Below are positions 1-56,454 of a stretch of DNA of 56,454 nucleotides, one piece after another. This DNA is from a bacterium (GTDB lineage: Bacteria > Chloroflexota > Dormibacteria > Aeolococcales > Bog-877), in the NCBI GenBank assembly GCA_021802045.1, contig JAKABB010000006.1:1-56454 (forward strand). Direction: 5' to 3'. The notes under the pieces were generated by a model. The model was not told where the DNA came from and made no database searches. It was given only the letters and a program-made list of their open reading frames with translations. The position numbers and the translations under genes were made by a program. The number at the start of each line of letters is the position of its first letter. The stretch's first letter is position 1.

Positions 1-123
1 GCTCTTGACGCCCCGCTCGGCCCGCCGGGTCTCCCCGACGAACTGGGGCCTGCTACCGGGCGCTCCAGTACCTACCCGGGCGGGACTCTCACCCGCTGGC
101 CGATTCCAGTCTCCAGGACGCAC
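1..123 (-). mobile_element. group II intron, 5' part of domain I (copy 1, truncated by window edge)
   Basis: On the minus strand the sequence begins GTGCGTCCTGG at 123, a group II intron 5' consensus (GTGYG). It then follows the 5' end of the intron at 55208 base for base over long stretches, with shared blocks such as GAGCGCCCGGTAGCAGG and CGAGCGGGGCGTCAAGAGC. The two copies are clearly related but diverged (roughly 80% by eye). The rest of this copy, including domain V and the downstream exon, lies outside the window. Confidence 0.75.
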
Positions 124-138
124 CATGCCACGATCATA
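124..138 (-). promoter_or_regulatory. -10-like box and isolated ATG upstream of intron copy 1
   Basis: Minus strand: TATGAT (138-133), six bases, then ATG (126-124), directly followed by the intron 5' end at 123. This is the spacing of a leaderless start. No convincing -35 element is seen. The gene that the ATG belonged to would lie beyond the intron, outside the window. Confidence 0.35.
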
Positions 139-191
139 GGCGCGGTCGGCCGGGCCCCGGGGCTCGCCGGGCGCTGGGGCAGGAGCCGGTG

Positions 192-659
192 TCAGTCGGC
201 GGCCGGCGAGGTCCCCGCCCCGCGTCGGGTCAGCGCGCTCAGGGCCAAGGGTGCGGCCTGCCGGGCCGCCACCAGCGCCAGGCGCTGCCACAGTGGCCGA
301 CGGGCGGCCGAGCCGTGGCCCCCTCGCCGGTCGCCACCCGCCTCCGTCGGCAGCCGGCCGGCCGCTTCGGCCACCAGCGCCTGGAGCTCCGCCTGCCACT
401 CGGGGGGCATGGCCGCGAACCACTCCGCCGCCGACTGCGGCTCGGCCGGTGCGGGCCGGGCCCGGTGCCGCGCCCAGAGTGCCGCCCCGGTCGCGAGCAC
501 GATGAGTCCGGTCGCGGCCAGCCCGGGTCCCTTGCGGCGCAGTTGGGAGCGCCAGGCGAGATCGGCTCGCACCCGCTGCTCCAGCCGGTCCAGGGTGGCG
601 CCCATCCGCTCGCGGGTGGCGGCTACCGCCTGCCGCGCTTGCTCTGCGCTCTCGCCCAC
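192..659 (-). CDS. DUF3618-like single-pass membrane protein
   Basis: A 155-residue protein. It starts with a short amphipathic segment (SAEQARQAVAATRERM) resembling the DUF3618 motif that usually follows holin-X-like genes. One membrane segment follows (residues ~46-63, GLAATGLIVLATGAALWA), then a basic, Ala/Pro-rich tail. I chose GTG 659 because GGGAGGA sits 5-6 nt upstream and the start overlaps the end of the preceding gene by 37 nt, implying translational coupling. Function is unknown; in Actinomycetota such pairs are linked to the cell envelope. The DUF3618 assignment rests on context and the short motif. Confidence 0.6.
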   Translation of the reverse strand: MGESAEQARQAVAATRERMGATLDRLEQRVRADLAWRSQLRRKGPGLAATGLIVLATGAALWARHRARPAPAEPQSAAEWFAAMPPEWQAELQALVAEAAGRLPTEAGGDRRGGHGSAARRPLWQRLALVAARQAAPLALSALTRRGAGTSPAAD

Positions 660-1021
660 TCGATGTCCTCCCGCAGGCTGGCTCGGGTCCGGGCCAGCAC
701 CTGGATGTGCCGGTGCGCGAGGGCGACGCCGGCCCCGATCGCGATCACCAGCAGGCTGGCGGCGGCGATGACGCCCGTCACCAGGGTGTGGTTGGGGAGC
801 CACTCGACCACGATGCCCAGCCCGAACACCACCAGGTAGAGGACCCCGACCGCGGCGATGCCGATCCCGACCAGCAGCCAGATTGCCCGCCGCACGGTCT
901 CCCAGACCTCCGCCTTGGCCAGCGCCACCTCATCGCGGACCAGCTGGCCCGCCTCCTCGCTGAGCTGCTGCACCAGGCCGCGCAGCGAGTCCTCACCGGC
1001 CGGAACTTCGGGCGCAGGCAT
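623..1021 (-). CDS. holin-X-like (phage holin superfamily III) membrane protein
   Basis: A 132-residue protein. An N-terminal amphipathic helix (LRGLVQQLSEEAGQLVRDEV, residues ~13-32) precedes two adjacent membrane spans (about residues 46-68 and 79-99) and a charged C-terminal helix. This is the layout of actinobacterial holin-X proteins, which are chromosomal membrane proteins and not necessarily phage lysis factors. The ATG at 1021 lies six bases behind TACCCT, a leaderless-type -10. An in-frame ATG at 1057 is an alternative start without SD support. It forms a two-gene unit with the DUF3618-like gene. Confidence 0.7.
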   Translation of the reverse strand: MPAPEVPAGEDSLRGLVQQLSEEAGQLVRDEVALAKAEVWETVRRAIWLLVGIGIAAVGVLYLVVFGLGIVVEWLPNHTLVTGVIAAASLLVIAIGAGVALAHRHIQVLARTRASLREDIEWARAQSKRGRR

Positions 1022-1027
1022 GTGGGC

Positions 1028-1033
1028 AGGGTA
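1028..1033 (-). promoter_or_regulatory. leaderless-type -10 box of the holin-X-like gene
   Basis: TACCCT on the minus strand, six bases (GCCCAC) before the ATG at 1021; no SD lies between. Confidence 0.4.
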
Positions 1034-1077
1034 TCGGAACCGGGACGAGCGGAACAATTCCCGCAGGGGTCGCTCGA

Positions 1078-1083
1078 TACCAT
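1078..1083 (+). promoter_or_regulatory. leaderless-type -10 box of otsB
   Basis: TACCAT, seven bases before GTG 1091. It supports GTG 1091 as the start of otsB and a leaderless transcript. Confidence 0.4.
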
Positions 1084-1090
1084 CGAGGCT

Positions 1091-1942
1091 GTGAGGGCAG
1101 TCCCCCGGTCACCCGAACCGCCCCGGCGCTCGATGCCACCCCTGACCCCCGAGCGCCTGGCCGGGCTGGTGGCTCCCGCCGCGCGGCGTGGCACCCTCCT
1201 GCTCAGCTCCGACTTCGACGGCACCCTGGCCCCGATCTGCCCCGACCCCATGGGCGCCACCATCCTGCCCCGGGCCGCGGCGGCCCTGTGCCACCTGGCC
1301 ACCCGCACGCCGGTGGCGATCCTGAGCGGGCGGGACGTGACCACCCTCGCCCGCCTGGCCCCGATCCCCGGGGCCCGGCTCAGCGGGAGCTACGGCCTGG
1401 AGCGCTGGCGCGACGGCGTCCTGGAGGTCGCCCCCGAGGCCGTGGGGCGAGCCCGCCAGCTGCCGGGCATCGTGGCGGCCCTGGAGGCCACCATCGCGAA
1501 GGGGCCTGCGGGCGTCGCCCTGGAGCGCAAGCGGTGGTCCGCCGCCGTCCACTTCCGCCCGGCGGCCGACCCGCTGGCGGCGGCGGCGATGCTCCGCCCG
1601 GCCCTGGCCGCCCTGGCCGTCACCACGGGCTGGAGCCTGGTCGGAGGACGGATGGTGTACGAGCTCCAGCCGCCCGGGCCGCGATCCAAGGGCACAGAGC
1701 TCCGAGCCCTGCTCTCCGAGACCAGGGCCCGCGCCGCCGTCTACGCCGGGGACGACCTCGGCGACATCCCGGCCTTCGCGGCCCTCACGGTGGCGGTGGA
1801 GCGGCTGGAGCTGGCCCTGCCGGTGGCGGTGCTGGGGGCCGAGACGCCGCCGGAGCTGGTCCCGGCCGCCGGGGGGCGCACCCTGCCGTCCCCCGAGGCC
1901 TGGGCCGAGACCCTGCAGCTCCTGGCGGCGGCCGTCCCCTGA
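1091..1942 (+). CDS. otsB: trehalose-6-phosphate phosphatase
   Basis: HAD-superfamily phosphatase converting trehalose 6-phosphate to trehalose. From GTG 1091 it is 283 residues, the usual OtsB size. HAD motif I is DFDGTL (residues 41-46, nucleophile Asp41), motif II is ILSGRD, and the C-terminal Mg-binding motif is YAGDDLGD. A substrate-cap domain lies between. ATG 1133 is an alternative start, but GTG 1091 lies seven bases behind TACCAT. It converges with otsA (stops 1942 and 1974), so the two enzymes of the pathway are adjacent but on opposite strands. Confidence 0.9.
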   Translation: MRAVPRSPEPPRRSMPPLTPERLAGLVAPAARRGTLLLSSDFDGTLAPICPDPMGATILPRAAAALCHLATRTPVAILSGRDVTTLARLAPIPGARLSGSYGLERWRDGVLEVAPEAVGRARQLPGIVAALEATIAKGPAGVALERKRWSAAVHFRPAADPLAAAAMLRPALAALAVTTGWSLVGGRMVYELQPPGPRSKGTELRALLSETRARAAVYAGDDLGDIPAFAALTVAVERLELALPVAVLGAETPPELVPAAGGRTLPSPEAWAETLQLLAAAVP

Positions 1943-1973
1943 CCCGCGCCGGCCCGGGGCGGGCGGCCGCGGG

Positions 1974-3473
1974 TCACTCGGCCAGGAGCTCGCGGATGTC
2001 CTGGAGCTGGTTCACGATCCAGCGGGTGATGTCCGCCTGGTGCACCACCGCCCGCAGCTCCCGGGCCCGGGTGGCCCGCTCCCGCGCCGGCAGGGTCAGC
2101 GCGAAGTAGAGAGCCTCGGCGGTCTGGTCGATGTCGAAGGGGTTGATGGTGAGGGCGAAGCGGCCCAACTCCTCGTGGCACCCCGCGTTCTCGCTGAGGA
2201 CCAGGATGCCGTCGCGGGTGTTGCACACCGCCCCCTCCTTGGCCACCAGGTTCATGCCGTCGTAGATGGGATTGACCAGCAGGGCGTCAAAGCACTTGTA
2301 GGCGGCCACCGCCTTGTGCATGTTCTCCTCGACCTCCAGCCGGATCGGCATCCAGCTGCCGGTCTGGAAGCGCCGGTTGATGGCGGCAGCGGCCCGGACG
2401 ATGGCGCCCAGATAGGAACGGTAGGCGTCCACGTCCTGTCGCGAGCGCTGCAGGAGGGCCCAGAAGATGACCCGGCCGCGGAGGTCCGGGTGGCTCTCCA
2501 GCAACCGCTCGTAGGCGAGGAAGCCGCGCACGATGTTCTTGCTGAGGTCGGTGCGGTCCACCCGCAGGATGAGGAACTCCGGCCGCCAGGCGGCGATCGC
2601 CTCCTCGTGCCGGCGCACGTCCTCGTGCTCGCGCAGGGCCTCCAGCGCTGGGACGTCGATGGAGATCGGGTAGGAGCGGACCCACACCGGCCGCCCGTCG
2701 AAGAACACCGTGCTCTGGCGGTGGTCCACCGAGAGCCCGAGGTTCTCCTCGCAGGTCAGGAGGAAGTTGCGGGCGTCCAGCGAGGTCTGGAGGCCGATGA
2801 TGTCGTTGCCGAGCAGGCCGGTGACGATCTCGTCCCGGATGTGCCGGGGCAGGACCTTCCAGTACTGGGGCGTGGGCCAGGGGATGTGGATGAAGTGCTG
2901 CAGCCGGGCCTCGGGGATGCGCGCCCGGACGAAGGCCGGCAGGCAGTAGAGCTGGTAGTCCTGGGTCAGGATCAGCGGAGGGTGGGGGAGGCGGGCGGCC
3001 TCAGCCACGACCCGGTCGGCGATCTGCTCGTTGACCCGGACGTACCCCTCGCGCCAGGCGTGGGCGGTGCGGGCGTCGAGGATCGGCTCCCGGCCCAGGT
3101 TCCACAGGTAGTGCTGGACGAACCACAGCAGGGGGTTGGCGATGTGGTTGTAGTAGAGGTCGAAGGCCTCGGGGTCTGGGCTGACATAGGCCACCCGGAA
3201 GGTCTCGCCGTCCTCGGTCGTCACGCTCGCCAGCCCGTCGGGCCCGGCCCGCTGACTGAGGCGGCGGTCGCCGTCCCCACGTTCGACCGCCACCCAGACG
3301 GCGTCGGTGGCCCGGGCCAGAGTGGACATGGCCGTGACCAGCCCCCCGCCACCTCGGGTGACCCGCTCCCGGCCGTCAGCCCGGGGCTGGGCGTCCACCG
3401 GGGGCCGGTTGGCGACCACGATCGGACGGCTGCCGGCGAGAATCCGCCGGAGGTAGGCATCAATGCCGCGCAT
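1974..3473 (-). CDS. otsA: trehalose-6-phosphate synthase-type glycosyltransferase (GT20)
   Basis: A 499-residue GT20 enzyme expected to join UDP/GDP-glucose to glucose 6-phosphate. Visible GT20 landmarks are the N-terminal VANRPP segment followed by GGGGLVTA, the acceptor-site HIPWP, and the C-terminal nucleotide-sugar region NAGCHEELG. The segment normally reading RLDYTKG is RVDRTDLSKNIVRGF, a variant known to me from actinobacterial OtsA-like proteins and from glucosylglycerol-phosphate synthases. Specificity is therefore likely but not certain. The ATG at 3473 sits seven bases after CATGCT; ATG 3485 is an alternative. Pairing with otsB favours trehalose synthesis. Confidence 0.85.
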   Translation of the reverse strand: MRGIDAYLRRILAGSRPIVVANRPPVDAQPRADGRERVTRGGGGLVTAMSTLARATDAVWVAVERGDGDRRLSQRAGPDGLASVTTEDGETFRVAYVSPDPEAFDLYYNHIANPLLWFVQHYLWNLGREPILDARTAHAWREGYVRVNEQIADRVVAEAARLPHPPLILTQDYQLYCLPAFVRARIPEARLQHFIHIPWPTPQYWKVLPRHIRDEIVTGLLGNDIIGLQTSLDARNFLLTCEENLGLSVDHRQSTVFFDGRPVWVRSYPISIDVPALEALREHEDVRRHEEAIAAWRPEFLILRVDRTDLSKNIVRGFLAYERLLESHPDLRGRVIFWALLQRSRQDVDAYRSYLGAIVRAAAAINRRFQTGSWMPIRLEVEENMHKAVAAYKCFDALLVNPIYDGMNLVAKEGAVCNTRDGILVLSENAGCHEELGRFALTINPFDIDQTAEALYFALTLPARERATRARELRAVVHQADITRWIVNQLQDIRELLAE

Positions 3474-3480
3474 GGGCGGT

Positions 3481-3486
3481 AGCATG
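3481..3486 (-). promoter_or_regulatory. leaderless-type -10 box of otsA
   Basis: CATGCT on the minus strand, seven bases before the ATG at 3473, preceded by TG (extended -10 character). No SD is visible. Confidence 0.35.
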
Positions 3487-3557
3487 CACGAGTCCCGCCC
3501 GGGCGGGCCGCGCCGACTGCCCGGCCCGGGCGCCCAGGTGGGCCGGGCCCGATCCGG

Positions 3558-3563
3558 TACAGT
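3558..3563 (+). promoter_or_regulatory. leaderless-type -10 box of pntAA
   Basis: TACAGT, seven bases before GTG 3571. No SD-like sequence intervenes. Confidence 0.4.
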
Positions 3564-3570
3564 CCTCGAC

Positions 3571-4710
3571 GTGAAGGTGGCCATCCCCACGGAGCTGGTT
3601 CGGGGGGAGTCCCGTGTGGCGGTGACCCCGGACACCGTCGCCAAGCTGACGGCCGCCGGGGCCGAGGTGGTGGTGGAGGCGGGGGCCGGCGAGCGGGCCC
3701 ACCTGGGGGACCTGGCCCTGGCGGAGGCGGGCGCCACGATCGCCCCCACAGCCGCCGCCTGCTGGGAGGCGGCCGCCGTGATCTGCAAGGTGCAGCCACC
3801 GACCGCCGCCGAGGTCGAGCGGGTACCCAAGGGCGCGGTCCTCATCAGCTTCCTGCCGCTGTCGACGCCGGCCGACGTCGTGCGCCAGCTGGCGGCCCGG
3901 GAGGTGACCGCCTTCAGCTTCGAGCAGATCCCCCGGATCAGCCGGGCGCAGTCGATGGATGCCCTGTCCTCCCAGGCGTCGCTGGCGGGCTACAAGGCGG
4001 TCCTGGTGGCCGCGGAGCGCCTGCCCAAGATCCTGCCCCTGCAGATGACGGCGGCGGGCACCATCCCGCCCGCCCGGGTGCTGGTGATGGGGGCCGGCGT
4101 CGCCGGCCTGCAGGCCATCGCCACCGCCCGTCGGCTGGGGGCGGTGGTGGAGGCCACCGACGTCCGGGCCGCCGCCCAGGACGAGGTGCGCAGCCTGGGC
4201 GCCACCTTCGTCGAGATGCCGCTGCCGCCGCAGGAGGGGAGCGGTGGATACGCCGCAGCCCAGAGCGATGAGTTCCTGCAGCGCCAGCGCGAGATCGTGG
4301 CGGCCCGGGTGGCGGCCGCCGACATCGTCATCACCACCGCGGCCATCCCCGGGCGACGCGCGCCGGTGCTGGTGACGCGGGCGATGGCCCAGGGGATGCG
4401 CCCGGGCTCGGTCATCGTCGACCTGGCCGCCGACACCGGGGGCAACTGTGAGCTGACCAGCCCGGGGGAGGAGGTGAGCGTCGGGGGTGTGACCGTGGTC
4501 GGGTGGCGCAACATGGCGGCCACGGTGCCCACGACCGCCAGCCAGGTCCTGGCCCGCAACGCCGCCAACCTGCTGCTGCTGCTGGTTCACGAGGGCGCCC
4601 TGACCCCGGACTTCGACGACGAGGTCGTGGGCCAGAGCTGCGTCCTGCGCGCGGGCCAGGTGGTGGAGCCGCGCTGGCGCGCCCAGCTGGAGGAGGCCGC
4701 CGCGCCATGA
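3571..4710 (+). CDS. pntAA: NAD(P) transhydrogenase subunit alpha-1 (soluble domain I)
   Basis: A 379-residue NAD(H)-binding domain of proton-translocating transhydrogenase. It opens KVAIPTELVRGESRVAVTP, the alanine-dehydrogenase/PntA N-terminal signature. It carries the RISRAQSMDALSSQ hinge and the Rossmann motif GAGVAGLQAIATARRLGA (about residue 170). There are no membrane spans, so this is the split alpha-1 form. The start is GTG 3571. The stop overlaps the ATG of pntAB by four bases, and pntAB overlaps pntB, giving a compact three-gene operon. It balances NADH and NADPH using the proton gradient. Confidence 0.93.
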   Translation: MKVAIPTELVRGESRVAVTPDTVAKLTAAGAEVVVEAGAGERAHLGDLALAEAGATIAPTAAACWEAAAVICKVQPPTAAEVERVPKGAVLISFLPLSTPADVVRQLAAREVTAFSFEQIPRISRAQSMDALSSQASLAGYKAVLVAAERLPKILPLQMTAAGTIPPARVLVMGAGVAGLQAIATARRLGAVVEATDVRAAAQDEVRSLGATFVEMPLPPQEGSGGYAAAQSDEFLQRQREIVAARVAAADIVITTAAIPGRRAPVLVTRAMAQGMRPGSVIVDLAADTGGNCELTSPGEEVSVGGVTVVGWRNMAATVPTTASQVLARNAANLLLLLVHEGALTPDFDDEVVGQSCVLRAGQVVEPRWRAQLEEAAAP

Positions 4711-5021
4711 CCCCGACCCTGCTCAGCGAGATCAGCGTGTTCGTGCTCGCGGTCTTCGTCGGCTTCGAGGTCATCTCCAAGGTCCCGACGATCCTGCACA
4801 CGCCGCTGATGTCGGGGAGCAACGCCATCCACGGGGTGATCCTGGTCGGAGCCATGGTCATCACCGCCAGCGCCACCGGCCCGGTTCAGGACGGGCTGGG
4901 CTTCATCGCGGTGGTGCTGGCGACGATCAACGTCGTCGGCGGGTTCGCCGTCACCGACCGGATGCTGGAGATGTTCAAGAGCCGCCAGCCGGGCGGTCGC
5001 GGTCCCGGCGCCCCGTCATGA
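4707..5021 (+). CDS. pntAB: NAD(P) transhydrogenase subunit alpha-2
   Basis: A 104-residue protein with three hydrophobic helices: SVFVLAVFVGFEVI near the N-terminus, then a segment ending GVILVGAMVIT, then FIAVVLATINVVGGFAV. The last helix is followed by TDRMLEMFK, the standard end of transhydrogenase alpha-2. It supplies the first part of the proton-translocating membrane domain. The start ATG overlaps the pntAA stop (ATGA) and its end overlaps the pntB start in the same way. Confidence 0.92.
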   Translation: MTPTLLSEISVFVLAVFVGFEVISKVPTILHTPLMSGSNAIHGVILVGAMVITASATGPVQDGLGFIAVVLATINVVGGFAVTDRMLEMFKSRQPGGRGPGAPS

Positions 5022-6415
5022 CCCCGGTGTTGGCCGGCATCGCCCTGCTCTACCTGCTGGCGGCCGTCCTCTTCATCGTCGGCCTGAAGCAGCTGAGCTC
5101 CCCGCGCGGGGCCCGGCGCGGCAACCTGATCGCCATCGTCGGGATGGTCATCGCGGTCGCGGTCACCATCCCCCTCCTCCACCCCACCGCCATCGGCATC
5201 GTCCTGATCGTGCTCGGGGTGGCCATTGGGGCCCCGATCGGGGTGGTCGGCGCGCGGGCAGTGAAGATGACGGCGATGCCACAGATGGTGGCCACGTTCA
5301 ACGGCGTGGGCGGGGGCGCCGCGGCCCTGGTCTCCACCGTCGAGCTGCTGCGGGTGACCGGCACCCACGCCCCCGCCGTCAGCCTGGGCCTGCCCGTGGT
5401 CTTCAGCGTCGTCATCGGCGCCGTCAGCTTCGCCGGCTCCGGGATCGCCTTCGCCAAGCTGCAGGAGCTGATGCGCGGCACCCCGATCACCTACCGGGGC
5501 CAGCAGCTGGCCAACGGGGTGCTGGCGGCCGCCATCGTGGTCCTGGCGATCCTGCTGGTGGTCACCGCCAACCCCGGCATCCTCTTGGGCCTGCTCCTGC
5601 TGAGCCTGGCCCTGGGGGTGGCCTTCGTGCTGCCCATCGGCGGGGCCGACATGCCGGTGATCATCTCCATGCTCAACGCCTTCACCGGCCTGGCCGTGGC
5701 CGGCGACGGCTTCGTGATCCAGAGCCCGGTCCTCATCGTCGGGGGCACCCTGGTGGGGGCGTCGGGGACGCTCCTCACCAAGCTGATGTCCGACGCCATG
5801 GGCCGCTCGCTGGCCAACGTCCTGTTCGGGGCCTTCGGGCAGGTGGTGAGCGGACCGGCGGCGGCCGGCGCGGCCGACGCCCGCCCGGTGCGGGCCGGCA
5901 CCGCCGAGGACATCGGGACCCTGCTGGCGTACTCCCAGCGGGTGATCATCGTCCCCGGCTACGGCCTGGCGGTGGCCCAGGCCCAGCACGCCGCCCGGGA
6001 GCTGGCCAGCCTGCTGGAGCAGCGGGGCGTGTCGGTGGAGTACGCCATCCACCCGGTGGCGGGGCGGATGCCCGGCCACATGAACGTGCTCCTGGCCGAG
6101 GCCAACGTGCCCTACGAGCAGCTGCGGGAGATGGATGAGATCAACGACGCCTTCAAGACCGCCGACGTGGCCCTGGTGGTGGGGGCCAACGATGTGGTCA
6201 ACCCGGCGGCCCGCAGCAGCCCCGGCAGCCCCATCTTCGGCATGCCCATCCTCAACGCCGACCAGGCCAAGACCGTGGTCTTCATGAAGCGCTCGATGCG
6301 ACCGGGATTCGCCGGCATCGACAACGAGCTGCTCTACGACCCCAGGACCATCATGCTGTTCGGTGACGCCAAGGACTCCCTGGTCAAGCTGGCGGCAGCG
6401 GTCAAGGCCGCCTAG
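5018..6415 (+). CDS. pntB: NAD(P) transhydrogenase subunit beta
   Basis: A 465-residue protein with about nine membrane helices in the first ~280 residues (with the conserved MPQMVATFNGVGGGAAALV segment, the typical PntB quinone-like loop). A soluble NADP(H)-binding domain III follows, marked by PGYGLAVAQAQ, HPVAGRMPGHMNVLLAEA, and ANDVVNPAAR with the later MKRSM lysine loop. Complete and of normal length. Together with pntAA and pntAB it forms the whole enzyme. Confidence 0.94.
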   Translation: MTPVLAGIALLYLLAAVLFIVGLKQLSSPRGARRGNLIAIVGMVIAVAVTIPLLHPTAIGIVLIVLGVAIGAPIGVVGARAVKMTAMPQMVATFNGVGGGAAALVSTVELLRVTGTHAPAVSLGLPVVFSVVIGAVSFAGSGIAFAKLQELMRGTPITYRGQQLANGVLAAAIVVLAILLVVTANPGILLGLLLLSLALGVAFVLPIGGADMPVIISMLNAFTGLAVAGDGFVIQSPVLIVGGTLVGASGTLLTKLMSDAMGRSLANVLFGAFGQVVSGPAAAGAADARPVRAGTAEDIGTLLAYSQRVIIVPGYGLAVAQAQHAARELASLLEQRGVSVEYAIHPVAGRMPGHMNVLLAEANVPYEQLREMDEINDAFKTADVALVVGANDVVNPAARSSPGSPIFGMPILNADQAKTVVFMKRSMRPGFAGIDNELLYDPRTIMLFGDAKDSLVKLAAAVKAA

Positions 6416-6482
6416 CCGTGGCCCGGTCGGGCTGGCCCCCCGGGCCGACGCTCCACCCGGGGGACCGCGGCCCGGGGGGGTA

Positions 6483-7649
6483 GTGACCATCGAGCCTCCA
6501 CGCGGCACCGCCTCCGCACCGGAGGCGGCCACGCCCTCGGCCCCGGGGCCCGGCCTGGAGGACGCGCTGGGCCCGTTCCTCGCCCACATGGCCCTGGTCA
6601 CGGTGGCGGTGTTCTCGGTCCTGCTCCTGACCCACGCCCTCACCGTGACGGGATGGCGGCAGGCCTGGGACCACTGGGACGCCGTGGCCTACCTCGCCAT
6701 CGCCCACCACGGGTACCCCGGGGGGGCGATCCCCCGCCACCCGGCCCAGGCCCCCCAGGATCACCTCTGGGCGTACTTCCCCCTCTTCTCCCTCCTGATC
6801 ATGGGCGTCCACCACCTGGGCGTCGGCACCCTGGCCGCCAGCCTCCTGGTCAGCCTGGTCTCCTGCCTGCTGCTCAGCGTGGGCCTGGTCCGGCTGGCCG
6901 CCATCGAGATCGGGCCCCGGGACGCGGTCTGGCCGGTGGCGCTGCTGCTCCTCTCCCCCTTCGGGTACTTCTTCAGCTCCCTCTACACCGAGGGGCTCTT
7001 CTTCGCCCTGGTCGTGGGCGCCCTCCTGTTCGCCCGGCAGGACCGGTTCCTCGTCGCCAGCGTCCTGGCCCTGCTGGCGGGGGCGACCCGCGTCACCGGG
7101 GTGCTGCTCCTGCCCGCCCTCCTGGTGGAGGCGGCGCACCAGAGCGGGTGGCGGTGGGGCCCGCTCTGGCGTCGGGCCTGGCCGACGCTGCTGGCCCCCC
7201 TGGGCGCCCTCGGGTTCGGTCTCAGCCTGTGGGCCCGGACCGGCAGCCCGTTCAATTTCGGCATCATCGAGACCCGCTACTTCGGCATCTCCCCGGCCCT
7301 CCCCTGGGTGGGATTCCTCAACACCTGGCCGTCCGCCGTCGGCGCCGACCCGACCCTGCGCCAGATCTTCCTCCCGGAGGTGATCTGGGGCCTCCTGGGC
7401 CTGGTCGCGTGCGCCATCGCCTGGTGGCGGCTCCGTCCCGCCTACGCCACCTTCATGACCCTCAGCTGGATCCTCACCACCTCCCTCAGCTTCTGGCGCA
7501 GCGTGCCCCGCTACGACCTGGCCCTCTTCCCGATCCTGTTCCTGGTCGTGGCCGGGACGCGCCGCTGGCGGTGGAGCCGGTGGGTGCTGGTCACCGCTGG
7601 CGGTGTCGCCATGGCCTACGGCACCAGCCGCTTCGCCCAGGGGTATTAG
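6483..7649 (+). CDS. PIG-V-like multi-pass mannosyltransferase family protein
   Basis: A 388-residue integral membrane protein from GTG 6483. It has an early loop motif WDHWDAVAYLAIAHHGYPG followed by AYFPLFSLL, resembling the WDGxWYLxIAxxGY / FPLFPLL pattern of PIG-V-type dolichol- or polyprenol-phosphate-mannose-dependent transferases (GT-C fold). About ten further hydrophobic segments follow. The acceptor cannot be told; in Gram-positive bacteria such proteins modify lipids, glycans or proteins outside the membrane. It stands alone, 67 nt after pntB, with no clear promoter and only a G-rich stretch before the start. Confidence 0.65.
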   Translation: MTIEPPRGTASAPEAATPSAPGPGLEDALGPFLAHMALVTVAVFSVLLLTHALTVTGWRQAWDHWDAVAYLAIAHHGYPGGAIPRHPAQAPQDHLWAYFPLFSLLIMGVHHLGVGTLAASLLVSLVSCLLLSVGLVRLAAIEIGPRDAVWPVALLLLSPFGYFFSSLYTEGLFFALVVGALLFARQDRFLVASVLALLAGATRVTGVLLLPALLVEAAHQSGWRWGPLWRRAWPTLLAPLGALGFGLSLWARTGSPFNFGIIETRYFGISPALPWVGFLNTWPSAVGADPTLRQIFLPEVIWGLLGLVACAIAWWRLRPAYATFMTLSWILTTSLSFWRSVPRYDLALFPILFLVVAGTRRWRWSRWVLVTAGGVAMAYGTSRFAQGY

Positions 7650-7778
7650 TTGGCCTGACCACCGGCGGCGGGGGCTCGGGGGCTGCCCGGACTCATCCCG
7701 CTGCCGCCAGCTCGACGGCCGCACGGCCGCTGACAGGCCGGGAGCCGGGGGACGCATTGTGGTCCGGCAGGGTCGCGC

Positions 7779-8265
7779 CTATGAGCCCCTGACCACCTCG
7801 ACGGTGAGGGCGGGGCACAGATTCGGGTTGAGTGATGACGGCACCAGCACTTCGCACGGCGCCCGGCCCCGGCGCGTGCTCGCCGCCCAGATCGTGGCCG
7901 CGCCGGGCCCGACGGTCTCAAAGTAATCGGCGCCGCCCACGCGGCCGCGGAACGCCACGACGGCGGCGGCCGAGCTCCTCAGCGCCGGCAGGACACGACA
8001 AGCCCGCGGCACGCACCCGACCGCGAACACCGTCCCCCGCGTGAGGGAGATCCGCGCCGGAGGCGTGGGGAGTTGCCCCACGCAATTCCCCAGCCAGTCG
8101 GTGCGCCCTGCCTGGGTCCTCAGCCACATCGGCGGCGCGCACATCACAGCCTTGAGGTGGGGAGCCGGGATGTCGCGGGCCGAGAACATCGTCCCCGATG
8201 AGCAAGCACTGACGCCGACAGCCACGGCCAGGGCCATGGCGGGTCGGGAGAGGACCCGCGCCACC
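7779..8265 (-). CDS. putative small lipoprotein, function unknown
   Basis: A 161-residue reading frame. From GTG 8265 it has a lipoprotein-type signal, VARVLSRPAMALAVAVGVSAC, with candidate lipobox Cys21 (VSAC). A Cys-containing domain follows (MCAPP, NCVG, VGCVPRACRV, LCPAL) that I do not recognise. Longer forms would begin further upstream in Arg-rich, low-complexity sequence and look less real. Codon usage in the mature part is ordinary for the window. No homologous family is evident by eye. Confidence 0.45.
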
Positions 8266-8563
8266 TCTGCGGCGCTGCTCACGCGCCGCCGCGTCGGAGA
8301 CCGCCGCCTTCTGCGCCCTCTGGACGCCAGGGCCCGTCCAAGCCCGGTGGACGTCGGCTCCGGCGACAGGCCGTCGCCTGTGCCGCCCGAACGTCCGGGC
8401 GGCGGCGGCTCCACCCCCCACCTCCGGGGCCGACACTCGGGTCACCCCTGATCGCGACCGCGCTTCTCCTCCGAGTCCCATCTCAGAATACGGGGCACAG
8501 GACACCGTGGAGGGCCGTCGGAGCGAGGAGCCAGGAGCCAGCGCATGTTGCTGGCCACCCTGG
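8266..8563. other. no gene seen
   Basis: About 300 bp between the putative lipoprotein and the MDMPI-like gene. It is GC-rich, has no supported reading frame on either strand and no clear hairpin followed by T. Confidence 0.4.
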
Positions 8564-9295
8564 TCAGGGCCGGACCTGCTCGCCCCAGCGCGCCAGGACC
8601 GCACGCGCTCCCACCGCCGGCAGCGCGTCCGCGGCCAGCCGGCCCCAGCCGAAGAGCATCAGGTCGGAGGCGGGCGCCCGCAGGGTGGCGGCCGCGCCGG
8701 GGGGCGGTACGGCCAGCCGGCCGGCATCGGCCCCGATCCACCACTGGGCCGCGGCGTCGGCGGCCACCAGACGCAGCGTACCCCCGAGGTCGATGGGGTC
8801 GCGGAGCCGGGGCACGATCACCTCCAGGAGCTCGTCGACGCCGTCCACCGCCAGGTCCCGGGCGACCGGGCCCCCGGGGCCGTGGGCCGCTTGCGCGTCC
8901 CAGCGGTGGATGGCGGTCTCGTGGGCCATACGCCGGAACCAGAAGGCGGCGGTGCGGGGCTCGGTCGCCGACCAGTTCCACACCGGCGTGGCGGGGTCGG
9001 TGGCGGCCAGGACGGCCCGGAGCCCGGCGGCCGCGTCCTCCAGCCAGGCGATGCGCGCCGGACCCTCGGTGGGCGGCGACGGCAGCTCGCGGCGGTCGAG
9101 CCGGTCGGTCGCCCGCCGCTCGACCATCGCCGCCACCCAGCGATGGACCATGGCCAGGTGGTCGACGACATCGCCGACCGTCCACCCCGGGCACCGCGGG
9201 GTCGGCGCGTCCAGCCCCATCCGGGCGGCATCGGCCAGCGCCGCGGTCTCGGTCGCCAGGGCGGCGAGGTAGGCGGCCGGTAGCAGGCGGGGCAT
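8564..9295 (-). CDS. maleylpyruvate isomerase / mycothiol-dependent enzyme family protein
   Basis: A 243-residue protein of the DinB-like MDMPI superfamily. The N-terminal four-helix domain has the characteristic CPGWTVGDVVDHLAMVHRW (residues ~35-53) and WFRRMAHETAIHRWDA (the HExxxHRxD metal/thiol motif). The C-terminal domain has TLRAPASDLMLFGWGR, as in MDMPI_C. Members use mycothiol or another thiol as cofactor, which argues for actinobacterial-type thiol chemistry. The exact substrate is unknown. The ATG at 9295 lies seven bases after TATCCT, so the transcript is probably leaderless. Confidence 0.8.
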   Translation of the reverse strand: MPRLLPAAYLAALATETAALADAARMGLDAPTPRCPGWTVGDVVDHLAMVHRWVAAMVERRATDRLDRRELPSPPTEGPARIAWLEDAAAGLRAVLAATDPATPVWNWSATEPRTAAFWFRRMAHETAIHRWDAQAAHGPGGPVARDLAVDGVDELLEVIVPRLRDPIDLGGTLRLVAADAAAQWWIGADAGRLAVPPPGAAATLRAPASDLMLFGWGRLAADALPAVGARAVLARWGEQVRP

Positions 9296-9302
9296 GGGCT
9301 CC

Positions 9303-9308
9303 AGGATA
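9303..9308 (-). promoter_or_regulatory. leaderless-type -10 box of the MDMPI-like gene
   Basis: TATCCT on the minus strand, seven bases (GGAGCCC) before the ATG at 9295. Confidence 0.4.
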
Positions 9309-9388
9309 GCCTGGGGGGAGCGTGCCGCCCAGGACGTCCGGGGCGCCCCGGGCGGTTCCGGCCGGTTCCCCCGAGCCCGGTCACCGCG

Positions 9389-10453
9389 TCAGGGGCTGGG
9401 GGTCGCCGGGGCGTGCCCCCGGCGGCCGTAGCGCAGGGGGAGGCAGTCGACCCGGGGCACGGCACAGGCGACGAACCTGGTGATCCCCGGTCGCCCCAGC
9501 ACCTGGAAGACGTACACCGGGATGGCGAAGCCGCCGCTGATGACCGTGGCCAGCCGCACGCCCGTCAGCCGGGCCGGGACCGTCAGCGGGGGGGCGGTGG
9601 AGGGGGCGTAGGGCTGCCCGGCAGGGGAGAGCCGGTAGGCGGCCGGCAGGATCTGGCCCCGGGCCACCGCCAGGCCCACGGCCCGCGGGGGGGCCAGCGG
9701 GTACGGCACCGTCGGCCCCGTCACCGGGTAGGGGACCGACCCCTGCATCCCCATCACCGCGTGCCGGCCCTGGGGATCGGTGGCCACGTCGACGCTGAGC
9801 AGCGCCGCCGCCCCGGTGATGGAGACCTGCGGGCGCCCCAGCACCGTCCACTGATAGACGATGCGCCGGTCGGCGCCGTAGGTGGCGGTGGCCGCCGGCA
9901 GGAGGCGCAGCCCATCGCCCGGGCCCGGCAGGTGGTACCGCCCCAGGAACCGGCGGGTGGTGAGGTCGGCCTGGGCGATGGTGGGCGCCACCCCGGGCTC
10001 GAAGACGGGGTGGTTGGGATGGAGCCGGAAGATGCCCAGGCCGGCCGTGACCGTGAGCTGGAGGCCGCTGCTGGCGCCAAGGTTGTACGCCATCCCGCCG
10101 CCGACCGCGATCGGCGGGCCCGGGATCCGCAGGGCGCGAACCAGGGTCCGGACCGCGGTGGTCGGGTTGTAGGGGACGGGCGCCACCGGCTCCGCCGCTG
10201 GTGTCCCGCCCGGCAGGCTCCCGAGTGCGTAGGGCCCCTGGAGGGTGAGGGGAGGCGCCATCCCTCCCAGCGGCAGGATCCCGTACGCGGGGTGCGACGG
10301 GCTCGGGTGCGGCCGGGGGCTGGGCGGTGGGGGTGGCGCCCCGGCGCAGCCCGCCAGCGCGCCCAGCAGCAGCAGCGGCAGCGCCCAGCCGGCGGTCGCG
10401 GTCCGGAGGCGGGGCGGTGCGCTGAGGGGGGGGTGGATTGAGCGCCGGCGCAT
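9389..10453 (-). CDS. secreted lipoprotein of unknown function
   Basis: A 354-residue protein starting MRRRSIHPPL with a lipoprotein signal peptide: hydrophobic WALPLLLLGA then lipobox LAGC, Cys36. A Pro/Ser/His-rich linker (PPPPPSPRPHPSPSHPAYG) leads to a ~300-residue extracytoplasmic domain rich in beta-prone segments (VYQWTVLGRPQVSITGAA; LATVISGGFAIPVYVFQVLG). The architecture recalls actinobacterial membrane-anchored proteins, but I recognise no family. It is transcribed divergently from folC, the two starts only 18 bases apart. Confidence 0.7.
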   Translation of the reverse strand: MRRRSIHPPLSAPPRLRTATAGWALPLLLLGALAGCAGAPPPPPSPRPHPSPSHPAYGILPLGGMAPPLTLQGPYALGSLPGGTPAAEPVAPVPYNPTTAVRTLVRALRIPGPPIAVGGGMAYNLGASSGLQLTVTAGLGIFRLHPNHPVFEPGVAPTIAQADLTTRRFLGRYHLPGPGDGLRLLPAATATYGADRRIVYQWTVLGRPQVSITGAAALLSVDVATDPQGRHAVMGMQGSVPYPVTGPTVPYPLAPPRAVGLAVARGQILPAAYRLSPAGQPYAPSTAPPLTVPARLTGVRLATVISGGFAIPVYVFQVLGRPGITRFVACAVPRVDCLPLRYGRRGHAPATPSP

Positions 10454-10471
10454 GTCGGCAGAATGCCACGC
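10454..10471. promoter_or_regulatory. symmetric bidirectional -10 serving the lipoprotein gene and folC
   Basis: The 18 bases between the two divergent ATGs contain CAGAATG (10459-10465). On the plus strand CAGAAT lies seven bases before ATG 10472 (folC). On the minus strand CATTCT lies six bases before ATG 10453. Both genes would be leaderless and use the two strands of the same -10 element. Confidence 0.45.
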
Positions 10472-11788
10472 ATGACCTACCAAGAGGCGCTGACCCTCCT
10501 CCAGCGCGAGAGCCGGCCCGGGATGGTGCTGGGCCTGGAGCGCATCCGGGCGCTCTGCACCGTGCTCCGGGAGCCGCAGGAGGGACGGCTGGGGGTGCTG
10601 GTCGCCGGGACCAACGGCAAGGGATCGGTCTGCGCCATGGTGGACGCCATGGCCCGCGCGGCCGGGCACCGCACGGTGCTGCTGACCAAGCCCCACCTGA
10701 GCAGCTACCGGGAGCGCATCCGCGTCGAGGGAGTCCCGGTCTCCGCCGACCGCTTCGCCGAGCTGGCGGCCACCTGCCTCGAGGCTGCGGAGCGGGTCCC
10801 GGCAGCGGTCGGCCGGCCCACGCACCACGAGCTGCTCACCGCCATGGGGCTGCTGGCGGCCCGCGACGCCGACGCCGAGGTGCTGGTGTGCGAGGTGGGG
10901 CTGGGAGGACGGCTCGACGCCACCAACGTCTACGACGGGGGCATCGCCGCCATCACCGCGGTCAGCCTGGACCACCAGGCCCAGCTCGGCCCCACCCCGG
11001 AGCTGATCTGCCGCGAGAAGGCCGCCATCGTCAAGTCGGGGAACACCCTGGTCACCGGGGTCGATCCGGCCCTCTGGCCGATCGTGGGCGAGGCCGCCGC
11101 CGCCCGCGACGCGACGGTCTGGGCCCTGGGCCGCGAGCTCCGCCTGGCCGCCGTCGGGGACGAGGGCCCCTCAGGGGTGCGCTGCCACCTGCGGACCCCG
11201 GCCCGGGACCTGCCCGGGCTCCGGATTGGGCTGACCGGTCGCTTCCAGGCCGACAACGCCGCCGTCGCGGTGGGGGTCGCCGACGCCCTCGGGGCCCGGG
11301 GCCGGCCGGTCGACGACGCGGCGGTGCGCGCCGGGCTGGCCGCGGTGCGCTGGCCGGGACGGCTCGACCTCCAACCCGGGCGACCGCCGGTGCTCATCGA
11401 CGGCGGGCACAACCCGGGGGCGATGGCGGCCATCCTGCCTAGTCTGGAGCGCTTCGCGGCGGAGCGGCGCACGGTGCTGGTGTTCGGGGCGATGGTCGAC
11501 AAGGACCACGCGGCGATGCTGGCCCAGCTGGCCCGGCTCCCGGTCGCCGCGGCGGTCTTCACGGCGGCCGACTCCTCGCGGGCCGCCGATCCGGGCACGG
11601 TCGCCGCCCCCTGGCCCGGGCCCTGCGAGGTCCGGGCGGGCGTGGCGCGCGCCCTGGAGCGGGCGCGGGTCCTGGCCGGGCCCGATGGAGGGGTGCTGGT
11701 CTGCGGGTCCGTCTACGTGGCCGGGGAGGCGCTGAGCGCCCTGGGCGCGGGCCCGGCGCCGGACCCGGTGGTGACCGCACCCGCCTGA
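10472..11788 (+). CDS. folC: bifunctional dihydrofolate synthase / folylpolyglutamate synthase
   Basis: A 438-residue Mur-ligase-fold enzyme adding glutamate to dihydropteroate and to folates. It shows the P-loop GTNGKGSV, the Mg/ATP region LTKPHLSSYRERI, and the family segment EVGLGGRLDATNV followed by SLDHQAQLG. The active-site lysine motif is CREKAAIVKSG, and the C-terminal domain carries DGGHNPGAM and VFGAMVDKDH. ATG 10472 fits the leaderless -10 spacing better than ATG 10463, which overlaps that box. Complete and normal in length. Confidence 0.92.
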   Translation: MTYQEALTLLQRESRPGMVLGLERIRALCTVLREPQEGRLGVLVAGTNGKGSVCAMVDAMARAAGHRTVLLTKPHLSSYRERIRVEGVPVSADRFAELAATCLEAAERVPAAVGRPTHHELLTAMGLLAARDADAEVLVCEVGLGGRLDATNVYDGGIAAITAVSLDHQAQLGPTPELICREKAAIVKSGNTLVTGVDPALWPIVGEAAAARDATVWALGRELRLAAVGDEGPSGVRCHLRTPARDLPGLRIGLTGRFQADNAAVAVGVADALGARGRPVDDAAVRAGLAAVRWPGRLDLQPGRPPVLIDGGHNPGAMAAILPSLERFAAERRTVLVFGAMVDKDHAAMLAQLARLPVAAAVFTAADSSRAADPGTVAAPWPGPCEVRAGVARALERARVLAGPDGGVLVCGSVYVAGEALSALGAGPAPDPVVTAPA

Positions 11789-11803
11789 CCGCACCCGATG
11801 TGC

Positions 11804-11809
11804 CATCCT
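11804..11809 (+). promoter_or_regulatory. leaderless-type -10 box of the GNAT gene
   Basis: CATCCT preceded by TGC (extended -10 character), seven bases before ATG 11817. Confidence 0.35.
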
Positions 11810-11816
11810 GGCTCGA

Positions 11817-12425
11817 ATGGACCTCCTCGGCGACCGGGTCCGGCTGCGCGCCTTCCGCGACGACGACGCGGAGGCGATCACCCGCCTGGTCGCGCTGCCC
11901 GAGGTGGCGGGGACCCTTGAGCTCTGGGCCCGCTCCCCGTACCGCCTGGCCGAGGCCCAAGACTTCCTGGCGCGGCGCTCGGCCGACAGTCCGCACTGGG
12001 CGGTGGAGTGCGTCGCCGACGGGGCATTCCTCGGTGTCACCGGCCTGGAGCCGATCGACTGGCGCAACCGGCACGCCGAATGGGGCATCTGGCTGGGCCC
12101 GGCCTCCCGCTGGGGACGGGGCTACGGCGGCCAGGCCTGCCGGCTGGCCGTGAGCTACGCGTTCTGGGAGCTGGGGCTGGAGAAGGTCTGCCTCCAGGTC
12201 CTGCCCGACAACGAGCGGGCCCGCCGGGCCTACGCCCGCAGCGGCTTCACGGAGGAGGGCCGCCTGCGACGCCACATCTTCCGCCAGGGCCGGTTCGACG
12301 ACCTGATCGTGATGGCGGTCCACCGCGACCACCCGATCTACCAGGGCGCCCCGCTCTACCTGCCCGACCTGGCCCCGGGCGACCCCGAGCCGGCGGCATC
12401 GTCGGGGCGGACCGGGCCCCGCTGA
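11817..12425 (+). CDS. GNAT family N-acetyltransferase (RimJ/RimL type)
   Basis: A 202-residue acyl-CoA-dependent acetyltransferase. It opens with RVRLRAFRDDDAEAI, the RimJ-type start. The acetyl-CoA binding segment is SRWGRGYGGQACRL (RGxG/A signature), followed by VLPDNERARRAYARSGF, the classic beta5-helix motif of this subfamily. It likely acetylates a protein N-terminus or a small amine; the substrate is not predictable. The last ~30 residues are Pro/Ser-rich and probably disordered. Confidence 0.85.
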   Translation: MDLLGDRVRLRAFRDDDAEAITRLVALPEVAGTLELWARSPYRLAEAQDFLARRSADSPHWAVECVADGAFLGVTGLEPIDWRNRHAEWGIWLGPASRWGRGYGGQACRLAVSYAFWELGLEKVCLQVLPDNERARRAYARSGFTEEGRLRRHIFRQGRFDDLIVMAVHRDHPIYQGAPLYLPDLAPGDPEPAASSGRTGPR

Positions 12426-12446
12426 CCGCGGGCCCCTCCCGGAGCC

Positions 12447-12752
12447 TCAGGCCGCTCCGGAGGGGGCGGGGTCGGGTGGGGGCAGGGACACCGGGCCCTC
12501 CACCGCGAAGAGCTTCTCGCGGGCCCGCGCCCCCCGGATCAGGTGCACCCGGCCCGGGGCGACGCGCAGCCAGCGGGCGAGGGCCAGCGTGGCCGCCCGG
12601 TTGGCGCCGCCGTCGACCGGGGGCTCGGTCAGCCACAGCTCGACCGCGCGGCCGTCCCAGACCAGGCGGAGGTGGGCGGCGCGCGGGTGCACCCGAACCG
12701 GGAGGCGGACGGGTGGTGGGACCGGAGCCAGGGGCGGGGGGCGCAGGGTCAC
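12447..12752 (-). CDS. DUF167 (YggU) family protein
   Basis: A 101-residue protein with the DUF167 pattern: VRVHPRAAHLRLVW, then LTEPPVDGGANRAATLALARWL (the conserved PPVDGxAN core), then VHLIRGARAREKLF. Function is unknown in the family. GTG 12752 overlaps the stop of the upstream glycosyltransferase gene (GTGA), so it is translationally coupled to it. Confidence 0.8.
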   Translation of the reverse strand: MTLRPPPLAPVPPPVRLPVRVHPRAAHLRLVWDGRAVELWLTEPPVDGGANRAATLALARWLRVAPGRVHLIRGARAREKLFAVEGPVSLPPPDPAPSGAA

Positions 12753-14050
12753 CGGCGAGCCCCCACCCGGGCGATGAGGTCGGCCGCGCGCTCGGTGCCC
12801 GGCTGGGCCTGCAGCCGGGCGGCCACGCCGGCCAGCCGGGCCCGCCGGGCGGTGTCGCCAAGGCAGTCCTCCAAGGCCTCCAGGAGCGCGGCCTCCCGGA
12901 ACTCGTAGGTCGGCAGGCGCACCCCGAACCCGCACTCCTGGACCCGCTGGGCGTTGTCGTGCTGATCCCAGAAGAGGGGCAGGACGACCATCGGCCGGCC
13001 GTGATGGACGCACTCGGTGACGGTGTTGTTGCCGCCGTGGGTGATGACCACGTCCACCTGGGGCAGCACCGACGGCTGGGGGAGGAAGGGCGCTCCGTCC
13101 ATGTTCTCCCGCAGGCGCAGCCGCTGGTGCTGGGGCCCCAGGCTGACCACCACCCGGTACGGGCTGCGCCCCAGGACCTCCAGCAGCCGCTCCATCAGCG
13201 GCAGATCCCCCGACCCCAGGCTGCCCAGGCTGAGGTAGACGACGGGCCGGTCGCCGCCCGCCAGCCTCGCCGGCAGGCGATAGGTCCCGGCGGCCACCCG
13301 CACGCAGCTGTCGAGCCGGTGCCAGGAGCCGTCCAGGGGGACCGACCGCGCATAGTCCATCTCCGCCGGGAAGACGGTCAGGTTGAGGAACGGCGAGGGG
13401 GGGATGAAGGTGCCGGCGGGCAGCGCGGGGGCCCCCGAAGAGGCCACCAAGGCCGCCAGCTGGGCCTGCAGGTCGCCGACGGCCCGGGCGCGGGCGGCCC
13501 GGAAGGCGGCCCACCCCCGGTCGTCATCCGTGGGCAGTCCCGACAGCGCCGGCGGCAGGCGCCGGTCCTCCACCTCCAGCGGGTTGCAGGACACGATCCG
13601 GACCCACGGGCACCCGGCCCGCAGCACCGCCGGGAAGGCCACGACGTTGTCCTCGACGATGACCGCGGGGCGCAGTTCGGCGAAGATCTGGCCCAACCGC
13701 TCCTCGGCGAACCGCGCCCCCTCGATGAGCTCGGCCCAGATCGGACGCACCAGCCCCGCCAGCTGCTCGATGGGCGGGCGGCGGAGCTCCGGCGCCGTCT
13801 CCCGGATGAAGTCCTTCCAGAACTGGCCCGGTTCCTCGGGCAGGGCCGGCGCGGGCTTCAGGCGCACGAGCCGCTCCTCGAAGCCCTGGGCCGCCAGGGT
13901 GCCGGCGAAGGACTCCTCGACCACGAAGACCGCCCGCGCTCCCCGGCGCTGCAGGGCCTGGGCGATCCCCACGCAGTTGTTGGTGGGACCGAAGGCCCCC
14001 TCGGGGAAGAAGACCACCGTCATCCGGTCGCCGGCAGGGGGGCCCGTCAT
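12749..14050 (-). CDS. GT1-family (MGT/UGT-like) glycosyltransferase
   Basis: A 433-residue glycosyltransferase of the macrolide/UDP-glucuronosyl type. The N-terminus MTVVFFPEGAFGPTN suits a GT-B acceptor domain. The C-terminal nucleotide-sugar site contains VYLSLGSLGSGDLPLM and the signature THGGNNTVTECVHHGRP followed by LPLFWDQHDNA. The acceptor is unknown. ATG 14050 is preceded by GAGGAGA nine bases upstream, one of the clearer Shine-Dalgarno sites here. An internal ATG at 14023 is possible. Confidence 0.85.
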   Translation of the reverse strand: MTGPPAGDRMTVVFFPEGAFGPTNNCVGIAQALQRRGARAVFVVEESFAGTLAAQGFEERLVRLKPAPALPEEPGQFWKDFIRETAPELRRPPIEQLAGLVRPIWAELIEGARFAEERLGQIFAELRPAVIVEDNVVAFPAVLRAGCPWVRIVSCNPLEVEDRRLPPALSGLPTDDDRGWAAFRAARARAVGDLQAQLAALVASSGAPALPAGTFIPPSPFLNLTVFPAEMDYARSVPLDGSWHRLDSCVRVAAGTYRLPARLAGGDRPVVYLSLGSLGSGDLPLMERLLEVLGRSPYRVVVSLGPQHQRLRLRENMDGAPFLPQPSVLPQVDVVITHGGNNTVTECVHHGRPMVVLPLFWDQHDNAQRVQECGFGVRLPTYEFREAALLEALEDCLGDTARRARLAGVAARLQAQPGTERAADLIARVGARR

Positions 14051-14344
14051 CACAAGCTGTCTCCTCACCGTCACCGGGGTCCGGGCCGTCGGTCCCGCCC
14101 GCGATCGGGTCCAGCCTACCGGAGAGGACCGGGGCGGCGGCGCTATCATCGCCGCGGCGGCGAAGGGCCGCCCCCACGCCCTGGCGGCGCGGGAACCCCC
14201 GGCGGCAGGCGCCGCGCGGTTGGCGGCGCGACGCGACTCCACGCTCCAGAGCGGCCCGGGCACCGCAGGCGGCCGAGGCGCCGACCGACGCCCGCCCCGG
14301 CCGTCCATCCACCCCCGCCCCCGACGGGGCCCCCGGGACATCGC

Positions 14345-15271
14345 ATGGCCATCACGCCCCCCCCTGACCCGGCGGCCGGCAGCCCCCTCGCCGGGTGCCG
14401 CGTCGGCATCGTCGGAGCCGGGGTGATGGCCGAGGCCATGCTGGCCGGGATCATCCGCCAGGGCCTGGCCACGCCGGGGCAGGTCCGCTGCAGCCACCCC
14501 CGCCCCGCGCGGGGCCAGCACCTGCTGACCACCTACGGGGTGGAGGTGGTGGCCAGCAACGCCGAGGCGGCACGGGGCGCGGACCTCATCCTGCTGGCGG
14601 TCAAGCCCCAGGCCCTGCCCAGGGTCATGCCAGAGCTGCTGGCGGTGCTGGAGCCCGACCAGCTGGTCCTGAGCGTCGTCGCCGGCGCCAGCACGCGGGC
14701 CCTGGGCCGGGGCCTGGCCCACCCGGCCGTGGTCCGGGCCATGCCCAACACCCCAGCCCAGATCGGGGCCGGGGTCACGGTCTGGTACGCCACCGCCGCC
14801 GTCACCGAGGCCGGCAAGGCCCGGACCCGGGGGGTGCTCTCGGCCCTGGGACGCGAGTTCGAGGTCGCCGACGAGCGCCAGGTGGCGATGGCGACCGCGG
14901 TCAGCGGCACCGGGCCGACCTACATCTTCTTGTTCATCGAGGCCCTGATCGACGCGGCCGTGCATCTCGGGTTCCCGCGCCACGTCGCCCGCGAGCTGGT
15001 GCTCGACACCATCCAGGGATCGACCGCCTTCGCCCTCCAGAGCGGACGCCACGTGGCCGAGCTGCGCGACATGGTGACCTCCCCGGGCGGCACCTCGGCC
15101 GAGGCCCTGGCCGCCCTGGAGCGGGGCCGGCTGCGCACGGTGGTGAGCGACGCCGTGTGGGCCGCCTACCAGCGCACCCGGCAGCTGGAGGCCGACCTGG
15201 AGCAGCCCGATCGGGACCGGGCGGACGCCGGCCCCGGTCCCGCCGCCCGGCCCGGCGGCCCGCGGGGCTGA
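14345..15271 (+). CDS. proC: pyrroline-5-carboxylate reductase
   Basis: A 308-residue enzyme making proline from pyrroline-5-carboxylate with NAD(P)H. It has the N-terminal Rossmann motif GIVGAGVMAEAML and LLAVKPQALPRVM. VVRAMPNTPAQIGAGVT and the C-terminal family signature DMVTSPGGTSAEALAALERG are also present. The extreme C-terminus (~25 residues) is a charged, Gly/Pro-rich tail beyond the usual ProC end. The ~290 bp upstream hold no other gene. Confidence 0.93.
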   Translation: MAITPPPDPAAGSPLAGCRVGIVGAGVMAEAMLAGIIRQGLATPGQVRCSHPRPARGQHLLTTYGVEVVASNAEAARGADLILLAVKPQALPRVMPELLAVLEPDQLVLSVVAGASTRALGRGLAHPAVVRAMPNTPAQIGAGVTVWYATAAVTEAGKARTRGVLSALGREFEVADERQVAMATAVSGTGPTYIFLFIEALIDAAVHLGFPRHVARELVLDTIQGSTAFALQSGRHVAELRDMVTSPGGTSAEALAALERGRLRTVVSDAVWAAYQRTRQLEADLEQPDRDRADAGPGPAARPGGPRG

Positions 15272-15292
15272 GGCCGGCGCCGGCGGGGAGGG

Positions 15293-15541
15293 TCAATCCC
15301 GGCGGAGCTCGAACTCCAGCTTGGGGCAGATGCGCCGGTCCCGCAACTCGGCCAGCGCCCGGCCCTGCTTGTTGAGCATGCTGGTGCCGTCGGCGCACCA
15401 GAGCTGGCTGCCCGGGCCCGCCTCAGCGGGGAGCTGCTCCCGCGCCAGGCGCTGCACCTCCGCCACCACCGTCTCCCACGGCAGCCGGAGATGGATGGTC
15501 CGGTCCGTCCCGCGCACCGACACCTTCGCCTCGTAGCTCAT
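15293..15541 (-). CDS. 82-aa protein in a DsrE operon, possibly beta-grasp
   Basis: A short protein beginning MSYEAKVSVRGTDRTIHLRL and ending CPKLEFELRRD. The pattern (strand, turn, strand, helix, then LNKQGRALAELRDRRI and a last strand) looks like a ubiquitin-like beta-grasp fold, but that is inference from spacing only. It has two cysteines (WCADG, ICPKL). It is the last gene of a dsrE-orf72-orf82 operon: its ATG overlaps the preceding stop by four bases. A role in sulfur trafficking is suggested only by the neighbours. Confidence 0.6.
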   Translation of the reverse strand: MSYEAKVSVRGTDRTIHLRLPWETVVAEVQRLAREQLPAEAGPGSQLWCADGTSMLNKQGRALAELRDRRICPKLEFELRRD

Positions 15542-15756
15542 GGGTCCACCTCCTGGGTCCGGTACTCCGGTGCCTGGTCGTTGGGGTCCTCCCGGTTCAG
15601 GGCCGCGCAGACCGCGTCGGCCGCCGCCCGGCTGTCGAAGGCGAGGGGGGAGCCGTCCGGCCGCTGGAGCACGAAGCCCGGGCGCCGCCGGCTCACCACC
15701 CGGTAGCGCGGGGCGCCCCCCCGCGGCGGCTCAGTAGCAGAAGACCCGGCAGTCAT
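15538..15756 (-). CDS. 72-aa protein of unknown function in a DsrE operon
   Basis: A small basic protein with a core YRVVSRRRPGFVLQRPDGSP followed by SRAAADAVCAALNRE. This looks like a compact beta-beta-alpha module. I do not recognise a family. Its start overlaps the end of the dsrE gene by 26 bases and its stop overlaps the start of the 82-aa gene, so all three are co-translated. Confidence 0.55.
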   Translation of the reverse strand: MTAGSSATEPPRGGAPRYRVVSRRRPGFVLQRPDGSPLAFDSRAAADAVCAALNREDPNDQAPEYRTQEVDP

Positions 15757-16105
15757 CGTCGAGCCCGATCTCCGAGTACCGGGCCGCGCCCATCGCCCCG
15801 TCCACCTCGGGGATGAGGTCCTCCATGGTCATGTCGTGCAGCTCCAGGGAGGCGGGACACACATAGATCTTGACCCCGCCGGCCTTGGCGTCGCGAATGA
15901 ACTGGAGCACCGACTTGCCCGCGCCCTCCTTGACCGCCAGGCCCTCCGAGACCCCCCGCTTCATCAGCAGGGTGCCGTCCATGGTCGTCACCATCAGCGC
16001 CTCGTAGTCCAGGGCGGCGGCGGCCATCGCCTGGAAGAAGGGCGCCCCCAGCCGGTGGGGTGTCTCCGGCCCCGAGGTCATCATGATCAGTATCCGGTTC
16101 GCCAC
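15731..16105 (-). CDS. DsrE-family sulfur carrier / sulfurtransferase-like protein
   Basis: A 124-residue DsrE/DsrF-like protein: MMTSGPETPHRLGAPFFQAM at the N-terminus, then GTLLMKRGVSEG, and the conserved cysteine region GGVKIYVCPASLELHDMTM. The Cys before PASLELHDM is the expected persulfide-carrying residue. Such proteins relay sulfane sulfur to TusA and sHdr/Dsr systems. GTG 16105 was chosen because AAGGAGG lies six to seven bases upstream. It is divergent from the second DsrE-family gene across a 102-bp region with a palindromic operator. Confidence 0.82.
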   Translation of the reverse strand: MANRILIMMTSGPETPHRLGAPFFQAMAAAALDYEALMVTTMDGTLLMKRGVSEGLAVKEGAGKSVLQFIRDAKAGGVKIYVCPASLELHDMTMEDLIPEVDGAMGAARYSEIGLDDDCRVFCY

Positions 16106-16127
16106 AGCCTGCCTCCTTGCTCCGGGG

Positions 16128-16177
16128 TTGACTTCCGATCGGGGCAGCATCATATTCGAATATTCACAAGAGGCCAA
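16128..16177. promoter_or_regulatory. overlapping divergent promoters with palindromic operator ATATTCGAATAT
   Basis: Plus strand: TTGACT (16128-16133), 17-bp spacer, CATATT (16151-16156), reading toward the DsrE2-like gene. Minus strand: TTGGCC (16177-16172), 17-bp spacer, TATGAT (16154-16149), reading toward dsrE. The perfect 12-bp palindrome at 16152-16163 overlaps both -10 boxes and is strikingly AT-rich for this genome. ArsR-family repressors bind such imperfect or perfect AT-rich palindromes, and an ArsR gene lies 600 bp downstream, so it is the likely ligand (inference). Confidence 0.65.
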
Positions 16178-16207
16178 CTGGCCCCGGGGACCCCTGGAGG
16201 TGCGCCC

Positions 16208-16765
16208 ATGCAGACACAGGCCCCAGTCGAGATCCAGGAGATGGTGCGCAGCACCGTCGACGCGTACCTGGCGGAGAAGGAGCGGGAGCGGGCCAACCGG
16301 CCCAAGAAGATGGCGCTGATCGCCACCAAGGGGACCCTGGACTGGGCCTACCCCCCGCTGATCCTGGCCACCACGGCCGCGGCCCTGGGCTGGGACGTGG
16401 GCATCTTCTTCACCTTCTACGGCCTCAACATCATCCACAAGGACAAGCAGAAGCACCTGCAGGTGGCCCCGGTCGGCAACCCGGCGATGCCGATGCCGGT
16501 CCCCAACCTGATCGGCGCCATCCCGGGCATGACCGCGATGGGGACCGGCATCATGAAGACCATGTTCAAGAACCATGGGGTCGCCTCGATCGACGACCTC
16601 CTGGAGGCCGCGGTCGAGGCCGGGGTCAAGCTCATGCCCTGCGCCATGACCATGGAGGTCTTCGGCTTCAAGGACCAGAACTTCATGGCCGGGTGCGAGC
16701 CCTCCTGCGGCGCCGCCACCTTCATCGAGTACGCCGCCGACGCCGACGTCAGCCTGTTCATCTGA
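16208..16765 (+). CDS. DsrE2-like (DsrE/DsrF/DrsH) sulfur-transfer protein
   Basis: A 185-residue protein of the longer DsrE family. After a ~35-residue helical N-terminus (VRSTVDAYLAEKERERANRP), the domain starts KKMALIATKGTLDWAYPPLI. The hydrophobic GWDVGIFFTFYGLNI follows, a signature of this family, then GVKLMPCAMTMEVFGF with the putative active Cys and CEPSCGAATFIEYA near the end. It probably carries sulfane sulfur for the sHdr system. GGAGG precedes ATG 16208. It is followed by the arsR gene after 21 bases, likely co-transcribed. Confidence 0.85.
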   Translation: MQTQAPVEIQEMVRSTVDAYLAEKERERANRPKKMALIATKGTLDWAYPPLILATTAAALGWDVGIFFTFYGLNIIHKDKQKHLQVAPVGNPAMPMPVPNLIGAIPGMTAMGTGIMKTMFKNHGVASIDDLLEAAVEAGVKLMPCAMTMEVFGFKDQNFMAGCEPSCGAATFIEYAADADVSLFI

Positions 16766-16786
16766 GCCGGGGAGCTTCGGAGCCCA

Positions 16787-17128
16787 GTGCCGGGCATGAG
16801 CGACCCGGGCCGGCGCGACGAGTTCTACGCCCTGCACGCGCACCTCTGCCGGGCGCTGGCGCACCCCACCCGGCTGCTGATCATCGAGGAGCTCCGGGAC
16901 GGGCCGCGCGCGGTCGGGGAGCTGGTGGAACGACTGGGCCACCGCCAGAGCAACCTGTCGCAGCATCTGGCCATCCTGCGCGAGCAGCGCCTGGTCACAG
17001 CCCGGCGCGAGGGCAGCACCGTCTACTACGCCCTCCGCGACCCCCGGGTGACCCAGGCCTTCGATCTGCTCCGGGAGGTGCTGCGGCAGGTGCTCCGCGA
17101 AGGGGAGCGGCTGGCCGTCGCCAACTGA
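16787..17128 (+). CDS. ArsR-family transcriptional regulator (sHdrR-like by context)
   Basis: A 113-residue winged-helix repressor. LCRALAHPTRLLIIEELRD is the dimerisation helix, ELVERLGHRQSNLSQHLAIL the recognition helix, and VTARREGSTVYYALRD the wing. Only one Cys is visible (LCRAL). The characterised sHdrR of Hyphomicrobium is reported to sense sulfur through a pair of cysteines, so sensing may differ here. It probably represses the divergent dsrE promoters and perhaps the hdr operon. Start GTG 16787; ATG 16796 is an alternative. Confidence 0.85.
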   Translation: MPGMSDPGRRDEFYALHAHLCRALAHPTRLLIIEELRDGPRAVGELVERLGHRQSNLSQHLAILREQRLVTARREGSTVYYALRDPRVTQAFDLLREVLRQVLREGERLAVAN

Positions 17129-17131
17129 CCC

Positions 17132-18274
17132 GTGCACCAGACCGCCCTGCGGCCCACCCCCCTGGCCCCGGAGTTCGCCGCCGCCGAGCTGCGAGCCCTG
17201 GAGCACCTGCGAACGGCGATCGACGGCAACGCCGACCTGACCGACGTCCAGGCCCGGATCGCGGCCGCCGTCACCGGCGAGCTCGGCTTCGCGGCGGCGG
17301 TCGTGGGGTTGGTCGATCCCGCCCAGACCACCCTGGGGGCCTGGGTGGGGTCGGACGGCGTCACCCAGGGCGAGTTCGCGGCCCTGGGCCCGCTGCGAAT
17401 GGTCGCCGACCCCGTCAGCCGAGCCTTTGCCCGCCCCGGCCAGGTGGTCCGGGCGACCCTGGCCGGGCAGCCGCGCTGGCTCCTGGCCCTGCGCTACCGG
17501 GAGCAGCCGGTGGGGCTGCTGGCGGTGGCCACCACGGACGGCGCCGCCGACCGGCCGGCCCTGACCCTGCTCGAGCACTTCGCCGTCCACGGCGCGGAGG
17601 CGATCGCCGGGGTCCGGCTGTGCGTGGAGCGGACCCAGCGCCTGGCGGTGGAGGCCGAGCGCAACCGCATCTCGGTGGAGATGCACGACGCCGTGATCCA
17701 GTCCCTCTTCGCCATCGTCTGCAGCCTGGACGGCTGCGCCCGCCTCACCGCCCACGGGGACCCGGCCGCGGTGCCCGAGCTGGAGCGGGTGCAACGGCTG
17801 GCCCAGAAGACCCTGGAGCAGCTGCGGCGGAGCATCCACGACCTCTGGCCGGGGGAGCTGCTGGAGCGCCAGTTCGTGGGGGAGCTGCGGGAGCACGTCG
17901 CCGACCTCGCCGACCTGTCGAGCCAGCTGCTGCTGGAGATCGACGTCACCGGGCCCCTGACGGCCCTGGCCCCGGATGTCCGGCGCGGTCTCTTCCGAGT
18001 GGCCCAGGAGGCGCTCAACAACGTCCTGAAGCACGCCCGCGCCCGCCGGGCCAGCGTGCGCCTGGACGCCACCGACGACCCGGTCCGGCTGACCGTCGAG
18101 GACGACGGCTGCGGCATCCCGGCGGGCCGTCCTGAGCACACCATCGGGATCCTGGGCATGCGCAACCGCCTGGCCAGCCTGGGCGGGCGGCTGACGGTCG
18201 GACCGGGGCCGGGGGGCGGGACCCTGGTCACGGCCACCGTCCCCCGGCACCCGGCCTGCGGCCCCGGTCGCTGA
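17132..18274 (+). CDS. cytosolic GAF-containing sensor histidine kinase (NarL/LuxR-type partner)
   Basis: A 380-residue kinase with no membrane spans. A GAF-like domain (~25-165) is followed by a HisKA_3 domain with the H-box RISVEMHDAVIQSLF. The HATPase_c domain has N-box FRVAQEALNNVLKHA, G1 VEDDGCGIP and GILGMRNRLASLGG. It autophosphorylates the H-box His and passes phosphate to the response regulator 55 bp downstream. It follows arsR after three bases, so the pair seems part of the sulfur regulatory cassette. The signal is unknown; the cytosolic GAF suggests an internal ligand or redox cue. Confidence 0.88.
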   Translation: MHQTALRPTPLAPEFAAAELRALEHLRTAIDGNADLTDVQARIAAAVTGELGFAAAVVGLVDPAQTTLGAWVGSDGVTQGEFAALGPLRMVADPVSRAFARPGQVVRATLAGQPRWLLALRYREQPVGLLAVATTDGAADRPALTLLEHFAVHGAEAIAGVRLCVERTQRLAVEAERNRISVEMHDAVIQSLFAIVCSLDGCARLTAHGDPAAVPELERVQRLAQKTLEQLRRSIHDLWPGELLERQFVGELREHVADLADLSSQLLLEIDVTGPLTALAPDVRRGLFRVAQEALNNVLKHARARRASVRLDATDDPVRLTVEDDGCGIPAGRPEHTIGILGMRNRLASLGGRLTVGPGPGGGTLVTATVPRHPACGPGR

Positions 18275-18329
18275 CAGGTGGTGACGGCCCCGGCGCCGGG
18301 GGGCGGGTGAGCGCCGCCGGGGGCCGCCG

Positions 18330-19016
18330 GTGATCCGGGTGGTGGTGGCCGACGACCACGAGGTCGTCCGGCACGGCCTGCGCCTGGTGCTGGAGGGCGC
18401 CGGCGACATCACGGTGGTGGGGCAGGCGGCGACCGGCCCGGAGGCGATCGAGCGGACGGGCGCCCTGCGCCCCGACCTCCTCCTGCTGGACCTGCGCCTC
18501 CCGGGCCTCGACGGCCTCGAGGTGCTGCGGCGGCTGCGGCGGACCGCCAACCCGCCGCGGGTGCTGGTCCTGACCGCGGTCGACACCCGCCACGACGTGC
18601 TGGAGGCGGTGGCGGCGGGAGCCGACGGCTATGCCCTGAAGCAGATCTCCCCGGCCCAGCTGGTGGAGGCGGTCCGGGCCGTCGCCGGGGGCCAGTCGTA
18701 CCTCCATCCGGGGGTCACCGCCGAGGTCCTCTCGGCGGCCCGCGCCCGCGGGCCGGGCACCCCCGCCAGCGGCTGGAACCTCACCCGGCGGGAGTTGGCG
18801 GTGCTGGCCCTGATGGCCACCGGCCGCAGCAACGCCGAGATCGCGGGCAAGCTCTTCATCGGGCCGGAGACGGTGCGCACCCACATCAAGACGATCCTGC
18901 GCAAGATGGGCAAGCACCACCGGGTGGAGGCGGTGGTGGCGGCCGCGGCGGCCGGGCTGGTCGAGATGCGCCCCCAGGGGGGCGGAGAGGGCGCCGTCAC
19001 CCAGGAGGACGGCTGA
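18330..19016 (+). CDS. NarL/FixJ-family response regulator
   Basis: A 228-residue protein. The receiver domain has acidic pocket VVADDHEVVRHGL, phosphoacceptor in LLLLDLRLPGLDGLEVL (Asp ~54), and the conserved Lys in GADGYALKQIS. The LuxR-type HTH is NLTRRELAVLALMATGRSNAE followed by KLFIGPETVRTHIKTILRKM. Start GTG 18330. It is the last gene before the hdr operon and on the same strand. It is a plausible activator of that operon alongside the ArsR repressor. Confidence 0.9.
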   Translation: MIRVVVADDHEVVRHGLRLVLEGAGDITVVGQAATGPEAIERTGALRPDLLLLDLRLPGLDGLEVLRRLRRTANPPRVLVLTAVDTRHDVLEAVAAGADGYALKQISPAQLVEAVRAVAGGQSYLHPGVTAEVLSAARARGPGTPASGWNLTRRELAVLALMATGRSNAEIAGKLFIGPETVRTHIKTILRKMGKHHRVEAVVAAAAAGLVEMRPQGGGEGAVTQEDG

Positions 19017-19089
19017 CCGCCGCCTTTCACCCGATCGGGGGAGGGCATTTGACCGCCGCGGGGGAAGCCGCCGCCGGTCGGCGGGTCAA

Positions 19090-19095
19090 TACTGT
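19090..19095 (+). promoter_or_regulatory. weak candidate -10 upstream of the hdr operon
   Basis: TACTGT in the 111-bp gap between the response regulator gene and hdrB1, about 32 bp before the start GTG 19128. No well-spaced -35 is visible, which would suit an activator-dependent promoter. Confidence 0.25.
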
Positions 19096-19127
19096 GGGCC
19101 TAGCACGGTACGGAGGTGGATCCACTG

Positions 19128-20345
19128 GTGAGCACCCAACTGATTTCCCCTGGCGGCATCCCGCGTGAGGCCCTGGCGGCGCCCGGCCGCCAGTTCACCC
19201 GCGACCCCGCCCAGGCCCCGACCGAGGACCTCCGGGAGGCGGCCTTCGAGCTCGAGGCCCAGGGCGAGTGGATCGTCCAGCGCGTGCCCGAGCCGTACGT
19301 CGAGGTCGGAACCAAGTACGGGCGCCTGAAGAAGATCCCGGTGCAGCAGACCTGGCACCACAAGAGCTGCGGGCAGTGCGGCCACATCCCGGGGTACTCC
19401 ACCGCCATCTTCTGGCTCAACCGGGCGCTGGGGCTGGACTACAACGACCCCCGCGACCAGACCTCCTGCACGGCCTGGAACTACTACGCCTCGGCGACCT
19501 CCAACGTCGGGGCCCAGGCGGCGGTGGCCATGCGCAACTTCTCGGCCGCCTACGAGACCGGCTACTACCCGCTCATCCACTGCGGGACGAGCTACGGTCA
19601 CTACAAGGAAGTGCGCGAGCAGATGATCCACCTGCCCGAGCTGCGGCATCAGGTCCGCGACATCCTGGCCCGCCTGGGCAAGCCCCTGGTGATCCCCGAG
19701 GAGGTGGTGCACTACAGCGAGTGGGTGCATGCCATGCGCTTCGAGTTCGCCAAGCGCAAGGTGCTGGACCTCTCCAACATCACCGTCACCGTCCACCCCG
19801 CCTGCCACTACTACAAGCTGGTGGCGGAGGACGCCATCTACGACGAGGACATCTACTCCGGCCAGCGCACGGCGGTGGTCACGGGCGTGGTCCAGGCCCT
19901 GGGGGCGCACGTGGCCGACTACTCCACCTGGTTCGACTGCTGCGGGTTCGGCTTCCGCCACATCCTGGTGCAGCGCGACTTCACCCGCTCCTTCGCCACC
20001 CTGCGCAAGATCGAGGTGATGAAGAACGAGGCCAACCCGGACGTGGTCCTGACCCACGACACGGGCTGCGTCACCACCCTCGACAAGAGCCAGTTCGTGG
20101 GCAAGGCCAAGGGGCACAACGTGGGCATCCCGGTGATGTCGGAGGCCCAGTTCGTGGCCCTGGCCATGGGGGCCCACCCCTACCGGGTCTGCCAGCTGCA
20201 CTGGCACTCGGTCGACTACCGGCCCCTGCTCGAGAAGATGGGGATCGACTGGGAGGCCCGCTGGCACGAGTTCGAGCAGGACCTGAGGCGCATCGAGAAG
20301 GGCGAGATCCAATTCCTGACCTGGGAGCATGCCGATGCCAAGTGA
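19128..20345 (+). CDS. shdrB1: HdrB-like CCG-domain protein (sHdrB1-like)
   Basis: A 405-residue protein of the heterodisulfide-reductase B type, expected to bind non-cubane 4Fe-4S clusters. The first CCG region has CGQCGHIPGYS and later SCTAWNYYA and HCGTSYGHYKE. The second has HPACHYYKL, WFDCCGFGFRH and THDTGCVTTLD. This variant spacing is the one seen in the sulfur-oxidising sHdr branch. GTG 19128 is preferred over GTG 19116 because GGAGGTGG (19112-19119) then serves as its Shine-Dalgarno. It is the first gene of a long operon reaching 29873. Confidence 0.82.
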   Translation: MSTQLISPGGIPREALAAPGRQFTRDPAQAPTEDLREAAFELEAQGEWIVQRVPEPYVEVGTKYGRLKKIPVQQTWHHKSCGQCGHIPGYSTAIFWLNRALGLDYNDPRDQTSCTAWNYYASATSNVGAQAAVAMRNFSAAYETGYYPLIHCGTSYGHYKEVREQMIHLPELRHQVRDILARLGKPLVIPEEVVHYSEWVHAMRFEFAKRKVLDLSNITVTVHPACHYYKLVAEDAIYDEDIYSGQRTAVVTGVVQALGAHVADYSTWFDCCGFGFRHILVQRDFTRSFATLRKIEVMKNEANPDVVLTHDTGCVTTLDKSQFVGKAKGHNVGIPVMSEAQFVALAMGAHPYRVCQLHWHSVDYRPLLEKMGIDWEARWHEFEQDLRRIEKGEIQFLTWEHADAK

Positions 20346-21396
20346 CCGGATCCTCGTCATCGGGGGTGGCCCCGCGGGCCTGGAGGCGGCACGGGCCGCG
20401 GCCGAGATCGGCACGCCGGTCACCATCCTCGAGGAGCGCGACCGCCTCGGGGGAGCGCCGGACTCCGCCAGCTACTCCACGGTCACCCTCGACGACCGCC
20501 CGGCCGGCGAGATCCTGGAGCAGGCCCGCCGGGCGGTGGAGAGCCACGACCTGATCGAGACCCGCCTGCAAACGCGGCTCACGGCCTTCGCCGGCGAGGT
20601 CGGGGACTTCCGGGCCACGGTGGCGGGGCCGGACGGGGCCACGGCGACGGTGGAGTGCGGCTCGGTGATCGTGGCGACCGGCTTCCAGCACTTCGACCCC
20701 GGCCGCGAGACCCAGGCCTACGGCTACTACGAGTACGAGGACGTGATCACCCTGGTCGACGCCGAGCGCATGTTCAGCCAGGGCAAGTTCGTGCGCCCCT
20801 CGACCGGCGAGCCGCCGCGCCAGGTCTGCTTCATCCAGTGCGTCGGCTCCCGCGACCGCCGCATCGGCAACGAGTACTGCTCCAAGGTCTGCTGCGGGAT
20901 CTCCTCCAAGCAGGCCATCGAGGTCCGGGAGCTGGTGCCGGACTGCCGAGTCTTCATCTTCTACATCGACATGCGCATGTACGGCTTCTGGGAGAACAAG
21001 ATCTACTGGGTGGCCCAGGAGCAGCACAAGGTCAACTACGTCCGCGGCATCGTCACCGAGATCATCAAGAAGGGCGACCAGCTGGTGGTCAAGGGCGAGG
21101 ACACGACCATGGGCCGGCCCATGGAGGTACCCATGGACGTGGTGGTCCTGGCGGTGGGGATGGAGCCCTCCCCGGGCACCAGGGCGGTGGCCTCCCTCCT
21201 GGGCGTGGCCCAGGAGAAGCACGGCTTCATCGAACCGGCCGGCGGAGCCTTCGACACCGTGAGCACCTCGGTCCCCGGCATCTTCGTGGCCGGCGCCGCC
21301 GCCGGCCCCAAGGACCTGGACGACACCATCTCCATGGCCGGGGCGGCGGCGATGAAGGCGGTCGCGGCGGTACGCCGGCTCGCGCTGACCCACTAG
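20335..21396 (+). CDS. shdrA: HdrA-like FAD protein (sHdrA)
   Basis: A 353-residue flavoprotein. N-terminal FAD-binding VIGGGPAGLEAARAA, a second nucleotide-binding region, and VCFIQCVGSRDRR with CSKVCCGISSKQA, the Cys-rich HdrA block typical of the short sHdrA. The C-terminal FAD motif is VPGIFVAGAAAGPKDLDDTI. It lacks the N-terminal ferredoxin domains of methanogen HdrA. ATG 20335 has GGGAG eight bases upstream; ATG 20329 would be too close. It is proposed to be the flavin core of sulfane-sulfur oxidation. It overlaps the end of hdrB1. Confidence 0.86.
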   Translation: MPSDRILVIGGGPAGLEAARAAAEIGTPVTILEERDRLGGAPDSASYSTVTLDDRPAGEILEQARRAVESHDLIETRLQTRLTAFAGEVGDFRATVAGPDGATATVECGSVIVATGFQHFDPGRETQAYGYYEYEDVITLVDAERMFSQGKFVRPSTGEPPRQVCFIQCVGSRDRRIGNEYCSKVCCGISSKQAIEVRELVPDCRVFIFYIDMRMYGFWENKIYWVAQEQHKVNYVRGIVTEIIKKGDQLVVKGEDTTMGRPMEVPMDVVVLAVGMEPSPGTRAVASLLGVAQEKHGFIEPAGGAFDTVSTSVPGIFVAGAAAGPKDLDDTISMAGAAAMKAVAAVRRLALTH

Positions 21397-21400
21397 GTCC

Positions 21401-22144
21401 ATGGAGCCCGGCAGCGGCGCCGTCGTCGACACCGACGCGGCCCAGGAGTTCATGCGCGAGGCGCTCCAGCTCATCGGGGAGCCGGACCTTGACGCCATCG
21501 CCGACGAGCTCCTCGTCAAGTCCGAGCGCTTTCAGGAGGTGCTGGGTCCCGAGGTGCTGCCGGGGGCCTCCGGCGACCGGCTGCACGGCCTGCTCCGCAG
21601 CGTCTTCGCCACCCGTCGGCACGCGGACGAGATCCTGGAACGGGCCGGCCCGGCGCGGCTGCGGCAGCAGCTGTTCGCGCTGCTGCACGGGCCGGAGGGC
21701 CTGCAGGACCGCTTCGACGCCTTCGACCGCGACCTGGTCGAGATGGACCCGCCCCTGCGCCACGACCTGGCCGGCGAGGCCCTGCACTTCTACGACCCCC
21801 AGCGACACTGGCTCTGGACCCGCTGGATGTGGGACCCGGACCTGGACACCGGGGCCCTGCCGCTGGTCACGATGCGGGAGTTCGACCTGCGGGGCGGCTC
21901 GGCCGGCGAGACCTACCTGCGGGTGGGGCGGGCGGTGGCCTTCGTCAACCAGACGGGCCGGGCGGTCGGCTTCACCCGCTACGGGCAGGAGGCCTTCGGC
22001 ATCGACGTCTACCTGGCCTGCGTCTACGGCGTCTACCTCTACACGATCACCCGCATGCGCATGACCCAGGAGTTCAACAAGGTGATCCCCCCCCTGCCCC
22101 AGCTGGCCCGGCGACTGCTGGGCACCCACCGGATGGAGGTCTGA
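21401..22144 (+). CDS. sHdr-associated protein of unknown function (sHdrH-like by position)
   Basis: A 247-residue soluble protein with no recognisable motif or cysteine cluster. The N-terminal half is helical (FMREALQLIGEPDLDAIADE). The C-terminal half is aromatic-rich (HWLWTRWMWDPDLDTG; AFGIDVYLACVYGVYLYTI). In described sHdr clusters (C1-B1-A-H-C2-B2) a conserved hypothetical gene lies between hdrA and hdrC2; this gene occupies exactly that place, which is the basis of the call. Five bases separate it from hdrA, and TTG 22146 of the next gene follows at once. Confidence 0.65.
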   Translation: MEPGSGAVVDTDAAQEFMREALQLIGEPDLDAIADELLVKSERFQEVLGPEVLPGASGDRLHGLLRSVFATRRHADEILERAGPARLRQQLFALLHGPEGLQDRFDAFDRDLVEMDPPLRHDLAGEALHFYDPQRHWLWTRWMWDPDLDTGALPLVTMREFDLRGGSAGETYLRVGRAVAFVNQTGRAVGFTRYGQEAFGIDVYLACVYGVYLYTITRMRMTQEFNKVIPPLPQLARRLLGTHRMEV

Positions 22145-22145
22145 G

Positions 22146-23411
22146 TTGTCGAAGGTCGAGCCCGGCCGCGTCCGCGAGGACGAGCATCTCATCGTCGAGG
22201 GCATGGACATCTCCGGCCACTGGAACCGGATGTTCGAGCAGCGCGTCCTCTGGAGCCACGACACCGGCCCCCTGGAGAAGCTGACCGCGATCACCGGGGC
22301 CGAGTCGCTGGCCTACTGCTACCAGTGCGGCAAGTGCACCTCCGCCTGCCCGGTGGACAGCGTCGGCAGCTACAGCCCGCGCAAGATCTTCCGCAAGGTC
22401 CAGACCGGCACCGACCTGCTCACCAACCCCGACCTGTGGCTCTGCACCACCTGCGCCAACTGCCTTCGGGTCTGCCCGAAGGAGGTCAACATGATCAGCA
22501 TCATGCCGGCGCTGCGCGAGGTGGCGGTGACCGAGGCCAACGTCCCCCCCGAGCTGCAGAAGGCGTTCGAGAACACCTTCCAGCACGGGAATCCCCTGGG
22601 GGAGCCGGCCCGCAAGCGGGCGGACTGGGTGGCCGAGGCCGGGGCCCCGGCGACGATCCTGCCCCGGGAGCGGCGCCCGGTCGACGTGCTCTTCTACGTG
22701 GAGTGCTACTGGTCGTACCACCCCCGCGGCCGGGACGCGGCCCGGGCCTTCGCCCGGGTCATGGAGAAGCTCGGGGTCGACTGGGGCATCCTCGGCCCCG
22801 AGGAGAAGTGCTCGTGCGACAGCCAGCGCCTGGCCGGTGAGCGCGGGCTCTTCGAGATGCTGGCCGAGCAGAACATCCGGACCCTGGCCAAGTACGAGTT
22901 CAGCCGGATGGTCACCTCGGACCCGCACGCCTACAACGCCCTGCGCAACGAGTACCCCAAGCTGGGGGCGGAGTATCCGATCCAGCACTACACCCAGTTC
23001 CTGGCCCCGCTGATGGGCCAGCTGCCCTGGAAGCGGCGGCTGGACTACAAGGTGACCTTTCACGACCCCTGCTACCTGGGCCGCCACAATGGGGAGTACG
23101 ACGCCCCAAGGGAGATGATCCGGCAGATCCCCGGGCTGCAGTTCACCGAGATGTTCCGCTGCAAGGCCAACGGCTACTGCTGCGGCGGCGGCGGCGGCGG
23201 GATGTGGCTGGACAGCTTCACCGGCAACCATGTGACGGAGCGTCTCAGCGAGCGGCGGGTGCGGGAGGCGGTGGAGACGGGGGCGGAGATGCTGGTGGTC
23301 TGCTGCCCCTACGAGGTGTCGCGGTTCGAGGATGCGGTCAAGTCCACGGGTAACGAAGGTCGGCTGCTGGTCCGCGACGTGATCGAGCTGGTCGACGAGG
23401 CCCTGCGCTGA
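22146..23411 (+). CDS. HdrC-HdrB fusion protein (sHdrC2B2-like)
   Basis: A 421-residue fusion. The N-terminal HdrC part has two 4Fe-4S motifs, CYQCGKCTSACPVD and CTTCANCLRVCPKE. The C-terminal HdrB part has a modified first CCG region (VECYWSYHPRG, then EKCSCDSQRLAGE in place of CCG). Its second region is intact (DPCYLGRHNGEYDAPR, then YCCGGGGGGMW, then VVCCPYEVSRF). sHdrC2 and sHdrB2 are usually separate proteins. The start is TTG 22146. It shares long identical stretches with the HdrCB at 40355, so the two are close paralogues serving different complexes. Confidence 0.85.
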   Translation: MSKVEPGRVREDEHLIVEGMDISGHWNRMFEQRVLWSHDTGPLEKLTAITGAESLAYCYQCGKCTSACPVDSVGSYSPRKIFRKVQTGTDLLTNPDLWLCTTCANCLRVCPKEVNMISIMPALREVAVTEANVPPELQKAFENTFQHGNPLGEPARKRADWVAEAGAPATILPRERRPVDVLFYVECYWSYHPRGRDAARAFARVMEKLGVDWGILGPEEKCSCDSQRLAGERGLFEMLAEQNIRTLAKYEFSRMVTSDPHAYNALRNEYPKLGAEYPIQHYTQFLAPLMGQLPWKRRLDYKVTFHDPCYLGRHNGEYDAPREMIRQIPGLQFTEMFRCKANGYCCGGGGGGMWLDSFTGNHVTERLSERRVREAVETGAEMLVVCCPYEVSRFEDAVKSTGNEGRLLVRDVIELVDEALR

Positions 23412-23424
23412 TGGGAGGCAGTCC

Positions 23425-24195
23425 ATGCACATTGCGGTAGTGGTCAAGCAGGTCCCCGACCTGGTCGAGGAGCTGGAGGTCGACGCCGCCGGCACCGGCC
23501 TCGACCGGGCCTGGGTCAAGATGAAGCTCAACGAGTTCGACGACCACGCCCTGGAGCAGGCCGTCCTCCTGAAGGAGGCGGGCGGGGCCCAGGTCAGCGT
23601 GGTGGCCCTCGACGGCGAGGGGATCGACCAGGTGCTCTACGCCGCGGTGGCCCGGGGCGCCGACCGCGCCCTCAAGGTCGACGCCGGCACCCAGGAGCCG
23701 CTGGACTCCCGCCGGGCCGCCACCGCCCTCGCCGGGGCCATCCGCGACCTGGGCCCGGACCTGGTCCTGACCGGGGTCCAGGCGGCGGACGACCTCTTCG
23801 GCCAGATGGCGCCCTTCCTGGCCGCGGAGCTGGGGTGGCCCCACGTCAGCGTGGTCAGCCAGGTGGAGGTGGCCGGCGCGGCGGTGCGGGTGCAGCAGGA
23901 GTACGCCGGCGGCCGGATGGCCACCCTGGAGGTGGACCTCCCGGCGGTGATCGGGGTCCAGGCAGCCCCCCAGCCGCCGCGCTACGTCCCGGTCAGCCGG
24001 CTGCGGCAGGCGATGGCCTCGGGGGCCCTGGAGACGGCCACCGCCGGTGCCGGCGCCGGCACCGGCGGCGCCGCGGTCACCCAGCTGGCCAAGCCGGAGG
24101 CCGGCCGCGGCGCGGAGATGCTGACCGGCAGTCCCGACCAGGTGGCGGAGAAGATCGAGGCCCTGCTCCGGGAGCGGGGGCTGTTGAGGGGTTAG
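23425..24195 (+). CDS. etfB: electron transfer flavoprotein subunit beta
   Basis: A 256-residue EtfB. It begins HIAVVVKQVPD and has KMKLNEFDDHALEQAV. It also has the conserved adenine-nucleotide region DLVLTGVQAADDLFGQMAPFLA and PAVIGVQAAPQPPRYVP. The C-terminus carries a Gly/Ala linker and a short helical tail. It accepts electrons together with EtfA. The position between the sHdr genes and a membrane Fe-S protein suggests that it takes electrons from sHdr rather than from acyl-CoA dehydrogenases, none of which are nearby. SD GGGAGG precedes ATG 23425. Confidence 0.9.
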   Translation: MHIAVVVKQVPDLVEELEVDAAGTGLDRAWVKMKLNEFDDHALEQAVLLKEAGGAQVSVVALDGEGIDQVLYAAVARGADRALKVDAGTQEPLDSRRAATALAGAIRDLGPDLVLTGVQAADDLFGQMAPFLAAELGWPHVSVVSQVEVAGAAVRVQQEYAGGRMATLEVDLPAVIGVQAAPQPPRYVPVSRLRQAMASGALETATAGAGAGTGGAAVTQLAKPEAGRGAEMLTGSPDQVAEKIEALLRERGLLRG

Positions 24196-24197
24196 CC

Positions 24198-25160
24198 ATG
24201 GGCAACGTGCTGGTCTACGTCGAGAATTCCGAGACCGGGGTGGCGCCCATCGCCTTCGAGCTGCTGGGCGCCGCGCGCCGCCTGGCCGCCGGGCTCGGGG
24301 GCGAGGTGGAGGCCCTGGTCGCGGCGGGGGCGACCGCGGAGCTGGCCCCCGCCCTGGGCGCGGCGGACGTCATCCTGCGGATGGAGCACCCGGCGCTCTC
24401 GCCCTACCTGCCGGAGGCCCACGTCGCAGCCCTGACGGAGGCGATCCGCAGCCGCGATCCCCAGGTGGTGCTGGTGGGCAACACCTCGGCCGGGATCGAT
24501 GTCGCCGCCGGGGCCGCCGCGGCCACCCAGCGCCCGCTGGTCGCCTACTGCACCGGGCTGGCGGTGGATGGGGAAGCGGTGGTGGCCCACAGCCAGGTGT
24601 ACGGGGGCAAGCTGGTGGCCACCACCCGCACCGAGGGCCCCGGGGTCTTCACCGTGGTGGCCGGCGCCTTCCCCGGGGCCGAGGGCCAGTCCGGGGGCAA
24701 GGCGGCGGAGGCGACCCTGGCCGCCCCGGCCACCCTGGGATCGCTCCACACCCGTTTCATCGCCGCCACCGCCCCCTCGGGGGGCATCGACATCGGGCGG
24801 GCCGACCGGCTGGTCAGCGTGGGCCGCGGCATCGGCGGCCCGGAGAACCTGGAGCTGGCCCAGGAGCTGGCCGCCGCCCTCGGGGCCGAGCTCGGCGCCT
24901 CCCGTCCCGTGGTCGACAGCGGCTGGCTGCCGAAGGCGCGCCAGGTCGGCAAGTCGGGCATGACGGTCAAGCCCAAGCTCTACGTGGCGGTGGGCATCTC
25001 GGGGGCCCCCGAGCACCTGGAGGGGATGCGCGAGGCGGAGCTGATCCTGGCGGTGAACTCCGACGCCAACGCGCCGATCTTCGAGGTGGCCCACTTCGGC
25101 AGCACCTGCGACCTCTTCGACCTCCTCCCCGCCCTCACCGAGCGGCTCCAGGCCAGTTGA
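24198..25160 (+). CDS. etfA: electron transfer flavoprotein subunit alpha
   Basis: A 320-residue EtfA. The N-terminal domain starts NVLVYVENSETGVAPIAFEL. The C-terminal FAD domain shows LVSVGRGIGGPENLELAQEL, then SRPVVDSGWLP, GKSGMTVKPKLYVAVGISGA and AVNSDANAPIFEVAHFG. These are all standard FAD-contact motifs. It follows etfB after two bases and is followed one base later by the membrane oxidoreductase, so EtfAB and its likely quinone-reducing partner are encoded together. Confidence 0.93.
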   Translation: MGNVLVYVENSETGVAPIAFELLGAARRLAAGLGGEVEALVAAGATAELAPALGAADVILRMEHPALSPYLPEAHVAALTEAIRSRDPQVVLVGNTSAGIDVAAGAAAATQRPLVAYCTGLAVDGEAVVAHSQVYGGKLVATTRTEGPGVFTVVAGAFPGAEGQSGGKAAEATLAAPATLGSLHTRFIAATAPSGGIDIGRADRLVSVGRGIGGPENLELAQELAAALGAELGASRPVVDSGWLPKARQVGKSGMTVKPKLYVAVGISGAPEHLEGMREAELILAVNSDANAPIFEVAHFGSTCDLFDLLPALTERLQAS

Positions 25161-25161
25161 G

Positions 25162-27156
25162 ATGACGCCCACAGCCATCGTCCTGGCGGTCCTGCTGATC
25201 GCCACCCTGGCCTGGGCCGGGTACCGCTTCCAGCGCCTGCTGCGCCCGCTCTTCCAGGCCCCGCGGGAGGACCGCCTGGACCATGTCGGCCAGCGGTTGT
25301 GGGGCGTGGTGACCAACGTCGGCGGCCACTCCCGGCTGCTGAAGAACCGCTACTCCGGCACCCTGCACTTGTTCATCTTCAGCGGCTTCGTCATCCTCCT
25401 GACCGGGATCGTGCAGGCCTTCGGCCAGGGCCTGGTCCCCGGCTTCAGCCTGGCCCCGATCGGGGGCAACACCTGGATCGCCCTGCTCCAGGACCTCTTC
25501 GACGTGATCGTCATGGTGGGCCTGGCGATGGCCGCCTACAACCGCTACGTGCGCAAGCCGGAGCGGTTCCGGGGCTCCAACGAGAAGGACGCCACCATCA
25601 TCCTGGCCCTGATCTTCGCGGTCGTCTTCGACATGCTCCTGCACAACGCCTTCCGGGTCGCCACCGGCACCGACCCCTCCGCCCCCTGGCGGCCAGTGAG
25701 CTCGGGCCTGGCCGCCCTCTTCGGCCTGGTGGGCATCCACGGGCGGTCGGCCGAGCTGCCGGCGGCCATCTTCTACTGGACCCACGTCCTGGCCGTCCTG
25801 GCCTTCCTGGCCTACATCCCCACCTCCAAGCACCTGCACATCTTCGTCGGCATCCCCAACATCTTCTTCCGCAACCTCCAACCCAACGGGGTGCTGCCCG
25901 CCGCCGACCTGAGCCAGCCCTCGATCGGCGTCAAGGACGTGCACCAGCTGGGCTGGAAGCAGATGCTGGACCTCTACGCCTGCACCGAGTGCGGCCGCTG
26001 CCAGGCGGTGTGCCCGGCCCACGCCGCCGGGCAGCCGCTCAGCCCCAAGCTGCTGATCATGGACCTGCGGGACCAGCTGCTGGATGCCGAGGGCATCGGC
26101 GGGCACCGCCAGGCGGCGGACGGCGGCAGCCGCGAACTCCTGGGGGGGCGGATCCTGGACCAGACGCTGTGGTCCTGCACCACCTGCCGGGCCTGCATGC
26201 AGGTCTGCCCGCTGCACATCGAGCACGTGCCCAAGATCGTCGACATGCGCCGGCAGCTGGTGGAGCAGGGCCGGATGGAGCCGCGCCTGCAGGACACCCT
26301 CGCCAGCCTGACCCAGCACGGCAACTCCTTCAACCAGTCGGAGCGGATGCGGGCCCGCTGGACCCGTGAGCTGGGCTTCGAGGTCAAGGACGCGCGCAAG
26401 CAGGCGGTGGACGTGCTGTGGTTCGTGGGCGACTTCGCCTCCTACGACCCCAGGGTCCAGCCCATGACCCGGGCCCTGGCCCGGATCCTGCAGCGGGCCG
26501 GAGTGGACTTCGGCATCCTCTACGAGGCCGAGCGCAACACCGGCAACGACGTGCGCCGGGTGGGCGAGGAGGGCCTCTACGAGATGCTGGCCCAGCACAA
26601 CCTGGAGACCCTGGGCAAGTGCAGCTTCCAGCGGATCATGACCACCGACCCCCACAGCCTCAACGCCCTGGCCCAGGAGTACCGCACGCTGGGCAGCACC
26701 TACCCGGTGATCCACTACACCCGTCTGCTCGAAGAGCTGCTGACCAGCGGGGCGCTCAAGCCGGAGCGGCCCCTGGAGCGGGTGGCCACCTACCACGACC
26801 CCTGCTACCTCGGCCGCTACAACGGCGGCTTCGACGCCCCGCGCCAGGTCCTGGCCAGGCTCGGGCTCCGGGTCCACGAGATGGGCCGCTGCCGCGAGAA
26901 CAGCTTCTGCTGCGGTGCCGGCGGGGGGCGCATCTGGATGGACGACACCGGGGTCACCGAGCGCCCCAGCGAGAACCGGATCCGGGAGGCAGTGGCCCTG
27001 GGCGACGCCGACTACTTCGTGGTGGCCTGCCCCAAGGACGTGGTCATGTACACCGCCGCGGTCCAGTCCCTGGGCATGGAGGACCGCATCCAGGTCAAGG
27101 ACGTCATCGAGTTGACGGAGATGGCCCTCTCGCTGGAACCGGCCGCGGTAGCATGA
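25162..27156 (+). CDS. membrane-bound ETF:quinone oxidoreductase-like CCG/Fe-S protein
   Basis: A 664-residue protein joining a NarI-like membrane domain to an HdrC/HdrD-like part. The membrane domain has about five to six helices in the first ~230 residues, with His candidates for haem in GTLHLFIFSGF, LLHNAFRV and FYWTHVLAVL. Two 4Fe-4S motifs follow (CTECGRCQAVCP, CTTCRACMQVCP). Of the two CCG regions only the second keeps its cysteines (DPCYLGRYN, FCCGAGGGRIW, VACPKDV). It probably passes electrons from EtfAB to menaquinone. Comparable proteins accompany etfAB in sHdr clusters and beta-oxidation operons. Confidence 0.85.
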   Translation: MTPTAIVLAVLLIATLAWAGYRFQRLLRPLFQAPREDRLDHVGQRLWGVVTNVGGHSRLLKNRYSGTLHLFIFSGFVILLTGIVQAFGQGLVPGFSLAPIGGNTWIALLQDLFDVIVMVGLAMAAYNRYVRKPERFRGSNEKDATIILALIFAVVFDMLLHNAFRVATGTDPSAPWRPVSSGLAALFGLVGIHGRSAELPAAIFYWTHVLAVLAFLAYIPTSKHLHIFVGIPNIFFRNLQPNGVLPAADLSQPSIGVKDVHQLGWKQMLDLYACTECGRCQAVCPAHAAGQPLSPKLLIMDLRDQLLDAEGIGGHRQAADGGSRELLGGRILDQTLWSCTTCRACMQVCPLHIEHVPKIVDMRRQLVEQGRMEPRLQDTLASLTQHGNSFNQSERMRARWTRELGFEVKDARKQAVDVLWFVGDFASYDPRVQPMTRALARILQRAGVDFGILYEAERNTGNDVRRVGEEGLYEMLAQHNLETLGKCSFQRIMTTDPHSLNALAQEYRTLGSTYPVIHYTRLLEELLTSGALKPERPLERVATYHDPCYLGRYNGGFDAPRQVLARLGLRVHEMGRCRENSFCCGAGGGRIWMDDTGVTERPSENRIREAVALGDADYFVVACPKDVVMYTAAVQSLGMEDRIQVKDVIELTEMALSLEPAAVA

Positions 27157-27554
27157 GCGCCCAACCTGTGGAGACCGACCTCGGCACCGCGCTCGCCGGC
27201 CGCGTCACCGCCCTCCACCGGGCGGGGGATCGGTTGCGCGCCCTGGAGACGTACCCCCAGGCCACCGCTCCGGCCGCGGACCCGCGGGGTGACGCCGAGG
27301 CCGCGCTGCGCCACGCCCTGGCCGCCCTCGGCTGCGGGCCGGGGTACGCCCTGGCCCGACGGCTGGAGGGCGGGGCGACCGTGGTCCCGCCCTCCGACGT
27401 GCCCGGCCAGCTGACCCTCCAGACCCTGGCCCAGGCCGGGCTGGCGGTGTGGGACCCGAGCTCGGGGACCCTGGCGGGGACGGCGCTGCTGGGCGGGCTG
27501 CTGGCGGTGCTGGAGCCGGCCATCGCGGTCGCGGCCGGGACGGGGTCGGCTTGA
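27153..27554 (+). CDS. 133-aa protein of unknown function in the sHdr operon
   Basis: A small Ala/Leu-rich, probably soluble protein. The first third is helical (TALAGRVTALHRAGDRLRAL) and GGDAEAALRHALAALGCG-like helices follow. The C-terminal part (GTALLGGLLAVLEPAIAVAA) is hydrophobic enough for a membrane-associated helix. I recognise no family. Its ATG overlaps the stop of the oxidoreductase gene and its stop overlaps the next start, so it is firmly embedded in the operon. Confidence 0.6.
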   Translation: MSAQPVETDLGTALAGRVTALHRAGDRLRALETYPQATAPAADPRGDAEAALRHALAALGCGPGYALARRLEGGATVVPPSDVPGQLTLQTLAQAGLAVWDPSSGTLAGTALLGGLLAVLEPAIAVAAGTGSA

Positions 27555-27850
27555 GGTGCCCGTTCTGCACGACGGCGGGGAGCCGCCCCCGGCTCCACGC
27601 CCACATGCTGGCCGAGCACGGTGACAGGCTCCAGACCCGCCGCGACGGCGCGCAGATGTACTTCGACGTGAACTGCCCGGTCTGTCCCGAGGGGCTGACC
27701 CGGGAGGTCAACCCGCACGGCCACGATCAGGCCTTTCTGGAGAAGTTCGCCGACGAGATCCGCCTCGTCGGCTTCGACCTGCTCCTCTACCACTGGGCAA
27801 CCCACACTGAGGCGCAGGCCGAGACGGCCACGCTGGAGGACACACCGTGA
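27551..27850 (+). CDS. 99-aa zinc-ribbon-like protein in the sHdr operon
   Basis: Starting at TTG 27551 (overlapping the previous stop as TTGA), the protein opens RCPFCTTAGSRPRLHAHMLA with EH next, a C2H2-like arrangement. A second pair, NCPVCPEG, lies about residue 46, and a His-rich stretch (NPHGHDQ, YHWATHTEA) follows. The pattern indicates one or two bound Zn ions or an Fe-S/persulfide-binding role. No family recognised. The stop overlaps the GTG of the first lipoate-binding protein. Confidence 0.65.
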   Translation: MRCPFCTTAGSRPRLHAHMLAEHGDRLQTRRDGAQMYFDVNCPVCPEGLTREVNPHGHDQAFLEKFADEIRLVGFDLLLYHWATHTEAQAETATLEDTP

Positions 27851-28284
27851 GCACGGTCAACAACTGCGACATCCCCGACGACCTCCTCTACCTGGTCGAG
27901 AAGCACGTCTGGGTGCGACGGGAGCCGGACGGCAACGCCCTGATCGGGATCACCGACGTGGCCCAGAAGCTGGCGGGCAAGGTGATCGTGGTGACCCCCA
28001 AGCGCGCCGGCCGCACCATCACCAAGGGGCAGAGCGCGGGGACCGTGGAGAGCTCCAAGTGGGTGGGACCGGTGCCCACCCCGCTGAGCGGCGAGATCCT
28101 GGCCGTCAACGACGTGCCGGTGTCGAACCCCGGCATCCTCAACCAGGATCCCTACGGCAACTGGATCGTCCGCGTCAGCCCCAGCAACTGGGACGAGGAC
28201 AGCAGCGAGCTGGTGACGGGCGCGGACGGCGTGGCGGCCTACCGCCGCCTGCTGGAGGCGGAGGGAATCGATTGCGGGAGCTGA
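27847..28284 (+). CDS. lbpA1: lipoate-binding GcvH-like protein 1 (LbpA-type)
   Basis: A 145-residue GcvH-fold protein. The lipoyl-lysine motif is TVESSKWVGPVPTPLSGEI, with Lys71 the expected attachment site. HVWVRREPDGNALIGITDVA is the typical N-terminal beta region. In sHdr systems such LbpA proteins carry the sulfur substrate on lipoate to the Hdr-like complex, unlike GcvH of glycine cleavage; no gcvPT genes occur here. Start GTG 27847. A second paralogue follows four bases downstream and a matching ligase lies at 31176. Confidence 0.9.
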   Translation: MSTVNNCDIPDDLLYLVEKHVWVRREPDGNALIGITDVAQKLAGKVIVVTPKRAGRTITKGQSAGTVESSKWVGPVPTPLSGEILAVNDVPVSNPGILNQDPYGNWIVRVSPSNWDEDSSELVTGADGVAAYRRLLEAEGIDCGS

Positions 28285-28288
28285 TGCC

Positions 28289-28753
28289 GTGGACGTGCCG
28301 ACCCAGGTCTACATGGGCTGCCAGGTGCCGCCCGAGCTCGCCTACGACGTCGAGCGCGACGTCTGGGTCCGGCTGGAGGAGGACGGCACCGTGACCCTGG
28401 GCATGACCGACCTGGCCCAGACCCGGTCCGGGAAGGTGGTCAGCGTCCTCTTCAAGGCCCCCGGGCGGGTGCTGCGGGCGGGCCAGTCGGCGGCCACCAT
28501 CGAGAGCGCCAAGTGGGTCGGGCCCTTCCCGACCCCCATCAGCGGCGAGATCGTGGCCCACAACCAGGCCGCCTTCGACCGCGACATCCTGGTGGCCAAC
28601 CGCGATCCCTACGGGGCGGGCTGGCTGGTGCGCCTGCGGCCCAGCCAGCCCGAGGCGGAGCTGGCCGCCCTCACCCCGGGGGCCGAGGCCTGGCCGGCGT
28701 TCAAGGCCCGCATCGACCGCGATCAGATCCGGTGCTACCGCTGTGCCGACTGA
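28289..28753 (+). CDS. lbpA2: lipoate-binding GcvH-like protein 2 (LbpA-type)
   Basis: A 154-residue paralogue of the preceding protein. It has DVWVRLEEDGTVTLGMTDLA, then TIESAKWVGPFPTPISGEI with Lys75 as the expected lipoylation site, then VANRDPYGAGWLVRLRPS. It ends IRCYRCAD, a C-terminal Cys pair absent from the first copy. Start GTG 28289. Two different LbpA proteins in tandem suggest a heterologous pair or two stages of sulfur handling. Its end overlaps the following zinc-ribbon gene. Confidence 0.9.
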   Translation: MDVPTQVYMGCQVPPELAYDVERDVWVRLEEDGTVTLGMTDLAQTRSGKVVSVLFKAPGRVLRAGQSAATIESAKWVGPFPTPISGEIVAHNQAAFDRDILVANRDPYGAGWLVRLRPSQPEAELAALTPGAEAWPAFKARIDRDQIRCYRCAD

Positions 28754-28970
28754 GACGCTGTGCATGCTCTGCCAGGTCATGCCCGTCGACCCCGGCAAGC
28801 GGGTGTGCAGCACCTGCTGGCGGCTCTCGCCGTCCTGGGTCAAGCACGGGGTGGTCAAGGGAGAGCCATTGGATTGGTCCCAGCTCCAGAGTGGGAGCGC
28901 CGGGACCGTGGACCGCAAGCCCCAACCGCACGCGCAGGGAGGAGAACGTGATGCCGACCGAGGCGCCTGA
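28743..28970 (+). CDS. 75-aa CxxC zinc-ribbon protein in the sHdr operon
   Basis: From GTG 28743 a short protein with two CxxC pairs, TLCMLCQVMP and RVCSTCWRLSPSW, then GVVKGEPLDWSQL and a disordered tail. The fold is presumably a rubredoxin- or ribbon-like knuckle. It overlaps the last 11 bases of lbpA2 and its own 3' end overlaps tusA by 20 bases. Overlapping on both sides makes it either a real coupled gene or, less likely, a chance frame; the Cys spacing favours a real protein. Confidence 0.55.
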   Translation: MPTETLCMLCQVMPVDPGKRVCSTCWRLSPSWVKHGVVKGEPLDWSQLQSGSAGTVDRKPQPHAQGGERDADRGA

Positions 28971-29190
28971 CAAGATCCTGGACTGCCAGCACATGCTCTG
29001 CCCCATGCCCATCCTCAAGGTCTCCAAGGCGATCAAGGAGATCGAGGTGGGCCAGACCATGCTGATGCTGGCCGACGACCCCGGCTCCAAGCCGGACATG
29101 GAGACGTGGAGCCGCCGGATGGGCCATGACCTGCTGAGCGTGGAGCAGGAGGGCAAGGTCTTCCGCTTCCTGCTGCGCCGAACCAAGTGA
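28951..29190 (+). CDS. tusA: TusA-family sulfur carrier protein
   Basis: A 79-residue TusA. ILDCQHMLCPMPILKVSKAI holds the conserved CPMP motif with the persulfide-forming Cys17. It ends with EQEGKVFRFLLRR, the usual last strand. TusA receives sulfane sulfur from rhodanese or DsrE proteins and hands it to the oxidising complex. GGGAGGAG lies just upstream of ATG 28951. The stop overlaps the GTG of hdrC1. Confidence 0.93.
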   Translation: MPTEAPDKILDCQHMLCPMPILKVSKAIKEIEVGQTMLMLADDPGSKPDMETWSRRMGHDLLSVEQEGKVFRFLLRRTK

Positions 29191-29873
29191 CCACGGCCAC
29201 CGACGTCCCGGCGGCGACCCTGGAGGAGAAGCAACGCGTCTTCGCGGAGATCGAGGCCGACATCCGCTTCCCCGGCTTCCTCAAGGGGTGCTACGAGTGC
29301 GGGATCTGCGTCGCCGCCTGCCCGTCGGCGCGCTTCTACGACTTCAGCCCCCGCAAGATCACCCAGGCGGTGGCGCGCCAGGACGTGGAACTGGTCTGGG
29401 AGCAGATGAACCGTGACGTCTGGGACTGCTCCCAGTGCTTCAGCTGCCTGCGCTGCCCCCGGGGCAACAACCCCGGCGGGATCATCACCATCATGCGCGA
29501 GGTGGCGGTCAACAACGGCCTGCGCAGCGCCAAGGAGGCGCTCGAGGGGTACGGCCGGATCATCTACAAGATCATGGGCACCGGCACCCAGGTGTCCCCG
29601 GACATGATCCAGCCCGAGGCCTTCCCCGACTGGGGCCCGGAGACCCGCGACGTGTCCGCCAACCTCCAGCTCTGGCGCAAGGCCCTGCCCCCGGAGACCC
29701 TGCACACCACCAGCACCGCCTGGGAGGTCAATGACAAGACGCTCACCGAGCTCTACCTGATCTGGCACCTGACCGGCGTGCTGGACATGATCAAGGCCAT
29801 CGACGCCGGTCTCCACATGATCCTGGGCGACGTCATGGAGGAGATGCTGGAGGAGCAGGGTTACCAGGTCTGA
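29187..29873 (+). CDS. shdrC1: HdrC-like 4Fe-4S protein (sHdrC1)
   Basis: A 228-residue protein with two ferredoxin-type motifs, CYECGICVAACPSARFYDFSP and CSQCFSCLRCPRGNNPGG. The second is a non-standard CxxCxxCxxxCP variant with GNNPGGI, as seen in sHdrC1 proteins. The C-terminal ~120 residues are helical. It should relay electrons within the sHdr complex with sHdrB1 and sHdrA. In described clusters it is first; here it is last, ten genes after hdrB1. Start GTG 29187 overlaps the tusA stop. Confidence 0.85.
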   Translation: MTTATDVPAATLEEKQRVFAEIEADIRFPGFLKGCYECGICVAACPSARFYDFSPRKITQAVARQDVELVWEQMNRDVWDCSQCFSCLRCPRGNNPGGIITIMREVAVNNGLRSAKEALEGYGRIIYKIMGTGTQVSPDMIQPEAFPDWGPETRDVSANLQLWRKALPPETLHTTSTAWEVNDKTLTELYLIWHLTGVLDMIKAIDAGLHMILGDVMEEMLEEQGYQV

Positions 29874-31140
29874 GCCGCCAGCAGTCCCCCTCAGGGAAGA
29901 AGAGATGGAGTTCCTCGCCGGCCCACACCGTCTGGGCGGGCCGGTCCAGTTCGACGCCGACGGCGCGTCCGGCCCCGTCGACCGTCACCAGGCGGTCGCG
30001 CCCGTAGGCGACCAGCCAGTCGCCCGCCCGGCGCAGCTGGTAGCCCCAGCCCGGCGGCATCGGGACTGGGACCTCGCCCTGCCAGAGCTGGCCCGCCTGG
30101 CCGCGGGCCAGCAGCCGGCCGTCCTCGCCCACCGCCAGGGTGGCCGGGGCCTGACGCGGCAGGGCCCCCCGCTCGCAGGCCCGCCCGTCCTGGAGCCGGA
30201 ACCAGCCGCCGTCCGCCGTCGCCACCCAGACCGCCCCCGGCCCCGCCGGCCAGGCCCCGGTGACGCGGAGAAAGGCACTGCCCAGGGGATGCCCCTGCTC
30301 CCGGTCGCGCTCGCCGGTCCGGGTCAGGACCGCGTAGGCGTGGGCCACCGCCTTGAAGAGCTCCTCGGCCCCGGGCAGGCCCGGATGGCGGTCGGGGTGC
30401 GTCTCGAAGGCCCGGCGCCGGTAGGCCCGCCGCAGCTCGCTGGGGCCGGTGTCCGGCGCCACCCCGAGGGTGGTGGCGGCCGCGCGCACCACCTCGTCGG
30501 GCTCCAGGGCGAACGCGCCCGGACTGGGGGCCCGCCAGGCCCAGCGCTCCACCCCATCGGGGCTGAGCTCGGTCAGGCCGTCCCGCTCGGAGGACCAGAT
30601 CCGCTGCCCACCCTGGTCGATCCAGACGCGGGACTCCGGCGAGGCCGGCCATCCCGGGACCGCCCGGGCCCAGAGACGGGTCCCGTCGGGGGCGTGGGCC
30701 GAGAGGGTGCCGCCGGCGCTGACCACCAGGACCCGGTCGCCCGCCGGCAGCACCTCCACCAGGGCCCCGGTGACGGTGAGGAGCGGTCCCAGCCGGCCGC
30801 GGGGGCCGACCGGCTGCAGCTCCCGGGCGAAGGGCCGCCCGCCCGCCCGCTCCGCCAGGGGTCCCGGCCAGCACCGCAGCCAGGTCCATCCGCCGGGGAC
30901 GGGGTAGATCCGGTGGGCCGGATGGGGCAGCGCCGCCCGGCGCCGGTAGCGGCGATCCGGGCCCAGCTCGGCCAGGTGCGGCCCCCCCTGGTCGCGGGCC
31001 ACCAGCAGGCGGCCGCCGGGGCCGACCGCCCAGGCCCTGACCACCGGCCGCAGCGTCAGGCTCTCCGCGATGACCAGCCCCGGCGGCAGCGTGCGGAAGG
31101 GCGGGCGCAGAGGTCGAGCCAGCGGCGCCGCCTCGGACAC
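29833..31140 (-). CDS. J-domain protein embedded in a beta-propeller-like protein
   Basis: A 435-residue protein made of repeated WD/PQQ-like blades (VVRAWAVGPGGRLLVARDQG; VLVVSAGGTLSAHAPDGTRL; GAVWVATADGGWFRLQDG). A DnaJ J-domain lies in the middle (LGVAPDTGPSELRRAYRRRA, then THPDRHPG with the HPD tripeptide, then ELFKAVAHAYAVL). The HPD motif implies that it can stimulate an Hsp70. No partner dnaK is in the window. GTG 31140 is six bases behind TAGAAT. Its 3' end overlaps hdrC1 tail to tail by 41 bases. Confidence 0.7.
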   Translation of the reverse strand: MSEAAPLARPLRPPFRTLPPGLVIAESLTLRPVVRAWAVGPGGRLLVARDQGGPHLAELGPDRRYRRRAALPHPAHRIYPVPGGWTWLRCWPGPLAERAGGRPFARELQPVGPRGRLGPLLTVTGALVEVLPAGDRVLVVSAGGTLSAHAPDGTRLWARAVPGWPASPESRVWIDQGGQRIWSSERDGLTELSPDGVERWAWRAPSPGAFALEPDEVVRAAATTLGVAPDTGPSELRRAYRRRAFETHPDRHPGLPGAEELFKAVAHAYAVLTRTGERDREQGHPLGSAFLRVTGAWPAGPGAVWVATADGGWFRLQDGRACERGALPRQAPATLAVGEDGRLLARGQAGQLWQGEVPVPMPPGWGYQLRRAGDWLVAYGRDRLVTVDGAGRAVGVELDRPAQTVWAGEELHLFFPEGDCWRLRPGNPAPPASPP

Positions 31141-31146
31141 GGCCCG

Positions 31147-31152
31147 ATTCTA
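31147..31152 (-). promoter_or_regulatory. leaderless-type -10 box (TAGAAT) of the J-domain gene
   Basis: TAGAAT (five of six consensus bases) on the minus strand, six bases before GTG 31140. The same bases read ATTCTA on the plus strand in the 35-bp gap before the lipoate ligase gene. Confidence 0.5.
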
Positions 31153-31175
31153 GGGGCGGGCGCAGGGGGAGCTCG

Positions 31176-32309
31176 GTGGACGACGTTCGCCTGATCGACC
31201 TCGGCCTGTGCTCGTACACCCAGAGCCAGACGCTGTACCACGCCCTGGCCGACACCATGCGGCCCACCGACCCCAACACGCTCATCCTGTGCCGGCCCCG
31301 GCGGCCCTACGTGTGCATCGGCCGCCATCAGGAGCTGGGCCGTGAGGTGGACGAGGCCGCCTGCCGGCGGCTGGGCCTGCCGATCCTGCGACGGGAGGTG
31401 GGGGGGGGAGCGGTCTACCTGGACCGCAACCAGGTCTTCTTCCAGCTGGTGTGGCGCCCGCGGGAGGTTCCCGCTCGCATCCACGACGCCTTCGAGCACT
31501 TTGCCCGGGCCCCGGTCGACTGCTACCGGCAGCTGGGGGTCAGCGGCGCCCACTTCGCGCCGGTCAACGACCTCCAGGTCGACGGCCGCAAGATCGGCGG
31601 CCTCGGGGCCGCCACCATCGGGCACCGCTTCGTCTTCGTGGGCTCGATCATCCTGGACTTCGACGCCCGGGCCGCGGCCAGCGTGCTGCGCATCGCCGAC
31701 GAGAAGATGCGGGACAAGGTGGCGGGGGCCATCGACACCTACGTCAGCAGCCTGCGCAAGGAGCTGGGGCACCCGGTGCCGCCGCGGACGGTGCGGCGGC
31801 AGCTGGTCGCCTCCTTCGAGCAGACCCTCGGGGCCCGGCTGGTCCCCGGCCGCCCCGACGCCCGCGAGCTCGCCGGCTACCGCAGATGGGTGCCCCGGAT
31901 GCGCAGCCGGGCCTGGGTCGACGAGGTGGGCCTCGGCGGCCGGCCCCGCAAGCCCCTGCGCATCACCGGGCAGGTCTACCTCGGCCACGGCGACCACAAG
32001 GCGCCCGGCGGCCTGGTGCGGGTCACCCTGGTGGTGGCCGGCGACACCGTCGTCGACTCCCTGGTGAGCGGGGATTTCTACGCCATCGGCGACGCCCCCG
32101 CCCAGATGGAGGCGGCGCTGCTCGGGCCCGCCTCCCCCGAGGGCCTGGCCCAGCGCGTGGCCGCGGTCTGGAGCCGGCTGGAGGCCCCGGGGGTGGCTCC
32201 GGACGACGTGGTCCACGCCGCGACCGAGGCCCTGCGCACGGCCATCGGGGCCCTCCCCGGTGAGGGGGCCCCGGCCCCGGCCGGCCGCCGGGGCCGGGGG
32301 CCGTGGTGA
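31176..32309 (+). CDS. lipoate-protein ligase, sHdr-associated (sLplA-like)
   Basis: A 377-residue LplA/LipB-fold ligase. RPRRPYVCIGRHQELGREVD, then LPILRREVGGGAVYLDRNQV (the RRxxGGGAVY lipoate site), then LQVDGRKIGGLGAA with the catalytic Lys. The ~130-residue C-terminal extension (GQVYLGHGDHKAPGGLVRV) resembles the LplB accessory domain fused on. It presumably attaches lipoate to the two LbpA proteins, replacing the housekeeping LipB/LipA route. Start GTG 31176, with GGGGGAG just upstream. A strong terminator follows. Confidence 0.88.
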   Translation: MDDVRLIDLGLCSYTQSQTLYHALADTMRPTDPNTLILCRPRRPYVCIGRHQELGREVDEAACRRLGLPILRREVGGGAVYLDRNQVFFQLVWRPREVPARIHDAFEHFARAPVDCYRQLGVSGAHFAPVNDLQVDGRKIGGLGAATIGHRFVFVGSIILDFDARAAASVLRIADEKMRDKVAGAIDTYVSSLRKELGHPVPPRTVRRQLVASFEQTLGARLVPGRPDARELAGYRRWVPRMRSRAWVDEVGLGGRPRKPLRITGQVYLGHGDHKAPGGLVRVTLVVAGDTVVDSLVSGDFYAIGDAPAQMEAALLGPASPEGLAQRVAAVWSRLEAPGVAPDDVVHAATEALRTAIGALPGEGAPAPAGRRGRGPW

Positions 32310-32313
32310 GGGC

Positions 32314-32361
32314 ATCCCCCCCGAAGCGGGGAGAACGTCTCCTCCGGCGGGGGGATTTTTG
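32314..32361 (+). terminator. intrinsic terminator after the lipoate ligase gene
   Basis: ATCCCCCC pairs with GGGGGGAT; nested inside is GGAGA/TCTCC with loop ACG. Five T residues follow (32357-32361). It sits five bases after the stop and separates the sHdr region from the sat-apr-qmo region. Confidence 0.75.
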
Positions 32362-32606
32362 CGGCGGGCGTGACTGGGCCCGGCGGGCGCTGCCAAGATG
32401 TCCCGTGATGTGCATGCTGGCGGTGCCTCACGGCCACCGTCGGCCAGCTGGCCCGCGGATCGCGCCCCGGCGCGGTCGCCCGGGTCCTGACCGATGACCC
32501 GTCGGACCTGCGGTGCTGCGGAGCGATCCGCCAGCCGCCGGGCCCCGTCCCCGGCTCCCCATCGGCCCCACCGCCGGCGGTCGGGGCCCGGCCGCACCCC
32601 CCACGC
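32362..32606. other. no gene seen
   Basis: The 245 bp between the terminator and the metallophosphoesterase gene. It probably holds the promoter of the sat-apr-qmo operon, but I could not point to a good -35/-10 pair. Confidence 0.35.
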
Positions 32607-33359
32607 ATGACCATCTCCCGCGCCGCGGACCGGATCTGCGTCCTCTCGGACATCCACGGCAACGTCTACGCGCTCGACGCGGTGCTGCGCGACGTGGCCC
32701 AGCGGGGCTGTGACGCCCTGGTGGTGGCCGGGGACCTGGCCGCGCATGGCCCGGCCCCGGTGGAGGCGGTCGATCGGGTGCGCGCGCTCGACGCCCTCAT
32801 CGTCCGCGGCAACACCGACCGCTACCTGGCCGAGAGCGCCACCGCGGGGGCGGCCCGGGCCCCGGAGCAGGCCGACTCCCTGCGCTGGAGCCGCGAGCGC
32901 CTGGGCGACGAGCGCCTGCGCTTCCTGGGCGGCCTGCCGCCGTCGGCGCGATTCGGGGACTGGCTGGTGGTGCACGCCGCCCCCGGCGACGACGAGCACG
33001 GCCTGTGGCCGGACACCCCGCAGGCTGAGCTCGCCGCCCACGCTCGCGGGGGGTCGCTCCTGTGCGGGCACACCCATCAGCCGTTCGCCCGCCGGCTGCC
33101 GGAGGGGCAGGTGGTCAACGTGGGCAGCGTGGGATGGCCCCTGGACGGCGACCCCCGGCCCAGCTACGCCGTCCTGGAGCGCCAGCCGGCGGGCCCCGAG
33201 CCGAGCTGGGAGGTGTCGTGGCGGCGGGTGGACTACGATCGCGCCCGCCCGGTGGCCGAGCTGGAGCGCCTGCGCGTGCCCTGGCGCCACGCGGTCCGGC
33301 ACTACATCGAGACCGCCACCTGGCTCGCGCCCCGGCCCGGGGCGGCGGAGCCGGCATGA
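32607..33359 (+). CDS. metallophosphoesterase (YfcE/MJ0936-like)
   Basis: A 250-residue calcineurin-like phosphoesterase. The motifs are in order: [44 protein letters not shown] and [14 protein letters not shown], all metal ligands present. It opens the sulfate-forming operon and overlaps sat by four bases. A hydrolase acting on a nucleotide such as APS or adenosine 3',5'-bisphosphate would fit that context, but the substrate is not shown by the sequence. Confidence 0.85.
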
Positions 33360-34591
33360 CCCTGGTCCCGCCCCACGGCCCCGCCCGCACCCTCCAGCCG
33401 CGGCTGGTCCCGCCGGCCGAGCGGGCCGGCGAGCGCGACCGGGCCGCCCACCTGCCGACCCTGCCCATGACCTCGCGCGAGACCTCGGACCTCATCATGC
33501 TGGGGATCGGGGCCTTCACCCCGCTGCCCGGCTTCATGGGCGCCGGCGACTGGCGCAGCGTCTGCGACCACATGCGCCTGGGCGACGGCACCTTCTGGCC
33601 CATCCCCATCACCCTGTCGGCCGAGGCCGCGGCGGCCGAGCGCGTCGCCGAGGGCCAGGAGGCGGCGCTGGTCGACGGGGAGAGCGGCGAGCTGATGGGC
33701 ATCATGCGGGTCGAGGAGCGGTACAGCGCCGACCGCGAGCACGAGTGCCAGGCGGTCTTCCGGACCACCGACCCGTCCCATCCGGGCGTGGCCAAGGTGT
33801 TGGAGCAGGGACCGGTCAACCTGGGAGGGCCGGTGCGGGTGCTCTCCGAGGGCTCCTTCCCGACCCAGTACCCCGACATCTACCTGCGCCCGGCCGAGAC
33901 CCGGCAGTTGTTCCAGGAGAAGGGCTGGAGCACCGTGGCCGCCTTCCAGACCCGCAACCCCATGCACCGAGCCCACGAGTACCTGGCCAAGGTCGCCATC
34001 GAGGTGTGCGACGGCCTCCTGGTGCACCAGCTGCTGGGCCGCCTCAAGGAGGGGGACATCCCGGCCCCGGTCCGGGTGCGGGCCATCGACGCCCTGGTCA
34101 GCCACTACTTCGTGCCGGACACCTGCGTGCAGGCCGGCTACCCCATGGAGATGCGCTACGCCGGCCCCCGGGAGGCCCTGCTGCACGCGGTGTTCCGCCA
34201 GAACTACGGCTGCAGCCACCTGATCGTGGGCCGGGACCACGCCGGCGTCGGCAGCTACTACGGACCATTCGACGCCCAGCGCATCTTCCATGAGGTGCCC
34301 CCTGGCTCCCTGGAGCTGGTGCCCCTGCCGATCGACTGGACCTTCCACTGCGCGGCCTGCGACGGCATGGCCTCCACCCGCACCTGCCCCCACGACCCCA
34401 GCTCGCGCCTGCTGATCAGCGGGACCGACCTGCGGCGGATGCTGGCCCAAGGGGAGCCGGTCCCGGCGCACTTCAGCCGCCCGGAGGTGCTGTCGATCCT
34501 GGCCGAGTACTACGCTGGCGCCGCCGCGGAACCGGCGGCCGCCAGCCCCGCGCCCACCGACGGACCCGCGTCAGACCACGAGGAGAAGTGA
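33356..34591 (+). CDS. sat: ATP sulfurylase
   Basis: A 411-residue homo-oligomeric ATP sulfurylase. [15 protein letters not shown] contains the QxRN and HxxH nucleotide-binding motifs, [18 protein letters not shown] the second, and [16 protein letters not shown] the Cys-rich C-terminal segment typical of dissimilatory Sat. In sulfur oxidisers it runs toward sulfate, making ATP from APS and pyrophosphate. ATG 33356 overlaps the metallophosphoesterase stop. aprB begins three bases after its stop. Confidence 0.95.
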
Positions 34592-34594
34592 GCC

Positions 34595-35050
34595 GTGCCG
34601 ACCTACGTCAACCCTGACAAGTGCGACGGCTGCAAGGCGCTGGACAAGCCGGCCTGCGCCTACATCTGCCCCAACGACCTGATGGTGCTGGACGCGGCCA
34701 TGGGCCAGGCCTTCAACCAGGAGCCGGATCAGTGCTGGGAGTGCTACGCCTGCGTCAAGACCTGCCCCCAGTCGGCCATCGCCATGCGCGGCTACTCGGA
34801 CGTGGTGCCCCTGGGCGCCAGCCTCACCCCCCTGCGCGGCACGGAGTCGATCATGTGGACGGTGCAGTTCCGCGACCACCGGATCAAGCGCTTCAAGTTC
34901 CCCATCCGCAGTACGGCCTGGGGATCGATCGACCCGCACCGGGGCGCCCCGGTGCCGGACCCGGCCCGGCTCAAGGACCCCCACCTGTGCGGTGAGGACC
35001 TGTGGCTGGGCGTCGACACGCTGCCAGTACCGGAGGGGAGGACGGCATGA
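34595..35050 (+). CDS. aprB: adenylylsulfate reductase subunit beta
   Basis: A 151-residue ferredoxin-like subunit with the eight-Cys pattern CDGCKALDKPACAYICP and CWECYACVKTCP for two 4Fe-4S clusters. A tail wraps AprA (WTVQFRDHRIKRFKFPIR). Start GTG 34595. The gene overlaps aprA by four bases. It conducts electrons between the AprA flavin and the Qmo complex. Confidence 0.95.
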   Translation: MPTYVNPDKCDGCKALDKPACAYICPNDLMVLDAAMGQAFNQEPDQCWECYACVKTCPQSAIAMRGYSDVVPLGASLTPLRGTESIMWTVQFRDHRIKRFKFPIRSTAWGSIDPHRGAPVPDPARLKDPHLCGEDLWLGVDTLPVPEGRTA

Positions 35051-36912
35051 ACGAGCCAGACGTCGAGGTCGTGGAGACGGACCTGCTCATCCTGGGCGGC
35101 GGCATGGCGGGCTGCGGCGCCGCCTGGGAGGCCGGCTACTGGGCCCGGGCCCACGGCCTGCGCACCACCCTGGTGGAGAAGGCCGCGGTGGAGCGCAGCG
35201 GCGCGGTGGCCATGGGCCTGTCGGCCATCAACTGCTACATGGGGATGCGCTGGGGCGAGAACCAGCCCGAGGACTTCGTCCGCTACGTGCGCCAGGACCT
35301 GATGGGGCTCTGCCGCGAGGACCTGGTCTACGACATCGCGCGCCACGTGGACTCCACCGTCCACATGTTCGAGGACTGGGGCCTGCCCTTCTTCAAGACC
35401 GAGGACGGCCGCTACAAGCGCGAGGGCCGCTGGCAGGTCATGATCCACGGCGAGTCCTTCAAGCCCCTGGTGGCGGAGGCCGCCAAGAAGGCGATCGGAC
35501 CGGAGAACGTCTACGAGCGGATCTTCGTCTCCCACCTGCTGAAGGACGAGCGCACGGGCCGGGCCTCGGGGGCCGTGGGCTTCTCGGTGCGCGAGCACAA
35601 GATCTACGTCTTCAAGGCCCGGGCGGTCATCTCCGCCGCCGGCGGGGCGACCGGCGTCTTCCGCCCCCACGCGGTCGGCGAGGGCCTGGGCCGCATCTGG
35701 TACGCCCCCTGGAACACCGGGTCGGCCTACGCGCTCATGATCCAGGCCGGAGCGGCCATGACCCAGATGGAGCACCGCCTGGTGGTGACCCGCTTCAAGG
35801 ACGGCTACGGCCCGGTGGGCATGTGGTTCCTGCTCTTCAAGGGCAAGGTCCGCAACGCCTACGGCGAGCTCTACGAGGAGACCCAGGCCGCCGCCCTCGA
35901 CGACTTCCCCCCGTACGGCCAGGGCCGGCCCATCCCGACCCCGCTGCGCAACCACCAGATGCTGCTGGACCTGGCCCAGGGCCGGGGCCCGCACTACATG
36001 CGCACCGACGACGCCCTCCAGGCCCTGACCCAGGGGATGGACCCCAAGGCCGTGCGCGAGATCGAGGCCGACGCCTGGGAGGACTTCCTGGACATGACCA
36101 TGTCCCAGGCGCTGCTGTGGGCCTCGAACAACATCGACCCCGCCCTGCGGCCCTCCGAGCTGACCCTCACCGAGCCGTACCTGATGGGCTCCCACTCCTC
36201 GGCCACCGGCGCCTGGGTCAGCGGCCCCGAGGACCTGGCCCGCGACGGCTACTTCTGGGGCTACAACCGGATGACGACCGTCCCGGGCCTCTTCGCGGCC
36301 GGGGACGGCGTGGGCGCCTCGGCCCACAAGTTCTCCTCCGGCTCGTACACCGAGGGCCGGCTGGCGGCCAAGGGCGCCATCGCCTTCATCGAGGACAACG
36401 GCGACCGGCCCAGCGTGGACGATGGCCAGGTGGGCACCGTGATCGAGACCCTCTTCCAGCCCTACCGGGTCTTCGAGGAGTTCCAGGGACGCTCCACCAA
36501 GGCGGACGTCAACCCCAACTACTTCTACCCCAAGCAGGGCCTGATGCGCCTGCAGAAGCTGATGGACGAATACGTGGCCGGCCTGGGCGCCAACTTCATG
36601 ACCAACGAGCCCACCCTCCTGCGGGGCCTGGAGCTGCTGGGGATGCTCAAGGAGGACATGGCCCGGGTGGCGGCGCGCGACCGCCACGAGCTGCTGCGCT
36701 GCTGGGAGCTGTGGGACCGCATCCGCTGCGCCGAGGCCCACGCCCGCCACGTGCTCTACCGCCAGGAGACCCGCTGGCCCGGCTACTACTACCGCGGGGA
36801 CTACCCCAAGCTCGACGACGAGAACTGGCGGGTCTTCGTCAACTCCCGCTACGACGCCGCCAGCGACCAGTGGAGCCTGGAGACCCACCCCCACCACACG
36901 GTCGTCGACTGA
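35047..36912 (+). CDS. aprA: adenylylsulfate reductase subunit alpha
   Basis: A 621-residue FAD enzyme interconverting APS and sulfite plus AMP. FAD-binding TDLLILGGGMAGCGAAWEAG at the N-terminus. AVERSGAVAMGLSAINCYMG is the typical AprA sequence, and HKFSSGSYTEGRLAAKGAI lies near the C-terminal FAD contact. Complete. With sHdr upstream and no DsrAB in the window, the enzyme most likely works in the oxidative direction; the alternative, sulfate reduction, cannot be excluded from AprBA alone. Confidence 0.95.
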   Translation: MNEPDVEVVETDLLILGGGMAGCGAAWEAGYWARAHGLRTTLVEKAAVERSGAVAMGLSAINCYMGMRWGENQPEDFVRYVRQDLMGLCREDLVYDIARHVDSTVHMFEDWGLPFFKTEDGRYKREGRWQVMIHGESFKPLVAEAAKKAIGPENVYERIFVSHLLKDERTGRASGAVGFSVREHKIYVFKARAVISAAGGATGVFRPHAVGEGLGRIWYAPWNTGSAYALMIQAGAAMTQMEHRLVVTRFKDGYGPVGMWFLLFKGKVRNAYGELYEETQAAALDDFPPYGQGRPIPTPLRNHQMLLDLAQGRGPHYMRTDDALQALTQGMDPKAVREIEADAWEDFLDMTMSQALLWASNNIDPALRPSELTLTEPYLMGSHSSATGAWVSGPEDLARDGYFWGYNRMTTVPGLFAAGDGVGASAHKFSSGSYTEGRLAAKGAIAFIEDNGDRPSVDDGQVGTVIETLFQPYRVFEEFQGRSTKADVNPNYFYPKQGLMRLQKLMDEYVAGLGANFMTNEPTLLRGLELLGMLKEDMARVAARDRHELLRCWELWDRIRCAEAHARHVLYRQETRWPGYYYRGDYPKLDDENWRVFVNSRYDAASDQWSLETHPHHTVVD

Positions 36913-36919
36913 GGCCCCG

Positions 36920-38215
36920 ATGGCAGGCAGCAGCCCGGGCTCGAGCACGTCCGACAGCATCCTGGTGGTGGGCGGGGGGATCGCCGGGATCACGGCCGCC
37001 CTGGAGGCGGCGGAGGCGGGGGCCCAGGTGTTCCTGGTCGAGAAGGGCCCTCACCTGGGCGGCCGGGTCGCCCAGCTGGCCCGGTACTTCCCCAAGCTCT
37101 GCCCCCCGACCTGCGGCCTGGAGATCAACTTCCAGCGGCTGCGGGACAACCCGGCCGTCCGCCTCTTCACCATGGCCGAGGTGCAGGAGGTGCAGGGGCG
37201 GGCGGGACGGTACCGGGTCACGGTCCGCCGCCGGCCCCGCTTCGTCAACGACCGCTGCACCGCCTGCGGGGCCTGCACCGAGGTCTGCCCGGTGTCCCGG
37301 CCCAATCCCTTCGACTACGGGATGAGCACCACCAAGACCATCTTCCTGGGCCACGAGATGGCCTTCCCCATGCGCTACGCCATCGACGCCGACAGCTGCC
37401 TCTTCGACGAGTGCGCCCGCTGCGTCGGGGCCTGCCCCTACCAGGCCATCGACCTCCACATGGGCGAGGAGACCATCCAGCTGGAGGTGGGGGCGGTGAT
37501 CGTGGCCACCGGCTGGCAGCCGTACGACGCCCAGGCCATCACCAACCTGGCCTACGGCCACTACCCGGACGTGGTCACCAACGTGATGTTCGAGCGCATG
37601 CTGGCCGACAACGGCCCCACCCAGGGGCGGCTCCTGCGCCCCTCGGACGGCTCGCCGGTCCAGAGCGTGGCCTTCGTCCAGTGCGCCGGCTCCCGGGACC
37701 GGCTCCACCTGGCCTACTGCTCCAGCATCTGCTGCCTGGCCTCGCTCAAGGAGGCCAGCCTGCTCCTGGAGCGCAACCCGCAGGCGCGGGCCCACGTGTT
37801 CTACATCGACCTGCGCACCCCGGGGACCTACGAGGCCTTCGCCAGCACGGTGCTGGATGACCCCCGGGTGCGAGCGGTGAAGGGCAAGGTGGCCGACATC
37901 CTGGCCGACCCCCAGAGCGGTCGGCTGGTGGTCGTCGCCGATGACATGGTGTCGGGAGAGATGAGCCGGACGGCGGTCGACCTGGTGGTCCTGGCCACCG
38001 GCATGGTGTCCAGCCTGGACGCCGACCGGCCCGCGGGGGCGATCGCCACCGAGGCCTTCGGCTTCGTGGCCGAGGAGGGGGGTGAGGGCGGCATCTTCGC
38101 CGCCGGCTGCGCCCGGGCGCCGATGGACGTGGCCAGCACCACGCTGGAGGCGACCGCGGCGGCCATGCGGGCCCTGGCCGCGGTGCGGCGGGACCCGGTG
38201 GAGGTGGGGGCATGA
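36920..38215 (+). CDS. qmoA: QmoA-like HdrA-family flavoprotein
   Basis: A 431-residue FAD protein. VVGGGIAGITAALEAAEAG (FAD), FPKLCPPTCGLEINFQRL, a ferredoxin motif CTACGACTEVCP with CLFDECARCVGACPYQAI, then AFVQCAGSRDRLHLAYCSSI-type HdrA block. It is the first Qmo subunit, connecting AprBA to further redox carriers. It overlaps qmoB by four bases. Compared with sHdrA at 20335 it is longer because of the extra Fe-S binding segment. Confidence 0.9.
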   Translation: MAGSSPGSSTSDSILVVGGGIAGITAALEAAEAGAQVFLVEKGPHLGGRVAQLARYFPKLCPPTCGLEINFQRLRDNPAVRLFTMAEVQEVQGRAGRYRVTVRRRPRFVNDRCTACGACTEVCPVSRPNPFDYGMSTTKTIFLGHEMAFPMRYAIDADSCLFDECARCVGACPYQAIDLHMGEETIQLEVGAVIVATGWQPYDAQAITNLAYGHYPDVVTNVMFERMLADNGPTQGRLLRPSDGSPVQSVAFVQCAGSRDRLHLAYCSSICCLASLKEASLLLERNPQARAHVFYIDLRTPGTYEAFASTVLDDPRVRAVKGKVADILADPQSGRLVVVADDMVSGEMSRTAVDLVVLATGMVSSLDADRPAGAIATEAFGFVAEEGGEGGIFAAGCARAPMDVASTTLEATAAAMRALAAVRRDPVEVGA

Positions 38216-40350
38216 GTGCCGACCGGCCCACCGGGGTCTACCTGTGCCGCGGCTGCGGCATTGGCGAGTGCCTGGACGTGGACGCCCTGGCGGCGGCCGC
38301 CGACGGCGCCGCCGTCACCAGGACCTCTGCCGCCTTCTGCCTCGAGGACGCCCAGCTCATCACCCAGGACGTGGCCGAGCAGGGGCTGGGGTCGGTGGTG
38401 ATCGCGGCCTGCTCGCCCCGGGTCAACCGCCAGGTCTTCAACTTCCCGCCGGCGACCGTGCGCCGCGTCAACTGGCGCGAGCAGGTCGCCTGGAGCCACC
38501 CGGCGGGGGAGCCGGCGACCGAGGAGCTGGCCCGGGACCTGCTCCAGATGGGCCTGGCCAGCGCCCGCCACACCAAGCCCCCGACCCCCTACACCCCGGA
38601 CCACGAGCGCTCCACCCTGGTGGTGGGCGCGGGCCCGGCCGGGCTCAGCGCGGCCCTGGCCGCGGCCGAGGCCGGCCACGCCGTCACCCTGGTCGAGCGG
38701 GCCCCGGAGGCCGGCGGCTTCCTGCGTCGCATCCACCGCGGCTACCCCACCCGCGCGGAGGCCCTCGACACCCTGGTGGCGTGGGACACCGACGACTTGG
38801 TCCAGCGGGTCACGGCCCACCCCCGGGTGACCCTGCTCACCTCCACCACTGTGACCGGGATCTCGGGGCAGCCCGGGCGCTTCCGGGTCACGCTGGAGGG
38901 GCAGGCCTCCGAGCTGGTGGTAGGCGCGGTGGTGCTGGCCACCGGCTTCGAGCCGGTCGGGCCCGAGCACTTCGCCAGCTACGGCCTGGGCCGCCTGCCC
39001 GATGTCGTCACCTCGGTGCAGATGGAGGAGCTGGCCGCCGCGCCGGAGATCCGCCGCCCCTCGGACGGCCGGGCGGTGCGCCGGGTGGTCCTGCTGGCCT
39101 GCGACGGCCCGGCCGACGCCGGCAACCTCCCCTACGGGGGCAGCGTGGCCAGCATGGTGGCCCTGAAGCAGGCCATGTACGTGCGCCAGCGCAACCCCGA
39201 GGCCCTGGTCTTCCTGGTCTACGAGGACATGCAGACCCCGGGGCTGGAGGAGCTCTACTACCGGTTCGTGCAGCAGCAGCGCGGGGTCTTCATGGTCCGC
39301 GGTCACGTGAGCCAGGTGACCGAGGGGGGCGACGGCGCCCTGCTGGTCACGGCCCAGGACTCGGTGCTGGCCCGCGAGCTCCAGCTGGAGGCCGACCTGG
39401 TGGTCTGCAGCGTGGGCATGGTGCCGACCTCGGCGGCGCAGCTGGCGGCACCGGCCAGCCCCCACCTGCAGTACCTCCAGGGGGAGACGCTCCCCCTCCA
39501 CCGCGCCGGGTTCCTCGACTCCAACTTCCTCTGCTTCCCCTTCGAGACGCGACGGACCGGCGTCTACGCCGCCGGCTGCGTGCACCGGGCCCAGGACGTC
39601 GCCGCCAGCCGGCGCGACGGGGCGGCGGCGGCCCTCAAGGCGCTCCAGGTGGTGGAGAAGGCCAGCCAGGGCGCGGCGGTCCACCCCCGGGTGGGCGACC
39701 TGGGCCTGCCCGAGTTCTTCATGCAGAAGTGCACCGCCTGCGGCCGCTGCACCCAGGAGTGCCCGTTCGGGGCCCTGGACCTCGACGACCAGCGCCACCC
39801 CCAGCTCAACCCCAACCGCTGCCGCCGCTGCGGGATCTGCATGGGAGCCTGCCCGGTGCAGGTCATCAGCTTCCCCGACTACTCGGTGGAGATGCTGGGC
39901 GCGATGCAGAAGGCGGTCGATCTGCCCGAGGACGACGACCGGCCCCGGATCCTGGTCCTGGCCTGCGAGAACGACGCCTACCCGGCCCTGGACATGGTCG
40001 GGATCAACCGCCGGCAGTACCCGGCCCACCTCCGGGTGGTGCCGGTGCGCTGCCTGGGCTCGGTCAACGCGGTGGTGGTGGCCGACGCCGTCCAGCGCGG
40101 CTACGACGGGGTGGCCCTGCTGGGTTGCCGCTCCGGGGAGAACTACCAATGCCACTTCATCCAGGGCAGCGAGCTGCTGGGCACCCGCATGAGCAACGTC
40201 CGGGAGACCCTGGGGCGGCTGGCCCTGGAGGAGGACCGGGTCCAGGTGCTGGAGACCTCCATCGCCGACGCCCACCGGCTCCCGGAGGTCCTCTCCGCCT
40301 TCGCCGAGGGCGTGGTGGCCCTGGGCCCCAACCCGATGAAGGGATTCTGA
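38212..40350 (+). CDS. qmoB: QmoB-like HdrA/MvhD fusion protein
   Basis: A 712-residue protein. An N-terminal Cys segment (GVYLCRGCGIGECLDVDAL) precedes an FAD domain (LVVGAGPAGLSAALAAAEAG, ~residues 140-440). Two 4Fe-4S motifs follow (CTACGRCTQECP, CRRCGICMGACP). The C-terminal MvhD/FrhD-like domain (ILVLACENDAYPALDMVG, then VPVRCLGSVNA, LLGCRSGENYQCHF) is the reason for calling QmoB rather than plain HdrA. It should form a complex with QmoA and the HdrCB encoded next. Confidence 0.92.
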   Translation: MSADRPTGVYLCRGCGIGECLDVDALAAAADGAAVTRTSAAFCLEDAQLITQDVAEQGLGSVVIAACSPRVNRQVFNFPPATVRRVNWREQVAWSHPAGEPATEELARDLLQMGLASARHTKPPTPYTPDHERSTLVVGAGPAGLSAALAAAEAGHAVTLVERAPEAGGFLRRIHRGYPTRAEALDTLVAWDTDDLVQRVTAHPRVTLLTSTTVTGISGQPGRFRVTLEGQASELVVGAVVLATGFEPVGPEHFASYGLGRLPDVVTSVQMEELAAAPEIRRPSDGRAVRRVVLLACDGPADAGNLPYGGSVASMVALKQAMYVRQRNPEALVFLVYEDMQTPGLEELYYRFVQQQRGVFMVRGHVSQVTEGGDGALLVTAQDSVLARELQLEADLVVCSVGMVPTSAAQLAAPASPHLQYLQGETLPLHRAGFLDSNFLCFPFETRRTGVYAAGCVHRAQDVAASRRDGAAAALKALQVVEKASQGAAVHPRVGDLGLPEFFMQKCTACGRCTQECPFGALDLDDQRHPQLNPNRCRRCGICMGACPVQVISFPDYSVEMLGAMQKAVDLPEDDDRPRILVLACENDAYPALDMVGINRRQYPAHLRVVPVRCLGSVNAVVVADAVQRGYDGVALLGCRSGENYQCHFIQGSELLGTRMSNVRETLGRLALEEDRVQVLETSIADAHRLPEVLSAFAEGVVALGPNPMKGF

Positions 40351-40354
40351 GGCG

Positions 40355-41563
40355 ATGACCCCTCCCGAGACCGGCCTGACCGCCCCCCTGTCCCTGCGGC
40401 CCGACCTCGACTTCGTCGACCGGCTCACGGCGCTGGCCGGTGACTCCTTCACCCGCTGCTACCAGTGCGGGACCTGCTCGGCGGTCTGCCCCTTCGCCTT
40501 CCAGGGCACCAGCCTGCCGCGCCAGGAGATGCTGCTGGCCCAGTGGGGCCTGAAGGACGAGCTCCTCAGCAGCTCCAACCTGTGGCTCTGCACCACCTGC
40601 GGCAACTGCGCCCGGCTGTGCCCGCGCGAGGTGGACATCCCCGGCACCATCCGGGCCGCCCGCGAGCTCTACCTGCTGGACCGCACCCTGACCCCCGAGC
40701 TGGCCACCGCCTTCGAGAACACCAGCCGCCACGGCAACCCGTTCGGCCTCAGCGCCCGCAAGCGCACCGACTGGACCGCCGGCGCCGGGGTCGAGGTCCC
40801 GGTCCTCAGCCGGCTGGGCCGGCCGGTGGAGGTGCTGCTCTTCACCGAGTGCTACTGGTCCTACCACCCAAGGGGCCAGGCCGCGGCCCAGGCCATGGCC
40901 CGCCTCCTGACCCGGCTCGGCGTCGACTGGGCCATCCTGGGGGTGGAGGAGCAGTGCGTCGCCGACTCCCAGCGGCTGGCCGGGGAGACCGGCATCTTCG
41001 AGGAGGCCGCCGCCGCCAACATCGCCGCCCTGGGCAAGTACCAGTTCGACCGGCTGGTCACCCCCGACCCCCACGCCTACAACGCCTTCCGCAACCTGTA
41101 CCCCGCCCTCGGCGGGCGGTACGCGGTGCAGCACTACACCCAGTTCCTCGCCGAGCGCCTGGGCGAGCTCCCGCTGCACCCGGCGGCGGAGCGGCGGGCC
41201 ACCTTCCACGACCCCTGCTACCTGGGCCGGCACAACGGCGAGTACGAGGCGCCGCGGCAGCTGCTGCAGGCCATCCCCGGCCTGACCCTGGTGGAGATGG
41301 GGCACTGCCGGGCCGAGGGCTACTGCTGCGGCGGGGGCGGGGGCGCCATCTGGAACAGCGCCTTCGCCAAGGACCACGTGGACGAGCGCCTGGCCGAGGT
41401 GCGGGTCCGCGAGGCCGCCGGCACCGGTGCCGACACCCTGGCGGTCTGCTGCCCCTTCGAGGTCTCCCTCTTCGAGGACGCCGTCAAGTCGACAGGGAAC
41501 GACGGCAAGCTGGCCGTTCGCGACATCGTCGAGCTCTTGGACGAGGCCCTGGGCAGCGCGTAG
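40355..41563 (+). CDS. HdrC-HdrB fusion protein replacing QmoC
   Basis: A 402-residue HdrCB. Two 4Fe-4S motifs (CYQCGTCSAVCPFA, CTTCGNCARLCPRE) precede a first CCG region reduced to ECYWSYHPRG and EQCVADSQRLAGE. The second CCG region is intact (DPCYLGRHNGEYEAPR; GYCCGGGGGAIW; AVCCPFEVSLF). Gram-positive sulfate reducers also pair QmoAB with HdrCB in place of membrane QmoC. It is a close paralogue of the fusion at 22146. No membrane segment is present, so the complex needs an unseen membrane partner or the ETF oxidoreductase upstream. Confidence 0.88.
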   Translation: MTPPETGLTAPLSLRPDLDFVDRLTALAGDSFTRCYQCGTCSAVCPFAFQGTSLPRQEMLLAQWGLKDELLSSSNLWLCTTCGNCARLCPREVDIPGTIRAARELYLLDRTLTPELATAFENTSRHGNPFGLSARKRTDWTAGAGVEVPVLSRLGRPVEVLLFTECYWSYHPRGQAAAQAMARLLTRLGVDWAILGVEEQCVADSQRLAGETGIFEEAAAANIAALGKYQFDRLVTPDPHAYNAFRNLYPALGGRYAVQHYTQFLAERLGELPLHPAAERRATFHDPCYLGRHNGEYEAPRQLLQAIPGLTLVEMGHCRAEGYCCGGGGGAIWNSAFAKDHVDERLAEVRVREAAGTGADTLAVCCPFEVSLFEDAVKSTGNDGKLAVRDIVELLDEALGSA

Positions 41564-41652
41564 CGCCGCGTCCCCGCAGCGCGGGTGCCCACGCCCACGC
41601 GGGATCGGCGTCGGCTATCCGGTGCTCACCACGGAGTCCGCGGGCATGTCCT

Positions 41653-42510
41653 TCACGCCGCGTCGATACGGGCGATCAGCCGCCGCACCGCCTCGGCAGC
41701 GTCCCCGAGCTCGACGAGGGAGAACCGGGTCTCCTCGGCGAGGGTTCGGTAGCCGGCGCTCCAGGAGTCGTAGACGGTGACATCGGGGGGCCAGGCATGC
41801 TTCACCCGGCCCGTGAACACCTCAAGGCACGCCGATCGCACCTTGCCCCATTCGTCGTCGGCGACGAGGCCGGCCAGGAGCTGCAGGTCGATGAGATCGC
41901 GGAACCGATGGTTCTCGCCGGCCTCAAATACCTCCGTGCATGCATGAAGCTTCTGCGCGATCTGCCACCGCACCGCCACGCAGGGCACGGTGTCGGGGCC
42001 GGTGAGCCCCACGTGCCTCAGTGACTTGGCGGGGACGCGATCGATTTCGCGTCCCATCCCGCCCTCGACTTCGGCGACCTCCATCTGCACGGTGATGAGG
42101 GGCCGGCCGCGGTAGGCCAGCTTGATGCCGCAGCGAACGGCGCCGGTCCCCTTGACCGGCTCGAGCTCCGTGCGTGTCGCGGTGAAGTCACCGTGGCCAG
42201 CGCGAAGCGCCGGGTCGAGGTGGTCCGCGACTACCTCCATGCTCTCACGGAAGGCCGTATCAAGGTCCTTGGTCGCTCGCGCACCGGTGTCGATGCGCAG
42301 CTCCATGGCCACGCCACCCTTCACCAGGAACAGCGGCTCGCCGTCGGCAGCGTGCCGAGCCCGATCGAGCATCGCGGCGACGACCATGAAGCCGAGCCAA
42401 CGCCGGAGCCGGCCCGCGACGACGCCGGTCTGCCCCGCAGCCTCGCCAAGCCAGCGTTCGAGCACGTTGACGTTGAACGGCGGCCTGTCCTTGACGGGGA
42501 GGTCCATCAC
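41653..42510 (-). CDS. abiEii: AbiEii/AbiGii-type nucleotidyltransferase toxin
   Basis: A 285-residue DUF1814 nucleotidyltransferase. FLVKGGVAMELRIDTGARATKDLD carries the GGx(n)DxD-type core: GGVAMELR is the NTase G-S/G motif and TKDLD the metal-binding acidic pair. A helical C-terminal domain follows with AQKLHACTEV and RFRDLIDLQLL. AbiEii is the toxin of type IV toxin-antitoxin and phage-abortive systems. GTG 42510 overlaps the antitoxin stop. Base composition is lower in GC than the neighbours, suggesting acquisition by transfer. Confidence 0.88.
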   Translation of the reverse strand: MMDLPVKDRPPFNVNVLERWLGEAAGQTGVVAGRLRRWLGFMVVAAMLDRARHAADGEPLFLVKGGVAMELRIDTGARATKDLDTAFRESMEVVADHLDPALRAGHGDFTATRTELEPVKGTGAVRCGIKLAYRGRPLITVQMEVAEVEGGMGREIDRVPAKSLRHVGLTGPDTVPCVAVRWQIAQKLHACTEVFEAGENHRFRDLIDLQLLAGLVADDEWGKVRSACLEVFTGRVKHAWPPDVTVYDSWSAGYRTLAEETRFSLVELGDAAEAVRRLIARIDAA

Positions 42511-43052
42511 GGGGCAGCTGCGTTGAGACCGGCGAACTCCTGGCGCGCGATGAGGCCGCGCCGGCGAGCGGCATCGATGGCCTGGTCGATCAGGCGGCGA
42601 TCCAGATGGCGTTCGATCCCGTCGAGGATGGCGCGCACGGCCGTGACCACGGGGATGCCCTCGAAGCGAGTGACGTCGGAGGCGTCGAGATCGCGGACGT
42701 GGACCTCATATGTGGAGGAGGGAACCCGCCGGATGCGGGCGGCCCTCGGCACCGTCACGTGGATCCGAGCGGGGTTGACATCGCAGAGATCCCAAAGGTC
42801 GAGCGCGGAGTCGTGGGAGATGACGCCCAGGCGGCGCGGCCACAACGTTGCCTGCATCAGCTCGTCGAACGGGCCCGAGGGGAAGGCGGGGAACCGGTAC
42901 AGACCGTGGGCGACACGATCGAGCTGGCCGTGGCGGTGCATGTCGACCAAGACCTGGAGCGGGCCGCCGAGATCCCGAACGTCGTCAGTGGTGATGTAGC
43001 CGTTCTGTCCGGTGGCGATCTCGAACAGGGCCGTGTACCAGCGCCCGGGCAT
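42507..43052 (-). CDS. abiEi: AbiEi-type antitoxin / transcriptional autoregulator
   Basis: A 181-residue protein. The N-terminal winged helix (LFEIATGQNGYITTDDVRDL, then GQLDRVAHGLYRFPAFP) is typical of AbiEi. The C-terminal antitoxin domain contains VISHDSALDLWDLCDVNPAR and IPVVTAVRAILDG. The ATG at 43052 is chosen over the in-frame ATG at 43076: the latter lies inside the promoter, whereas 43052 is six bases behind the -10 and within the inverted repeat. Members bind inverted repeats at their own promoter. Confidence 0.85.
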   Translation of the reverse strand: MPGRWYTALFEIATGQNGYITTDDVRDLGGPLQVLVDMHRHGQLDRVAHGLYRFPAFPSGPFDELMQATLWPRRLGVISHDSALDLWDLCDVNPARIHVTVPRAARIRRVPSSTYEVHVRDLDASDVTRFEGIPVVTAVRAILDGIERHLDRRLIDQAIDAARRRGLIARQEFAGLNAAAP

Positions 43053-43087
43053 GACAAAACTATGGAGGAAGTCCATAGTTTTGTCAA
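43052..43087 (-). promoter_or_regulatory. leaderless abiE promoter embedded in a 15-bp perfect inverted repeat
   Basis: Left arm TGACAAAACTATGGA (43052-43066) and right arm TCCATAGTTTTGTCA (43072-43086) are exact inverse complements with a 5-bp spacer. On the minus strand TTGACA (43087-43082), 17 bp, CATAGT (43064-43059), six bases, then ATG (43052). A protein bound to the repeat would cover -35, -10 and start codon together, as expected for AbiEi autoregulation. Confidence 0.75.
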
Positions 43088-43198
43088 ACGGCGAGCAACG
43101 CCACCGCTGGGCGCCGGGGCCGTCGGACGCAATGGCCGGCACCGCGGCCACAATGCGGCACCGCGAGCGTCCGCTGCCTTCGCAGCTCCGGGGGCGCG

Positions 43199-43204
43199 TA
43201 TACT
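43199..43204 (+). promoter_or_regulatory. candidate -10 upstream of the acetyl-CoA synthetase-like gene
   Basis: TATACT in a GC-rich gap, 68 bp before ATG 43272. No good -35 at 16-18 bp. Confidence 0.25.
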
Positions 43205-43271
43205 GCCGCACCAGTCATGGTGGGGCCTGGACCTCCCGGAGTCGAGCCCGACCCCACCGGAGGCGGTGCAC

Positions 43272-45278
43272 ATGGCTGAGACCCCTCCGGCGCCGGGCGC
43301 CCCCGGCGACGACCCGGAGGCCACCCAACCCTCGGGTGTGGCTCGGATGATCGCCGAGGCCCGCCTGGTCCCGCCGGCACCCGGCCCTCGTACGTCGGGC
43401 CTCTTCCCCTCCACCGCGGACTACCTGGCCTACATGGAGGCGGCGCGCCGGGACCCGGACGGCTACTGGGCCCGAATCGCCCTGGAGCTGGACTGGTTCA
43501 GCCCCTGGCAGACGCTGCGCGAGGGGGCCCTGCCGGATTTCCGGTACTACGTCGGCGGCTGCTCCAACGTCAGCTACAACTGCCTGGACCGGCATGTGGC
43601 CCGGGGGCGGCGCAACAAGGCGGCCATCATCTGGGAGGGCGAGGACGGCGCCCAGCGGGTCCTCACCTATCAGATGCTCCTGGCCGAGGTGAGCCGCTTG
43701 GCCAACGTCCTGGCGGACCTGGGCGTCGGGCGCGGCGACGTGGTGGCCATCTACATGTCCAACATCCCCGAGGCCTTCGCGGCGGTGCACGCCTGCTACC
43801 GGCTGGGCGCGGTCTACACCGTGATCTTCGCCGGCTTCAGCGCTGACGCCGTGAGCCAGCGGCTGCGCGACTGCCGGCCCAAGGTGGTGGTGGTGGCTGA
43901 CGGCAGCCGCCGGCGGGGGCGGGTGCTGCCCCTGAAGGCCACCCTCGACGAGGCCCTGGGCGAGACGGCGGAGTTCGTCGAGCACGTCGTGGTGGTGCGG
44001 CACACCGGGGTGGAGGTGGCGATGCGCCCGGAGCGGGACCGCTGGTACCACCAGCTGATGGCCGGGGCCGCTCCCACCCGGGCCCCGGAGGCCATGGAGG
44101 CCAACGAGCCGGGGTTCGTCATCTACACCAGCGGCACCGAGGCCCGCCCCAAGGGCGTGGTCCACTCCGGGCTGGGGTTCCTGGTGGGCACCTACGCCAA
44201 CGTGAAGTGGTCCCTGGACCTGCGCGATGACGATGTCTACTGGTGCACGGCCGACATCGGTTGGCTCACCTTCCCCATCTTCGCGCTGATCGGCGGCCTG
44301 GCCCACGGGGCCACCCTGGTGGTGTACGAGGGCTCGCTGGACTTCCCCGGGCCGGATCGCTTCTACGACATCGTCGCCCGCCACCGGGTCAACAAGGTCT
44401 TCACCGCCCCCACCGCCCTGCGCATGCTGCGCCGCTTCGGCGCCGAGGCCCGGGAGGGCCACGACCTTGCCAGCCTGGAGCTGATCGCGCTGGTGGGCGA
44501 GCCCCTGGACCCCGAGACCTGGCACTGGGTCCAGGACACCATCGGGGGCGGGTCGCTGTGCATCAACAACACCTACGGCCAGACCGAGACCGCCACCGCC
44601 TGGACCTCGTCGGTGATCGGGTTCACCGCGGCCAAGCCCGGGTCCTGCGGCCAGCCGCTGCCCGGGTACGCCGGCCGGGTGGTCGACGCCGAGGGCCGGG
44701 AGGTGGCGCCCGGGCAGCCCGGGTACCTCATCATCACCGAGCCCTTCCCCTCGCTCACCCGCACCGTCTGGGGCGACCACGGCCGCTACCTCAGCGCCTA
44801 CTTCAGCCGCTTCCCCGGCGCCTATTTCAGCGCCGACACCTGCGTCGTCGACCGCGACGGGCACTACTGGGTCATCGGCCGCGTCGACGACGTCATCAAT
44901 GTCTCCGGCCACCGCCTCTCCACCATGGAGATGGAGGCGGCCCTGCTCAACCACCCCCTGGTGTCCGAGGCCGCCGTGATCGGCGTCGACGACCCGCTGA
45001 AGGGGCTCCTGCCGATGGCTTTCGTGGTCCTCCGCGGCCGTGCCGAGGACCATCCCGACATCGAGGCCGAGCTCAGCGAGCAGATCGTGCGGGCCATCGG
45101 CGCCATGGCCCGACCGGGCCGCGTCCACGTGGTCCCGGCCCTGCCCAAGACCCGCAGCGGCAAGATCATGCGGCGGCTGCTGCGCGAGATCCTCTCCACC
45201 GGCCAGGCCCGCGGGGACACCTCGGCGCTGGAGAACCCGGACTCGCTCGAACTGCTCCTGCGGCTGCCCCGGGGCTGA
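43272..45278 (+). CDS. acetyl-CoA synthetase-like AMP-forming acyl-CoA ligase
   Basis: A 668-residue adenylating enzyme. It has the N-terminal ACAS domain (YWARIALELDWFSPWQTL; YYVGGCSNVSYNCLDRHV). The ATP loop is VIYTSGTEARPKGVVHSG, where the usual TTGKPKG reads TEARPKG. Motif NNTYGQTE, the hinge region GRVDDVINVSGHRLSTMEME, and the catalytic, acetylation-prone Lys in KTRSGKIMRR are all present. It activates acetate or a short acid with ATP and CoA. GTG 43266 is an alternative start. The altered loop makes the acyl substrate uncertain. Confidence 0.87.
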   Translation: MAETPPAPGAPGDDPEATQPSGVARMIAEARLVPPAPGPRTSGLFPSTADYLAYMEAARRDPDGYWARIALELDWFSPWQTLREGALPDFRYYVGGCSNVSYNCLDRHVARGRRNKAAIIWEGEDGAQRVLTYQMLLAEVSRLANVLADLGVGRGDVVAIYMSNIPEAFAAVHACYRLGAVYTVIFAGFSADAVSQRLRDCRPKVVVVADGSRRRGRVLPLKATLDEALGETAEFVEHVVVVRHTGVEVAMRPERDRWYHQLMAGAAPTRAPEAMEANEPGFVIYTSGTEARPKGVVHSGLGFLVGTYANVKWSLDLRDDDVYWCTADIGWLTFPIFALIGGLAHGATLVVYEGSLDFPGPDRFYDIVARHRVNKVFTAPTALRMLRRFGAEAREGHDLASLELIALVGEPLDPETWHWVQDTIGGGSLCINNTYGQTETATAWTSSVIGFTAAKPGSCGQPLPGYAGRVVDAEGREVAPGQPGYLIITEPFPSLTRTVWGDHGRYLSAYFSRFPGAYFSADTCVVDRDGHYWVIGRVDDVINVSGHRLSTMEMEAALLNHPLVSEAAVIGVDDPLKGLLPMAFVVLRGRAEDHPDIEAELSEQIVRAIGAMARPGRVHVVPALPKTRSGKIMRRLLREILSTGQARGDTSALENPDSLELLLRLPRG

Positions 45279-45423
45279 GCCCGGGGGCCGCGCCGCCGGC
45301 GCTCAGCCGGCCGACCGCGGGGCCAAGACGGCGCCGGCCATCGCGCGCTCGGACGAGATTCGCCGCCCGGGACGGGCCCGGTGAGGTCCCAGGGCAAGAG
45401 CCCGGCGCCCACGATGGCCGGTC

Positions 45424-46028
45424 GTGCAGCGCCACGCGGTGATCGTGGTCGACACCAGAGGCGTCATCCGCCAGTGGAACGCGGGGGCTGAGGCCCTGTT
45501 CGGGCACCGGGCCGACGAGGCGCTCGACCAGAGCCTGGACCTCATTGTCCCCGCGCACCTGCGCCGAGAGCGGGGGACCGGCTGGTCCAGCGCCTGCGCC
45601 ACCCCGACGGCCACTTCGTCTCGGTCCTGATCACGTCGAGGGTGGTCCGGGACGAGGCGGGGGAGCCGCACCACTTCATCGCCCAGCTCCGGCGCTGCGT
45701 CCGGGAGACGGACACGGTGGCGCGCTTCGGGAGCGACGAGTTCGTGCTGCTCCTGGAGGACAGCGGCTCACCGGAGGAGGCGACCGCCAGCGCGGCCAGG
45801 GCGCTGGCCGCGCCGCGGCAGCCGGTGGTCCTGGGCGGCCGGGAGGCGGTGGCCCCGGCCAGCATCGGCGTCGCCCTGAACACGGGCGGCTCCACCGGGC
45901 GGCGGGCGCTGGCCAAGGAGGTCGGCGGGGATCGCTGGCAGCTGTCCCGAAGCCGGCCGTCCCCCGCCGCGGGCGGCGCTGAGCCGCCGTCCGGACCCCG
46001 GATCAGGTCCCGGCCCACAGGTCGCTGA
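45424..46028 (+). pseudogene. remnant of a PAS-GGDEF diguanylate cyclase gene
   Basis: Frame 1 from GTG 45424 encodes a good PAS start (HAVIVVDTRGVIRQWNAGAE, then ALFGHRADEALDQSLDLIVP). It then breaks near 45571-45580 at a G run. The PAS continues in another frame (DRLVQRLRHPDGHFVSVLIT, then EAGEPHHFIAQL). That frame jumps straight to LRRCVRETDTVARFGSDEF, the GGDEF core, so about 100 residues of linker and N-terminal GGDEF are missing. The core reads GSDEF, not GGDEF. Frameshift plus internal deletion mark it as decayed. Confidence 0.75.
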
Positions 46029-47259
46029 CGGGGACGCAGCGCAGCCGCCCTCCGAATGAGAGGAGATCGGTGCCGGTGTACAGGACGATGCCGGCGACGA
46101 GGCGCGGGCCGACCCGGTCGGCCAGGAGCCTGAGGCCGCGGAAGTCCGCGTTGGTGACAGTGGCGCCGGCCTTCACCTCGACGCCGACGATGCGCCCATC
46201 GGCGGCCTCGAGGACCGCGTCCACCTCTGCGCCGTCCTTGGTCCTGAAGTGGTACAGGTCGGCTTGAACCTTCGACCACCCGAGCTGCCTGGCGAGCTCC
46301 ATCGCGACGAAGGTCTCCAGCACCGGACCGGCATGGGCGGGCATCGTCATCAGCGCCTCGGCCCCCATGCCGAGGAGGTGGCACAGGAGGCCCGAGTCGC
46401 GAACGTAGAGCTTGGGGGCGCGAATCGCGCGGGTGGTGGGCCGGCTCGTCCATCCGCGCAGGGTCGAGATCAGGAAGGCGGCCTCCAAGACGTCGATGTA
46501 GCGCCGAGCGGTGGTCACGGGGAGCCCGGCGCCCCGCGCGACCTGCTCCAGCTTGAAGAGCTGGCCGCTGCGGGCGGCCAGCACCCGCAGCAGGCGGGTC
46601 ATCTCCCGCGGCCGTTCGATCGCCAGGATGTCGCGGACATCTCGCTGGGTCAGGGTCCTCACGTAGCCCGTGAACCACGCGGCGCGCCGTCTGCCGTCGG
46701 TGCGGCGCACCACCTCCGGGTAGCCTCCCGTGGCCGCACGGGCGAGGTAGTCACGCTTGCCAAGGAGGCTCCTGTCCCGGTCCGGCCCGCCGGCGAAGGT
46801 CCGGTCGACGAAGTCCGCTCGGTGTCCCTCGATCTCGCTCTGGGAGAAGGGCCAGAGCTCGACGACCTCCATCCGTCCGGTCAGGGCGTCGGCCACGCGC
46901 GGCAGGGCCAGGATGTCGGCCGACCCCGTGAGGAGGAACTGCCCCGGACGGTGGGACCGGTCGAGCGCGGCCTTGATGGGGAGGAGCAGCTCGGGCGCGC
47001 GCTGAATCTCGTCGATGAACACGGTGGCGTCGGACTGGATGAAGCCAACCGGGTCGGCGCGGGCGGCCGCGAGCGTCGCGGGGTCGTCCAGCGTCAGTCG
47101 CACCGCGTCCGGGCGGTCCGCCAGGGCCAAGCTGGCCAGCGTGCTCTTGCCCGACTGACGGGCCCCGACGATCAGGACGGCGCGGGTGTCGGTGAGCGCC
47201 GCCGCGACGCGATCGTGGAGGTGGCGGGGGCGCGCATCAGGCGGGATCGGGGCCAGCAT
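46003..47259 (-). CDS. AAA_14/DUF4143 ATPase
   Basis: A 418-residue protein with Walker A GARQSGKSTLASLAL, Walker B VFIDEIQRAPELL and sensor LLTGSADILAL. The C-terminal DUF4143 domain follows (KLYVRDSGLLCHLLGMG, then YHFRTKDGAEVDAVLEAADG and GVEVKAGATV, a PD-(D/E)xK-like core). Such proteins are widespread, patchily distributed and of unknown role. The ATG at 47259 lies seven bases behind TACGAT, again leaderless. It overlaps the end of the pseudogene by 26 bp tail to tail. Confidence 0.88.
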   Translation of the reverse strand: MLAPIPPDARPRHLHDRVAAALTDTRAVLIVGARQSGKSTLASLALADRPDAVRLTLDDPATLAAARADPVGFIQSDATVFIDEIQRAPELLLPIKAALDRSHRPGQFLLTGSADILALPRVADALTGRMEVVELWPFSQSEIEGHRADFVDRTFAGGPDRDRSLLGKRDYLARAATGGYPEVVRRTDGRRRAAWFTGYVRTLTQRDVRDILAIERPREMTRLLRVLAARSGQLFKLEQVARGAGLPVTTARRYIDVLEAAFLISTLRGWTSRPTTRAIRAPKLYVRDSGLLCHLLGMGAEALMTMPAHAGPVLETFVAMELARQLGWSKVQADLYHFRTKDGAEVDAVLEAADGRIVGVEVKAGATVTNADFRGLRLLADRVGPRLVAGIVLYTGTDLLSFGGRLRCVPVSDLWAGT

Positions 47260-47266
47260 GGCGGGT

Positions 47267-47272
47267 ATCGTA
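47267..47272 (-). promoter_or_regulatory. leaderless-type -10 box of the AAA/DUF4143 gene
   Basis: TACGAT on the minus strand, seven bases (ACCCGCC) before the ATG at 47259. Confidence 0.4.
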
Positions 47273-47529
47273 GCAAGCGGGTCGCCTCGATGCGGTGGAT
47301 CAGTCGCCTATTAGTGGTGGCTGAGTCGGTATGTTACGGCTGGTGGGTCGACAGGGGGGCGGGGCTGCCCGGGTGCTCTCCGCCGACCACGTCAGGCCAA
47401 TGTCGATGGGGTTGCCGCAGCCGGCCGGGCGGTCGACGGCGGGGGAGCGGTGGCCCCGCGGAGGTCGGGCCGGACGAAGGGGGGAACCGCGGGACCGCCG
47501 CCGGGGGCGGAGCCCTGTGGTGGCGCCGG

Positions 47530-48465
47530 GAGGGAGTGGACCACGCGACCGCCCACGACCGTGGCCCCGTGGACGACAGTGAGGTCGCAGCGGCAGCGGG
47601 GCGCCGGCCGTCCGCATCCCCACTCCATCCGGCCGCGAACCGCCCCCCCCGGATGTACGCCGCCAGGGCCTGCGTCCGGGTCAGAGCCAGCTCGGGGTGC
47701 CAACCCCGGTGGCGGCGTCGAGCTCCACGAGCGGGTCCGCGGAGGCGACGGGGTGTCCGAGCCGAGCGCCAGCGGGACTCCGGCGCGGCGCAGGACCCGC
47801 CAGGCGTGGCTGTGGCGGGTCCGCGGTCCCGAGGGCCGGTCGGCTGCCAGGCGGTCGCCGGGGGCGTGGCTCGGCTGCCTCGACGCGGTCGCCGCGGTGC
47901 GGCGGAAGCGGGGGAGGTCCTCCGGGTCGACGCACTGGACGTGCTCGATCCGGGGCCGCTGGCCCGGCCACGGCGGACGCCCGGCCTCCAGGGCGACCAG
48001 GGCCCGGCGCACCGCCCGGTCGCCGATGGCGTGCAGGCAGACGTTCAGCTCGGCGGCGGCGGCGCTGGCGATGAGCTCCGAGGGCTCGGGATCGGGGAGG
48101 CGGGCGACGCCGCTGCCGTCGAGCCTCTCCGCAGTCTGGCTGCCCAGCGAGCCGTCCAGGAAGGCCTTGCCGCCCCAGACCCGCAGCCGGCCGTCGCCCC
48201 AGCCGCTGCGGTGCGCCGCCTGGCGGCCGGCGTCGAGCGTCGCCGCCGGCAGGTTGACCACCACCAGCAGCGGCAGCCGCCCGGCCTCCCGCGGCCGCTG
48301 CAGGGCGAAGAGCGTCTCCGGCGGGTCCATGGTGTGGACGCAGCAGAGCCCGAGCGCCGCCAGCTCGTCGAGGACGGCGGCCAACTGGGCCTGGTAGCCG
48401 GCCCGGTCCGCCCGGGGCGGGGCCGCGAAGAGCTCCAGCGCCCCGCGCACGATGTCGCTGGGCAC
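47530..48465 (-). pseudogene. decayed YtcJ-like (amidohydrolase_3) gene
   Basis: Recognisable YtcJ-type stretches appear in three frames. The first runs from LAALGLCCVHTMDPPETLFAL through GKAFLDGSLGSQTAE and VCLHAIGDRAVRRALVALEA to GVPLALGSDTP. The second reads VASADPLVELDAATGVGTPSWL-like sequence to a TGA near 47681. The third reads TRTQALAAYIRGG, and the first frame resumes with DLTVVHGATVVGGRVVHS. The N-terminal ~190 residues, including the first metal ligands, are absent. At least three frame changes plus truncation exclude function. It lies 39 bp behind the aminotransferase gene. Between 47273 and 47529 no gene was seen. Confidence 0.75.
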
Positions 48466-48504
48466 TGGCGCGGCGGGAGAGCGCCGGGGCCGCGCCGCCG
48501 CCTC

Positions 48505-50016
48505 TCAGCCGGGTGAGGGCGACGGTGCGCCGCCGGTCACCGCCGTCACCGGGACCGACAGCGGGCGGGCGATCCCGGAGCGCGTCTCGGCCATGGTCAT
48601 GGCCCCGTCCAGGATCGCCACCGCCCGATCGATCTCCGACCGCTCGATGGTCAGGGGCGGGATCATCTGGAAGCGGTTGTAGAGGTAGCCGCCCTTCTCG
48701 AAGAGGAGGCCCTCCCGCACGCAGTGATCGAGCATCCAGCCGGCCTCGTCCGCGGCGGGCTCCTTGGTCCGGCGGTCGCGCACGAACTCCAGGCCGACGA
48801 ACAGGCCCCGGGCGTCGATCCACCCCAGGATCGGGTGCCGCTCTTGGAGCTCGGCCAGCCGCTCGCGGAAGTAGGCCCCGGTGGCGGCGGCGCGCGCCAC
48901 CAGCCCCTCGTTCTCGAGGATGTCCAGGGTGGCGTTCGCGGCGGCGGCGGCCACCGGGGTGGCGGCGAAGGTGGCCACGTGCGCGCCCGGCCCCCAGGAG
49001 GCCGCGATCTCGTCGGGGGCGATCACGGCGGAGATCGGCATCCCGCTGGCCAGCCCCTTGGACACCACCAGCAGGTCCGGCACCACCCCCTCGTGGTCGC
49101 AGCCCCACAGCCGGCCGCTGCGGCCCATGCCGGCCTGGATCTCGTCGTCGATCAGGAGGAAGCCGAAGTCGTCGCAGATCGCCCGCATCTCCTTGAGGTA
49201 GCCGTCGCCGGGGATGATGTACCCGGCGCTGGCCTGCATCGGCTCCAGCAGCACCGCGGCGACGTTGGAGATCCCGCCCCGGTGCTCCCCGAAGGGCGAC
49301 TCCTTGCCCATGAGCATCCGCCGCACGTAGCTGGTGCAGGCCTCGGCGCAGTGCTCCGGCTCGGCGCCCACGGGGCAGCGGTACGGGTAGGAGTAGGGGA
49401 TCTTGCCGTGGCCGGCGTCGTGCGGCCCCACCGGGTAGAAGAAGGCCCACATGCCGCCCTTGGCCGTGGTCGCCATGGTCCCGCCCGTCACCCCGTGGTA
49501 GCCGCCGTAGGCGGACAGGATGGTCGGGGCGCCGGTGTACCAGCGGGCCAGCTTGATGGCCAGGTCGACGGCCTCGGCCCCGGTGACCCCGAAGGTCACG
49601 CGCTTGGGGCCGGCACCCGGCGCCATCGCCGCCAGGCGCTCGGCCAGCCGCTCCCGGGGGGCGTTGGGCAGGTCGAAATAGTGGATGAGCTCGGCCGCCT
49701 GGGCGTTGATGGCGGCGAGCACGGCCGGGTGGGCGTGGCCCACGTTCGACACCGAGAACCCGGCCAGCATGTCCACGTAGGCCTTGCCGTCGGCGTCCCA
49801 GACCGTGGCCCCCTGGCCGCGGACGATCGCGGGCGGGCAGTCGAAGAGGGCGAAGCCCACCTGTCCCGTGGACTCGTGGGCCACCATCTGGCGCAGGATG
49901 GCCTTGGACTTCGGTCCGTAGGGGGAGCGCTCCACCCGCTCCAGCAGCTGCCCGGGGGTGACGTGCATGCGCGCCCGCTGCTGTAGCAGCCGCTGCTCGA
50001 AGCTTCGTCCGTCCAT
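48505..50016 (-). CDS. class-III pyridoxal-phosphate aminotransferase
   Basis: A 503-residue omega-aminotransferase of the GABA/ornithine/polyamine type. GATVWDADGKAYVDMLAGFS, then VTFGVTGAEAVDLAIKLAR, LLIDDEIQAGMGRSGRLWG and VVSKGLASGMPISAV with the PLP Lys. The insert CPVGAEPEHCAEACTSYVRR around residue 220 is Cys-rich and unusual. ATG 50016 is preceded by GGGAGG seven bases upstream. It is the distal intact gene of the lacI-type operon; the permease upstream suggests that it degrades an imported amine or amino acid. Exact substrate unknown. Confidence 0.88.
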   Translation of the reverse strand: MDGRSFEQRLLQQRARMHVTPGQLLERVERSPYGPKSKAILRQMVAHESTGQVGFALFDCPPAIVRGQGATVWDADGKAYVDMLAGFSVSNVGHAHPAVLAAINAQAAELIHYFDLPNAPRERLAERLAAMAPGAGPKRVTFGVTGAEAVDLAIKLARWYTGAPTILSAYGGYHGVTGGTMATTAKGGMWAFFYPVGPHDAGHGKIPYSYPYRCPVGAEPEHCAEACTSYVRRMLMGKESPFGEHRGGISNVAAVLLEPMQASAGYIIPGDGYLKEMRAICDDFGFLLIDDEIQAGMGRSGRLWGCDHEGVVPDLLVVSKGLASGMPISAVIAPDEIAASWGPGAHVATFAATPVAAAAANATLDILENEGLVARAAATGAYFRERLAELQERHPILGWIDARGLFVGLEFVRDRRTKEPAADEAGWMLDHCVREGLLFEKGGYLYNRFQMIPPLTIERSEIDRAVAILDGAMTMAETRSGIARPLSVPVTAVTGGAPSPSPG

Positions 50017-50037
50017 CCTCACTCCTCCCGGGACGCC

Positions 50038-50985
50038 CTATCCCGACGTCAACTGGTAGCGCTTGAGTCCCTGGCGGCGGTCGAGCACCGCCAGGGCCCC
50101 GTGGAGGACCCCCTCGGTGTACTCGCTGCCGGGATTGATGCAGACCGTGCGGCCGATCTTGGTGGCGCCCCGCGACTCGTGGATGTGGCCGTGCAGCGCC
50201 AGCAGGGGCTGGTGCCGCTCGATCACCCGCCGCACCGCCTCCGAGCCCACCGACTCCATCATCACCGCGCCGCCCTTGACCACCGGCTTCAGGGAGGCGT
50301 TGAGGACCGGGGCCCGGTCCAGCGGCGTCCGGATCGGCGGGACGTGGAAGTTGAACACCGCCCGGGCCGGGTCGTGAAGGGGCGCGATGAGCTGCTCCAG
50401 GTGCTGTTCCAGCTCCGCCTCGGGCATCTCCCGGGGCGAGTTCCAGGGGGTGGGGTTGGCCCAGCCGCTGGCCACCATCTGGAACCCCTCGCCAAGGTCG
50501 ACGGTGATGTCCTCAGGGTCGGTCACCACCGGGGAGGCGGCGAGCACGTCGCGCAGCCGGGGCTCGTCGTCGTTGCCGGTCATGACGTACAGGCGCACCC
50601 CCGAGCCCGCCAGCCGTTCCTCGGCCAGGGCCAGCCAGCGCTCCAGGCTCTCCTCCATCACCCGCAGGAAGATGGCGTCGATGGCGCGGTGGTCGCTGCC
50701 GATGGCCTCCAGCTCCTCCTGGGTGGTGCGGTAGGGGTAGAAGCCCATGTCGCGGACCCGGCTCTCGACGGCCGGCAGCTCGTCCTCCGTGAAGGCCCGC
50801 TGCTCCCCGAGCCGCGGCACTCGGAAGCCGCCCCCGGTCTGGATCACGGGGACGACGGCCTTGCCGGCGATGTCCCCGCCCATGAGCAGGATGTCCGCCC
50901 GGTAGAACTTGGCGGCATTGATGAACTTCCGCCAGAGCCGGTCGGCGCCGTGGAAGTCGGAGGCGTAGTAGAGGGTGAGGCTGAT
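50038..50985 (-). CDS. metallophosphoesterase with apparently non-canonical start codon
   Basis: The catalytic N-terminus LYYASDFHGADRLWRKFI and the motif LLMGGDIAGKAVVP require translation upstream of the first ATG (50883). The frame has no ATG, GTG or TTG between an upstream stop and that ATG. CGGAGG followed by nine bases and ATC (50985) suggests an ATC start; alternatively a one-base frameshift joins it to the coupled GTG at 51047, whose frame stops at 50991. Other ligands are present: MTGNDDEPRL, FNFHVPPI, LALHGHIHESRG. 315 residues from ATC. Substrate unknown. Confidence 0.65.
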   Translation of the reverse strand: MSLTLYYASDFHGADRLWRKFINAAKFYRADILLMGGDIAGKAVVPVIQTGGGFRVPRLGEQRAFTEDELPAVESRVRDMGFYPYRTTQEELEAIGSDHRAIDAIFLRVMEESLERWLALAEERLAGSGVRLYVMTGNDDEPRLRDVLAASPVVTDPEDITVDLGEGFQMVASGWANPTPWNSPREMPEAELEQHLEQLIAPLHDPARAVFNFHVPPIRTPLDRAPVLNASLKPVVKGGAVMMESVGSEAVRRVIERHQPLLALHGHIHESRGATKIGRTVCINPGSEYTEGVLHGALAVLDRRQGLKRYQLTSG

Positions 50986-51043
50986 GGCGCCTATCCTCCG
51001 CGGCGGGGGCGAGGCCCGATCGGGCCGGCGGGCACGACGGTCG

Positions 51044-51796
51044 TCACCGGCTCACCTCCTCGGGGGTCTCGTACCACCGGATCCGCCGCCCCGCCCGGGC
51101 CCGGGCCTTCCAGCGCAGCGTCTTGGGCCGGGCCAGCAGCGCCGCCTCCAGGGCGGCGACCCTGGCCGGCACCTGGGCCCGCAGGTCGGGCTGGGGCAGG
51201 AGCTGGTCCAGGCGGGCTCCCACCTGGACCAGGTTGTCACTGACGGTGGTGTGAAGGCCCCAGTCGCCGGCGCACAGCTCCGCGATCCGGGCCACGTTGA
51301 GCAGGCCGGGGCCGTCCGCATCCCCCAGCTCATGGTCCAGCAGCAGCATCACGGCGTCGCTAACGTCCTTGCGGTTCAGCTCCGCCACCTGCAGCTTGGT
51401 CAAGAGCAGCTCCGCCGCGGGGATGGTCACCGCCTCCACCTCCAGGCGGGGAGCCAGGTCCAACTGGTGCGACATCTCGAACCGACCGAGGAAGACGTCC
51501 AGGTGATGGCCGCCGCCCGGCGCGTGGTAGAGCAGGCGCCGGGCCCCGTGCACCGCGTTGAAGGTGCGCTCGGGCTGATAGCCCAACGCCTGCAGCAGCT
51601 CCCGCAGGCCGCGCCCCTGCTGGGGACGGGTGACCAGGTCCACGTCCGGGTAGGCGCGGCCCAACACCTCCCGGGCCCGCGGCGAGGAGTGGATCCAGAC
51701 CGCGGTCCCGCCCAGCAGGCGCAGCGGGATGCCCCGCTGCCCCGCCTGCTCCACCAGGTGCCGCCCCTCGGCGACCAGCGCCGGCTCCGCGGTCAC
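51044..51796 (-). CDS. nucleotidyltransferase-like protein
   Basis: A 250-residue protein from GTG 51796. LRLLGGTAVWIHS and YPDVDLVTRPQQGRG form the GG...DxDxx core of the DUF1814/MNT-like nucleotidyltransferases, and YHAPGGGHHLDVFLG supplies a further acidic residue. The C-terminal half is helical. It overlaps the permease stop by four bases and the next start likewise, so it is coupled in the operon. It could act on a small molecule; it is not adjacent to an antitoxin gene, so a TA role is less likely. Confidence 0.7.
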   Translation of the reverse strand: MTAEPALVAEGRHLVEQAGQRGIPLRLLGGTAVWIHSSPRAREVLGRAYPDVDLVTRPQQGRGLRELLQALGYQPERTFNAVHGARRLLYHAPGGGHHLDVFLGRFEMSHQLDLAPRLEVEAVTIPAAELLLTKLQVAELNRKDVSDAVMLLLDHELGDADGPGLLNVARIAELCAGDWGLHTTVSDNLVQVGARLDQLLPQPDLRAQVPARVAALEAALLARPKTLRWKARARAGRRIRWYETPEEVSR

Positions 51797-53388
51797 TCCG
51801 GTGGGATCTCCTGGAAGACCTGGGCCAGGTCCAGACCCTGGCGCCGGCGCAGCGCCCACACCGCGCCGTACCAGACGGCGGCGAGGATCGGCACGGTGAA
51901 CGCCTCGAGCATCGGGGCCACGCCCAGCGTGCCCCCGAAGCCAGTGGTGAACGCGGCCCAGATCACGAACGCCCAGGCCACGGTGGAGACGGTCGCCACC
52001 AGCGTGATCACCGGCAGGCCGCCGACGCGGCGCTGGGCCCAGGCGGGGGCCCCGGCGTGCATCTGCGGCCGCCGCCACGGAGTCAGGGCGGCGGCGATCC
52101 CGACCACGATGAAGGCCAGGCCCATGACGGCGATGATGTTGAGCAGGTAGGCGGCCAGCCCGGCGTAGATGTTGAGCACGTTGAGCAGCTCCACCACCAG
52201 GGCGACGAAGACGGTGGCGACGACCGGGGTGTGGAACCGGTCGGAGACGTCGGTCAGCCGCTGCGGCGCCAGGCGGTCGAAGGACCAGGCGAAGACGTTG
52301 CGGGTGGCGAGCATGAACCCGGCCGGGGTCCACCAGAGGACGGCCAGCACGAAGCAGGCGGCCACGAAGAGGGCCAGCACGTGCGGACCGGGCAGGAACT
52401 GGGCCAGGGCCGCCAGCCAGGGCGAGAAGGCGAGGTGGTAGTGGGCCACCCCGCCGCCCAGACCCAGGAACACCAGGGCCCCGAAGAACTTGAAGCCGTA
52501 GTACTTGTAGATGAGCCCGGTGCCGAGGATGAAGCCGATGGCGGAGGCCGCCAGGCCCCCGAGGATGGAGGTGCTGGCGGTGCGCCGCACGTTCTTGACC
52601 TCACCGGCGAAGTACCCGGTCCACTGGAAGCCGGTGTAGACCTGGAAGCAGTAGACCATGGCCAGGAGCGTGGCCGACAGGCCGATGCCGCCCGCGGCGC
52701 TGAAGCCCAGGTGCCGAGCCTCGCCGATGATGCCGGCGTAGGTGGCGCCGGAGTGCTGGTTCCAGGTGCGGACGAACTGGGCGTGGCTGCCGAGGAGCAT
52801 CGCGCCCAGCCACAGGAGCATGCCCACCCAGACCACGACGAACATCACCCCCATGTAGCGGGCCACCGAGCGCACCCCGACGATCATCAGGGCGGCGAAG
52901 GCCGCGGTCAGGACCGTGGCCACCAGCAGCAGCTCCCCCTTGGAGGGGGCCAGGAACAGGGGGCTGTGGAGGCCGGCCACGTAGGCCGTGGCCGGGCCCA
53001 CCACCGAGAGCATGAAGGTGAAGTTGAAGGCGATCCAGGTGAGGAACACGAACGTCAGTGAGACGTTGACCAGGAAGCCCAGGAAGGGATGGAGGGTGCG
53101 CGACACCCACACGTAGTCGCCACCGGAGCGCGGCATCAGAACCGTGAAGTAGAGGTACACCAGCCCGAAGCAAGCCACCAGGGGAGTGGCGATGAGGAAG
53201 GACAGCAGCATGTTGGCGTGCGGCCAGAAGATCGGCGTGAAGCCCATGACCTCGGTGATGCCGACCGGCAGCAGGACTGCGGCGAACACCAGGTTGAAGG
53301 CGTCGAACGCGTTGAGCTCCCGCACCAGCCCGGTGGCGTTGCGAACGAAGAGGTCGCCCGGCCCGACGCGGGCCTCGGTCTGTGCCAT
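51793..53388 (-). CDS. APC-family amino acid/polyamine permease
   Basis: A 531-residue transporter with about twelve membrane helices. The first helices read FNLVFAAVLLPVGITEVMGF and LATPLVACFGLVYLYFTVLM-like sequence, then PRSGGDYVWVSRTL, the APC GGDY signature. GFMLATRNVFAWSFDRLAPQ is the later family motif. The substrate is unknown: an amino acid, a polyamine or a similar amine. GGGAGGG lies upstream of ATG 53388. It is the first structural gene behind lacI. Confidence 0.87.
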   Translation of the reverse strand: MAQTEARVGPGDLFVRNATGLVRELNAFDAFNLVFAAVLLPVGITEVMGFTPIFWPHANMLLSFLIATPLVACFGLVYLYFTVLMPRSGGDYVWVSRTLHPFLGFLVNVSLTFVFLTWIAFNFTFMLSVVGPATAYVAGLHSPLFLAPSKGELLLVATVLTAAFAALMIVGVRSVARYMGVMFVVVWVGMLLWLGAMLLGSHAQFVRTWNQHSGATYAGIIGEARHLGFSAAGGIGLSATLLAMVYCFQVYTGFQWTGYFAGEVKNVRRTASTSILGGLAASAIGFILGTGLIYKYYGFKFFGALVFLGLGGGVAHYHLAFSPWLAALAQFLPGPHVLALFVAACFVLAVLWWTPAGFMLATRNVFAWSFDRLAPQRLTDVSDRFHTPVVATVFVALVVELLNVLNIYAGLAAYLLNIIAVMGLAFIVVGIAAALTPWRRPQMHAGAPAWAQRRVGGLPVITLVATVSTVAWAFVIWAAFTTGFGGTLGVAPMLEAFTVPILAAVWYGAVWALRRRQGLDLAQVFQEIPPE

Positions 53389-53407
53389 GTGGTGTTCCCT
53401 CCCTGTC

Positions 53408-54493
53408 CTAGGTGGCGTCGCGGACGAGCTCGAGCCGGCGCGCGGGCGCGGCGGGCCGGGCGGTCGACTGGCGCAGGCGTAGTTCCACGGGCAGGACCCG
53501 GCGAGCGGGGCCGGCGGTGCGGCCCTCGACCAGGTCGATGGCCAGCTCGGCGGCCTCCCGGCCCAGCCGTCGCACCGGCTGGCGCACCGTGGTCAGCGCC
53601 GGGGTGACCAGCGCCGCCACGAAGATGTCGTCGAAGCCGACGATGGAGAGCTCGGCGGGCACGTTCCGCCCCAGCTCCCGGGCGGCCTGCATGGCGCCGA
53701 GGGCGATCAGGTCGTTGACGCAGAAGAGCGCGGTGATCGCCGCCTCCCGTATCAGCAGGTAGCGGGCCGCGTCCCGGCCCGCCTCCAGGGTGTAGGTGTC
53801 CGCGTGGCGGAGACGGCGAGCGACGACGGGCGCGCCGGCGCCACGGGCGGCGTGGCGGAAGCCCAGCACCCGGGCGGCCGCCGTGGGCAGGCCCCGGGGA
53901 CCACCGATGATCCCGATGGCGCGATGGCCCAGTTCGAGCAGGTGTCGCGCCGCCAGCAGGCCCCCCAGGCGGTTGTCGACGGTGAGGAGCGACGCCGTCG
54001 GCGGCAGCGTTGGCAGGGGCTCGTCGAGCACCACCAGCGGGACCCCGGCCGCGGCCAACCCGCTCAGGCGTGCGTTCTCCCTGGGAGTGCCGGGGAGATA
54101 GATGAGGGCGTCCACCCGCTTGTCCCGGAACACGTCGACGTAGCGGTCCTCCAGGGCCGGGGTGAGCTCCGAGCTGCCCACGACCAGGGTGTAGCCGCGG
54201 GTCAGGGCCGTGCCCTCGACCGCCCGCACCAGCTCGCTGAAGAAGGGGTTGCCGATGTCCGGCACCACCAGGCCCAGGGTCCGGGTGCGCCCGGTCACCA
54301 TCGAGGCCGCCACATGGTTGGGCCGGTAGCCGAGGCGCAGGGACGCGGCCTCGATCCGCTGCAGGGTGGGCTTGCTCACCGGGCGCTTGCCGGAGAGGGC
54401 GTGGCTCACCGTGGCGATGGAGACGCCAGCCTCGCGAGCCACGTCCCGGATTGTCGGCGGGTGAGGTAGGCCGCTGGCGCGGTGCTCAGGCAT
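53408..54493 (-). CDS. LacI-family transcriptional regulator
   Basis: A 361-residue repressor. The HTH TIRDVAREAGVSIATVSHAL and hinge ending RLGYRPNHVAASMV are canonical, followed by a periplasmic-binding-like domain (LGLVVPDIGNPFFSELVRAV; DALIYLPGTPR; VGFDDIFVAALVTPALTTV). ATG 54493 is the first start in the continuous frame. The group II intron ends at or just before it, and an earlier ATG (55211), preceded by a promoter and a LacI-type operator, lies on the other side of the intron. It probably represses its own operon in response to the permease substrate or a metabolite. Confidence 0.92.
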   Translation of the reverse strand: MPEHRASGLPHPPTIRDVAREAGVSIATVSHALSGKRPVSKPTLQRIEAASLRLGYRPNHVAASMVTGRTRTLGLVVPDIGNPFFSELVRAVEGTALTRGYTLVVGSSELTPALEDRYVDVFRDKRVDALIYLPGTPRENARLSGLAAAGVPLVVLDEPLPTLPPTASLLTVDNRLGGLLAARHLLELGHRAIGIIGGPRGLPTAAARVLGFRHAARGAGAPVVARRLRHADTYTLEAGRDAARYLLIREAAITALFCVNDLIALGAMQAARELGRNVPAELSIVGFDDIFVAALVTPALTTVRQPVRRLGREAAELAIDLVEGRTAGPARRVLPVELRLRQSTARPAAPARRLELVRDAT

Positions 54494-55208
54494 GAGTCCG
54501 TCTCCAGCGGCCCCCTGCAGAACCGTGCATGCGATTTTCCCGCACACGGCTCGCCCCCGGGCAGTCGGTCAGCCTCATTCCGCCCTGCCACCGGCGTTGG
54601 ACGCGGACCCCAGCGTGCTGCGGTCGCTCTGGCCAGTTCCCCAAAGGGAGCGGGTGAGTGGCCCCGGAGGGCAAGCCCGCAGTCAGACCGATCCCGAACG
54701 CACACCCGGCTGGAGGCCCTTCGCTCCGGCGGGGTTGTGTTGTCCTCGCCCTCATCGCTACGGTATGGCCTCCTCCGACTTCCGCTCGGCGCTCCGCCAC
54801 TTCACCTCGCGGCTTATAGGCTTCGCTGCTACCGGGCACTGCAAGTTGGCAGCTCACAGCCATCCATGCCGGTGCCGAGACGGATCTCTCCTGTTCCTGG
54901 CCAGGCCGTGAGCGCGTGCCACTCCCCCTACCCCGGAGGGACCCGAGAGACGTAACCCCTGGAACCGGGTCTGCCGGACATGGCCTTCGCCGTGACATGA
55001 GCGGCTCGGCTCCCTCGTTGTAGCTCTGACGAGGCTGCAGGTTTCGCGTAATGCTGCGGCCCGCGCTCTTGCTCCCTCCGAAGAGGCTCTTGACGCCCCG
55101 CTCGGCCCGGCGGTTCTCACCACCAAGCTGGGACCTGCTACCGGGCGCTCCAGTTCCTACCCGGACGGGACTTCCACCCGCTGGTCTGGTCAAGCTTCCA
55201 GGACGCAC
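54494..55208 (-). mobile_element. ORF-less group II intron (copy 2) inserted behind an ATG start codon
   Basis: The minus strand starts GTGCGTCCTGG at 55208 and carries conserved domain I-IV blocks (GGTGGAAGTCCCG; GCGAAGCCTATAAGCCGCGAGG; GTGGCGGAGCGCCGAGCGGAAG). A clear domain V lies at 54552-54520. About 715 nt with no reverse-transcriptase/maturase frame. Domain VI and the exact 3' splice site could not be resolved. CATGTC occurs at 54999-54994 and 54982-54977 and could pair with a CATG-containing 5' exon (inference). Excision and mobility would need a maturase supplied from elsewhere. Confidence 0.85.
54520..54552 (-). ncRNA. group II intron domain V
   Basis: The 33-nt hairpin begins GAGCCGTGTGCG, has a GGAAAA-containing loop, and closes with CGCATGCACGGTTC. 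GAGCCGTG pairs with CACGGTTC (one G-U), and TGCG with CGCA, separated by the two-base bulge. The AGC catalytic triad is kept. Diagnostic of group II introns. Confidence 0.9.
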
Positions 55209-55246
55209 CATGGCGGGAGCCTAGTGCAAAACGTTTTGTGTGTCAA
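55209..55246 (-). promoter_or_regulatory. leaderless promoter and LacI-type operator of the lacI operon, cut off by the intron
   Basis: Minus strand: TTGACA (55246-55241), 17-bp spacer containing the perfect palindrome CAAAACGTTTTG (55238-55227), TAGGCT (55223-55218), six bases, ATG (55211-55209), then the intron 5' end. AAACGTTT is the core of many LacI-family operators and lies between -35 and -10, so the regulator would block its own promoter. Confidence 0.75.
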
Positions 55247-55583
55247 TGCCTGCTTGGCCCGGCGTTGCACGGCCCCGGGGCGGAGATCCCCCTCCCTCCG
55301 ACAGCTGGCCGGTGGCCATGGGCAGGCGAGCGCCCCCGCGAGACCCCGTCCCCGCTCAGGGGGTCGCCGCTCCGGCGAGCGCTCGGAGGTGGGGGCCCAC
55401 GCCGGCCCCTCCCCGCCCGGACCCACGAATCCGCGGAGGGCGGGGCCGGGCGCGAGCGGGGAGGTGGGATGCCGGGTCGCGGTCCAGCGGGGAGCCGATC
55501 GGCGTCGCCGTGGCGGCGATGAAGAGCCGGAGGGCTGGAGCCGCGAGCCCCGGCACCGGGCGCGCGCTCGCCGCCGCCGTCTC
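55247..55583. other. no gene seen
   Basis: About 340 bp of GC-rich sequence between the lacI promoter and the GH114-like gene. Open frames exist on both strands but have low-complexity Arg/Pro/Gly composition and no start signals. Confidence 0.4.
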
Positions 55584-55619
55584 GCCCGGTCGCGCACGGC
55601 GCGCCGTGCGCGACCGGGC
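55584..55619. terminator. 36-bp perfect palindrome at the 3' end of the GH114-like gene
   Basis: GCCCGGTCGCGCACGGC, two bases GC, and the exact inverse complement. It begins at the stop codon of the GH114-like gene and could form an uninterrupted stem of up to 16 bp. No T-run follows in either direction, so it may be a Rho-type or RNA-stabilising hairpin rather than an intrinsic terminator. Confidence 0.5.
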
Positions 55620-56454
55620 TACGGGCAGGCGACGCGCCAGGGCCCGAGGGCGAGGTGCTTGAGCAGGGCGTTGAACCCGTAGGCCCGAGCCCCGGGGCAG
55701 AACTGCCGGAGCCTCAGTTGGTACTCGATCTCGAAGACCGGCTTGCCGGCGGCGACGAAGGGCCGCAGCTGGCCGCACTGCCGGTACTGGAAGCACTGCT
55801 CGTCGACGCCGAAGTTGAAGTACGGGACCAGCTGCGACACCTGCCCCAGGTCGTTGGTGAGGCCGGCGCTCAGCCCCAGCCGGTGCGCCTGGCCAGCCAG
55901 CCACGTGTTGTAGCGCAGCTGCTCGGCCGCGGTCAGCGGGAAGCCGGTGCGGTTGCGGTAGCCGTCGAGGTTGTCGAAGTCCACGCCGCTGAATCCCTTG
56001 CGCCGGCAGGCGCGCAGGCGCGCCGTCATGATCGGCTCCAGCACCGCCAGGCGGCGGATGTCCAACCAGCGCTCGCCGGGCCACCCGTCGGACCGGCCCA
56101 GGACCGCGGCAGGGAAGGCGCGGGCGTCGGGGCGCCAGCTCTCGTAGGTGCCGGCGTCGAGGTAGCAGACGGCCCGGCGCCCGGCCGCCCGCAGCGCCGC
56201 CACCTGGGCCGCAGTGGTGCTGAAGAGGTCGAGGACGTACACCCGTGCCGGCACCGCCAGGTCTAGGCGGCCCTGCAGCTGGATCTGCCAGGAGGTCCGA
56301 AGGCGCGGGTGCCAGCACCCGGGGCAGGCCCCCGGCCCCGTGGGCTCGGTCCGGCCCGGGGATGGCGTCGCGGCCCGCACGACCGCCGGGGCCGTCGGTC
56401 GGCTGGAGGGGTGGAAGCACCTGCGGCAGGCCTGCGGCGCCGTCGGCCCGGTCC
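55619..56454 (-). CDS. GH114-like (endo-alpha-1,4-polygalactosaminidase family) protein, 5' end outside window
   Basis: A TIM-barrel glycosidase-like protein of the TM1410/GH114 type. WQIQLQGRLDL is the opening strand; VYVLDLFSTT, RAVCYLDAGTYESWRPDA and GFSGVDFDNLDGYRNRTGF carry the conserved acidic residues on strands 3-5. KPVFEIEYQLRLRQFCP and a final Cys pair follow. Family members act outside the cell on galactosaminoglycans. The frame stays open to the right edge of the window, so start and signal peptide are missing; GTG 56380 is a possible but less likely start. Confidence 0.75.
   Translation of the reverse strand, partial: TGPTAPQACRRCFHPSSRPTAPAVVRAATPSPGRTEPTGPGACPGCWHPRLRTSWQIQLQGRLDLAVPARVYVLDLFSTTAAQVAALRAAGRRAVCYLDAGTYESWRPDARAFPAAVLGRSDGWPGERWLDIRRLAVLEPIMTARLRACRRKGFSGVDFDNLDGYRNRTGFPLTAAEQLRYNTWLAGQAHRLGLSAGLTNDLGQVSQLVPYFNFGVDEQCFQYRQCGQLRPFVAAGKPVFEIEYQLRLRQFCPGARAYGFNALLKHLALGPWRVACP

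Follow-up and report, generated by a model that had tools for sequence, protein, structure and literature searches.

Three target specificities were recognized for bacterial group II introns in a 2015 review, namely homing sites, terminators and attC (PMC4424553). According to a second review, IIC introns use a short IBS1/IBS3 together with a hairpin (PMC3898094), and both reviews cite Robart et al. (2007) for the insertion of group IIC introns after intrinsic terminators. A 2022 survey of prokaryotic introns measured their distance to terminators and does not mention promoters (PMC8919778). No report of an intron family that targets start codons was found in the open-licence literature searched, although papers beyond it could exist; the initial annotation of the present locus had held a start-codon-targeted intron placed as a 5′ control element not to be a standard description. 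Here we describe a widespread and apparently undescribed family of this kind, starting from a copy in a 56,454-nt stretch of DNA (the window, which denotes this whole stretch). Very probably, a mobile, class C-related lineage inserts precisely after the ATG or GTG (RTG) that opens leaderless transcripts, and the copy in the window is a protein-less member of it. We favour this explanation because of the RTG flanks, the upstream TANNNT motif, the unoccupied sites, the covariation of EBS1, the single clade of the reverse transcriptases and the locking of their reading frame to the RTG. The features of the window are as follows.

55241–55246, minus strand: −35-like sequence TTGACA
55227–55238, minus strand: palindrome CAAAACGTTTTG within the promoter spacer, resembling a LacI operator (putative operator)
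55218–55223, minus strand: −10-like sequence TAGGCT, with the ATG 6 nt downstream (leaderless spacing)
55209–55211, minus strand: ATG that is at once the 5′ exon end, IBS1 and the lacI start codon
54461–55208, minus strand: group II intron of 748 nt without an IEP
54996–54999, minus strand: EBS1 CAUG, whose partner is C-AUG in the 5′ exon (covariation across copies)
54519–54552, minus strand: domain V
54461–54517, minus strand: domain VI, with a candidate branch point at the unpaired A 54467, 7 nt from the 3′ end
54486–54505, minus strand: GGAG (54505–54502), ATG (54493–54491) and TGA (54488–54486)
53408–54460, minus strand: exon 2, lacI from codon 2 (PPTIRDVAREAGVS...)
1–126, minus strand: second copy, truncated by the contig end, with a TATGAT −10 at 138–133, ATG at 126–124 and intron GTGCGTCCTGG from 123 down

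The arrangement described in the initial annotation is present throughout: TTGACA and TAGGCT separated by a 17-nt spacer that holds the palindrome, six bases, the ATG at 55211–55209 and the intron start GTGCG at 55208. The palindrome is the sole match in the window at two or fewer mismatches (expected 0.06). A strict sigma-70 scan called no promoter at the lacI site because TAGGCT is a weak −10 (3 of 6 consensus positions), and a terminator scan near the insertion site found none. The proposal of a group II intron directly after the ATG was borne out by covariance search, which gave full-length matches on the minus strand to RF02003 (86 bits, model positions 1–138 of 138, domains I–IV) and RF00029 (51.9 bits, 1–77 of 77, domains V–VI). 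As had been stated, no reverse transcriptase or other protein is encoded within it and domain V is intact, with a fold z of −4.3 for domains V and VI; free folding of the whole intron gave no signal (z 0.18). The ends agree with GUGYG and AY (GTGCG at 55208 and CTACCTCAC ending at 54461), and EBS1 pairs with IBS1 as CAUG with CAUG. The 3′ end had been placed at 54493/54494, giving an intron of ~715 nt. We revise it to 54461 because domain VI forms a single long hairpin (GGCCGCUGG...CCAGCGGCC) with the unpaired A at 54467, because 54461 is also the last base covered by RF00029, and because the 3′ junction of a 93% identical sister-species copy falls at the homologous base, as confirmed by an unoccupied orthologous site; the ATG at 54493 thus lies inside domain VI. 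Copies in two other genomes are also 748 nt long and 91–93% identical over the full length. The predicted splice joins ATG to CCG CCG ACA ATC, giving MPPTIRDVAREAGVS, and continues with CGG GAC GTG, a normal LacI N-terminus; the protein encoded after exon 1 aligns with LacI-family models beginning at its residue 1 or 2. No unoccupied close ortholog of this lacI was found in the order. On these grounds, the feature appears to be a protein-less group II intron that looks competent for splicing.

The ATG at 54493 overlaps the TGA closing the frame opened at 55211 and is in frame with lacI, to which it would add an 11-codon extension; in-frame restart ATGs in domain VI also occur in L014, L015 and L030. 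Such a restart may bypass splicing. An alternative is a decayed intron that is no longer spliced, with LacI translated solely from the ATG at 54493, and the conservation of GGAG...ATG in frame with exon 2 and the persistence of the restart ATG in a related copy without the EBS1 region (L022) are in keeping with it. However, in the window copy domain V, domain VI, EBS1 and the two ends are all intact, and its identity to the copies in two other genomes extends over its full length; we consider decay unlikely. The related copy itself (L022/L016, G010:C81), shortened to 610 nt, no longer has the EBS1 region or the CAC end but retains the ATGGCTGA restart in the gene frame; it may be a former intron that now serves as an unspliced leader.

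The same restart bears on the suggestion of the initial annotation that the intron is a dedicated 5′ control element for the permease/aminotransferase operon, in which splicing would set the supply of LacI and hence the operon. The length of 748 nt is not divisible by three, so that reading unspliced RNA from the first ATG cannot yield LacI, and the promoter does contain a LacI-like palindrome. Nevertheless, the GGAG...ATG of domain VI in frame with lacI weakens the argument, no ligand- or condition-dependence is known, and the intron is one copy of a mobile family found before unrelated genes. We therefore regard such a switch as very unlikely; a dedicated control role for the intron in the permease operon is not supported.

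Further copies were found by a search of the order, and a search of GTDB genomes with the reverse transcriptase on contig C18 of the source genome yielded 80 loci; phage and plasmid collections contained few close relatives. Contig C18 carries the 3′ half of an IEP-bearing intron followed by a cation-efflux gene. The end of this contig (G000:C18, L011) and window positions 1–126 may be the two halves of one intron split by assembly, which when joined would have a leaderless ATG at one end and, at the opposite end, the reverse transcriptase and cation-efflux gene. The copy on contig C154 is not located after a start codon, and the 5′ end of that on C51 lies outside the assembly. An RTG stands directly 5′ of the intron in 54 of the 55 copies with a readable 5′ end, as counted by a script accepting ATG, GTG or GCG alone, and the exception (L069) has GCG. 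Independently, we examined 5′ lists without a flank filter and an RF02003-based sample of 400 Actinomycetota genomes; non-RTG lineages were also found in this sample, so the method does not force the RTG result. The copies occur in relatives of the source genome, Mycobacterium, Nannocystis, Rubrivivax, Acidobacteria and Planctomycetes, and the related copies within one genome occupy different genes. These host genes are unrelated (polA, ilvE, metF, mobA, an epimerase, transporters), and exon 2 corresponds to codon 2 onward of genes for a DNA polymerase I exonuclease domain, MTHFR, a MobA-like protein, a zinc ribbon protein, an ABC ATPase, an amino acid permease and an epimerase. At two sites the RTG is not the start codon of the main gene: in L062 it begins a frame of 11 codons that overlaps the start of a phosphogluconate dehydratase-like gene, and in L039 a lipoprotein-like gene starts ~110 nt downstream (both genes named by eye). 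Therefore, the target is best described as an RTG at the transcript start, which is usually a start codon. Start-codon targeting, proposed from the lacI copy, is thus strongly supported and general to the family, the opposite of the flanks unrelated to start codons that would have spoken against it; as to whether the flank is always ATG, GTG is also used and L069 departs from both.

The intron ends vary among the relatives. In IEP-type copies an RTG is present at both ends, leaving these ends ambiguous by up to 3 nt. We rejected target-site duplication as the origin of the 3′ RTG, since in L041 and L095 the 5′ side carries GTG but the 3′ side ATG, and since protein-less copies end in CAC. The culturable Nannocystis poenicansa carries nine or more copies, and a GTG-targeting subfamily in it (L048–L051, L053, L055) ends in GTG, such that its last three intron bases follow EBS1, whereas ATG closes the other IEP-type copies. 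Group II introns normally begin with G; some relatives start with TTGCG or TCGCG and end in AATG, and the 5′ end is TTGCG, TCGCG, GTGTG or GAGTG, not GTGCG, in L022, L033, L037, L040, L042, L056, L065, L068, L070, L071, L073, L095, L108 and L170. One locus (L020/L031, G047:C72) is a twintron, in which domain V of the start-codon intron is interrupted by a second, reverse transcriptase-encoding group II intron and domain VI of the host intron resumes ~2 kb later.

Upstream of the RTG, a TANNNT motif is found at 6–8 nt in 49 of 55 sites (6 nt in 30, 7 nt in 16 and 8 nt in 3) and is missing at this distance from the other 6, compared with 97 of 19926 background RTGs at the same loci (0.49%). The distance observed is that of leaderless promoters. 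A general −35 requirement was discarded, as TTG occurs at 16–19 nt in 3 sites only. When the two flanks were joined and searched in other Nannocystis and Mycobacterium genomes, intron-free orthologous sites were recovered in both genera with codon 2 directly after the RTG and the −10 conserved, for example TATACTGTCCGGGTG|CTGCGCCGC and, at ilvE in Mycobacterium, TAGAATCAGCCCCATG|ACCAGCGGC. The protein-less subgroup, which includes the window copy, is represented by the unoccupied epimerase site of a sister species, TAGCATCGATGGATG|CGAATCTTC. The window copy itself is inserted exactly after the RTG of a putative leaderless promoter, as proposed for the lineage.

These sites raise the question of whether translation starts as such are recognized or rather the promoter DNA, that is, the −10 and the first transcribed bases, with start codons being struck because leaderless transcripts open with RTG. 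The target may then become accessible, through melting in the open complex, to an RNP without an endonuclease, consistent with the IEPs, in which Pfam detects no endonuclease domain. The floating −10 spacing, set against the fixed RTG, and the L062 and L039 sites, whose RTG lies at the apparent transcript start and whose main start codon is elsewhere, also favour recognition of promoter DNA, but a bound polymerase could block access and the IEP might equally contact the −10 directly. We hold the two sides to be evenly balanced. Whether through the open complex, direct −10 contact or otherwise, recognition of a promoter-linked property would restrict the insertion site.

The RTG itself appears to be read by the intron RNA. 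The EBS1 candidate is a domain I loop, GCCG-CUCAUGUCA-CGGC, that places CAU opposite AUG, and across 43 copies EBS1 covaries with the start codon. CAT accompanies ATG in 30 copies and GTG in 4; the latter are no exceptions, since G-U wobble accommodates them. CAC occurs in 8 GTG-inserted copies from two separate lineages and never opposite ATG, and L022 is without the EBS1 region. The next EBS1 position and −4 form a pair in 40 of the 43 copies (shuffled mean 25, none of 2000 as high). We remark that the loop resembles the anticodon loop of initiator tRNA, and claim no descent from it. Could the distribution instead reflect selection, with wide insertion and survival solely right after start codons? 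Insertions there should be mild if the intron splices. However, intergenic insertions would be equally harmless and none is seen among 55 copies, sister lineages without RTG sites persist, and EBS1 covaries with the start codon; we find this scarcely credible.

A total of 20 copies, belonging to 14 divergent lineages, have the captured RTG in frame with the reverse transcriptase (522–699 nt apart, divisible by three), and this frame runs without a stop across ribozyme domains I–III, while the other two frames hold 3 to 12 stops; in sister introns the enzyme frame is open over the same stretch in 0 of 23. This frame is not maintained in the main actinobacterial subclade or in a few others, and L077 has a one-base deletion. 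Protein-level selection on the ribozyme-crossing frame was rejected, with no codon periodicity and no codon-type amino acid conservation; it seems that only the open frame, not the amino acids, is kept. In the protein-less subgroup, including the window copy, the captured frame stays open over 241 codons up to a TGA that overlaps the GGAG-preceded domain VI ATG, which is in frame with the host gene.

In a 64-protein tree, built without a non-class-C outgroup, a branch supported at 100/95 sets apart all RTG-type reverse transcriptases, together with L069 and two whose 5′ end is unknown. Their hosts include Actinomycetota, Myxococcota, Pseudomonadota, Planctomycetota, Acidobacteriota, Spirochaetota and others. 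Across this branch lie introns lacking RTG, among them Bacillota copies after T-rich stretches that look terminator-like by eye. The nearest solved IEPs to those of the relatives are the GsI-IIC RT (6ar1) and 7uim, which we take to be class C, and Pfam finds only RVT_1 and GIIM plus a weak RdRP_1 overlap. The relatives' IEPs are thus of class C type, the window copy itself having none. We nevertheless call these introns class C-related and not class C, because 54 of 55 follow an RTG rather than the terminator hairpin or attC that defines the class C target.

Taken together, we suggest that the intron RNA reads the start codon through EBS1 (5′-CAU or CAC) and that the host promoter would yield a transcript consisting of RTG, intron and exon 2, with transcription presumably starting at the RTG. 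Splicing in the cell would then rejoin the RTG to codon 2 and restore a leaderless mRNA. In many relatives, translation of unspliced RNA could begin at the captured start codon and run across the ribozyme to the reverse transcriptase; in protein-less copies, this frame would lead to the domain VI ATG in the frame of the host gene and possibly past the need for splicing. If this is true, it explains how an intron is tolerated in genes such as polA, it makes one start codon common to two proteins via splicing, and the role of promoter melting in retrotransposition becomes testable. The starts of genes adjoining such introns are likely misannotated at present. The family looks like a fourth bacterial group II target specificity, with capture of the start codon. 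More tentatively, and with somewhat more doubt than confidence, we propose that the intron reads the start codon with an anticodon-like CAU/CAC loop at the transcription bubble of a leaderless promoter, takes over promoter and start codon to express its own reverse transcriptase, and gives the start codon back to the host gene by splicing with an exon 1 of three nucleotides.

Several known introns share parts of this behaviour. The Azotobacter groEL intron, inserted in the stop codon, likewise sits at a codon boundary feature of its host gene, but it occupies a single homing site in one gene and does not belong to a start-codon family. In fungal mitochondrial group II introns, the IEP is in frame with the upstream exon and translated as a continuation of exon 1, whereas in the RTG family the exon part is just the start codon of a leaderless bacterial gene. 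Group IIC introns resemble the family in the nearest solved IEPs, the short IBS1, the lack of an endonuclease domain and the multicopy state; they insert after hairpins, in contrast to insertion after start codons by a −10 and to the separate IEP clade found here. The IIC-attC introns of integrons (PMC4424553) also share a short IBS1 and a class C-type protein, but their target is the folded attC, whereas that of the RTG family is a promoter and start codon at which no hairpin was found.
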